A stretch of 41,737 nt of DNA from an uncultured Gammaproteobacteria bacterium (lineage in GTDB: Bacteria > Pseudomonadota > Gammaproteobacteria > DRJJ01), in assembly GCA_947258795.1 (NCBI GenBank), contig CAMYJU010000027.1, forward strand, positions 4,299 to 46,035. Reading direction: 5' to 3'. Under the pieces are notes generated by a model. That model was not told where the DNA came from. It was given only the letters and a program-made list of their open reading frames with translations, and made no database searches. The translations under genes and the position numbers were made by a program. This document shows positions 1-41,737 of this stretch, in pieces; position 1 is the stretch's first letter; every line of letters starts with the position of its first letter.

Positions 1-226
1 CGCGTTGTCTCGGCTGCGCCTCGGCTCAACCACTCGGACACTTCTCCAGAAACCTGTTTAATTAAAAATTCTCTCTACTTCTTTACCTGTCGCACGCCAC
101 GTGCTCGTTACTCGGCCACTGCATGGCCTCGCCCCTGCGGGGCCGCTGCCGCCCATCTTCGATGGGCTTCGCGTTGTCTCGGCTGCGCCTCGGCTCAACC
201 ACTCGGACACTTCTCCAGAAACCTGT
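1..226. repeat. Two copies of a 57-bp intergenic repeat with hairpins
   Basis: Bases 1-57 recur without change at 170-226, an offset of 169 bp; the first copy is cut by the window start, so the real unit may be longer. Between them lie two compact palindromes: 128-141 contains a GCCCC/GGGGC stem, and 151-167 has a 7-bp stem closed by a TTC triloop. No start codon with a ribosome site is seen here, and the open frame running through the region looks fortuitous. A repetitive extragenic palindromic element is the simplest reading. No convincing promoter for the downstream gene was found between 227 and 382. Confidence 0.7.
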
Positions 227-382
227 CAGCTGGTATTTATCATATATACCTTATATGGCTATCTCCAGGAGGGCGAACTATACCATCTTGCGGGCACCAC
301 TATCCAGTCGAATTACGCATGTATTACAATGACATCGCTGATTTGGCGATGCTACAATCCATCAGCACATTTTGGAGCTGCC

Positions 383-1261
383 ATGCCTGATCAAACTCGA
401 TCCGCCCTGCTTTCCCAGTTAGGCGAAAACAGTATTCCCTACCGGGACCCAGTGGCTCTGGTCGACTGGCCAAAACTCGATCGCGACGCGTTCTGGCTGC
501 CAGAAACTGCGATTTCCCTGTTTGGCCTGCCTGACTATGACGCTCTGAGTCAGGAACAGCGTATACGCTTGAGTCAGCTTGAATTTCTTCATTTATGCGA
601 AATCGGACTATGGCTGGAAAACCTGTTTATCTACCGCATCAGCCGGGCCGGCCTGGCTAACACGCATTCACCAACACAGTCGTTATATCACCTGCACCAT
701 ATACGTGAGGAAGCCGGCCATTCGTTGATGTTTCGCCAGCTGCAACAGCATTCCGGATATCCATCCATATGCATGAGCATGAAGCGCCCTCGTCTGCTAA
801 GTCTGCTCGGTCGTCACGTATCTACTAACAGCCTGGCCTATCAGGTGGCGCATTACCTGGGCGAGGCCTTGCCTGACCGGATTAACCGGAAAATATTACA
901 CCTGGATGGAATCAGCTGCCCTGTGATCAGACAGGTCATCCAGCTCCATATGCGCGATGAGGCACGTCATATCGCCAGTATCCTGAACCAACTCACAGCG
1001 TCGCTGGCGACCAAGCCCATAACGCTATTACGTCTCGGCAGTCCAGCTCTGGGTGTGTTCACGCGACAGTTTTTACAACGCCTGTTTTATCCTGACGCCA
1101 GCCGTTATGAATGCGCCGGACTTGAAAACGGTGGCTTGTGGCGTCGGCGCGCACTGAGCAATCCGGTTCGTCACGAATTTATGTTGCAATGTGTTTCATC
1201 TGTCTTTCAGGGACTGTCCGAGCAGGGGTTATCACTTAACTGGCGGACCAGGCGCTTATAA
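383..1261 (+). CDS. AurF-like diiron oxygenase
   Basis: A 292-residue protein resembling the p-aminobenzoate N-oxygenase (AurF) family, non-haem diiron enzymes that oxidise amino groups or related substrates. The family's metal ligands appear in order: a Glu near 73, E110-x-x-H113 in EEAGH, a Glu near 161 in GEALPD, and H189-x3-E193-x2-H196 in the DEARH segment. The last trio has the same spacing as AurF H223/E227/H230. The open frame extends upstream to 101, but the ATG at 383 has a GGAG five bases before it and gives a family-like length. It sits 2 bp before a phosphopantetheinyl transferase, so the two are probably co-transcribed. The substrate cannot be told from the sequence; a role in modifying a carrier-bound intermediate is inference from the neighbour. 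Confidence 0.75.
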   Translation: MPDQTRSALLSQLGENSIPYRDPVALVDWPKLDRDAFWLPETAISLFGLPDYDALSQEQRIRLSQLEFLHLCEIGLWLENLFIYRISRAGLANTHSPTQSLYHLHHIREEAGHSLMFRQLQQHSGYPSICMSMKRPRLLSLLGRHVSTNSLAYQVAHYLGEALPDRINRKILHLDGISCPVIRQVIQLHMRDEARHIASILNQLTASLATKPITLLRLGSPALGVFTRQFLQRLFYPDASRYECAGLENGGLWRRRALSNPVRHEFMLQCVSSVFQGLSEQGLSLNWRTRRL

Positions 1262-1263
1262 AT

Positions 1264-2040
1264 ATGCCAGTCGTACCGCAAACCCAGGCCTGGCCTGTCA
1301 ACACGAATATACCGACTCTACGACCAGATGAGATTCATTTATGGCTGATACCGACAGACCTGCCTGCGGCCGTCCAGAACCATGCCTATCAGAATCTGGA
1401 CACCGATGAAAAAAACAGGGCCGATCGGTTCCGGGTAGAGCATGCCCGACAGCAACACATCATCGCTCATGCCACCCTGCGCACCCTGCTATCCGCTTAT
1501 CAGGAGATCCCGCCAGATGAGTTGAGATTCGAAAAAGGGGAACGAGGAAAACCAGCGCTGGTGACGACACACCATGCCGAACCATTGCATTTTAATCTGT
1601 CACATTCAGGCAACTACGCATTACTCGGCCTGTGCCGCAATCACCCGCTGGGTGTCGATATTGAACAAAAAAAGGAAATCAGGGATGCCCGGGGGCTGAT
1701 CAACAGGTTTTTCACTCAAATGGAAGCCAGGGAATTTGAATGTCTGGACGGCGATAAACTGATTAACCGGTTTTATCGTCTATGGACCTGCAAGGAAGCC
1801 CTGCTCAAGGCCGAGGGCCAGGGTATTACCGGCGGACTGGACAGTTTTGCGATCAGTCTGGAAGCAGAAATACCGTTAACTACTGTATGGCAAAAAGTAA
1901 GTAATGCCCATATCTGGGCAAATCCGGACTGGATGTTAAAGGAACTGGTAATACCCAACCAATACGCGGGTGCGGTAGCCTGTTATGCCGGAATCAGGGA
2001 AATAAACTGCTTTACTGCAGATATTGGCAAAATAATCTAG
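1264..2040 (+). CDS. Sfp-type 4'-phosphopantetheinyl transferase
   Basis: A 258-residue enzyme that moves the phosphopantetheine arm of CoA onto a serine of acyl or peptidyl carrier proteins. Family motifs are clear: NLSHSG in the N-terminal half, GVDIE at 130-134 carrying the Mg-binding Asp, and WTCKEALLKAEG starting at W174. Length and two-lobed layout match the Sfp/EntD/Gsp class rather than the short AcpS class. It starts 2 bp after the diiron oxygenase, suggesting a shared transcript. Its 3' end overlaps the converging PP2C gene by 4 bp. Sfp-type enzymes usually serve secondary-metabolite synthases or lysine biosynthesis; no carrier protein gene is in the window, so the target is unknown. 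Confidence 0.88.
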   Translation: MPVVPQTQAWPVNTNIPTLRPDEIHLWLIPTDLPAAVQNHAYQNLDTDEKNRADRFRVEHARQQHIIAHATLRTLLSAYQEIPPDELRFEKGERGKPALVTTHHAEPLHFNLSHSGNYALLGLCRNHPLGVDIEQKKEIRDARGLINRFFTQMEAREFECLDGDKLINRFYRLWTCKEALLKAEGQGITGGLDSFAISLEAEIPLTTVWQKVSNAHIWANPDWMLKELVIPNQYAGAVACYAGIREINCFTADIGKII

Positions 2041-2837
2041 TTACCAATGATTTTTCTGACAGCTTCACTGTTCATCGGGATGGTGGGTTCTTCTTCCGGT
2101 TTGAGCGGTGCATCGTCCGGAGCACTGATCAGAACCACGGTTACATTGTCAGCCCCGCCATTATCGAGTGCCGATTGTATCAATACATCCACCTTCTGTT
2201 GCTCAGACAGATCGCCGATCAGGGCCTCACGCATCTCCAGTTCACCCACCTCACTGGTCAAACCGTCACTGCATAACATGAGCTGATGATCACGGTAAAA
2301 AGTCCCTTCAACATAACCGACATTGACATCCTCCAGGTCAGATGCCCCCAATGCCTGGGTTATCACATTACGATAAGGGTGTGACTTGGCCTCCAGGTGT
2401 GACAGCTCACCCGCATCGATCATTTGCTGTACGAAAGAATGATCGCGCGTAATCTGGTACAGACTACCACCCTTACCCACAAGATAGGCACGGCTGTCAC
2501 CCACCCAGCCTACCTCGAAGTGGTCGTCCTGTAGTCTGGCGGCAACGACCGTGGACCCCATTCCCGGCATACCCAGGTTCTGCTCTGCGGCCAGATGTAT
2601 GACCTTGTGGGCCTGCTCAATCGCTTCTTGCAGGCTGTGACCCTGACGCACTTGCTCAATGATAAAATCAACAGCAATTTGCGACGCTACATCACCGCAC
2701 TCATGGCCACCCATGCCATCGGCCACGACCCACAGGCCGAACTCGGGATCACAGACATAGTTGTCCTCGTTGAATTCACGGACATTACCAATATGCTTGC
2801 CATGGCCAAACCTGATTTTATCGTACGCTTGTGTCAC
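2037..2837 (-). CDS. PP2C-family Ser/Thr protein phosphatase
   Basis: A 266-residue soluble PP2C (PPM) phosphatase, which removes phosphate from Ser/Thr using two Mn/Mg ions. Metal-binding motifs are complete: E24-D25-N26, VVADGMGG with D40, VGDSRAY with D114, CSDG with D191 and GGADNVT with D230. No membrane segment is present. The start is GTG at 2837, preceded by a GGGG tract. The gene is divergent from a cluster encoding a Ser/Thr kinase, two PilT-type ATPases and an FHA protein, so it is the obvious candidate to reverse that kinase. The 470-bp divergent spacer probably holds promoters for both directions. The last 4 bp overlap the phosphopantetheinyl transferase tail to tail. Confidence 0.92.
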   Translation of the reverse strand: MTQAYDKIRFGHGKHIGNVREFNEDNYVCDPEFGLWVVADGMGGHECGDVASQIAVDFIIEQVRQGHSLQEAIEQAHKVIHLAAEQNLGMPGMGSTVVAARLQDDHFEVGWVGDSRAYLVGKGGSLYQITRDHSFVQQMIDAGELSHLEAKSHPYRNVITQALGASDLEDVNVGYVEGTFYRDHQLMLCSDGLTSEVGELEMREALIGDLSEQQKVDVLIQSALDNGGADNVTVVLISAPDDAPLKPEEEPTIPMNSEAVRKIIGN

Positions 2838-3305
2838 AGATACCCCAGTTTGTTATTTCAATATTCGACATCCTGTCAAAAATAAAGTTACAAAATCCTA
2901 AGCTGGTTATCGGCAATTCCCTGATATTGTTAATCTAAAGTCGATGATTAGCCGACAATACGATACGGATCTAATCTGCGGATGTTCACAAGATTGTCCA
3001 CACCGGCAATACAATCAAGGTTACAAAGTTTATATATGTTATTGTTTTATATATTAATACCTTTTTCAGTATAGCATAAAAACAGTATAACCCCAAATAA
3101 TACTAGTAAATATAAGTATATCGCCACAAACCCGGTTTGTAAGACACTTTTGTTTTGTATGTATATCAACTATTTGTAACAAAATGATGAAATTCCTCTA
3201 ACAATGTCGCCGGGAATCTACCTACTTGACCTAAACGGTGCATCCGTTACCATGATTTGTTAGAGGCGGCTATTAGCATTGCTAAGATATCGTTTTACAA
3301 ATACA
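2838..3305. other. AT-rich divergent intergenic region
   Basis: No gene is evident in these roughly 470 bases. The stretch is distinctly AT-rich, especially 3020-3120, compared with the flanking genes. It separates the minus-strand phosphatase from the plus-strand kinase/pilus cluster and should carry both promoters. A weak reading frame from a TTG at 3279 continues into the next gene and may be its true N-terminus. Confidence 0.6.
3226..3253 (+). promoter_or_regulatory. Candidate sigma70 promoter with internal palindrome
   Basis: TTGACC at 3226-3231 is followed 16 bases later by TACCAT at 3248-3253, an acceptable but weak -10. The spacer contains the palindrome AACGG-TGCAT-CCGTT (3234-3248), which could be an operator placed between the two hexamers. 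It lies just upstream of the kinase/pilus cluster. Visual match only. Confidence 0.4.
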
Positions 3306-3824
3306 ATGCAACTTGCTGAAATAAATAAAAAACTCGGGAATACACCCGGGTCATTACCGCAACTGGAACATAACATGCGCGATTTGAAAATCCCGAAGAT
3401 ACAGCAGCGCGTCACCCTGTGGGTACATCCTGAAGGCCGGGTCATCGGAAACCTGTACCTGGCACAGACGGAGGACCAGAACGAACAACCTGCTGACGTG
3501 GTTAACCAGGACAAGGCCTTCCTGGTCATTAATCGTGAAGATCCGAATGAATTACGTTTTTATAATCGCAACACCATCATCCGGGTAGAGTACGAAGACA
3601 GCCAGGAAGCCAGTACCGAAGAGACTCACGGCATTCCCTGTCAGCTGCACATGATGGACGGCTCCCTGATCAACGGTGAGATATGTGAAAAAATGCCACC
3701 TGACTTTCCACGCCTGTTTGATTACCTGAACCAGCAGGAATGTCGCTTCGTAAAGATGTACGTGGACAATGATATGATATACCTGGTGAACAAGTCGTAT
3801 ATCAACTATGCCTCTGCCCTTTGA
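3306..3824 (+). CDS. Conserved-looking protein of unknown function, duplicated beta-rich fold
   Basis: A 172-residue protein with no signal peptide or membrane segment. The sequence seems to repeat one unit twice. The first half runs RVTLWVHPEGRVIGNLYL, then a DKAFLVIN segment and NTIIRVEYE. The second runs CQLHMMDGSLINGEI, then a RLFDYLN segment and MIYLVNKSYINYA. Each half looks like a strand-turn-strand module ending in a hydrophobic NK/NRxxI strand. The start is uncertain: ATG 3306 has no good ribosome site, TTG 3279 in the same frame follows an AGAGG, and ATG 3375 is a third choice. It ends 43 bp before the kinase gene, so a shared operon and a role with the kinase or pilus ATPases are likely by context. 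I cannot name the function. Confidence 0.7.
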   Translation: MQLAEINKKLGNTPGSLPQLEHNMRDLKIPKIQQRVTLWVHPEGRVIGNLYLAQTEDQNEQPADVVNQDKAFLVINREDPNELRFYNRNTIIRVEYEDSQEASTEETHGIPCQLHMMDGSLINGEICEKMPPDFPRLFDYLNQQECRFVKMYVDNDMIYLVNKSYINYASAL

Positions 3825-3867
3825 TATTGACAGGCTACAGGTAGCAAACAGCGACTGACAACAGCAT

Positions 3868-6231
3868 ATGGGTTTACTGGATAGTTACAAGGCAAACAAG
3901 GCAATAGCCAATCTGCTGGCTGCGCCTTCCACCTCCTCGCAAGAAGCGAAAGTTGCCTCACAACGTCTCAAGGAAATAGGCCCTTCCGCAATACCGGCAT
4001 TAATTAATGCCCTCGACGAGGCCGCTGAAACCGAAGATCTGGAACGCCTGTTACGTGGTTTTCTGAGCCGCTCCACAATCTCCTACTACCTGCAGGCCTG
4101 GCGCGAAGGCGATCGCCATATCCAGGCTGCGATTACGCGCATACTGGTAAAAGGTTCGCAGTTCGATGCCAAGCCCCTGCTTGACCTGTTCGAAGACCCG
4201 GACATACCCAAGGCCCAGCTTGGTGAGGTCCTGCTGGCACATGTCGATCAACTTAGTGCAAACAGTGTCGTATCACAGCTGATTAAAATGCCATCCGGTT
4301 TAAGGGCCCTGGCCTTTCCGTTGCTAGAAAAGCTGATCAATGAGGAGAATACATACGAACTGTTACGGCTAAAATCCAGTACTGAAGCAGCATTACGGGT
4401 GTATGTCGCCAGGTTACTCTGCCGTCTCAATAATGAGATGAGCCGTGACACCCTGATGCAGTTACTGGTTGACGAAAACAAGCATGTACGTGCCGCTGCG
4501 CTGGACGGAATCGCCAGCCTGAACATGACCGTACCGATCAAGCCAGTAGTCAACCTGTTGCGTGATCCGGACCTGACGGTTCAATCCAAGGCGATCGAAT
4601 CGCTAATCAAGATCAATGACGCCAGTACCGTTAAATATCTGATCGAAATCCTGCAGGATGAGTCCGAGTATATCAGGCGTGCCGCGGTAGAAGTACTGAA
4701 CGAAGTCGGAGACCAGCGTGCGATTACCGATCTGCTAAACGCCTTGCGTGACCAGGACTGGTGGGTCAAGGTCCGTGCGGCTGATGCGCTCGGCACTATT
4801 GGTGGTCCACGCGTGGTTGATGCAATCCTGGAACTGATCAAGGACGATGATGAGTTTTTGCGCCGTACGGCAGTGGAGATACTGAATTCCAGCAAGGATG
4901 AACGCGCCGTCGATCACCTGATCTCCGCACTTAAAGACGAGGACTGGTGGGTCAGGGAACGCGCCGCCGATGCTCTCGCCGCCATGGGTAATGAAAAGGC
5001 ACTGCAACCCCTGCGTAAAATGCTGCTGCAGGGTCCCGAGGCCTGCAAGATCGCAATACGCGCACTAGCCAATCTGAACGATGTTGAATCCATCGGGCAA
5101 CTGGTACACCTGTTACAAAGTAACGACAACGATGTACGCAAGGAAGCCCTGCGCTCCCTGTCAAAACTGACAGACAACAGTACAGCCGAAACCGTCCAGC
5201 TGGCAGTCACCAAACTGATGAATGTTGATGACGAGGAACTGAAAACCCTTGTGCTCAAAACCAGCAACGACCTTAAGGACAAGTTCGGTGACAAAACCAT
5301 GCAGCTTAGTCGCGACAGCACGACCGAACCGGGTGAAACCTCGACCATATCAGGAACGCCTGTCTTCACTTCGGTTGAAACCAAACCAATCAGCCTGGAG
5401 CCGGGCTCGGTAGTCGATAACCGCTACGAGATCATCGAGAAAATCGGTCGTGGTGGTTTTGGTGTGGTCATGCTGGTCAAGGACAGGATAGTAAACGACG
5501 AGTTTATCCTGAAATTCCTGCATACCCATTTGTCTTCGGATGAAAACATGATTGAACGCTTTACGCATGAATTGCGTTATACGCGACGAATCACCCACCC
5601 GCATATCATTCGTATTTATGATTTTATTGCGCTTAAATCGACTTCATCCTATGCCATCTCCATGGAATATTTCCCCAGTCATTCACTGGCAGATGAAATG
5701 GCCGGTAACAAGATACTGGACATGGACCGTATCGTCATGATTGCCCTGCAGGTTTGTGATGGCATGAGTGCGGCGCAGAAGGCCCACGTTATCCACCGCG
5801 ACCTGAAACCTGCCAATGTCCTGATCAATGACCAGGACAACGTAAAGATCGTGGACTTCGGCCTGGCCGCTGCCGCCAGTCATACTGACTCACGTATTAC
5901 CAAGAGTGGTATCCTGATCGGCACCCCGACCTACATGTCACCTGAACAGGCCCGTGGCAAGACTATCGATTCACGAACTGATATATACAGTCTGGGTATC
6001 CTGATGTACAGCATGGCGGCAGGCCGCCCGCCTTATAAAGGGGACGATGCCATGGCCATTCTGTTTCAGCACGCGGAGGGCAAGGCCAAGCCGCCGACCG
6101 CCTACAACCCGGACATACCTGAAGATCTGGAAAATATAATCATGAAAGCCATGGCGCATGAACCGGATAATCGTTATCAGACTTTCATGGAATTGCACAG
6201 CGACCTGAAAGCCTATCAGACGAGTCATTAA
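3868..6231 (+). CDS. HEAT-repeat Ser/Thr protein kinase (Hanks type)
   Basis: A 787-residue soluble fusion. Residues about 10-470 are tandem HEAT-like (PBS-lyase type) helical repeats, clearest in two near-identical units reading RDQDWWVKVRAADALGTIG and KDEDWWVRERAADALAAMG. Residues about 519-785 form a complete eukaryotic-type kinase: glycine loop GRGGFG 527-532, ATP lysine K549, catalytic H643-R-D645 with LKPAN, metal-binding D663-FG, and GTPTYMSPEQ in the activation segment. No transmembrane helix is present, unlike PknB-type receptors, so signals are probably sensed through the HEAT solenoid. Its stop is 2 bp before the first pilT-like ATG, implying coupling. With the PP2C and FHA genes it makes a full phospho-signalling set. 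A clear ribosome site is lacking at ATG 3868. Confidence 0.92.
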   Translation: MGLLDSYKANKAIANLLAAPSTSSQEAKVASQRLKEIGPSAIPALINALDEAAETEDLERLLRGFLSRSTISYYLQAWREGDRHIQAAITRILVKGSQFDAKPLLDLFEDPDIPKAQLGEVLLAHVDQLSANSVVSQLIKMPSGLRALAFPLLEKLINEENTYELLRLKSSTEAALRVYVARLLCRLNNEMSRDTLMQLLVDENKHVRAAALDGIASLNMTVPIKPVVNLLRDPDLTVQSKAIESLIKINDASTVKYLIEILQDESEYIRRAAVEVLNEVGDQRAITDLLNALRDQDWWVKVRAADALGTIGGPRVVDAILELIKDDDEFLRRTAVEILNSSKDERAVDHLISALKDEDWWVRERAADALAAMGNEKALQPLRKMLLQGPEACKIAIRALANLNDVESIGQLVHLLQSNDNDVRKEALRSLSKLTDNSTAETVQLAVTKLMNVDDEELKTLVLKTSNDLKDKFGDKTMQLSRDSTTEPGETSTISGTPVFTSVETKPISLEPGSVVDNRYEIIEKIGRGGFGVVMLVKDRIVNDEFILKFLHTHLSSDENMIERFTHELRYTRRITHPHIIRIYDFIALKSTSSYAISMEYFPSHSLADEMAGNKILDMDRIVMIALQVCDGMSAAQKAHVIHRDLKPANVLINDQDNVKIVDFGLAAAASHTDSRITKSGILIGTPTYMSPEQARGKTIDSRTDIYSLGILMYSMAAGRPPYKGDDAMAILFQHAEGKAKPPTAYNPDIPEDLENIIMKAMAHEPDNRYQTFMELHSDLKAYQTSH

Positions 6232-6233
6232 CC

Positions 6234-7328
6234 ATGCCCAAGATCAATGCCTTTCTCAAACTTGGACGTGATCAGAACTGCTCTGATATCCATCTGGCGG
6301 TTGGCATGCCGCCCATGTTGAGGCTGATGGGCGATCTGATACCGGTCAAGTATCGTGATATCAGCCATGACGAGATGGAAGAACTGATCGATGAAACACT
6401 AAACAAAGAACTGAAGAAGAAACTCAGAGGAGGTGACGATCTCGACTTCTCCTATGACGACCCGGAGGTAGGCCGTTTTCGTGTCAATGTCTTCCGCAAG
6501 CTGACCGGGCTGGGCGCAACCTTCAGAACGATTTCGTCCGAAATACCGACACTTGAAAGCCTGGGACTGCCGGGCATCCTGGAATCCATGCTGTATGCCA
6601 ATCACGGCCTGATACTGGTGACCGGCGCAACCGGTACCGGCAAGACTTCCACCCTGGCAGCAATGATCAATATCATCAACAACAACCGGCGTATGAATCT
6701 AATTACGCTGGAAGACCCGATCGAGTATATACACAAATGTAAAATGTCGATGATCATCCAGCGCGAAATCGGGGTTCATGTAAACAGCTTTGCTGACGGC
6801 CTGCGCGCGGCCCTGCGTGAAGATCCCGACGTGATCCTGGTAGGCGAGTTACGCGACCCGGAAACCATTGCCCTGGCTATGACCGCGGCGGAAACAGGAC
6901 ACCTGGTACTGGGTACCCTGCATACCTCTTCCGCCTCCAAGACGCTCGATCGCATTATCGACGCGATGCCAACCGAGCAGAAAACCCAGACATCCATCTT
7001 CCTGGCGCAAAACCTGCGTGGCGTCATCAGTCAGAAACTGGTGCGCAGCGCGGATGGAAAAAGTCGCAAGGCAATCGTCGAGGTCATGGTAAACACCCCT
7101 GCTATCGCCAATCTGCTTCTCAACGGCAAGGTACACCAGATAGACAGCACCATCATGACCGGTGCCGAAAAGGGTATGCAGTTATTCGACCAGACGCTGC
7201 TGGCATCCCTGCAGGCGAAAGAAGTGGATCCGGATGAAGCCTATCTGGCAGCAAATGACAAAAAGATTTTTCAGCAATACGTGACCGATCCTGAGTTGCT
7301 GCCTCAGATCGATCTGAATGTTTCATGA
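6234..7328 (+). CDS. PilT-family twitching-motility retraction ATPase (copy 1)
   Basis: A 364-residue secretion-superfamily ATPase of the PilT/PilU type, which powers depolymerisation and retraction of type IV pili at the inner membrane. An N-terminal PAS-like domain (SDIHLAVGMPPMLR) precedes the RecA-like core with Walker A GATGTGKTS at 131-139, Asp box LEDPIEY, Walker B DVILVGELRDPET, and His box TLHTSSA. The start ATG lies 2 bp after the kinase stop with no own ribosome site, so translation is probably coupled. It is about the usual PilT length. No pilin or assembly genes are in the window, so this is likely an accessory retraction set separate from the main pilus locus, or the only one if none exists elsewhere. 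Confidence 0.9.
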   Translation: MPKINAFLKLGRDQNCSDIHLAVGMPPMLRLMGDLIPVKYRDISHDEMEELIDETLNKELKKKLRGGDDLDFSYDDPEVGRFRVNVFRKLTGLGATFRTISSEIPTLESLGLPGILESMLYANHGLILVTGATGTGKTSTLAAMINIINNNRRMNLITLEDPIEYIHKCKMSMIIQREIGVHVNSFADGLRAALREDPDVILVGELRDPETIALAMTAAETGHLVLGTLHTSSASKTLDRIIDAMPTEQKTQTSIFLAQNLRGVISQKLVRSADGKSRKAIVEVMVNTPAIANLLLNGKVHQIDSTIMTGAEKGMQLFDQTLLASLQAKEVDPDEAYLAANDKKIFQQYVTDPELLPQIDLNVS

Positions 7329-7346
7329 GACCAAGCGGAGATCACC

Positions 7347-8423
7347 TTGTCACGTATTGATGCATTTCTGGAACTGGTAGTCAATCAGGGCGGCTCCGAC
7401 CTGCACCTGATCTCAGGCAACCCGCCACGGATGCGCCTGCATGGAGATATCTACCCGGTCAAGTTTCGCACGCTTAACGAAGAAGAGGCACTGGATCTGT
7501 TACTGGAAATCATGCCGGAGCAGAAACGACTGGAATTCGACCTGCATGGCAATGTGGATTTCTCATACAACATCCCGAACACCTCCCGGTTCAGGGTTAA
7601 TGTGTTTAAACATGTTGATGGTGTCGGCGCCGTCTTTCGTGTCATTCCGGCTGAAATTCAGACACTCGATGACCTGAACCTGCCACCCATCATGAAACAC
7701 CTGTGCCGTCAGCGGCATGGCCTGATACTAGTAACCGGCCCGACCGGGTCCGGCAAATCCACCACCCTGGCCGCAATGATCGATCACATCAACAGGGAGC
7801 GTAAGGGCCACATCATCACCATCGAGGACCCGATCGAATACGTACATAACAATAATCAGTGCCTGGTCAGCCAGCGTGAGGTGGGGTCCCATACCAAAAA
7901 GTTCACTGATGCCTTGCGTTCCGCATTGCGCGAGGACCCGGATATCATACTGGTCGGCGAAATGCGCGACCTGGAAACCATCAGTATGGCCGTTACCGCG
8001 GCTGAAATGGGAATTCTTATTCTGGGTACTTTACATACCAATAGCGCTGCTGCCACAATAGAGCGCATTATCAATGTGTTCCCTGCCGGGGATGAGCCAT
8101 ATATACGAGCCATGCTGTCCACTTCGCTGTGCGGCGTCATCTCTCAACAACTGGTCCGGCATGCAGATGGACGCAGCCGTGTAGCAGCGGTAGAGGTCAT
8201 GCTTAATAACACCGCCGTCTCGAATATTGTGCGTGAAGGCAGACCCGAACAATTGCAGAACGTCATCCAGAGTGGCTCCATGCAGGGCATGCAGAGCCTG
8301 GATTCGGCACTGCGCAAATTACTGGATGAAAAAATAATAACCGGCATCGAGGCATACAAAAAAGCGCATCATAAAGAGCATTTCGAGCAATACCGTTTAC
8401 TACAGGACGAAATGTTCACCTAA
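7347..8423 (+). CDS. PilT/PilU-family retraction ATPase (copy 2)
   Basis: A 358-residue paralogue of the preceding ATPase. The start is TTG at 7347: it is preceded by GGAG six bases upstream, and the resulting N-terminus (SRIDAFLEL) aligns with that of copy 1 (PKINAFLKL). Walker A GPTGSGKST falls at the same residues, 131-139; IEDPIEY, DIILVGEMRDLET and TLHTNSA are intact. Two adjacent ATPases recall pilT-pilU pairs, in which PilU assists PilT. Here the pair sits between a protein kinase and an FHA protein, suggesting phosphorylation-dependent control. Which copy plays the PilT or PilU role cannot be told by eye. Confidence 0.9.
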   Translation: MSRIDAFLELVVNQGGSDLHLISGNPPRMRLHGDIYPVKFRTLNEEEALDLLLEIMPEQKRLEFDLHGNVDFSYNIPNTSRFRVNVFKHVDGVGAVFRVIPAEIQTLDDLNLPPIMKHLCRQRHGLILVTGPTGSGKSTTLAAMIDHINRERKGHIITIEDPIEYVHNNNQCLVSQREVGSHTKKFTDALRSALREDPDIILVGEMRDLETISMAVTAAEMGILILGTLHTNSAAATIERIINVFPAGDEPYIRAMLSTSLCGVISQQLVRHADGRSRVAAVEVMLNNTAVSNIVREGRPEQLQNVIQSGSMQGMQSLDSALRKLLDEKIITGIEAYKKAHHKEHFEQYRLLQDEMFT

Positions 8424-8441
8424 AACAGCAGGACTTATACC

Positions 8442-9113
8442 ATGGCAGCAAAGCTTATACTCACACTGGATGGCGCCGTAATTCGCGAATATCCAATCGA
8501 AAAAGAAAGTATCAGTATCGGTCGCAAACACGGTAACGATATCCAGTTGAACGATATGACGGTCAGTGGACGTCATGCACTGATCACCACCCTGGTCGGC
8601 AACACCTTTGTCGAGGACCTGGGCAGTTCCAACGGAACCCTGGTGAACGGCAGTCCGGTCAGCAAACTGCTGATTATGCATGGTGACACCATCCAGATCG
8701 GTACTCATCAGTTCACCTATTACAATGAGGAAAAGGTCGACTATGAGCCGACCATGTTCGTCAAGGCCGAATTTGCCGAGACCCAGGTCATTTCGAACAG
8801 CCCCGCCAATGCCGATAACGTCAAGGGGTTGCCACTGGCCGGTGTCAAGATCCTGAATGGTCCATTTGCCAACTCCAATATGGAAATGCGAAAACCCTTC
8901 AATACCCTGGGCTACAAAGGCATCAAAATGGCGATGATTTCACGTGGCAATATGGGCTACAGCATATCCAGCATCAAATCCAAGAAAGGCAAACGAGCCT
9001 CCGATATCCCACTGGTGAACGGGGTACGCATCGGTACCGATCCCCACCCCTTGAAGGAACACGACATTATCGAAATGGCCGGCTTTCAGATGGAATTCTA
9101 TTATATTCAGTAA
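8442..9113 (+). CDS. FHA-domain protein, probably with a second degenerate FHA
   Basis: A 223-residue soluble protein. Residues about 5-95 are a typical FHA domain, which binds phosphothreonine: ISIGRKHGNDIQL, SGRHA with the Ser and His of the binding site, and SSNGTLVNG. Residues about 125-223 seem to be a second copy in which the end (LVNGVRIG..PHPLKEHDIIEMAGFQMEFYY) matches the end of the first (LVNGSPVS..LLIMHGDTIQIGTHQFTYY), but the SxxH and SSNGT motifs are gone. It starts 18 bp after the second ATPase, with a weak AGCAGGA upstream. By context it reads phosphorylation made by the HEAT-repeat kinase, possibly recruiting the retraction motors. Confidence 0.88.
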   Translation: MAAKLILTLDGAVIREYPIEKESISIGRKHGNDIQLNDMTVSGRHALITTLVGNTFVEDLGSSNGTLVNGSPVSKLLIMHGDTIQIGTHQFTYYNEEKVDYEPTMFVKAEFAETQVISNSPANADNVKGLPLAGVKILNGPFANSNMEMRKPFNTLGYKGIKMAMISRGNMGYSISSIKSKKGKRASDIPLVNGVRIGTDPHPLKEHDIIEMAGFQMEFYYIQ

Positions 9114-9128
9114 GTTATGGCCGATCCA

Positions 9129-9159
9129 GGTATTGACCGCCTGATACATGGTCAATACC
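9129..9159 (+). terminator. Hairpin after the FHA gene
   Basis: A perfect 10-bp inverted repeat, GGTATTGACC and GGTCAATACC, separated by 11 bases, starts 15 bp after the FHA stop. No T tract follows, so an intrinsic terminator is possible but not proven; it could also be an operator. The rest of the spacer to 9321 shows nothing recognisable. Confidence 0.45.
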
Positions 9160-9321
9160 ACTTCAAATCATATACTTAAGTATTCGTATCCATCTGCCGA
9201 AAAACCCTAGGATACTGAAGACTATAGCTTAGCGGGCAGACTGCTGGCAGTCGGTTAATGATCAAGCAGTTATATACTGAGAGCATATGACATCCTGTGG
9301 ATCTCGTACGGCCTGAAACAG

Positions 9322-11838
9322 ATGCAACAACCCTACAGCATAAGATCACGCTATATTATTGCAGCCATACTGGCCGCAATGGTTTTGCTGAGCGTGATCC
9401 TGGTTGCCCAGTACGATGTTTCCAGAACCAGCCAGAACAACCTGATCAGAATCCAGTTACGCGAGAGCGTCAGCCATCAATCGGGTCAGATCCGCCTGGG
9501 CGTGCTAACCGCGATGGACATACTGACGGACCACCTGCTCAACCCGCAGGATGAAACGGCATTGCAGTGGCAAACGGAAATTACCGCAGTGCTTGAACAT
9601 CTGCATATGATCAAAAAATCAGGCTGGGGGACGCAGACCAACACCGGCAAACTGATCGAGAATATTGAGAGAAATATCATTCTGCTGGATGTCAAGGCAC
9701 TCAGGCTTATCCAGATGCGCCGTGTTGCCGAACAGACCAACCCTGCCCTGTTCTATGCAAGGGAAACCATGTTGCCGATACAGTCGTCAGTGATCACGGA
9801 TCTGAACCAGATGATGGAAGAACTGTTGGAGGAAGAGAACGACGCAACCTATCCCTACTATAAAAAGGTGGCAGAAGCACAGCATTACTGGCTGCAGATC
9901 ATCGCCGCTTTCAGGTTATACGTGATCAACAGACTGGGCTCTTTTGATGATTCGGTGCTGGAAACCCAGGCACAGGACCTGGTACTGCTTTACGAAGGCA
10001 CCCTGCCAATGTTCCAGGAACTCACAGAACTGGCCAACCAGGACAAACTCGGGCTCACAGGATCCATGGTTGGCGGGCAACTGACTGAACAAGTGGAAGC
10101 CTGGTTCAGGGATTTCCAATCAGTCAGAAAACTGTATACCAGCAAGCAGTGGCGCAATGACATTATTGTCAAAAATGAACAGCTTCGCCCACTGATCAAT
10201 ACCATCGTAGATCAGTTGCAGGAAATGGAGAATCATATTGAGGCATCCGCCAACCGGGACCTGCAATTCCTGGAAAAAATGGCTGACGAAAACGTCAAGC
10301 AACTCTGGTACCTGTTTGGTATCGTGCTGATGATATTTACACTGGGATATATCTATTTCAAACGCTCCATACTCAACCCGATCGAACAGGTATCTAACGC
10401 ATTACTGGATGAGGCACGTGGCGACATAGCGCCCCAGATTACGCATGGCAAGACCCGTGAATCCCAGGTACTGATCGATGCCTTTTCAGAAATGCGTCAG
10501 AAAGTCAGCAACCGGCAAAACGCACTGGAGCACCAGGCCCTGCACGATGCATTGACCGGCCTGCCAAACCGGGTCCTGTTGAACGATCGCCTGAAGCAAT
10601 GCATCCTGACCTCCAGACGTGAACAGAACTCCACCGCGTTACTGCTCATGGATCTGGATCACTTCAAGGAGATCAATGACACGCTCGGTCACCAGGTAGG
10701 CGATGATATCCTGGTCGCTATCGGCAAGCGTCTGACGGACCTGCTCAGGATTTCAGACACGGTGGCCAGGCTTGGGGGTGACGAGTTTGCGATTATCATC
10801 CCCTCTTCAGACTCGACACATGCCGAGAATGTTGCGAATAAAATACTGAGCGCATTAAGTCAGCCATACAATGTAGGCGGACACAAACTCTATATCGGTG
10901 CCAGCATTGGTATCGCCATGTACCCGCTACATGGCGATACCGAAACCGAACTGACCCAACGCGCGGATATTGCCATGTACACCGCCAAGCGGGAGGGCGG
11001 CGGCTTTTCAGTTTATGATGCCGAACAGGATGACACCAGTCTCGGCAAGCTGGAGCTGGCAACGGACCTCAGGGTCGCCCTGCAGGACAAAACACTGGAG
11101 ATGTATTACCAGCCCAAAATCATGCCGGACAAGATGCAGGTAAATGGCGCGGAGGCACTGCTTAGATGGAATCATCCCAAACACGGCTTTATCTCCCCCG
11201 AACAGATTATTTCCCTGGCAGAACACACCGGCCTGATTCGACCATTGACGAACTGGATTATCGAACAGTCCATTGAACAATGTGCCAGATGGCAGACCAT
11301 GCACTACGGAATCTCTGTATCCATCAACCTTTCGGTACACAACCTGATGGACTACGAATTGGTAACTGTTATCAAACAGGCACTGGACAGGAGCGGCCTC
11401 AAGCCTGGCAACCTTATCATCGAAATAACCGAAAACGTGATGATTACCGACCCGGAACGCGCGGAAAATACGCTCAACCAGCTATCAGGCATGGGTGTTA
11501 GCATATCTATAGACGACTTCGGTACCGGCTTCTCTTCACTGGCCTACCTGAAGAAACTGCCGGTTGATGAACTGAAGATAGACAAGTCGTTTGTCATTGG
11601 CATGCAAAGCAACGAAAATGACAATGTCATCGTCAAGTCCACCATTGATCTGGCCCGTAATCTGGGCCTGAATGTCACTGCGGAAGGCGTTGAGAATATC
11701 TGGACACAAAACCAGTTACTTGCCCTGGGATGTAATACCATACAGGGTTATTATATAAGCAGGCCCATACCGGTTGCGGAATTTGAGGCCTGGTACGCGT
11801 CATGGAAAAACAAGCACACCAGTGAGCAAGTCGGCTAA
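9322..11838 (+). CDS. Membrane GGDEF-EAL cyclic di-GMP enzyme
   Basis: An 838-residue inner-membrane signalling protein. A transmembrane helix near 10-32, a periplasmic sensor of about 300 mostly helical residues, and a second helix near 330-348 lead to a HAMP-like linker. A GGDEF domain follows with G485-G-D-E-F489, then an EAL domain with E611-A-L613 and the DDFGTGFSS loop. Both active-site signatures are intact, so it could make or degrade cyclic di-GMP; net activity cannot be read from the sequence. The LTDLLRISDT-V-ARLGGDEF stretch lacks the RxxD inhibitory site of many cyclases at its usual place. Its position beside a type IV pilus retraction cluster fits control of attachment versus motility. 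The start lacks a clear ribosome site. Confidence 0.9.
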   Translation: MQQPYSIRSRYIIAAILAAMVLLSVILVAQYDVSRTSQNNLIRIQLRESVSHQSGQIRLGVLTAMDILTDHLLNPQDETALQWQTEITAVLEHLHMIKKSGWGTQTNTGKLIENIERNIILLDVKALRLIQMRRVAEQTNPALFYARETMLPIQSSVITDLNQMMEELLEEENDATYPYYKKVAEAQHYWLQIIAAFRLYVINRLGSFDDSVLETQAQDLVLLYEGTLPMFQELTELANQDKLGLTGSMVGGQLTEQVEAWFRDFQSVRKLYTSKQWRNDIIVKNEQLRPLINTIVDQLQEMENHIEASANRDLQFLEKMADENVKQLWYLFGIVLMIFTLGYIYFKRSILNPIEQVSNALLDEARGDIAPQITHGKTRESQVLIDAFSEMRQKVSNRQNALEHQALHDALTGLPNRVLLNDRLKQCILTSRREQNSTALLLMDLDHFKEINDTLGHQVGDDILVAIGKRLTDLLRISDTVARLGGDEFAIIIPSSDSTHAENVANKILSALSQPYNVGGHKLYIGASIGIAMYPLHGDTETELTQRADIAMYTAKREGGGFSVYDAEQDDTSLGKLELATDLRVALQDKTLEMYYQPKIMPDKMQVNGAEALLRWNHPKHGFISPEQIISLAEHTGLIRPLTNWIIEQSIEQCARWQTMHYGISVSINLSVHNLMDYELVTVIKQALDRSGLKPGNLIIEITENVMITDPERAENTLNQLSGMGVSISIDDFGTGFSSLAYLKKLPVDELKIDKSFVIGMQSNENDNVIVKSTIDLARNLGLNVTAEGVENIWTQNQLLALGCNTIQGYYISRPIPVAEFEAWYASWKNKHTSEQVG

Positions 11839-12916
11839 CATCGTTTACAGCTATCAACCATACGTCGTTATCGGCCTGCTCTGCATCACTACCATCCTGT
11901 TTTTCAAATCGACCCCGATCTACCTGCCGGGCAACACCGACCTGTTACCGGATTACCGGGCCAATGACCGCCTGCATCTGACCACCAGCCATCACGGCAC
12001 TACCATAGCCGGAGACCACAACATATGGCGTATTAACAATACCCTGGCATCGGAAACCAGCTGGATCGACCTGGATATTATCCCGGCAGCTCATCACAAT
12101 GCCCTGTATCTCAGCGCAGAAATAAAAACCGTACTCAACCCGGTAATGAACACCCCCATCAGGCGCTCAGCCAACCTGATGCTGCTTGCGGCAGATCAAC
12201 GGCTGAACTGGGACTACCGGTCGTTGCACATGGTCGCCGATATCAATCAAACACTGGACTGGTCAGCTTTCGGATCCGGCTTCAGCATAAAACCCGGTAG
12301 CACCCGCTATCGCATTTCAGCCAATCTCGCCGGACACACCGGAGAACTGTGGGTCAGAGCCCTGCGTCTGTATGAAGCAAAAGTAAATCCGGTTTATACA
12401 GCCGGCTATTACTCGTTAATAGCGCTCTGGATACTTCTGTTTAGTTACCTCGCAACACCACTGATCAAAAACAGGAAAATAATCACCCAATACTGGCCGC
12501 TCGTCGCGGTATTACTGTTTATATCTATCGGCATACTAATACCGGCCGATACTAAAAATGCCCTGCTCATACAACTTTACCAGCTGTTTACCCTAAGTGG
12601 CCCGGATATACCGGCTCAACATCCCATATCCGGCACACAGTACCCGCTCTACTGGCTCGACAAGCTCGGCCACCTGGTAGCGTTCGGTTTTGCCGGCTTT
12701 ATACTTGCCTGGAAACATCGGAATGCAGGCTGGCATTATTTTCTGGTACTGGTCTGGTTTGCTGCAATCACTGAGATCCTGCAATACTTTGTCCCGGACA
12801 GAAATCCGCTGCTGTCTGATCTGCTCATTGATATCGCCGGTATTGTTGCAGGCATCAGCCTGGCCAGGCTGATCGGGAGACTAGCTGCCCGGACGGACCA
12901 GGCCCACCCTCCTTGA
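11822..12916 (+). CDS. VanZ-like integral membrane protein
   Basis: About 364 residues. The N-terminal part has one membrane helix (YVVIGLLCITTILFF) and a roughly 170-residue soluble beta-rich segment. The C-terminal half has about five helices with the VanZ-family layout, including LDKLGHLVAFGFAGF and the EILQYFVPDRNPLLSDLLIDIAG signature, where the Q-x-F-x-P-x-R and DLxxDxxG pattern is characteristic. VanZ-like domains are widespread with poorly known roles. The frame is open from a TTG at 11774, but GTG at 11822 is preferred because it leaves only a 17-bp overlap with the cyclic di-GMP gene; neither start has a good ribosome site. It ends one base before the converging aldolase gene. Confidence 0.7.
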   Translation: MSKSANIVYSYQPYVVIGLLCITTILFFKSTPIYLPGNTDLLPDYRANDRLHLTTSHHGTTIAGDHNIWRINNTLASETSWIDLDIIPAAHHNALYLSAEIKTVLNPVMNTPIRRSANLMLLAADQRLNWDYRSLHMVADINQTLDWSAFGSGFSIKPGSTRYRISANLAGHTGELWVRALRLYEAKVNPVYTAGYYSLIALWILLFSYLATPLIKNRKIITQYWPLVAVLLFISIGILIPADTKNALLIQLYQLFTLSGPDIPAQHPISGTQYPLYWLDKLGHLVAFGFAGFILAWKHRNAGWHYFLVLVWFAAITEILQYFVPDRNPLLSDLLIDIAGIVAGISLARLIGRLAARTDQAHPP

Positions 12917-12917
12917 G

Positions 12918-13562
12918 TCAGTCCCGGGAAAGCGCACGCGCCAGTGTCGCGATCATGACCGTACCGGCGACACAGGGATCGGCACCGAAGCTGACGACAC
13001 CGTCCTGGTGTCCGCCCATCACAAGAATACGCTGCTCGGCCACATCCGTGTCCTGAAACAGGGCCTTCACCGCATTCGCCATTTGTGGCGTACCGTAGGG
13101 AACACCGGCATCCGTCGCTGGTATCCCCAGGCCGGCAGCATGTCGCCAGATGCTCGACGAATGCGCATGCAATACACAGCCAATACCTGCATCCTGCTGG
13201 TAGATCATGCCATGGGTCATAGCCTCCGAGGATGGCTTGACCGGACCCTGTGCAAGCACTTTATTCTCGTTAGTTCTGCACGACAATACAGTTGTATAGT
13301 GCTCTGCCGTCAAATCAGGGATACCACCTGTCTGGGTGCCACAAATGATGAAACTGTCCTGATTTTGACCAGACCCGGCAGCAACACGGATGCTGGCATT
13401 CCCGTAGGCATAACCTTCGTACAAATCAGGGCGCTGACCAATCAGGCCGGTCATATACAGGATTTTCCGCCAGGCATTCAGATCCCGCAGCCTGCCCCAT
13501 TCCGGCGCTGCGCCGTGCCGGAACTCGAGCTGGAAGCGGATGACACCCTCAGCCTCGTTCAT
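12918..13562 (-). CDS. Class II aldolase/adducin-family protein
   Basis: A 214-residue protein of the zinc-dependent class II aldolase/epimerase family, related to fuculose-phosphate aldolases and methylthioribulose-phosphate dehydratase. Recognisable parts are the phosphate-binding YGNAS region near 53-57, PSSEAMTH at 111-117 with Glu113, the zinc ligands H132 and H134 in LHAHS, and a later His in VMGGHQDG. It stands alone on the minus strand between a VanZ-like gene and mltF, so the substrate is not indicated. The open frame on the opposite strand (13008-13619) is a shadow. The ATG at 13562 has no visible ribosome site. Confidence 0.82.
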   Translation of the reverse strand: MNEAEGVIRFQLEFRHGAAPEWGRLRDLNAWRKILYMTGLIGQRPDLYEGYAYGNASIRVAAGSGQNQDSFIICGTQTGGIPDLTAEHYTTVLSCRTNENKVLAQGPVKPSSEAMTHGMIYQQDAGIGCVLHAHSSSIWRHAAGLGIPATDAGVPYGTPQMANAVKALFQDTDVAEQRILVMGGHQDGVVSFGADPCVAGTVMIATLARALSRD

Positions 13563-13678
13563 CGAACCACAAACCCAACAATTTCATTACCAACCCCATG
13601 CTCACCAGCCAATATTTAAACATTATTGAGAAGTTTCCGTTATACTGTTGATTATAATACATTAGTTATATTTTCAGT

Positions 13679-15085
13679 ATGCTGCCAAGACTGCTAAGCC
13701 TTATCCTTGTCGCACTGCTGCTGACAGCCTGTACCAGCCAACCACGAACGCTTCTGGAAAAAATACAGAAGGATGGCGAACTGGTCATTCTGACACGCAA
13801 CAGCCCAACGACCTACTACCAGGGCCCGCATGGGCCACGCGGGGTTGAGTACGAGCTGGTCAAGAAATTTGCCGACTCGCTGGGTGTGCGCCTGCGCATC
13901 ATCACACCAGAGCATTTTGAAGACATCATCCCGATGCTGGTCCGCGGCGAGGCGCACATGGCGGCAGCCGGTCTGACCGTCACCCCCGAGCGCAGCAAAC
14001 TGGTGCGCTTTTCTACCGGCTACCAGACCATCACCCAGCAACTGGTCTACCGCATGGGACACAGGCGTCCAAACAGCATTGAGGACATCATTAGCGGCCA
14101 GATTGAAGTGATAGCAGGCAGCAGCCATGTGGATACGCTGAAAGAACTCAAACGTGTCCATAGCGATCTGAAATGGACGGAAGAACGCAAACTGGACAGT
14201 GAGGAACTGCTGAGCCTGGTGCTGGAACAGCTGATCGATTACACCATTGCCGATTCCAACGAACTGACCCTGAACCAGCAGTATTATCCAAAGTTACGCG
14301 TTGCGTTTGATATTTCCGGGCCCCAGCAGCTGGCCTGGGCCTTCCGCTACAACGAGGATGACAGCCTGCACCTGGCCGCAAACAGGTTTATCAAGCAGAT
14401 CAAGGACAGCGGCATACTGGCCCAGGTGCTGGAACGTTACTACAGCCATGCAGACCAGCTCGGCTTTGTCGGTACACGCCTGTACCTGAGACATGTCAGT
14501 AAACGCCTGCCGGAATTCCAGCCCCTGTTTGAAGAAGCAGCCAGACTGTACGAACTGGACTGGCGCCTGTTGGCGGCGATCAGTTACCAGGAATCACACT
14601 GGAGGCCCAAGGCCAAATCGCCAACCGGTGTGCGCGGCATGATGATGCTGACCCTGAACACAGCCAAGCAACTGAACGTCAGCAACCGTCTAGACCCGAA
14701 ACAAAGTATCATGGGCGGCGCGCGCTATTTCAGCATGATCCATAACAAGATATCCATTCGCATACCGGAACCGGACCGTAGCTGGATGGCATTGGCGGCC
14801 TACAACGTCGGTTACGGTCACCTGGAAGACGCGCGCATACTGGCGCAGGCAGAAAATAAAGACGCCGACAAGTGGATAGAGGTCAAGAAAATACTACCGC
14901 GCCTGAGCCAGAAAAAATGGTATAAAAAAACCCGCTATGGCTATGCGCGTGGACGTGAGCCGGTTCTGTATGTTGAAAACATCAGAAGCTACTACGACCT
15001 GCTGGTCTGGGCGGATGAGAAAGGCCGCTCCTATACCGACACACCAAATGTCAGCGTACCGGTGATTGACTCACCGATACTTTAG
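13679..15085 (+). CDS. mltF: Membrane-bound lytic murein transglycosylase F
   Basis: A 468-residue outer-membrane lipoprotein that cleaves peptidoglycan glycan strands to 1,6-anhydromuramyl products. A signal peptide ends in the lipobox LTAC (Cys near 18). Residues about 38-260 are a solute-binding-protein-type regulatory domain (GVEYELVKKFA, AGLTVTPER). About 285-420 are the SLT domain with catalytic Glu305 in ISYQESHW, followed by SPTGVRGMMMLT and ALAAYNVGYGH, all matching MltF. Length is usual. An AT-rich spacer (13620-13678) precedes the ATG at 13679. In Pseudomonas, mltF lies close to tadA and guaA, which agrees with the gene order here and supports the island reading described below. 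Confidence 0.95.
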   Translation: MLPRLLSLILVALLLTACTSQPRTLLEKIQKDGELVILTRNSPTTYYQGPHGPRGVEYELVKKFADSLGVRLRIITPEHFEDIIPMLVRGEAHMAAAGLTVTPERSKLVRFSTGYQTITQQLVYRMGHRRPNSIEDIISGQIEVIAGSSHVDTLKELKRVHSDLKWTEERKLDSEELLSLVLEQLIDYTIADSNELTLNQQYYPKLRVAFDISGPQQLAWAFRYNEDDSLHLAANRFIKQIKDSGILAQVLERYYSHADQLGFVGTRLYLRHVSKRLPEFQPLFEEAARLYELDWRLLAAISYQESHWRPKAKSPTGVRGMMMLTLNTAKQLNVSNRLDPKQSIMGGARYFSMIHNKISIRIPEPDRSWMALAAYNVGYGHLEDARILAQAENKDADKWIEVKKILPRLSQKKWYKKTRYGYARGREPVLYVENIRSYYDLLVWADEKGRSYTDTPNVSVPVIDSPIL

Positions 15086-15101
15086 AAATCATACTTTGCC
15101 A

Positions 15102-15172
15102 TGTCATTGCGAGGTACACGGTACCGAAGGGATTCTATGCTCGCCGAGACGCTTATGCGGCTCGCAATGACA
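15102..15172. repeat. Palindromic repeat element
   Basis: A 71-bp element bounded by a perfect 12-bp inverted repeat, TGTCATTGCGAG and CTCGCAATGACA, with a GC-richer middle. Elements with TCATTGCGAG ends are common as dispersed intergenic palindromes in bacteria. It lies between the mltF stop and the converging lipoprotein gene and could also act as a two-way transcription stop. Confidence 0.7.
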
Positions 15173-15218
15173 GAAATATCTAAACTTATCTGGGCATTCC
15201 CTGTCGGGATCAAGGCAG

Positions 15219-16262
15219 CTATTCTTGATTCAAAAACTCCTTCTCTATCGACAGGAACACCTGGTAGGCATTACGGCGGTTGGCTTCCTTGAATGCCGGC
15301 AGGTGTTCAAACTCTGACCAGTCTATCTCATCATATACCTCGTCAAAGCTGTCCATATTGTTCACGGCATTATGCATTTTGCCACGAACAAAGGCCAGAT
15401 AACGACGAGTCGCCTGCACCGCCTCGTTCGGTTTGCTCGCCGCGGGACCATGTCCCGGGACCAGCGCCACCAGTCCGCTTGTCTCCATCGCTTCCAGTGT
15501 CTTCAGCCACTGGCGGGTATTGGAGTCTCCCAGGAAAGGCACGCGCCCCTCGAAAATGATATCCCCCGACAGCAGCACCCGGTCCGGTTCGACAAACAGG
15601 GTCAGGTCACCATCGGCATGCGCCTCACCCAGATAGTCCAAGGTAAAACTGACCCCACCCATTTCGAATTGGGTTTTATCAGTGACAAACCGGTCCGGTC
15701 TGACCAGGCGTGTACTTTCATTCACCCAGGGGTCCAGTGAAAATCGCCGTTCCTCAAGACGTTCCTGCGATGACGGTGAATCCAGGTACAACTCGGCACC
15801 GGCAGGTGCGATCACCTCGGCGCCCATATCCTTGAACACCTGTATACCGTAGATGTGGTCGGCATGATAATGGCTCAGTATTAGTTTGCGGACGGGTTGA
15901 CCCGTGACCTCGCGCAATTTCTGATAGAACTTGTACGCCAGGCTGGGTGAACCCAGCGCATCGAATACAACCACGCCCTCGGAAGTCACGATCGCAGCTG
16001 CGTTGGATATAAAACCGGCATTATCGGTCGCAATACCGGCCTGCCCCTGGACATAGTAAACATGCTCGGAAACTTGTTTCAGTTCCATGTCCACATCAAC
16101 CGGCGGATAGGCAATCTGGTCAGGCTGTTTTTGCTGGACGACAGGCACTGCCTGTTTCGTGTTTTCTTTACTACCGGTATCTGTTGTATCACAGGCACTG
16201 AGAATCATAGTGATCAAACTCATCAACCCCAGTAATTTTCTACCGGTCTTGTTTTTTTGCAT
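15219..16262 (-). CDS. Metallo-beta-lactamase-fold lipoprotein
   Basis: A 347-residue exported hydrolase. A signal peptide ends in the lipobox LSAC with Cys24. The MBL fold shows H131-Y-H133-A-D135-H136, a further His in GEAHADGD, Asp in LLSGD and His in VPGHGP, so both metal sites look complete. The overall layout resembles the SoxH/quinoprotein-relay zinc hydrolase group more than true beta-lactamases; that placement is by eye. The C-terminal 70 residues are helical (DEIDWSEFEHLPAF). It is transcribed alone in the direction opposite to mltF. Substrate unknown. Confidence 0.82.
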   Translation of the reverse strand: MQKNKTGRKLLGLMSLITMILSACDTTDTGSKENTKQAVPVVQQKQPDQIAYPPVDVDMELKQVSEHVYYVQGQAGIATDNAGFISNAAAIVTSEGVVVFDALGSPSLAYKFYQKLREVTGQPVRKLILSHYHADHIYGIQVFKDMGAEVIAPAGAELYLDSPSSQERLEERRFSLDPWVNESTRLVRPDRFVTDKTQFEMGGVSFTLDYLGEAHADGDLTLFVEPDRVLLSGDIIFEGRVPFLGDSNTRQWLKTLEAMETSGLVALVPGHGPAASKPNEAVQATRRYLAFVRGKMHNAVNNMDSFDEVYDEIDWSEFEHLPAFKEANRRNAYQVFLSIEKEFLNQE

Positions 16263-16304
16263 CGTCTTATAAATCCTTAAAAAATCACAGATAATCTCTA
16301 TAAT

Positions 16305-16391
16305 ATCCCCCCACCCCCAGAGAGAGTCAGGGTGAGGGGATTAAATAAAATTAATTGCTTTATAACCCCTCATTCCCGTATCAAGTACGGG
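16305..16391. repeat. REP-like hairpins between tadA and the lipoprotein gene
   Basis: Two palindromes sit in the 208-bp spacer. At 16305-16341 ATCCCC/GGGGAT with an inner ACCC/GGGT makes a long interrupted stem. At 16375-16391 CCCGTA-TCAAG-TACGGG is a perfect 6-bp stem. The CCCTCA/GTGAGGGG sequence style is typical of repetitive extragenic palindromes. One of them may end the tadA transcript. Confidence 0.55.
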
Positions 16392-16470
16392 ACAGGCTCT
16401 GACCTTCACCCCGAGGGATAAGAAATAAAAAGTCTGTTACAACACATGCTTTTTAATCAGAGCTTCCGCT

Positions 16471-17171
<701 letters not shown>

Positions 17172-17314
17172 CATTGTACCTCTTTGAGTAATCAGCCACC
17201 TGTGGCGCTTGCCCACCCCATACTGTAATTGAGTTATCAATCACTTACGATTAACTGTGCCTTGAAGTTAGCACAACCAGCAACCAGTAACGATCTGCAT
17301 GAACGACTAGCGGA

Positions 17315-17497
17315 TCAAACTGGGTTTACCTTGTGCACATGATTCCAGAACTGTTCATGAAAGTGGTAGGCGATAGTATTAGCCGCCGGTTCAACCAGCG
17401 CAATTGCGCCACCAACCAACAGGCTACCACTCATCAAGTAACCAACGGTAAATGCCACTGTGAAATGTACTACTGCGAAACTCATGGTCTTGGTCAT
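17315..17497 (-). CDS. DUF2061 small membrane protein
   Basis: A 60-residue protein with two hydrophobic helices matching the DUF2061 family (TKTMSFAVVHFTVAF, GGAIALVEPAANTIAYHFHE). Function is unknown; it sits in the inner membrane. A strong AGGAGG lies 7 bases before the ATG, so it is clearly translated. It is transcribed on its own, with oxyR upstream in the same orientation about 155 bp away. Confidence 0.85.
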   Translation of the reverse strand: MTKTMSFAVVHFTVAFTVGYLMSGSLLVGGAIALVEPAANTIAYHFHEQFWNHVHKVNPV

Positions 17498-17652
17498 CGT
17501 CTTATCCTCCTGCAGCCAGGTTGATAACGCTGCGTTTGCTATGAGAGGATTATGGGGGTAAGTTTATAATAGGTGAAATCGTTTATATTTATCAAAATAA
17601 TAGCTATTGTCGAACATTTGGCTTTCAAAGGCGACAACGGCGACTGATGGCC

Positions 17653-18615
17653 TTATTTTTTCCTGCGAGCTTTTTTCTTAGCCCTGGTCCTCTTGCCCGC
17701 GCCGATGCGTTGCACGGTGTTAGGAAGATTGTCGAGGACGATGTCGGCAAAGGCCTGCAGGGCAGCACGCCTTGGAAAGCTGTGACGGAACACCATAGAT
17801 ACCCGGCGCGAGGCGTCCACTATCGACAGTCGCTGCGCCACCACCCCACTGCCGGTGGTCCAGGATCCACGCATGGCCAAGGCCGGGACCAAAGTGACGC
17901 CATAGCCGGCCCCGACCAGCTGGATCAAGGTTTCCAGACTGGCAGCACGCAGGTCGGCCATCTCCCCCCGAGCCTGGCGTTCTTTAATATGGCAGACGTC
18001 CATAGCCTGCTGGGCGAGGCAGTGCCCTTCTGCCAGTAGCAATAGATTTTCACCGTCCAGATCACGCAGCGTGATCCTGTCTTTGCTGTAAAAGACATGC
18101 TTGTGAGGATAAGCGACCCAGAACGGTTCCTCAAAAAGTGGCAACGTCTCCAGGTCCGCGTCTTCTATCGGGGTGGCCAGCAACGCGGCATCGATTTCGT
18201 GATTGCGCAACCGTTCCAGCAGGGTGTCGGTGAGTTCTTCCGAGAGCACAAGTTTCATCTGCGGGAGTTGCTTCTTCATTGGCATCAGGATCAAGGGCAT
18301 CAGGTAAGGACTTAGCGTCGGAATAGCACCAACACGCACCGGCCCCGCTAGTGGATCTTGATGGGTTTGCGCCAACAACTGAATGGTATCCGCCTGGTCC
18401 ATCATCTGCCGCGCATGCGCCACGATATCCTCACCCACCGGGGTGATATCCACCGAGCGGTTGGTGCGTTCGAAAATAGCGACCCCCAGTTCTTCCTCCA
18501 GCTTCTTGATCTGCCCGCTCAGTGTCGGCTGGCTGACAAAACAACGCTCCGCCGCCTTGCCAAAGTGATGGGTTTCCGCCACCGCAATGATGTATTTCAG
18601 GTCGCGCAGGTTCAT
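17653..18615 (-). CDS. oxyR: Peroxide-sensing LysR-type regulator OxyR
   Basis: A 320-residue LysR-type activator. The N-terminal winged HTH (residues 1-60, MNLRDLKYIIAVAETHHFGKAAE in outline) is followed by the sensor domain with the redox pair exactly at C199 and C208 in GHCLAQQAMDVC, the same numbering as E. coli OxyR. Peroxide joins the two in a disulfide that switches on target promoters. The C-terminal tail is unusually basic (GKRTRAKKKARRKK), about 15 residues longer than usual. It is divergent from the secreted katG across a 429-bp spacer containing a good OxyR operator, so it probably controls both katG genes downstream and possibly itself. Confidence 0.95.
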   Translation of the reverse strand: MNLRDLKYIIAVAETHHFGKAAERCFVSQPTLSGQIKKLEEELGVAIFERTNRSVDITPVGEDIVAHARQMMDQADTIQLLAQTHQDPLAGPVRVGAIPTLSPYLMPLILMPMKKQLPQMKLVLSEELTDTLLERLRNHEIDAALLATPIEDADLETLPLFEEPFWVAYPHKHVFYSKDRITLRDLDGENLLLLAEGHCLAQQAMDVCHIKERQARGEMADLRAASLETLIQLVGAGYGVTLVPALAMRGSWTTGSGVVAQRLSIVDASRRVSMVFRHSFPRRAALQAFADIVLDNLPNTVQRIGAGKRTRAKKKARRKK

Positions 18616-18860
18616 TTTACAAAGACCATAATCTATATCATCGGTTGTATCGATGATTTTATTATATACAAAAGATTTTAATTATCAATCATATAGTCTT
18701 ATGTTTAAGTCATAATATAGACTGAGCAAAACAAGAGACGGAATGAAACCACTAGAAAGGTAGTATAAATTTTATTGCTTCCTGGCAACTATCGTAGGGG
18801 ATTTTTTCTACCGCCCCAACTATAGTGGGTTTACCGTGCTCAGAAGCATGTTCTATGTTG

Positions 18861-18926
18861 ATCGGTATAAACTATTAAATCAATACAAAATGACGATTAT
18901 ACAAATAATAAAAAATGCCCGATATT
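18861..18926 (+). promoter_or_regulatory. OxyR operator and promoter of the first katG
   Basis: Bases 18861-18897 fit the OxyR pattern ATAG-N7-CTAT-N7-ATAG-N7-CTAT as ATCG-CTAT-ATAC-CGAT, 13 of 16 positions with all three 7-base gaps exact. The first dyad alone matches 12 of 14. A candidate -10, GATATT, lies at 18921-18926, and the -35 region is poor, as usual for OxyR-activated promoters. It is about 120 bp before the katG start. The rest of the 18616-19044 spacer is AT-rich and shows no gene. Confidence 0.65.
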
Positions 18927-19044
18927 GTGTGTTGAGTAGTACTAAAGTTCAGATAACTTTCAGCTAATGGGCAAGAACTACTCGAGGTAGAGTGAGGCTA
19001 TTACTCTTATTACCGAAAATAATTCAACAGGAAGGAGCAGCATT

Positions 19045-21261
19045 ATGTATAAACCACAAAAACCCATGCTTACCGCACTGGCAATGTCGGTTTCACTGGC
19101 ATTTTCTACTGGCACTGCTTTTGCTGACGCTAAAGGAATGTCAAACCAGTTCTGGTGGCCTGAAAAACTGAACCTTGATCAATTGCGAGCGCATGATTCC
19201 GCATCCAATCCCTATGGTGACGATTTCAACTATACCAAGGCTTTCAACAGTGTTGACCTGAAAGCTTTGAAATCAGACATTGAGAAAACATTAACCACAT
19301 CTCAGGACTGGTGGCCGGCAGACTGGGGTCACTATGGTGGCCTGATGATCAGATCGGCATGGCACAGCGCTGGGACCTACCGTATCTATGATGGTCGCGG
19401 TGGTGCAGATGGCGGCCAGATACGTTATGAACCACAAAACAGTTGGCCGGATAATGCCAATCTCGATAAGGCTCGCAGATTACTGTGGCCGGTCAAGCAG
19501 AAATACGGTCGCAACGTCTCCTGGGCTGATCTTATGATCCTGGCCGGTAATGTTGCGCTGGAATCCATGGGTTTTGAAACCCTGGGTTTTGCCGGTGGCC
19601 GTGCCGATGACTGGGAAGCGGACCTGGTGTACTGGGGCGCAGAAACCAAATGGCTTGACAACGCTGAGCGCTATAAAGATGGCAAGTTGGAAAAGCCTCT
19701 GGCCGCAGTTCAAATGGGCCTGATCTATGTGAACCCGGAAGGCCCGAACGGCAATAATGATCCGCTTGCCGCAGCCAGAGACATGCGCGAATCCTTTGGC
19801 CGCATGGCGATGAATGACGAAGAGATCGTTGCACTTGTTGCCGGTGGTCATACCCTGGGCAAAGCCCATGGGGCCAAGTCTGCTGAATGTATCGGTGAAG
19901 AACCAGCAGCTGCCGGTATCGAAGAGCAGGGTTTTGGCTGGAAGAACAAGTGCGGTAAAGGCAATTCCGAAGACACAATGACCAGCGGCCTGGAAGGTGC
20001 CTGGACCCAAACCCCAACGGCCTGGTCAATTCTCTACCTGGACAACCTGTTGCGGTTCGAATGGAAGCTGACCAAGAGTCCCGCTGGGGCCCACCAGTGG
20101 ATTCCGACCGAAGCATCAGCAACAAACATGGTGCCGGATGCCCATATCAAGGGTAAACGACACGCGCCAATCATGTTTACAACCGATATAGCACTGAAAA
20201 AAGATCCAGGTTTCCGCAAGATCGCTGAACGTCTCTTAAAGAACCCGAAAGCATTTGACCAGGCCTTTGCCCGTGCATGGTTCAAGCTGACCCATCGTGA
20301 CCTGGGTCCCCGTGCACGCTATGCGGGGACGGGTGCCCCTAAACAGGTGTTTAAATGGCAGGATCCCATTCCGGCTGTCAATCATAAGTTAATTGGTGCG
20401 CAGGATATCGTGAAGCTGAAGTCGAAAATTTCAGACTCCGGGCTAAGCGTACCAGAACTGGTCAGGACAGCGTGGGCATCGGCTTCGACTTTCCGAGGTT
20501 CCGATATGCGCGGTGGTGCCAATGGCGCGCGTATACAACTGGCCCCACAGAAAGACTGGGCTGTCAATAACCCTGCCGAGCTGTCAAAAGTGCTGAATAA
20601 ACTGAAGAGTGTTCATAAGGCATTCAACAAGTCACTGAGTGGTGGTAAGAAAGTATCGCTGGCCGACGTAATTGTGCTAGGTGGTGCAGTAGCCATCGAG
20701 AAAGCAGCAAAGAAAGGCGGCTACAATGTGACGGTACCTTTCAAACCGGGCCGTATGGACGCCGCACAGGAGATGACTGATGTGAAATCATTTACTGTGC
20801 TGGAACCAACGGCTGACGCCTTCCGCAACTACTACAGTGCCAGCTATGGTACACCAACGGAAATGCTGGTGGAAAAGGCTGAGCTATTAACCCTGACTGT
20901 ACCGGAAATGACCGTACTGCTCGGTGGGATGCGTGCGCTGGGTGCCAACACGGGTGATTCCAGGCATGGTGTTTTCTCTGATCGTGCTGGCACCTTGAGT
21001 AATGACTTCTTTGTCAACCTGCTCGACATGTCGACCAAGTGGACAAAGTCATCCTCTGAAGGTATTTACCAAGGTCAAGACCGCAAGACAGGCAAGGTTA
21101 AGTGGACAGCGACTCCCGTTGATCTGATCTTCGGCTCAAACTCTGAGCTGCGTGCCGTTGCGGAAGTCTATGCGGCCAATGATACAGGTAAGAAGTTTGT
21201 AAATGACTTCGTTGCCGCGTGGACCAAGGTAATGACGGCGGATCGCTTTGATCTTGATTAG
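19045..21261 (+). CDS. Catalase-peroxidase with signal peptide (periplasmic KatG/KatP type)
   Basis: A 738-residue haem enzyme that decomposes hydrogen peroxide and can also oxidise organic donors. A Sec signal peptide covers residues 1-27 (hydrophobic core [12 protein letters not shown], cut after AFA), so the enzyme should be periplasmic, like KatP of enterohaemorrhagic E. coli. Distal residues R103, W106 and H107 (RSAWH), the Tyr of LIYVNPEGP and the Met of GRMAMND for the Trp-Tyr-Met crosslink, proximal H269 ([10 protein letters not shown]), and TPTAW and GPRARY are all present. The C-terminal non-catalytic domain is complete. A good AGGAG ribosome site precedes the ATG. OxyR lies divergently upstream and a second, cytoplasmic katG downstream. 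Confidence 0.94.
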
Positions 21262-21307
21262 TTGGCAAACAAACTGTTCGCGTCATCATACGTGAGCGCC
21301 AAACCTG

Positions 21308-21334
21308 ACAAGGCGGTGTTTATCACCGCCTTGT
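21308..21334 (+). terminator. Terminator after the first katG
   Basis: A perfect 11-bp stem, ACAAGGCGGTG and CACCGCCTTGT, with a TTTAT loop, 46 bp after the stop. Only a short T-rich stretch follows. It separates the first katG from the operator before the small ORF and second katG. Confidence 0.8.
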
Positions 21335-21404
21335 TTCAAAACCATTCCCTAAGTCCTGTCTAACCCGATACTTGCCATAGCTTTGAGAAAGGCTTCTTAT
21401 AATG

Positions 21405-21470
21405 ATAGGTAAAACCGAATAATAGTATACGTATAAACGATTTTATAAATATACCGTAAGGGCCTATATT
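21405..21470 (+). promoter_or_regulatory. Second OxyR operator and promoter
   Basis: Bases 21405-21441 read ATAG-N7-CGAA-N7-ATAC-N7-CGAT, 12 of 16 matches to the OxyR pattern with every 7-base gap exact. TATATT at 21465-21470 is a good -10, starting 24 bases after the box, the same distance as in front of the first katG. It lies about 95 bp before the 48-residue ORF and suggests that ORF and the second katG are peroxide-induced. Confidence 0.6.
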
Positions 21471-21535
21471 TTAGTCATGACATCCTATCGTGTTGTCAAT
21501 ACAACAAGTCCCATTTTGTATGAAGGAGAACAGAG

Positions 21536-21682
21536 ATGAATGCAGATCAAGTGAACATCAATGAAGAGTCGGCGCGCCAACAATGGCAAAACGTGATTGC
21601 CTTTGATACGGATCATGGCGCAGTACCAAAAATCAATGTAAAGAAGGATCGTAACCAGCTAATTTTCGAGGTACTACCTTAA
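21536..21682 (+). CDS. 48-residue small protein between the two katG genes
   Basis: A short open frame, MNADQVNINEESARQQWQNV at its start and ending NQLIFEVLP. AAGGAG lies 7 bases before the ATG, the strongest ribosome site in this module. The peptide is hydrophilic, has no signal or membrane segment and no cysteine, and matches nothing I recognise. It lies downstream of an OxyR-type operator and 226 bp before the cytoplasmic katG. It may be a real peroxide-induced small protein, a leader peptide, or the remnant of a larger gene. The 226 bp after it show no clear terminator or second promoter. Confidence 0.55.
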   Translation: MNADQVNINEESARQQWQNVIAFDTDHGAVPKINVKKDRNQLIFEVLP

Positions 21683-21785
21683 GCATTTGTACATTGCTCA
21701 CTGGAATTGGTTTGACTGTGCATGAATCAAATCCAGCGATATGTATACACATATTTAGTAGTGCAATAGCACAATTATTACTTAA

Positions 21786-24071
<2,286 letters not shown>

Positions 24072-24132
24072 TGCTGGTGAATGTATAGGGAATTACAATG
24101 GCAGAGTTGGAGTAACGCCAATGATGGATAGC

Positions 24133-24180
24133 TTCGCGCTCCAGCCCAAGACCTTGGATGGGCTGGAGCGGGAGCGCGAA
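24133..24180. terminator. Strong nested hairpin after katG
   Basis: CGCTCCAGCCCA (24137-24148) pairs with TGGGCTGGAGCG (24159-24170) in a 12-bp stem. TTCGCGCTCC (24133-24142) can instead pair with GGAGCGCGAA (24171-24180), giving two alternative folds. A T6 run follows at about 24189. It is probably the end of the katG transcript. Confidence 0.7.
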
Positions 24181-24295
24181 ACGAATACGTTTTTTCTACA
24201 AGCGAATTCCTACACGCTGTATCTCATACGCACAATTTATACTGGAATGTGACTCCGCGAAAGAAATGGTGGAAATTCTGACCCATGGACATGAG

Positions 24296-24384
24296 TTGAT
24301 CATGTGATTTACATGCTCCACGAGCGGCTTTCCTGATTAATAAACAATAAGTCACAAAACATCTACTCCCATTCGATTGTTAAT
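24296..24384. repeat. Candidate attachment site B with flank
   Basis: CCATTCGATTGTTAAT at 24369-24384 differs at two positions from the 16-bp core at 16952 and 40055, and on the minus strand reads LTIEWE-stop. The 75 bases to its left (from TTGATCATGTGATTTACATG) are related to the left flank of site D (TTGATTATGTGATCTATGTG, CTCNACGAGCG, ATTAAT..CAATAAG). This shared flank makes chance unlikely. It separates the peroxide module from the Mrp module. Confidence 0.55.
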
Positions 24385-24481
24385 GTGCCTGATAACGGAC
24401 TGCCTGGTACGGAGAACAGCAACGCTCAGCTCGCCTCGAACGGTGCATTAGCCGGGAATCGCAGGTAATATGGCTGAGCCA

Positions 24482-24589
24482 GGCTACATCCTGTACTTGT
24501 CCATTGCGCTCCAGCGGATGAAAATCATTGAATGCGGGTAACACCTCTTTGACTTCCTCATCACACAGAAAGGTGCTGTATACCGGGGT
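24482..24589 (-). pseudogene. Possible short-chain dehydrogenase remnant
   Basis: On the minus strand this stretch reads TPVYSTFLCDEEVKEVLPAF then NDFHPLERNGQVQDVA, similar in style to the region before the last helix of SDR oxidoreductases (HPLGRxGxxxDVA). The frame then loses similarity and no start or full domain exists. The remainder of the 24072-24784 gap holds the hairpin and site B above and no convincing gene; the open frames at 24058 and 24528 on the plus strand have no ribosome sites. Low certainty. Confidence 0.3.
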
Positions 24590-24784
24590 TTCCAGGACTG
24601 TCTTGCTGGATCGATTAACCCATAACTGTCATGTCATCGAAGCCGGGAATCACAGTTACCGCTTCAGACATTCCACTTCTCAACAACAGGAGTACAGAAA
24701 AACTGGAAAAAGTAGATGAAATTAGGCCATAATCTGGCTAGGCAAGCGGGACACTAAAATACTAAGCAACATTAGAACATCGAT

Positions 24785-25261
24785 ATGAAATCTTTGAGTT
24801 TTGCCATACTACTGTTTCTGTTCTGGATCTTTCTGTCGGGACATTTTGAGCCCCTGCTGGTGGGATTAGGGGTGGCATCTGTTGCGCTCACTGTTTTCCT
24901 GTCACACCGAATGAATGTTATCGACCATGAAAGCTATCCGCTACATCTCTCGTCAAGGATCCCCGGCTTTTTTATCTACATTTTCAGAGAAATCGTAAAG
25001 GCAAATATCGACGTTGTAACACGGATTCTAAGTTGGCGGGAGGAGCCGATTAGCCCGCAGATGATCGATATTCCACAGTCGCAAAAAACCGATCTGGGGG
25101 CGGTGATTTATGCCAATTCCATCACTCTGACCCCTGGCACGGTCACCATTAAACTATCTAATGGCAACCTCACTGTTCATGCGCTCAGCGAGGAGGCGGC
25201 CAGCGAGCTTGCCAATGGCGGCATGTCAGAAGAGATCTCTAACCGGGTATTCAAAGAATAA
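24785..25261 (+). CDS. mrpE: Mrp antiporter subunit E
   Basis: A 158-residue membrane protein of the MnhE/MrpE family, a peripheral-arm subunit of Mrp-type cation/proton antiporters. Two or three N-terminal helices (FAILLFLFWIFLSG, VGLGVASVALTVF) and the conserved YANSITLTPGTVTI stretch followed by HAL are present. It opens the operon; its stop shares one base with the next ATG. The ribosome site is weak. E coming first, not A, marks a rearranged Mrp operon. Confidence 0.92.
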   Translation: MKSLSFAILLFLFWIFLSGHFEPLLVGLGVASVALTVFLSHRMNVIDHESYPLHLSSRIPGFFIYIFREIVKANIDVVTRILSWREEPISPQMIDIPQSQKTDLGAVIYANSITLTPGTVTIKLSNGNLTVHALSEEAASELANGGMSEEISNRVFKE

Positions 25262-25560
25262 TGTTAATTGCAGCCTCACTGGCGATCTTGGCTACGATGG
25301 GATTAGCCCTCTTGCGCGCGCTTGCCGGGCCTACGACCTATGATCGTATTGCCGCGGTCAATATGTTTGGCACCAAGACTGTACTGCTGATCGCTGTTTT
25401 GGCGTTTTTGTCGGGCAGAACGGACCTGCTGGATATCGCGCTGGTCTATGCATTGATCAACTTTATAGGTGTCGTCGCGGCATTAAGACTGGTCACTCAA
25501 GGGAATTTTCACTCCTCCGACATCGATGAGATCAAAGCCGACAAGGGAGAGTTGGAATGA
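25261..25560 (+). CDS. mrpF: Mrp antiporter subunit F
   Basis: A 99-residue three-helix protein of the MnhF/MrpF family, with RALAGPTTYDRIAAVNMFGT and the DIALVYALINFIGVVAALR signature. Small membrane subunit of the complex. Starts at the last base of mrpE's stop and overlaps mrpG by 4 bp (ATGA), so translation is coupled. Confidence 0.92.
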   Translation: MLIAASLAILATMGLALLRALAGPTTYDRIAAVNMFGTKTVLLIAVLAFLSGRTDLLDIALVYALINFIGVVAALRLVTQGNFHSSDIDEIKADKGELE

Positions 25561-25886
25561 TTATCGATATCCTCAGTTGGATCTGTTTATTAGCCGGTGG
25601 GGCACTAGGTATCGTTGGTGGTATCGGTATCCACCGCTTCCCTGACTTTTACAGCCGCCTGCACGCGGTTGGAATTACAGATACCCTTTGCGCCATGTTG
25701 ATCCTGTTGGGCCTTGGGCTGCAGGCCGGCTGGAGTATCGCTGCCTTTAAATTAGCCTTGATTTTCGTATTCCTCTTTTTTACCAGCCCAACCGCTTCCC
25801 ATGCGTTGGCAAACGCGGCGCTGCACTCTGGCCTGAAACCCAAACTGGATAGAGATGACCGAAGAGGACCGAATCATCATGATTGA
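25557..25886 (+). CDS. mrpG: Mrp antiporter subunit G
   Basis: A 109-residue MnhG/MrpG protein: about three helices with the family motif HRFPDFYSRLHAVGITDTL and TSPTASHALANAA. Overlaps mrpF by 4 bp and the next gene by 8 bp or more. Confidence 0.92.
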   Translation: MIIDILSWICLLAGGALGIVGGIGIHRFPDFYSRLHAVGITDTLCAMLILLGLGLQAGWSIAAFKLALIFVFLFFTSPTASHALANAALHSGLKPKLDRDDRRGPNHHD

Positions 25887-26469
25887 TATTGTTATCAATG
25901 TCACTTTACTGGCCTTTTTGGCGATCACCGCGGTCGCTATCGTACGCATGACAAACCTGTTTGCCATCGTCATGCTGTATGGGATTTTCAGTCTGCTATC
26001 AGCCGGTCTGTTTGTGGTGATGGATGCCCCCGATGTGGCCTTTACAGAGGCCGCAGTGGGTGCTGGAATCTCTACGGTATTGATGCTGGCCACCCTGGCG
26101 CTGGTGAAAAGGCCGCAAAAACCCTACTACGACGAGGCACCCCGGGCCCACCGTGCGTGGCTACCGCTGATCGTTGTGGTCATAACCGGTTCGGTACTGG
26201 TTTACGGCACCTCGGATATCCCGGGGTTTGGTGCTCCCGATGCGCCTGCACAGACACATGTTGCGCGCTACTACATCGAAAATGCGCTTCCGGAAACCGG
26301 CGTACCGAATATCGTCACCGCCGTGCTGGCGAGTTATCGCGGGTTTGATACCTTAGGCGAGGTCGCGGTTATCTTTACCGCGGCTGTGGCCGTACTGCTG
26401 TTGATCGGTGGCAGACGCGAGAAAACAACGGTCATAACAAAGGATGAGGGTAAGCAAGATGAGACCTAA
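25879..26469 (+). CDS. Mrp subunit corresponding to the C-terminal part of MrpA (MbhD/MbhE-type)
   Basis: About 196 residues with six helices. The first half (FAIVMLYGIFSLLSAGLFVV, DAPDVAFTEAAVGAG) is the DUF4040/MbhD module, and the second half (NIVTAVLASYRGFDTLGEVAVIF) is the MbhE-like module. In classical Mrp these are fused to the C-terminus of MrpA; here they are a separate gene. ATG 25879 gives an 8-bp overlap with mrpG; ATG 25855 in the same frame would give 32 bp. The reading frame ends 11 bp into mrpB. Confidence 0.85.
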   Translation: MIDIVINVTLLAFLAITAVAIVRMTNLFAIVMLYGIFSLLSAGLFVVMDAPDVAFTEAAVGAGISTVLMLATLALVKRPQKPYYDEAPRAHRAWLPLIVVVITGSVLVYGTSDIPGFGAPDAPAQTHVARYYIENALPETGVPNIVTAVLASYRGFDTLGEVAVIFTAAVAVLLLIGGRREKTTVITKDEGKQDET

Positions 26470-26878
26470 TCTTATCCTGCATGTTATTGCAAAGTTCACT
26501 ATCCCGCTGATTATCCTCTTTGCACTCTATGTCCAGTTTCATGGTGATTTTGGGCCCGGGGGTGGCTTTCAGGCCGGGGTGATTTTTAGCGCCGCGCTCA
26601 TTCTTTACTCCCTGGTATTCGGACTCGATGCCGCAGAAAAGATAATCCCTTCACACTGGCTGCGCATACTGGCTGCGCTGGGTGTAGTGATCTATGCCGG
26701 GGTTGGGTTGGTGTCCTTGCTGTTAGGGGGTAACTATCTCGATTATACGCTTTTGAGCAGCAATCAGATTGCCGGGCAACATCTGGGTATTCTGTTGGTG
26801 GAGCTAGGCGTCGGTATTACGGTGGCCGCGGCCATGTTGATTCTATTTTTTTCCTTTGCCGGCAGGGGTAGAGAGTGA
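26459..26878 (+). CDS. mrpB: Mrp antiporter subunit B
   Basis: A 139-residue MnhB/MrpB protein with four helices and the signature LYVQFHGDFGPGGGFQAGVI. ATG 26459 is preferred over the in-frame ATG at 26444 because it follows a GAGGG and begins with the usual RPNLILHVIAKF. Overlaps both neighbours, consistent with a coupled operon. Confidence 0.92.
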   Translation: MRPNLILHVIAKFTIPLIILFALYVQFHGDFGPGGGFQAGVIFSAALILYSLVFGLDAAEKIIPSHWLRILAALGVVIYAGVGLVSLLLGGNYLDYTLLSSNQIAGQHLGILLVELGVGITVAAAMLILFFSFAGRGRE

Positions 26879-27221
26879 TGGATTTTTTTATTGGACACTT
26901 TAACTACTGGATTGTGATCATTTTAATGATGGTCGGACTCTATACGGTGATAAGCCGTGGCAACCTGATAAAAAAGATTATCGGTCTGAATATCTTCCAG
27001 GTCTCGGTATTTTTGCTCTATATCAGCCTGGGCACTCGGCGCCTATTATCGCTGAAGGCGTCAAGGTCTATTCAAACCCGCTACCCCATGTGCTGATCCT
27101 CACCGCCATCGTAGTGGGCGTGGCAACCACAGCGCTGGCACTGGCTTTAGTGGTGCGCATCAAGGAGTCTTACGGAACCATCGAAGAGGATGAAATTCAC
27201 AATCTGGATCATTCGCTGTAA
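26875..27221 (+). pseudogene. mrpC: Mrp antiporter subunit C, frameshifted
   Basis: MrpC is the NuoK-like subunit, normally about 115 residues with three helices. The first frame gives helices 1-2 (YWIVIILMMVGLYTVIS, IIGLNIFQVSVFLLYISLG) and then leaves the family at about 27033. The rest continues in the -1 frame: HSAPIIAEGVKVYSNPLPHV, LILTAIVVGVATTALALALV, and a tail to the TAA at 27219-27221. The change equals loss of one base at the GGG of 27030-27032. A true break would disable the complex, but both halves are well conserved and all other subunits are intact, so a sequencing error or recent mutation is most likely. The stop shares one base with mrpD. Confidence 0.88.
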
Positions 27222-28696
27222 TGGGAAGTCATATTAGCCTGTTGTTGGTCGTTGTACCGCTGATTGCTGCGCCCGTGGTCGCCATATTACCCCGTGGCCG
27301 ATTGCCCTGGGCGGTTGCGTTTATGGTTGCAGCCTTGTGCGCTGTGCTTGCCGGGATGCAGTTGTGGGCGGTACTTCACGAGGGGGCAATCAGTTACGAA
27401 CTGGGTGGCTGGGCGCCGCCCTGGGGGATTGAATACCGTATCGATGCGGTCAATGCCTTTGTGGCCTTGATTGTTGCTGCTATCGCCGCAATCACACTGC
27501 CCTATGCGTTGCTCAGCTCGGAGCGGGAGATCCCCGAGGAGAAGATACCGCTCTTCTATAGCGCCATGCTGCTCTGTCTGACCGGCCTGTTGGGAATCAC
27601 CCAGACCGGCGATATCTTTAATGTATTCGTCTTTCTGGAGATATCTTCACTCGCCTCCTATGCATTGATCAGCCTTGGAAGGGACCGGCAGGCACTCACC
27701 TCTGCCTATCAATACCTGATCATGGGCACCATCGGCGCCACCTTCTATTTGATCGGCGTCGGCCTGATCTATTCACAAACCGGCAGCCTGAATATGCAGG
27801 ATCTGGCAACCATTCTGCCCGACGTGCTGCACCTTAAAACCGTGGAAACCGGCTTTGCCTTCATTATGATCGGCGTTGCGCTGAAGCTGGCGCTGTTTCC
27901 CCTGCATCTTTGGCTACCCAATGCCTATACCTATGCCCCCTCGGTGGTCACCGTTTTTCTTGCGGCAACGGCCACCAAGGTCGCCGTTTATCTGATGCTG
28001 CGCATACTGGGCATGGTTTTTCCACAGGGCTTCGCCCTGACTACACCCGCCGAAGAGCTGTTTATCGTGGCGGGTATCACCGGCATTATCATTGCCTCGG
28101 TCTATGCCATCTACCAGAAAAATGTTAAAAGGTTGCTGGCCTACTCCAGTGTCGCGCAAGTCGGCTACATGGTGCTGGGAATCGGATTTGCATCCGTAAC
28201 CGGCGTGACAGCCACACTGGTCCATCTATTCAACCATGCCCTGATGAAAGGGGCGCTGTTCATGGCTGTTGGTGCCATTATCTACCGTACCGGCGCATGC
28301 CGTATGGAGCAGATACATGGCCTGGGTAGAACGATGCCCTGGACTTTTGGCGCTATTGTTATCGGTGGCCTGAGTCTTGTCGGCGTGCCGGGTACCGCCG
28401 GGTTTATCAGCAAATGGTATTTGGTAACGGCAGCACTCGAACAGGGGGCGTGGATCTCGGTTGCCGTTATTCTTTCTGGTTCACTGCTTGCCGTGGTGTA
28501 TGTCGGCAAATTGATAGAAGCGCTTTACTTTAAACCGATGACGGACACGGGAAATGCGGTGGGTGAGGCGCCGATGCTATTGCTGGTACCGACTTGGGTT
28601 TTGGTGTTGGCCAATCTCTATTTTGGTCTGGATACCGACTTGACGGTGGGGGTTGCTGAAAAAGCTGTGGCTATCATTGCGGGGATGGAGTCATGA
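27221..28696 (+). CDS. mrpD: Mrp antiporter subunit D (antiporter-like channel 1)
   Basis: A 491-residue, roughly 14-helix protein of the NuoL/M/N-MrpA/D family that carries the proton path. The helix-5 Glu (NVFVFLEISSLASYAL) and helix-7 Lys (GVALKLALFPLHLWLP) are present, as is the YAPSVVTVFLAATATKVAVY signature. Of the three large subunits here, this is the one closest to classical MrpD. Overlaps the next gene by 4 bp. Confidence 0.92.
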   Translation: MGSHISLLLVVVPLIAAPVVAILPRGRLPWAVAFMVAALCAVLAGMQLWAVLHEGAISYELGGWAPPWGIEYRIDAVNAFVALIVAAIAAITLPYALLSSEREIPEEKIPLFYSAMLLCLTGLLGITQTGDIFNVFVFLEISSLASYALISLGRDRQALTSAYQYLIMGTIGATFYLIGVGLIYSQTGSLNMQDLATILPDVLHLKTVETGFAFIMIGVALKLALFPLHLWLPNAYTYAPSVVTVFLAATATKVAVYLMLRILGMVFPQGFALTTPAEELFIVAGITGIIIASVYAIYQKNVKRLLAYSSVAQVGYMVLGIGFASVTGVTATLVHLFNHALMKGALFMAVGAIIYRTGACRMEQIHGLGRTMPWTFGAIVIGGLSLVGVPGTAGFISKWYLVTAALEQGAWISVAVILSGSLLAVVYVGKLIEALYFKPMTDTGNAVGEAPMLLLVPTWVLVLANLYFGLDTDLTVGVAEKAVAIIAGMES

Positions 28697-30159
28697 GTGC
28701 CGAGACACTGCTGCTGACAATCCTTCTTCTGCCGCTGGTGGGCGCAGCCGGCATTATCATTACCCGTCACAACCCTGATGTCAGAGAGGGGGTGACGCTG
28801 TTGAGTTCGGCGCTGATTGCCATCCTGGTGATAGTGCTGGCCACCCGGTTTTTTGATGGAGAGGTGTTTGCCCTCACCCTGATCGAGCCACTACCGGGCA
28901 TTGCCATCGCCTTTGAGATCGAGGCGCTGGGTATGCTGTTTGCATTGGTTGCCGGGATACTGTGGGTGGTGACCTCAATCTACGCCATCGGCTATATGCG
29001 TGGCCATCATGAAAAAAATCAAACGCGATTCTTCGCCGCATTTGCGGTTTCTATCGCCGCGACCATGGGCATTGCCTTCTCGGCCAACCTGATTACACTT
29101 TTCTTCTTCTATGAGCTATTGACCCTTGCCACCTATCCACTGGTCACCCATGCCGGCACCGCGGAGGCGAAGCGGGGCGGACGGGTTTATCTCGGCATTT
29201 TGCTGGGTACATCCATCGGCCTCTTCCTGCTGGGAATTCTGGTGACATGGACCCTGACCGGCCGGGTCGACTTCCAGGCAGGCGGTATACTGTCCGGCCA
29301 TATTGATCCCGCCTGGGCCGGTCTGCTCTACGCGCTGTTCCTGTTCGGTATTGGCAAGGCCGCCGTGATGCCCTTTCACCGCTGGCTACCGGCGGCAATG
29401 GTGGCACCGACACCGGTCAGTGCCCTGTTGCATGCGGTCGCCGTAGTCAAGGCAGGTGTTTTCACCTTGCTCAAGGTGTCGATCTACATCTTCGGTGGTG
29501 AATTCATCCTGTCCAATGACATCACCGGCGGTCTGATCTGGGTGGCGGCAGCCACCATATTGATCGCCTCCCTGGTTGCGATGACTAAGGACAATCTCAA
29601 GGCACGGCTGGCCTACTCCACCGTCAGCCAACTGAGCTACATTGTACTGGGGGCTATGTTGGCCAGCAAAGCGGGACTGATCGGCGCCTCCGTACATATT
29701 GCGATGCATGCCTTTGCCAAGATCACCCTGTTTTTTGCTGCTGGCGCCATCCTGGTCGCCAGTCATAAAAAACGGGTCAGTGAGCTGAACGGGCTGGGTC
29801 GCGCCATGCCCATCACCTTTGTGGCCTTCTTCATCGGCACCTTGAGCATCATCGGTTTACCACCCTTCGGTGGCATGTGGGGCAAGTGGTATCTTGGTCT
29901 GGGTGCGGTTGAGGCGGGACAGTTGTTACTACTTGCAGTGTTGATGATCAGTTCACTGCTCAATATTATCTATCTGCTGCCCATCCCTATCCGGGCTTTT
30001 TTCAGTAAACCGGAGAGCGGTGAACACTATACGGAGATCGCGGAAGCGCCGAAGTCGATGCTGCTGGCCATGGTGCTCACCTCGAGCGCCTGCGTCATCC
30101 TCTTCTTTTACCCCGACCCCTTCTATCGACTGGCGGGTTTAGCTGCCGGAGGCTACTGA
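28693..30159 (+). CDS. Antiporter-like subunit 2 (NuoL/MrpA-N-like)
   Basis: A 488-residue multi-helix protein of the same family. The key Glu in LFFFYELLTLATYPLV and Lys in FGIGKAAVMPFHRWLP are present, with the APTPVSALLHAVAVVKAG stretch typical of NuoL and MrpA N-terminal domains. It probably fills the place of the MrpA channel domain, whose C-terminal part is encoded separately upstream. Starts 4 bp inside mrpD and ends one base before the next gene. Confidence 0.88.
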   Translation: MSAETLLLTILLLPLVGAAGIIITRHNPDVREGVTLLSSALIAILVIVLATRFFDGEVFALTLIEPLPGIAIAFEIEALGMLFALVAGILWVVTSIYAIGYMRGHHEKNQTRFFAAFAVSIAATMGIAFSANLITLFFFYELLTLATYPLVTHAGTAEAKRGGRVYLGILLGTSIGLFLLGILVTWTLTGRVDFQAGGILSGHIDPAWAGLLYALFLFGIGKAAVMPFHRWLPAAMVAPTPVSALLHAVAVVKAGVFTLLKVSIYIFGGEFILSNDITGGLIWVAAATILIASLVAMTKDNLKARLAYSTVSQLSYIVLGAMLASKAGLIGASVHIAMHAFAKITLFFAAGAILVASHKKRVSELNGLGRAMPITFVAFFIGTLSIIGLPPFGGMWGKWYLGLGAVEAGQLLLLAVLMISSLLNIIYLLPIPIRAFFSKPESGEHYTEIAEAPKSMLLAMVLTSSACVILFFYPDPFYRLAGLAAGGY

Positions 30160-30160
30160 C

Positions 30161-30415
30161 ATGTCAGATGAAAAAGAAAAAATCCATATTTTTGACCGGC
30201 CGGAGAACGTCAATCGCTTGCTCAAGGGATTCTATGCCATTTGCATTCTGTTGGCCCTGGCCGACTTTGTGCTGCATCGCCACATCGGTTTCGACTGGGA
30301 GAAGATACCGGCCTTTTATGCCCTGTACGGTTTTGTCGCCTGCGTTCTACTGGTTCTCATTGCAAAGCAAATGCGCAAGGTCTTGATGCGCAAGGAAGAC
30401 TATTACGATGAGTGA
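30161..30415 (+). CDS. Small two-helix membrane protein in the Mrp operon
   Basis: An 84-residue protein with hydrophobic segments near 23-40 (GFYAICILLALADFVL) and 52-69 (FYALYGFVACVLLVLIA), and a charged cytoplasmic tail rich in K, R, D and E. No family name comes to mind. It starts one base after subunit 2 and overlaps subunit 3 by 8 bp, so it is almost certainly a structural or assembly part of this Mrp variant. Confidence 0.8.
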   Translation: MSDEKEKIHIFDRPENVNRLLKGFYAICILLALADFVLHRHIGFDWEKIPAFYALYGFVACVLLVLIAKQMRKVLMRKEDYYDE

Positions 30416-32114
30416 GCTACCCCCGTTTCTGCTCTATTTTGCAGCGGCACTTTTAGTTGCAGTTACCCGCGGTCTGCCGAGACAGCTGATACTGCTGGCA
30501 ACTCCGGTGGTTACCGGGCTCTATCTCTGGCTGGGTATCAATCCCGGCACCGATGTCGCTTATACCCTGATGAGCTATGAGCTGAGCTTCCTGCGGACGG
30601 ACAAGCTCAGCCTGCTGTTTGGCTACCTGTTCTGTATTGCCAGCTTTTTCGCGGTCATCTTCGCCCTCCATGTGCAGGACACAAAACAGCATGTTGCCGG
30701 CATGATCTATGCGGGCAGCGCTCTGGGTGCGGTCTTTTCCGGTGACTTGATTAGCCTGTTCATTTTCTGGGAGCTGCTGGCGATTAGTTCCGTGTTTCTC
30801 ATCTGGGCACGCGGCACGGAGCGGGCATTGAAGGCCGGCATGCGCTACCTGGTCTATCAGGTCCTGTCGGGGGTGCTGCTGCTGGCTGGGGCACTGGTCT
30901 ACTACCACAACACAGGCACCCTGGCATTTAACCACATCGGTCTGGATGCAGGTGTTGCAGGCTGGTTGATCTTTATCGCCTTTGGCATCAAATGTGCCTT
31001 TCCGTTCCTGCACAGCTGGCTTACCGATGGCTATCCCGAGGCAACCGTGACTGGCACGGTGTTTCTCTCCGCGTTTACCACCAAGGTTGCCGTCTACTCC
31101 CTGGCACGAGGCTTTGCGGGTGAAGAGATCATGATCTATATCGGTGTCACCATGGCCTGCTTCCCGATTTTCTACGCGGTTATCGAGAATGACCTGCGCC
31201 GGGTGCTGGCCTACAGCCTGATTAACCAGGTTGGCTTCATGGTGACGGGTATTGGTATTGGCACCGCTCTGGCGCTGAACGGTGCCGTTGCCCACGCCTT
31301 TAGTGACGTGATCTTCAAAGGCTTGCTGTTTATGAGCATGGGTGCGGTGCTCTACCGGGTCGGCAACATTAATGGCTCGGACCTGGGTGGACTCTACAAG
31401 TCCATGCCCAAAACCACCGCGCTTTGCATTATCGGTGCACTGTCCATTTCCGCATTCCCGTTGTTCAGTGGTTTTGTCAGCAAGTCGATGGTGATGACCG
31501 CACTGATGCAGGAGAACCATGGCTATTTCTGGCTATTGATGCTGTTCGCCTCGGCCGGCGTCTTCCACCACGCGGGTATCAAGATCCCGTATTTTGCCTT
31601 CTTCCACCACGATTCCGGCATACGTACCGAAGAGGCACCCCGCAACATGCTGGTTGCAATGGGTGTGGCTGCAGCTCTCTGTATCTTTATTGGCACCCAG
31701 CCACAATATCTCTATGCGTTGCTGCCCTGGGAGGTGGAATACTGGCCCTATGACCTGACCCATGTGCTGGCGCAGACGCAGTTACTCTTTTTCTCCGCCC
31801 TGGCCTTTGTCTGGTTGAATAAACAAGGACTGTATCCACCTGAGCTACACTCGGTCAACCTGGATGCGGAGTGGTTCTATCGCAGGTTATTGCCTGCTGG
31901 CGCGCAACGAACCCTGTACCTTCTGCGCAGTGCAAAAGAATCTACGCTGACAACAGTAACGACACACATGCAGGGTATGCAAAATGAATTCAGCAAATCT
32001 CCAATGGCCAAATACCATCTCTCGGAGAGTTGGCCTACCGGGAGCATGGTCTTCTGGATTTCAGCTATCCTTGCTGCTTTTCTGTTGCTGGATCTCTTTG
32101 GTTTGGGGCGTTAG
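30408..32114 (+). CDS. Antiporter-like subunit 3 (NuoM/MrpD-like, extended)
   Basis: A 568-residue third member of the family. Helix-5 Glu (LFIFWELLAISSVF) and helix-7 Lys (FGIKCAFPFLHSWLTDGYPE) are kept, so it may form another working channel. The last 100 residues extend beyond the usual core, with LDAEWFYRRLLP, an amphipathic stretch and a final helix (FWISAILAAFLLLDLFGLG), reminiscent of the lateral arm of NuoL. It ends the operon; no terminator hairpin is seen. Confidence 0.88.
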   Translation: MSELPPFLLYFAAALLVAVTRGLPRQLILLATPVVTGLYLWLGINPGTDVAYTLMSYELSFLRTDKLSLLFGYLFCIASFFAVIFALHVQDTKQHVAGMIYAGSALGAVFSGDLISLFIFWELLAISSVFLIWARGTERALKAGMRYLVYQVLSGVLLLAGALVYYHNTGTLAFNHIGLDAGVAGWLIFIAFGIKCAFPFLHSWLTDGYPEATVTGTVFLSAFTTKVAVYSLARGFAGEEIMIYIGVTMACFPIFYAVIENDLRRVLAYSLINQVGFMVTGIGIGTALALNGAVAHAFSDVIFKGLLFMSMGAVLYRVGNINGSDLGGLYKSMPKTTALCIIGALSISAFPLFSGFVSKSMVMTALMQENHGYFWLLMLFASAGVFHHAGIKIPYFAFFHHDSGIRTEEAPRNMLVAMGVAAALCIFIGTQPQYLYALLPWEVEYWPYDLTHVLAQTQLLFFSALAFVWLNKQGLYPPELHSVNLDAEWFYRRLLPAGAQRTLYLLRSAKESTLTTVTTHMQGMQNEFSKSPMAKYHLSESWPTGSMVFWISAILAAFLLLDLFGLGR

Positions 32115-32142
32115 CTTGAAGTGGCTTAAGTAGTGCAGGTGA

Positions 32143-32349
32143 GGCGACTGTACGCCACGCGATGAAGTGCCGGCGCTCGTCGCCAAAATCGAGCCTGACC
32201 TGCTTGTCATGGGTACCGTGGCGCGCACTGGGATTCCCGGGTTTATAGTAGGTAACACTGTAGAAACCATCCTCAACCGGATTGACTGGTCGCTACTTGC
32301 AATAAAGCTGCCCGGGTTTGTGACCCCGGTGACCCTGCCAAAGCGATAG
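32143..32349 (+). pseudogene. Universal stress protein fragment
   Basis: An open stretch reading EVPALVAKIEPDLLVMGTVA then RTGIPGFIVGNTVETILNRI, ending in VTLPKR. This is the C-terminal third of an UspE-like protein including the GTVxRTGIPGxxxGN nucleotide-binding loop. There is no start or N-terminal domain before it (a TGA lies in frame at 32140), so it is a decayed leftover between the Mrp operon and the iron transporter. Confidence 0.75.
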
Positions 32350-32375
32350 GGAATCAGGTAAATAATGAAAAGCGC

Positions 32376-32404
32376 TTGACTTATAAATGAGAATCATTAT
32401 CTTT
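32376..32404 (+). promoter_or_regulatory. Promoter with Fur box for fbpABC
   Basis: TTGACT (32376-32381) and TATCTT (32399-32404) are separated by 17 bases. Between and over them, 32383-32401 matches the 19-bp Fur consensus at 15 positions (right half AATCATTATC is perfect). Iron-bound Fur would therefore block RNA polymerase. It lies 64 bp before fbpA. Confidence 0.8.
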
Positions 32405-32467
32405 TCGTTTTACGATTTTGATACGATCCGGGTGCGGGCCGTTAACTGACCCTTTCGAGGCTTTGAC

Positions 32468-33460
32468 ATGAAGAAAACCATCATCGCGCTGCTGTGCCTG
32501 GCCGTTTCGCTACCCATTTATGCCACAGACACCGTCACCGTCTATTCGGCACGCAAGGAACACCTGATCAAACCCCTGTTCGATGCCTATACCGAAAAGA
32601 CCGGGGTACAGATCCGCTACATCACTGACAAGGCCGGCCCCCTGCTGGCTCGCCTGAAGGCCGAAGGCACCAACACCCCTGCCGATATACTGATGACCGT
32701 CGATGCCGGCAATCTGTGGCAGGCAGCCGAATCTGGTGTACTTAGCCAGGTTGAGTCTGAAGTCCTGAATAAGAATGTCCCTGCCCACCTGCGCGATCCT
32801 GATAACCAGTGGTTCGGCCTGTCGATCCGCGCACGTACCATTGTTTACAGCACTGATCGCGTAAATCCCGAAGAACTGACTACCTACGAAGACCTGGCCG
32901 ATCCCAAATGGAAGGGCCGCCTGTGTCTACGCACCTCAAAGAAGGTTTATAACCAGTCATTGGTCGCCATGATGATCACCCGTCACGGCGAGGAAAAAAC
33001 CCGCCAGATCATCGAAGGCTGGGTAGCCAACCTGGCCACACAACCCTTCTCCAACGATACCAAAACCATGCAGGCCATTGCCGCCGGTCAGTGTGATGCC
33101 GGTATCGTCAACACCTACTACTTTGGCCGTCTGCAGCAGAAAGACCCTGATGTGAAGCTGGCCCTATTCTGGCCAAACCAGGACAGCACCGGTGTACACG
33201 TAAACATCTCTGGTGCCGGCATCACTAAAAACGCCAAAAACCGAGATGCTGCCATCAAGCTGCTTGAATGGCTGTCTTCTGAAGAAGCGCAGCAGAAGTT
33301 CGCTGCTCTGAACATGGAGTATCCTGTGAATCCCGCTGTTGCCCCGGATGCGGTGGTTTCTGCATGGGGTAATTTCAAGGGTGACGATCTCAATGTTGCG
33401 CAGGCCGGCAAGCTACAGACCCAGGCTATCAAGCTGATGGATCGTGCCGGATATCGATAA
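32468..33460 (+). CDS. fbpA: Ferric iron ABC transporter, periplasmic binding protein
   Basis: A 330-residue exported protein of the FbpA/FutA/IdiA group that binds free ferric iron in the periplasm. The signal peptide runs to about residue 19 (AVSLPIYA). VTVYSARKEHLIKPLFDAYT, LLARLKAEG and ADILMTVDAGNLW match the family; the paired iron-binding tyrosines are probably in NTYYFGR. GAGG lies 8 bases before the ATG. Permease and ATPase genes follow at once, and a Fur box precedes it. Confidence 0.93.
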   Translation: MKKTIIALLCLAVSLPIYATDTVTVYSARKEHLIKPLFDAYTEKTGVQIRYITDKAGPLLARLKAEGTNTPADILMTVDAGNLWQAAESGVLSQVESEVLNKNVPAHLRDPDNQWFGLSIRARTIVYSTDRVNPEELTTYEDLADPKWKGRLCLRTSKKVYNQSLVAMMITRHGEEKTRQIIEGWVANLATQPFSNDTKTMQAIAAGQCDAGIVNTYYFGRLQQKDPDVKLALFWPNQDSTGVHVNISGAGITKNAKNRDAAIKLLEWLSSEEAQQKFAALNMEYPVNPAVAPDAVVSAWGNFKGDDLNVAQAGKLQTQAIKLMDRAGYR

Positions 33461-33478
33461 TCAGGCATAATACAGTGC

Positions 33479-35152
33479 ATGCATGATATCACACCGAATG
33501 CGTCTGCCCTGCGGTCAGGCAAACGGACAGGCCTGTTTACCGGACAGCTCAATAAATGGCATTACGCAAGCGGAGCCATGGCCCTGCTTGTTGCCGTTCC
33601 ACTTCTGGTCGTATTTTCGGGCTGGCTGCAACCCAGCACCGATATCTGGTCACACCTGGCCGAAACCCTCCTTAGTCAGCTCTTCATCAACACCATTAAG
33701 CTGGTTATCGGTGTGGGTCTTGGCGTCATGCTCCTGGGTGTTTCACTCGCCTGGCTGACGGCCCGCTGTGACTTTCCCGGTCGCCGTCTGTTCGACTGGA
33801 TGCTGATGCTGCCACTCGCTATTCCTGCCTATGTCATGGCCTTCGTGGCTATTGGCCTGCTCGATTTCTCTGGCCCGGTGCAGACAGCACTACGCGACTG
33901 GCTGGGCGCTGGTAACTTCTGGTTCCCCCGGATCCGTTCCACCGGTGGCGTCATATTTGTAATGGTGCTGGTGCTTTACCCCTATGTATACATGCTGGCC
34001 AGGACAGCCTTTCTAACCCAGGGACGTTCCACCCTGGAGGCCGCACAAACCCTGGGATACGGGCCACTCGGTGTGTTCTGGCACGTCGCCTTACCCATGG
34101 CGCGGCCTGCCATCGTTGCGGGGACTTCACTGGCCTTGATGGAGACGCTGGCCGACTTCGGTACGGTAGCGACCTTTAACTACGACACATTCACCACTGC
34201 CATCTACAAGGCCTGGTTCGGTTTCTTTAGCCTGCAGGCTGCATCGCAACTGGCCTCGCTACTACTGCTGTTTGTCTTCCTAAGTCTGATGACTGAGCGA
34301 CTCACCCGTAAGCGTTCCGATTACCATGACACCATGCGTAGTGGGCAAACGCCGCGCTTCAGATTTCAGGGTTGGCGCGGATGGAGCATCACTGCCCTGC
34401 TCGGCCTGTTCTTCTCACTGGCCTTCCTGCTGCCTTTTATACAGTTATGCCTATGGGCCTTCGAGGCTGTGAGCAAAGAACTCGATGCGCGCTATCTGGG
34501 TTTGCTCTACCATACCCTGGTGCTTGGCTTGCTTGCTGCACTGGTTACCACGGCGGGTGCTTTGGTGATTGGATTTGCTCGTCGCTACCAACCTGACCGC
34601 CTCACTTCCATCACAGCAACCACTGCCACCCTGGGTTATGCCTTGCCTGGTTCTGTTCTGGCGGTCGGTATCATGATCGTGGTAACCCAGGTCGACAGTC
34701 TCATCCATACCCTGCTGGCAAGCCTGGGCAATCCCGCTACAGGCCAGATCCTGAGTGGCAGTGTCTTTGCACTGGTACTTGCCTACGTCATTCGATTCAT
34801 GGCCGTGGCTCATGGCCCGGTAGAGACGGGGCTCTCACGCATCAAGCACAGTCTTCCTGAGGCTGCGCGCACGCTGGGGGCGACACCACCTCATGTGCTG
34901 ACTAAAATTTATCTGCCCCTACTCAGGCCCGGACTGTTCACTGCCATGCTGCTGGTAATGGTGGACACCATGAAAGAAATGCCGGCCACCCTGCTGATGC
35001 GCCCTTTTGGCTGGGATACACTGGCTGTTCGAATCTATGAAATGACCTCGGAAGGCGAATGGGAACGTGCTGCCCTGCCAGCAATTACGCTGGTACTGGT
35101 AGGCCTGCTACCTGTCATTCTTCTGGTAAGAAAAACACTTCAGGATCGCTGA
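33479..35152 (+). CDS. fbpB: Ferric iron ABC transporter, fused permease
   Basis: A 557-residue inner-membrane permease with two homologous halves of about six helices each, the FbpB/CysW-duplicated form. Each half has an EAA-type loop: LEAAQTLGYGPLGVFWHVALP and LPEAARTLGATPPHVL with IYLPLLRPG, which dock on the ATPase. It starts 18 bp after fbpA and ends 6 bp before fbpC. Confidence 0.93.
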   Translation: MHDITPNASALRSGKRTGLFTGQLNKWHYASGAMALLVAVPLLVVFSGWLQPSTDIWSHLAETLLSQLFINTIKLVIGVGLGVMLLGVSLAWLTARCDFPGRRLFDWMLMLPLAIPAYVMAFVAIGLLDFSGPVQTALRDWLGAGNFWFPRIRSTGGVIFVMVLVLYPYVYMLARTAFLTQGRSTLEAAQTLGYGPLGVFWHVALPMARPAIVAGTSLALMETLADFGTVATFNYDTFTTAIYKAWFGFFSLQAASQLASLLLLFVFLSLMTERLTRKRSDYHDTMRSGQTPRFRFQGWRGWSITALLGLFFSLAFLLPFIQLCLWAFEAVSKELDARYLGLLYHTLVLGLLAALVTTAGALVIGFARRYQPDRLTSITATTATLGYALPGSVLAVGIMIVVTQVDSLIHTLLASLGNPATGQILSGSVFALVLAYVIRFMAVAHGPVETGLSRIKHSLPEAARTLGATPPHVLTKIYLPLLRPGLFTAMLLVMVDTMKEMPATLLMRPFGWDTLAVRIYEMTSEGEWERAALPAITLVLVGLLPVILLVRKTLQDR

Positions 35153-35158
35153 TCATAT

Positions 35159-36247
35159 ATGGACCTGTTACTCGAAGTTAATGACCTACGCTGCGGCTAC
35201 AATAATCAAGCCGTGGTCGATGGAATGGATCTTCATATAGCCCCTGGTAAACTGGTCAGCCTGCTAGGCCCCAGTGGCTGCGGGAAGACCACAGTGCTGC
35301 GCGCTATAGCAGGTTTCGAGCCTGTGACCTCGGGTGAAATACGGCTTAATGGCAAGATTGTTTCATCACCTGGCGTGCGCGTGCCTCCCGAGAAACGCAA
35401 CCTCGGCATGATCTTCCAGGATTACGCACTGTTTCCACATCTCACCGTTAGCGAAAACATAGCCTTTGGCCTCAGACATCACACGGCAAGAAGTCAACAG
35501 CAGGTTGTAGACCGTCTGCTCGAACTCATCGGTATGGAGGGTTATGGCAAACGCTATCCGGCCGAGTTATCTGGCGGTCAGCAGCAACGAATAGCCGTGG
35601 CACGCGCCCTGGCACCTGAACCCTCCCTGCTGCTCCTCGATGAGCCCTTTTCCAACCTGGATATAGAACTACGTGAACGCCTCGCTGTGGATGTGCGCGA
35701 CATGCTGCGCTCTCAGAATGCCACCGCCATCTTCGTCACTCACGATCAGAACGAGGCCTTCGTCATGGGAGATAAAATTGGGGTGATGAATGATCGACGC
35801 ATGCTGCAGTGGGATACCGCTTTTAACCTCTACCATGAACCCAATGACCGCTTTATTGCAGACTTTATTGGCAAGGGCAGCTTCCTTCGTGGCGAACTGA
35901 TCTCTGGCGAAACCGTCAATACCGCGCTAGGCCGCATCTCCGGCAACCGCGCTTATCCATGGCCCGAAGGCACCCCGGTCGATATACTGCTACGTCCCGA
36001 TGATGTGCTGATCGTCGAACAGAGCCCAATGCGCTGCAGCATTACCGATCGTGCTTTCATGGGTGCGGATACTCTGTACACCCTCAGGCTTGAAGATGGT
36101 GTAGAACTGTTGTCTCTGATGCCCAGTCGTTATGACTATGCTATTGGCCAGAAGGTAGGCATTGAACTGGTCATCGATCACTTCATCCTGTTCCCACTGG
36201 AACCGATTGTTGAAACAGCTCAGGCTGACCAAAAATTACCGGGATGA
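35159..36247 (+). CDS. fbpC: Ferric iron ABC transporter, ATPase
   Basis: A 362-residue ABC ATPase. Walker A G37-PSGCGKTT, Q-loop near Q87, signature LSGGQQQR at 137-144 and Walker B LLLLDEPF ending at about 164 are intact. The C-terminal third is a TOBE-like regulatory domain (PVDILLRPDDVLI). Completes the fbpABC operon for ferric uptake. Confidence 0.94.
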   Translation: MDLLLEVNDLRCGYNNQAVVDGMDLHIAPGKLVSLLGPSGCGKTTVLRAIAGFEPVTSGEIRLNGKIVSSPGVRVPPEKRNLGMIFQDYALFPHLTVSENIAFGLRHHTARSQQQVVDRLLELIGMEGYGKRYPAELSGGQQQRIAVARALAPEPSLLLLDEPFSNLDIELRERLAVDVRDMLRSQNATAIFVTHDQNEAFVMGDKIGVMNDRRMLQWDTAFNLYHEPNDRFIADFIGKGSFLRGELISGETVNTALGRISGNRAYPWPEGTPVDILLRPDDVLIVEQSPMRCSITDRAFMGADTLYTLRLEDGVELLSLMPSRYDYAIGQKVGIELVIDHFILFPLEPIVETAQADQKLPG

Positions 36248-36690
36248 GTTGCTGTTAACAATCCAGCCTTCGAGCAGGATTAGGACTATCCACACTCCGA
36301 TCGCGAAACCAATAATCAGCATGTTCGTATCGACCTGATGCATTGGAGGTTTAAGCGCCCTGCCTGCGGCCCGACAGCGATACGGTACGTGATACAATGC
36401 CCGAACAATTGACTCAACGTGTCTACGCAAAGCAGGGAAATATTCAAGCGTTGTGATGGAATTCAGTAAGAATAGCATCCTTAACTCCGTAAACACTCCA
36501 TCCTGGTACCACTCCTCGTGGCAGAAATGAGTTCGATAGCAAAGGAACGGCTGGCTAATAACCCTGGATTTTAGAAAAAGGGGCATCTATTCTAGCTAAA
36601 CTCTTATACAGATGATCCCTGGGAACAACCTAATTCATGATTGCAGAAAATAACATACTCTTGCGCGGGCTTTAATAGGAGGCAATAAAA
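36248..36690. other. Gap after fbpC
   Basis: About 440 bases without a convincing gene. A 35-codon minus-strand frame (36236-36343, MHQVDTNMLIIGFAIGVWIV at its start) encodes one hydrophobic helix but lacks a ribosome site and overlaps fbpC's end. No clear terminator was seen. An AGGAGG at about 36678 belongs to the next gene. Confidence 0.5.
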
Positions 36691-37821
36691 ATGAAACAGA
36701 ATAATGCAGTTGCGTTTGGTCCATTATTTATCGTGTTGTTAGTTGTGATAAGTCTTGCCGTGCCGTTTCCAGCATTGGCCGAAAAGTTCTCAATAGTTGT
36801 TCTCCCAGATACCCAATTTTATTCAAAGGATAATCCCTCCATATTTGAGGCACAAACCCAGTGGATCGAGCGTAACAGGGAAAAGGAGAATATCATCTAT
36901 GTGGCTCATTTGGGTGACATCGTGGACAGCAACTGTACCTCAGGCGCCACCGAATGGGGTCGTGCAGATACAGCAATGAAAACGCTAGATGACGCCAGAA
37001 TTCCCTACGGTATTTTACCTGGTAATCATGATTATGATCCAGGTAATCCATGCTCATCTACAACGGTTAATTACAATAACGGATTCCCTGCAGCTTCTGT
37101 TGATGGATTCGGACGGGCGCGGTTTTCCTACCTTGGTATTAATTATGGATCCCAAGATGGAACAACAAACGATAATAATTATACGCTTTTCGAAGATAGC
37201 GGGATTAAATTTATCGCAATTAATTTAGCTTATACTACTGACCCCTCCACGGAGATTCTTGACTGGGCCGATGGTCTGCTAAGGACCCACTTCGACAGGC
37301 ATGCGATCATCACCTCACACTTTATCCTTGAAGACAACAGTAGCACCCGGGATGATGATGGACAAATAGTATTCGGGAAGCCAGGGAGGCAAATATTTGA
37401 TAGACTGAAAGACCATGCAAATCTATTCTTGATGCTCAGCGGCCACCGCAGGGGTGAAGCCTGGCGAATCGAGAAGCGCATAGGCATGAATGATGTTCAT
37501 GTTCTACTTTCCAATTACCAAGATATTCAAATTCAACAAGGTGAAACCCCCGATTTTGGCGAATTAACACCATTCTCACCGGGTAATTCAGGATTAATGA
37601 GAATCATGCGATTTGATACTGCTAAATGTATGGTCTCTGTTACGACCTTCTCGCCTATTAATGGAACGATTTTAGAAAGCACCCGATTGGTGGACCAGGC
37701 GGATAAAGATACAAATAAACTAATGACTCAAACAACGGCATCAAACATTAGCTTTCCATTCAAGCCATTACAAATCCCATGTGCACCAAGCAATTTAAGG
37801 ATTAGCGCTCAATGGGATTAA
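36691..37821 (+). CDS. Secreted calcineurin-like metallophosphoesterase
   Basis: A 376-residue exported enzyme. A long signal peptide (PLFIVLLVVISLAVPFPALA) ends near residue 30. Dimetal motifs follow in order: LPDTQFY, HLGDIVD, GNHDYD, a later His in ITSHF and GHRRGE, typical of the calcineurin-like fold. AGGAGG precedes the ATG. Base composition looks lower in GC than the Mrp and fbp genes, and many codons end in A or T, suggesting a different origin. Substrate unknown; an extracellular nucleotidase or phospholipid phosphodiesterase is possible. Confidence 0.85.
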   Translation: MKQNNAVAFGPLFIVLLVVISLAVPFPALAEKFSIVVLPDTQFYSKDNPSIFEAQTQWIERNREKENIIYVAHLGDIVDSNCTSGATEWGRADTAMKTLDDARIPYGILPGNHDYDPGNPCSSTTVNYNNGFPAASVDGFGRARFSYLGINYGSQDGTTNDNNYTLFEDSGIKFIAINLAYTTDPSTEILDWADGLLRTHFDRHAIITSHFILEDNSSTRDDDGQIVFGKPGRQIFDRLKDHANLFLMLSGHRRGEAWRIEKRIGMNDVHVLLSNYQDIQIQQGETPDFGELTPFSPGNSGLMRIMRFDTAKCMVSVTTFSPINGTILESTRLVDQADKDTNKLMTQTTASNISFPFKPLQIPCAPSNLRISAQWD

Positions 37822-37904
37822 GAGCATGAAAGGGCACTTGATGGTGATGCAATTCAACGAATTCTTCAGCAGTAGGTAGGGCTACTCAATCTGGTGTCAA
37901 GACG

Positions 37905-38567
37905 TTAATCATCTACACCCATGGATAATTCGGAAAACCTGCCTGAATTATTATCCCAATAATAGGTGGAAACGGGTCTGCCTCTTCTGAATACCCCAAT
38001 TCCTGGATAATCTAAAAAGCGATGACCGGGCATAAGATTGACTTTACCCGGACCTCGGCGCCTGAGGTAGACTAGAATCGGCTTTTTTTTACCCTGGAAA
38101 TACTGTCCGGTATAGGGGTAGACAGTATGTTTGATTGCTCCATTACTCGAATACAAAATCACAAGATCAAGGACCCAGTTATTCCCTCTTTTTTGACCCT
38201 CCTTCAATCTATAAAGCCCAGCAAAATCCATTTTACCGTCTCCATTGAAATCAGCTATTAGACTACAACGTGGATTGTTTCTATGATCGATTTTCTCTTT
38301 TTTTTCCTTTTTATTCGGCAGTACCAGCATGTGGTATTCGATCTCTGGTAATTCCTCGTTTTTTTTATTGCGCAGTTTGGCAGCGCGTTTCTTTCCTACA
38401 GGGATATCGCCAACAAAAGCCACATCCCCTACAGGAGAATCATAAATAGGTTGTAAATTCTTTTTGAAATATTCCTTCTGTTTGTCTGAGAGAACGTATT
38501 CATCACAAGCAAAGGCCAGGCTGCAATTAAGAATTATCACCGTGAGCGATAAAAGAATTCTAAGCAT
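37905..38567 (-). CDS. Exported protein of unknown function with FG-GAP-like motif
   Basis: A 220-residue protein with a signal peptide (LRILLSLTVIILNCSLAFA) before CDEYVLSDK. ADFNGDGKMDFAGLYR resembles the calcium-binding FG-GAP/dockerin-type DxNxDGxxD loop. The rest is basic and lysine-rich, with GKKKPILVYLRRRGPGKVNL. ATG 38567 follows GAGGT six to seven bases upstream; a GTG at 38576 is an alternative. Low GC, like the converging phosphoesterase. It is not recognised beyond this. Confidence 0.6.
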   Translation of the reverse strand: MLRILLSLTVIILNCSLAFACDEYVLSDKQKEYFKKNLQPIYDSPVGDVAFVGDIPVGKKRAAKLRNKKNEELPEIEYHMLVLPNKKEKKEKIDHRNNPRCSLIADFNGDGKMDFAGLYRLKEGQKRGNNWVLDLVILYSSNGAIKHTVYPYTGQYFQGKKKPILVYLRRRGPGKVNLMPGHRFLDYPGIGVFRRGRPVSTYYWDNNSGRFSELSMGVDD

Positions 38568-38576
38568 ATGAGCCAC

Positions 38577-39123
38577 CTCAATAGAAAAAAATAGTTATGA
38601 CAACTTTTTGAGAGATGAGAGTGGAGCGTATTACAAGATTGCCCTATTGAAAATGAATATTCTTAATTAGCACTTACATGTAGGAGTACTAGAAAGATTA
38701 GCAGTCCTTTATCGCCACGTCCACGTTTATTACACAGCCAGGTAACGGTTTTTTACCTTTACTATTTCAAATGACTACTCTGGAGTAGTGGCCTCTGATC
38801 ATCATCCTAATCTGAATGTCATGTAAACCGAATCCCAATCGCGGCCTCTCAACGTATTAACAAACGGAATGGTTGAGTTTGTAAAGTGTCAGTCGAACAG
38901 GTCCATTTTGACGATGCGATTCAAGCTCTCGGCCTGCTCATTTTATAATTTAATTAAAAAGCCCTACTCCCACTCAATTGTAAATGAGCTATTTTTCATG
39001 CTTTAACATCAATGGCTTATTATCACGGTTATGTGACGATACCATGAAAAATACCATGTTCAGAAATTGCTGGTTAATCGCCTGAAATGCGAGGCTATGA
39101 CGTACAGGTACTAGTTCAACAGT
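38577..39123. other. Intergenic region with attachment-like repeats
   Basis: Nearly 550 bases without a supported gene. The right part (38957-39066) is site C described separately. The left part is AT-rich; a minus-strand stretch at about 38890-38940 reads EQAESLNRIVKMDLFD-stop but has no start or context. No terminator was identified. Confidence 0.5.
38957..39066. repeat. Candidate attachment site C with arm repeat
   Basis: CCACTCAATTGTAAAT at 38970-38985 matches the core of sites A and D at 15 of 16 bases and reads TIEWE-stop on the minus strand. About 55 bases to the right lies ACCATGAAAAATACCATG (39041-39058). The whole 110-bp block is related to 40041-40147, including AATGGCTTATT and CCATGAAAAATACCATG(T/C)TCAGAAA. 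The paired ATACCAT boxes look like integrase arm sites. Confidence 0.65.
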
Positions 39124-39441
39124 TTAGGATTCATCATCATCCGATACGTGAATTTTTAGCAACCGCTCGCTACGCCAGACACGAACAATTCTCACCTTCT
39201 GCAAATCGTGTCGGTACACAATGCGAAACGGCGGATGGATGAGTTCTCGCAGGATGGGTTGATTGAACTCGGGCACGACCCGGCCCATATCTGGATGATC
39301 GGTCAGGGACTGGATGCGCTGAAAGACTTCGTTCACCAGCCTCTCCCCGACCTCGGGCACTCCCTGTTCTTCATACCAGGTTCGCACATCTTCAAGATCG
39401 AGCAAGGCGGATTCCGCGAAACTGATCGCCGTCCGTGGCAT
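39124..39441 (-). CDS. ParE/RelE-type toxin
   Basis: A 105-residue protein of the ParE/RelE superfamily: SFAESALLDLEDVRTWYEEQ, a LVNEVFQRIQSLTDHPDMGR helix-and-loop and the terminal RELIHPPFRIVYRHD with VRIVRVWRSERLL strands. ParE poisons gyrase, while RelE cuts mRNA at the ribosome; the sequence alone does not say which. It begins 4 bp after the antitoxin stop on the same strand. Confidence 0.88.
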   Translation of the reverse strand: MPRTAISFAESALLDLEDVRTWYEEQGVPEVGERLVNEVFQRIQSLTDHPDMGRVVPEFNQPILRELIHPPFRIVYRHDLQKVRIVRVWRSERLLKIHVSDDDES

Positions 39442-39445
39442 GACG

Positions 39446-39715
39446 TTATTTCAGGCCAAGCCGCACACGGGCTTCGTCGAGGGAAACCTCGCGCCCTCCC
39501 TCCAGATCCGCCAGGCCCGCGACCACTGCCCGCATGAACTCCCGCTCTTCCTCAGCTTTTTCGTAATCGGAAACTGACTGGACCACCGCCACACCCCGGC
39601 CGCGGCTGGTGAGCAGCACGGGCCGGTGCGCCTCGGTCATGTGCTTCACCACACGCCCCGGGTTCACCTTCAGATCCGTCAAGGGAACCAAATCCTCGGA
39701 AAATTTGATAGTCAT
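39446..39715 (-). CDS. Phd/YefM-type antitoxin
   Basis: An 89-residue antitoxin. The N-terminal half (FSEDLVPLTDLKVNPGRVVK, then PVLLTSRGRGVAVVQSVSDYE) is the Phd/YefM DNA-binding fold, and the acidic helical C-terminus would cover the toxin. ATG 39715 has GGAG six bases upstream; the frame is open further (to 39883) but that part lacks a ribosome site. The protein probably represses its own operon. Confidence 0.88.
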   Translation of the reverse strand: MTIKFSEDLVPLTDLKVNPGRVVKHMTEAHRPVLLTSRGRGVAVVQSVSDYEKAEEEREFMRAVVAGLADLEGGREVSLDEARVRLGLK

Positions 39716-39897
39716 GATTAACTCCAAAAAGACCTTTATTCGGCACTCAGAATAGCACCTGTTATATGAGCTTTCAAGATGTCTGTTAATGCAGAATGGG
39801 ATTAAGAGCTGGGGATCAGGCATCGTGCAAAGTGATGCCTCGGCACAAAACAGGATCAAGGAATGGTGAGCATAGATCGGCAACCGGGTGGCTCCCC

Positions 39898-39918
39898 GAT
39901 ACCATCAACAATACCATC
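39898..39918. repeat. ATACCAT paired box (left arm of site D)
   Basis: ATACCATCAACAATACCATC, two ATACCATC copies 12 bases apart. The same paired arrangement with ATACCAT/GCCAT occurs at 39041-39058 and 40124-40141. This copy is about 150 bp left of the site D core. Confidence 0.5.
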
Positions 39919-39980
39919 AGAAATGAGGACTACCCGACCAGGCTTAGACAAATAATTGATATTCAATGTTCGCTAACTCA

Positions 39981-40147
39981 TTGATTATGTGATCTATGTG
40001 CTCAACGAGCGTATTTACTACTTATTAATCAATAAGCTATTAAAGCCCCTACTCCCACTCGATTGTAAATAAGCCATTTTTCTATTTTATATTCAATGGC
40101 TTATTTTCCTGCTAAACGGTAATGCCATGAAAAATACCATGCTCAGA
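39981..40147. repeat. Candidate attachment site D with flanks
   Basis: The core CCACTCGATTGTAAAT (40055-40070) is identical to that of site A beside tadA. The left flank from 39981 is related to the left flank of site B; the right flank to 40147, with GCCATGAAAAATACCATG at 40124-40141, is related to site C. Having arm-like repeats on both sides, it resembles a junction between tandem elements. The rest of the 39884-40266 gap shows no gene. Confidence 0.65.
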
Positions 40148-40266
40148 AACTTCTCCAAAATGCCCGGAAGTTCGCCAATTGAACGCTGCCACACGACACC
40201 CTAGACCACCTTCCGGATTTGACTTCCAGGCGCATCCTTCCTGTTTCTGCAGCTGATGGATCACCT

Positions 40267-41493
40267 TTAACCGGTTGCGCGCACATGCCCCTGCACGGCC
40301 TCCCGAACAAACCGGGCCGCAACATTGTCATCAACCTCGACGAGTTGCCCAATCTGCTCGGTCACATCATCAACCTTATTCAATCTGGCCGCAGCGTCCA
40401 TCGCACGATCATAGGCCTCCACCACATCGACGCTGGTCACCTCGTAACCCCACCCCTCACTCAACCAGCGAAGGGCAGCTATTGCCGATCCGAGGGCAAA
40501 TGCCGGTTCCGAGTCAAGGTAATCCCTGGCCGCCCTGGTCAGGGTTTTTGGATCACAGGGACTCCGGTTGGCCAGTTCCAATGCCAGATCATAAAACCCG
40601 AGTTCCTTGGCCGTCGCAAACCACTTCCCCTCTTCACCAGGAGTTGTGGCGATGAGGTCTGACAGAATCTGCGATTTATCCTTCATTGGATAGCGTTTTG
40701 CCACTGAGCGAAACCGGGCGATATAGGAATTACCCACCGCAGCACTCAATCCGTAGCGGCGGTAGGCCTCCTCATACAGGCCGGATGAGATCAGGATCTG
40801 CTCGCAGGCCTGGTCGATCACGGAATCAGGCTCGTTCAGTCCCCGCGAGGCTTCGGCATACCGGACTGCCTCCGCCTTCCTGCCCATGGCCAGGAGTGCT
40901 TCTACGCCATAGCGACGGTAATGCCAGGACGGATATCGCGGCAGTTCCAACAGATCGAGCAACTCACCGTAGCGACCTGACTCCAAAAGACAAGACAGAC
41001 ACGCCGTCGCGCCGTGGAAATAGCCACCGGGGCTTGGATCTGACCAACAGGATCGCAACGTGGATACCAACTCGTCCGCCCAGCGGCCGGCGACTTCAGT
41101 AGAGCCACAGATCTCACCCCATCGGTCACTCACCGGGCTGAGGTAGTCGACACCATCATCCTCCATTGCCTGCCAGAGCCGGTCAAGCCAATTACTACGG
41201 GTTTTCTCATCTGCAGGCGCATTAACGACAATCGGTATCAAATCAACCAGCGTCTTGTTGACCGCTGATCCCAGCGCACCACTGGAGCTATCCACGTGTT
41301 CCAGCGCCGGCCAGATCTTTTCCATCAGACGGACAGCGCCCTCTGCGCCAATCAGGGGATCTTTCTTTGCGACTTTCTTGATTTCGGAAACAGCTTCTCG
41401 AAGACGCTGGCACGCCAGCCTTGATGCCTTCCAGCTATAAGCGCCAGACCGGAATCGTGCTGGAAAGGACCACTTATGCGCGCTACGAGCCAT
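40267..41493 (-). CDS. Helical repeat protein of unknown function
   Basis: A 408-residue soluble, almost entirely alpha-helical protein. It starts ARSAHKWSFPARFRSGAYSW and continues with REAVSEIKKVAKKDP, AVRLMEKIWPALEHVDSSSG, GRWADELVSTLR, FHGATACLSCLLESGRYGEL and ATTPGEEGKWFATAKELGFY, a pattern like TPR/ARM-type repeats. I believe related proteins of this length are widespread and unnamed. ATG 41493 follows GAGGG; the in-frame TTG at 41502 is less likely. It begins 11 bp after the antitoxin-like gene upstream, so the two may form an operon with a toxin lying beyond the window. No catalytic motif is seen. Confidence 0.75.
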   Translation of the reverse strand: MARSAHKWSFPARFRSGAYSWKASRLACQRLREAVSEIKKVAKKDPLIGAEGAVRLMEKIWPALEHVDSSSGALGSAVNKTLVDLIPIVVNAPADEKTRSNWLDRLWQAMEDDGVDYLSPVSDRWGEICGSTEVAGRWADELVSTLRSCWSDPSPGGYFHGATACLSCLLESGRYGELLDLLELPRYPSWHYRRYGVEALLAMGRKAEAVRYAEASRGLNEPDSVIDQACEQILISSGLYEEAYRRYGLSAAVGNSYIARFRSVAKRYPMKDKSQILSDLIATTPGEEGKWFATAKELGFYDLALELANRSPCDPKTLTRAARDYLDSEPAFALGSAIAALRWLSEGWGYEVTSVDVVEAYDRAMDAAARLNKVDDVTEQIGQLVEVDDNVAARFVREAVQGHVRATG

Positions 41494-41504
41494 TGCCCTC
41501 AAAC

Positions 41505-41737
41505 TCAGGCAGCAATGGGTTTGGCTTTCTCAATCCGTGCTCGCCGCTTTGGTGTATTTAGCGCTTTCCACAGCTCGTTGCGCTGCTGCAGATTCAACCA
41601 GAAATCAGCGGTATTCCCGAATACGGTCGCCAGCATCAATGCCGTATCAGCCGTGATTGCACGGCGGTTGGTACATAACTCATTGACGGTTTTTCGACTG
41701 ACCCCCATCGCTTCTGCCAGCTGGCCCTGAGTCAGCG
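41505..41737 (-). CDS. HigA-like XRE antitoxin (partial, cut by window end)
   Basis: The last 77 codons of an XRE-family regulator. The helix-turn-helix reads LTQGQLAEAMGVSRKTVNEL, followed by NRRAITADTALMLATVFGNT and ADFWLNLQQRNELWKA, the hallmark of HigA/VapI antitoxins. The frame runs out of the window, so the start and the expected upstream higB toxin lie beyond 41737. The apparent ATG at 41708 is inside the HTH and is not the start. Confidence 0.88.
   Translation of the reverse strand, partial: LTQGQLAEAMGVSRKTVNELCTNRRAITADTALMLATVFGNTADFWLNLQQRNELWKALNTPKRRARIEKAKPIAA

What the first reader, a model, noticed from the sequence alone, without database searches (positions are those of the whole stretch)
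38957..40147. A 1.1-kb toxin-antitoxin cassette bounded by direct att-like repeats
Sites C and D are related over about 110 bp and enclose only a ParE/RelE-Phd pair and a few hundred bases. This resembles a minimal mobile unit using the attachment site of a larger island, or the residue of a deleted tandem island kept by addiction.
Basis: partly seen in the sequence, partly recalled or inferred. Interest (0 to 1): 0.55.

Follow-up and report, generated by a model that had tools for sequence, protein, structure and literature searches.

The report
Toxin-antitoxin cassette in a guaA array
A 1.1-kb toxin-antitoxin pair sits between two attachment sites beside the guaA gene, and it belongs to a wide population of small integrase-less units that mostly carry toxin-antitoxin or anti-phage genes and have the same end as the unit that carries the sul2 resistance gene.

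Summary
Sites C (38966-39082) and D (40051-40167) share a guaA-type core plus about 110 bp of arm at 80% identity and bound a 1085-bp unit holding only ParE and Phd. The D site is not local: its profile hits 36 of 369 sampled genomes of the class, and the D query hits 3938 of 72,556 plasmid records and 1615 of 5426 E. coli genomes. In the four such records I opened it lies upstream of sul2: it is the end of the CR2-sul2 unit of GIsul2, an integrase-less unit that the GIsul2 integrase excises and inserts at guaA (PMC9376610). I delimited 74 such units in 25 clusters. Of 63 non-sul2 units, 32 carry a TA module, 15 a Fic protein, 9 a candidate defence ATPase. Related units lie in permuted orders between tadA and guaA and are more alike than the neighbouring guaA genes. 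Best reading: a non-autonomous, att-bounded unit moved in trans by a GIsul2-family integrase. Limits: this ParE-Phd cargo is a singleton among the units, its right end is atypical, no cognate integrase is in the assembly, and mobility of this copy is unproven.

The parts
38966..39082 (+). Left end (LE) of the unit, site C: guaA-type core CTACTCCCACTCAATTGTAAAT plus arm
   Evidence: profile hit 90.6 bits; E=6.6e-25 genome-wide
39039..39057 (+). Paired arm motif ATACCATGAAAAATACCAT of LE at C
   Evidence: same position in the 24-site alignment
39124..39441 (-). ParE-family toxin, 105 aa
   Evidence: PF05016 2.3e-16
39446..39715 (-). Phd/YefM-family antitoxin, 89 aa, upstream gene of the operon
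   Evidence: PF02604 5.4e-15; TIGR01552
39899..39917 (+). Paired arm motif ATACCATCAACAATACCAT near the right end, about 151 bp left of core D
   Evidence: Int-bearing elements carry a like pair at about -150
39981..40050 (+). Right end (RE) of the unit, similar to the sequence left of site B
   Evidence: 78.6% over 56 bp with 24296-24351
40051..40167 (+). Site D: core and LE of the next unit
   Evidence: 115.3 bits; E=9.4e-32 genome-wide
41505..41735 (-). HigA-family antitoxin (cut by the contig end), cargo of the next unit
   Evidence: TIGR02607 3e-21, above cut-off
24368..24384 (+). Site B core
   Evidence: arm not detected (8.4 bits)
16951..16967 (+). Site A core, far end of the array, 10 bp from tadA
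16471..16941 (-). TadA, the chromosomal gene next to guaA when no insert is present
   Evidence: NF008113 9.7e-69; guaA and tadA directly adjacent in G062 and G098

Best explanation
The stretch 38966-40050 is a complete non-autonomous integrative unit: core and left arm (C), a ParE-Phd addiction module, then right arm and core (at D). It is one of several units stacked at the guaA 3' end between tadA (site A) and guaA (on contig C21). An integrase of the GIsul2 type would recombine C with D, releasing a 1085-bp circle whose joined ends carry arm pairs on both sides of one core; that circle could insert into any guaA-type core. The unit carries no integrase and would depend on one supplied in trans, while the addiction module counters loss of the stack. 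Shown here: the ends, the cargo, the family, the tandem order at guaA, and horizontal spread of sister units. Shown by others: integrase-driven excision and insertion of the CR2-sul2 unit, which has the same left end. Inferred: that this copy is or was movable, which integrase acts, and the role of addiction.
For: Left end shared with sul2 records and with sites in 36 of 369 class genomes. Zhang et al. 2022, PMC9376610 (abstract, introduction, distribution section, discussion and passages read), report integrase-dependent excision and insertion of the CR2-sul2 unit. 201 sites of at least 25 bits lie in 149 loci; 28 loci hold both a site and the guaA end, all 28 in the same orientation. 74 delimited units fall in 25 clusters. 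Array orders are permuted; of 13 pairs I picked by hand, nine have at least 490 bp of guaA aligned and in all nine the unit is more alike than guaA, e.g. 93.3 vs 76.3% and 87.5 vs 68.1%. Right ends: arm pair within 200 bp left of the core in 36 of 74 units against 7 of 1460 control windows. Integrase-bearing elements at guaA carry like arm pairs at about -150 and -103. guaA and tadA are directly adjacent, without insert, in G062 and G098. ParE-Phd lies alone between tadA and guaA in G020.
Against: No GIsul2-family integrase in the own genome at E<=1e-30; its only PF00589 hits are XerC, XerD and an integron-type integrase. The assembly breaks just where the array meets guaA. The window's right end is neither of the two common types. 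The ParE-Phd unit has no relative among the 74 units. Of 18 other genomes with this TA pair, none has the end profile in the flanks held. No circle, and no strain with this unit precisely missing, was found.
Confidence: 0.7

Rival explanations
1. Remnant: a larger integrative element once lay between C and D, lost all but the addiction module by deletion, and is now immobile (a decayed CIME).
For: No integrase in the unit; sites A and B have no detectable arms, so decay does occur in this array; the right end is atypical.
Against: C and D both keep full left-end sequence and the arm pairs. Sister units of 0.7-2 kb recur end to end in different genomes (e.g. 823/822 bp, 2148/2146 bp), so small size is a stable state and not only debris.
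Confidence: 0.2
2. Shuffling of units by RecA homologous recombination between 110-bp direct repeats rather than by an integrase.
For: The left ends are direct repeats, mostly 80-92% identical.
Against: Units stop exactly at the core and at the guaA stop codon, always in one orientation (28 of 28 loci); homologous exchange alone would not place units at an otherwise empty guaA-tadA junction.
Confidence: 0.07
3. The TA pair is an ordinary gene insertion that happens to lie between two old sites.
For: The same ParE-Phd family occurs in other surroundings in 17 of 18 other genomes with a match.
Against: Most comparable small units hold a TA or defence gene and little else; in G020 the pair is the only insert between guaA and tadA.
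Confidence: 0.03

Closest known systems
CR2-sul2 unit of GIsul2 (PMC9376610)
   Same: Same left end, same core, same target at the guaA 3' end, no integrase of its own, bounded by two att sites, tandem with other elements.
   Different: Cargo is ParE-Phd instead of sul2, glmM remnant and rcr2; 1.1 kb instead of 3.3 kb; right end differs (CR2-sul2 has the TGCCAG type).
GIsul2 / ICERspD18B (PMC7775301) and relatives
   Same: Target at guaA; the left end is detected in the Rheinheimera D18 record.
   Different: These carry a P4-type integrase of about 435-444 aa and transfer genes; the window unit has neither.
CIME (cis-mobilizable element; definition read in a passage of PMC5704250)
   Same: att sites kept, no integration or transfer genes, accretion in tandem.
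   Different: CIMEs are defined as decay products; here most small units look like regular recurrent modules.
Integron TA cassettes (recalled)
   Same: Single-module units, permuted tandem arrays, many TA modules.
   Different: Conserved arm sites around a guaA core; no integron integrase in the array of the window.

Membership tests
GIsul2 att family (CR2-sul2-type unit) | Core at the guaA 3' end (GAGTGGGA) | tested here: met
   GAGTGGGAGTAG on the minus strand at C and D; tadA flanks site A
GIsul2 att family (CR2-sul2-type unit) | Conserved left end as upstream of sul2 | tested here: met
GIsul2 att family (CR2-sul2-type unit) | Right end of the TGCCAG type | tested here: not met
   window right end classed as other; only the arm pair at -151
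GIsul2 att family (CR2-sul2-type unit) | sul2 / rcr2 cargo | tested here: not met
   only ParE and Phd
GIsul2 att family (CR2-sul2-type unit) | Excision and insertion by GIsul2 Int | not testable with these tools
   needs an experiment
CIME | att sites at both ends, no integrase or transfer genes | tested here: met
CIME | Derived by decay of an ICE or IME | tested here: inconclusive
   sister units recur as intact small modules
Type II TA module | Toxin and antitoxin genes in one operon | tested here: met
   PF05016 and PF02604, antitoxin first, 4 bp apart
Type II TA module | Toxicity and neutralisation | not testable with these tools
   needs an assay
Integron cassette | attC site recombined as folded single strand | not tested
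   no attC search was run on the array

The most novel reading that the evidence does not exclude
guaA of many Proteobacteria hosts a cassette system that is not an integron: short integrase-less units with a standard left end and two standard right ends, each carrying a TA module or a compact anti-phage system, moved in trans by GIsul2-family integrases and shuffled in tandem between guaA and tadA. sul2 entered world-wide circulation as one cassette of this system, and the sequence upstream of sul2 on thousands of plasmids is that cassette end.
Probability: 0.5. Interest if true: 0.87.

Novelty: new variant of a known kind. Interest (0 to 1): 0.73.

Why it matters
The CR2-sul2 unit has been treated as a special case tied to a rolling-circle-type CR element. 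The data suggest that it is one member of a much larger population of minimal guaA units whose ordinary cargo is addiction and anti-phage modules. That gives a testable account of how a resistance gene gained its mobile end, a defined attachment-site grammar for searching genomes, and a natural system for asking why TA modules accumulate in integrase-less arrays.

Tried and rejected
A phage origin was considered: an exact scan of viral contigs for the arm pattern found 0 stretches. The 7 hits in the phage collection were six contigs named Acinetobacter phage MD-2021a and a Salmonella genomic-island record; only the Salmonella record was opened.

A cognate integrase in or near the arrays was sought. 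PF00589 searches of 14 and 20 genomes (the second list was cut) and a local search of ORFs in fetched loci gave none that I could place inside a small unit. A GIsul2-type integrase at 85% identity or more is present in 6 of 46 site-bearing genomes, three of which hold an identical copy. The other 40 have no such hit, so mobility in trans is not explained for most arrays.

The idea that this ParE-Phd pair is a standard cargo was tested and not upheld: 19 of 369 genomes have it, own genome included, and none of the other 18 has the end profile in the flanks held.

Control for cargo: of 74 ORFs from flanking DNA, one AbiEi was the only PADLOC match at E<=1e-20. In Pfam only the top 25 of 79 families were shown, one of them AbiEi_3; rarer TA families could be hidden. 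From the 100 ORFs sampled I left out those of L055, L057 and L082 (the first two were fetched for their TA pair, L082 is from the same genome as L057) and two of L014, which has runs of N. Delimited units need two boundaries in loci of mostly 8 kb, so small units are over-represented. Cluster-wide cargo labels rest on representatives plus DNA similarity, and some on reading ORFs by eye.

A structure prediction was not run; it would not have decided anything here.

Full report
What is there. The window is contig C27, bases 4299-46035, of a 3.36-Mb genome, and its right end is the contig end. Four copies of a core that reads as the 3' end of guaA (TIEWE-stop on the minus strand) lie at 16951 (A), 24368 (B), 38969 (C) and 40054 (D). 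The gene guaA itself is at the edge of contig C21, with its 3' end facing the break. C and D share about 110 bp to the right of the core at 80%. The 1085 bp between them hold one operon, Phd then ParE. Left of site A, 10 bp away, is tadA. In two genomes, G062 and G098, tadA and guaA are adjacent without any insert (7 and 34 bp between the BLAST ends). So A to guaA is one accreted block at the guaA-tadA junction. It holds a block with two katG-like peroxidase genes (A-B), an antiporter and ABC-transporter block (B-C), the TA unit (C-D), and at least one more unit that carries a HigA antitoxin. The sequence left of guaA on C21 shows the TGCCAG-type right end of a unit.

The ends are a family. 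The D site matches other genomes of the class at 83-92% over about 100 bp in the better hits. A 24-site alignment shows a conserved block of about 110 positions with the paired motif TACCATGAAAAATACCAT. The profile hits 36 of 369 class genomes at E<=1e-5. In collections the D query hits 3938 of 72,556 plasmid records, 1615 of 5426 E. coli genomes and 7 phage-collection records. In the four records I opened, a copy of the site lies upstream of sul2, in two of them with ISAba1 between. I take this as the attR region of GIsul2. Zhang et al. 2022 (PMC9376610; abstract, introduction, distribution section, discussion and passages read) report that GIsul2 has three att sites and that its integrase excises and inserts the integrase-less CR2-sul2 unit at the guaA 3' end.

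Units and arrays. In the loci I then scanned (170 by my count of the script's list), 201 sites of at least 25 bits lie in 149 loci; 28 loci hold both a site and the guaA end, all in the same orientation. Loci are not all independent genomes. I delimited 74 distinct units from site to site or from site to guaA, 0.7 to 16.6 kb. They form 25 DNA clusters: 11 sul2-CR2 units and 63 others. Of the 63, 32 have a TA module (VapBC, ParDE, HigBA or Gp49, HipBA, AbiE, zeta, TacA-type, ParE-Phd, or Phd); five of these, by cluster, add a TOTE primase-helicase, a Gabija or a Wadjet system. 15 have a DUF4172-Fic protein (PADLOC SoFic), 9 an AAA_14/DUF4143 protein (PADLOC candidate PDC-S01), and 7 have other cargo. 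Labels rest on representatives, on DNA similarity and on reading ORFs. Not every partner gene had a Pfam hit: the antitoxin of L160, the putative antitoxin beside the L172 zeta toxin and the GNAT-like toxin of L136 had none. Control ORFs gave 1 of 74 in PADLOC.

Mobility of sister units. Members of a cluster match end to end, e.g. 2148/2146 bp at 93%, 823/822 bp at 96%, 3557/3554 bp at 87.5%. Of 13 hand-picked pairs, nine have at least 490 bp of guaA aligned, and in all nine the unit is more alike than guaA; three others have only 79-225 bp of guaA aligned and one has no guaA match. The orders are permuted: tadA-Fic-guaA in L051, tadA-Fic-zeta-Gp49-guaA in L172, VapBC-HipBA-guaA in L129 and tadA-HipBA-guaA in L180. 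The sul2-CR2 unit runs straight to guaA in Luteimonas, Brevundimonas and Alloalcanivorax loci (L151, L162, L192). The Geobacteraceae bin L191 may be a mis-binned contig.

Right ends. An arm pair lies within 200 bp left of the right core in 36 of 74 units against 7 of 1460 control windows inside units. By pattern, 26 units have type I (TACCAT pair near -90), 27 have type II (TGCCAG repeats next to the core) and 21 are other or unclassed; by eye several of the latter are single-arm versions of I or II. The integrase-bearing elements beside guaA have like pairs at about -150 and -103, as do several type II units. The window's right end is in the other class: a TACCAT pair at -151 and 78.6% similarity over 56 bp to the sequence left of B.

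Integrase. A protein 85-100% identical over most of its length to the Rheinheimera D18 integrase is present in 6 of 46 site-bearing genomes; the own genome has none at E<=1e-30. Its only PF00589 matches are XerC, XerD and an integron-type integrase on C39 (names by my reading). The assembly gap at guaA could hide one.

The ParE-Phd pair elsewhere. It occurs in 19 of 369 class genomes, own included. None of the other 18 has the end profile in the flanks held. In G020, a one-contig genome of another family, the pair (Phd 91%, ParE 73% identical) is the only insert between tadA and guaA, with a poor core match (10 of 17) at the tadA side. This fits a decayed copy of the same kind of insertion, but it is one case.

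Literature. Searches found GIsul2, ICERspD18B (PMC7775301, passages read) and the IME review (PMC5704250, passages read); their listings showed no paper on TA or defence units with these ends at guaA. The library holds open-licence papers only, so this is no proof of absence. The primary GIsul2 papers of Nigro and Hall and of Harmer et al. were not read.

Verdict. The wider point, which I did not find in print in those searches, is that the unit is one of a population of compact, integrase-less guaA units, mostly with TA or defence cargo, to which the CR2-sul2 unit also belongs. I call it a new variant of a known kind, since att-bounded units without integrase and their mobilisation by GIsul2 Int are known.

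Noticed in passing
L089-L092; plasmid and E. coli collections: The stretch of about 110 bp upstream of sul2 is the left end of a guaA unit; 3938 plasmid records and 1615 E. coli genomes match it.
   Followed up: partly
L013 (own genome, contig C39): An integron-type integrase, interrupted by a run of N, followed by what reads as an attC-like site and a cassette-like ORF.
   Followed up: no
L205:1468-2493: An integron-type integrase lies directly left of an AbiE unit at guaA in an uncultured gammaproteobacterium.
   Followed up: no
window 19045-21261 and 21909-24071: Two tandem katG-like peroxidase genes, about 73% alike in DNA over parts, inside the A-B block.
   Followed up: partly
L055:6859-7194: A fragment resembling the C-terminal part of GuaA (59% identical, with a stop in the whole-genome search) about 2.4 kb from the intact guaA of G020.
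   Followed up: no
window 40267-41502: A 411-aa ORF with no Pfam or NCBIfam match in the unit right of D.
   Followed up: no
window 1-57 and 170-226: An exact 57-bp direct repeat at the window start.
   Followed up: no
L091:4710-13328: An Acinetobacter baumannii plasmid carries consecutive units: a sul2-CR2 unit and a 5.3-kb unit with thymidylate synthase and CR2.
   Followed up: partly
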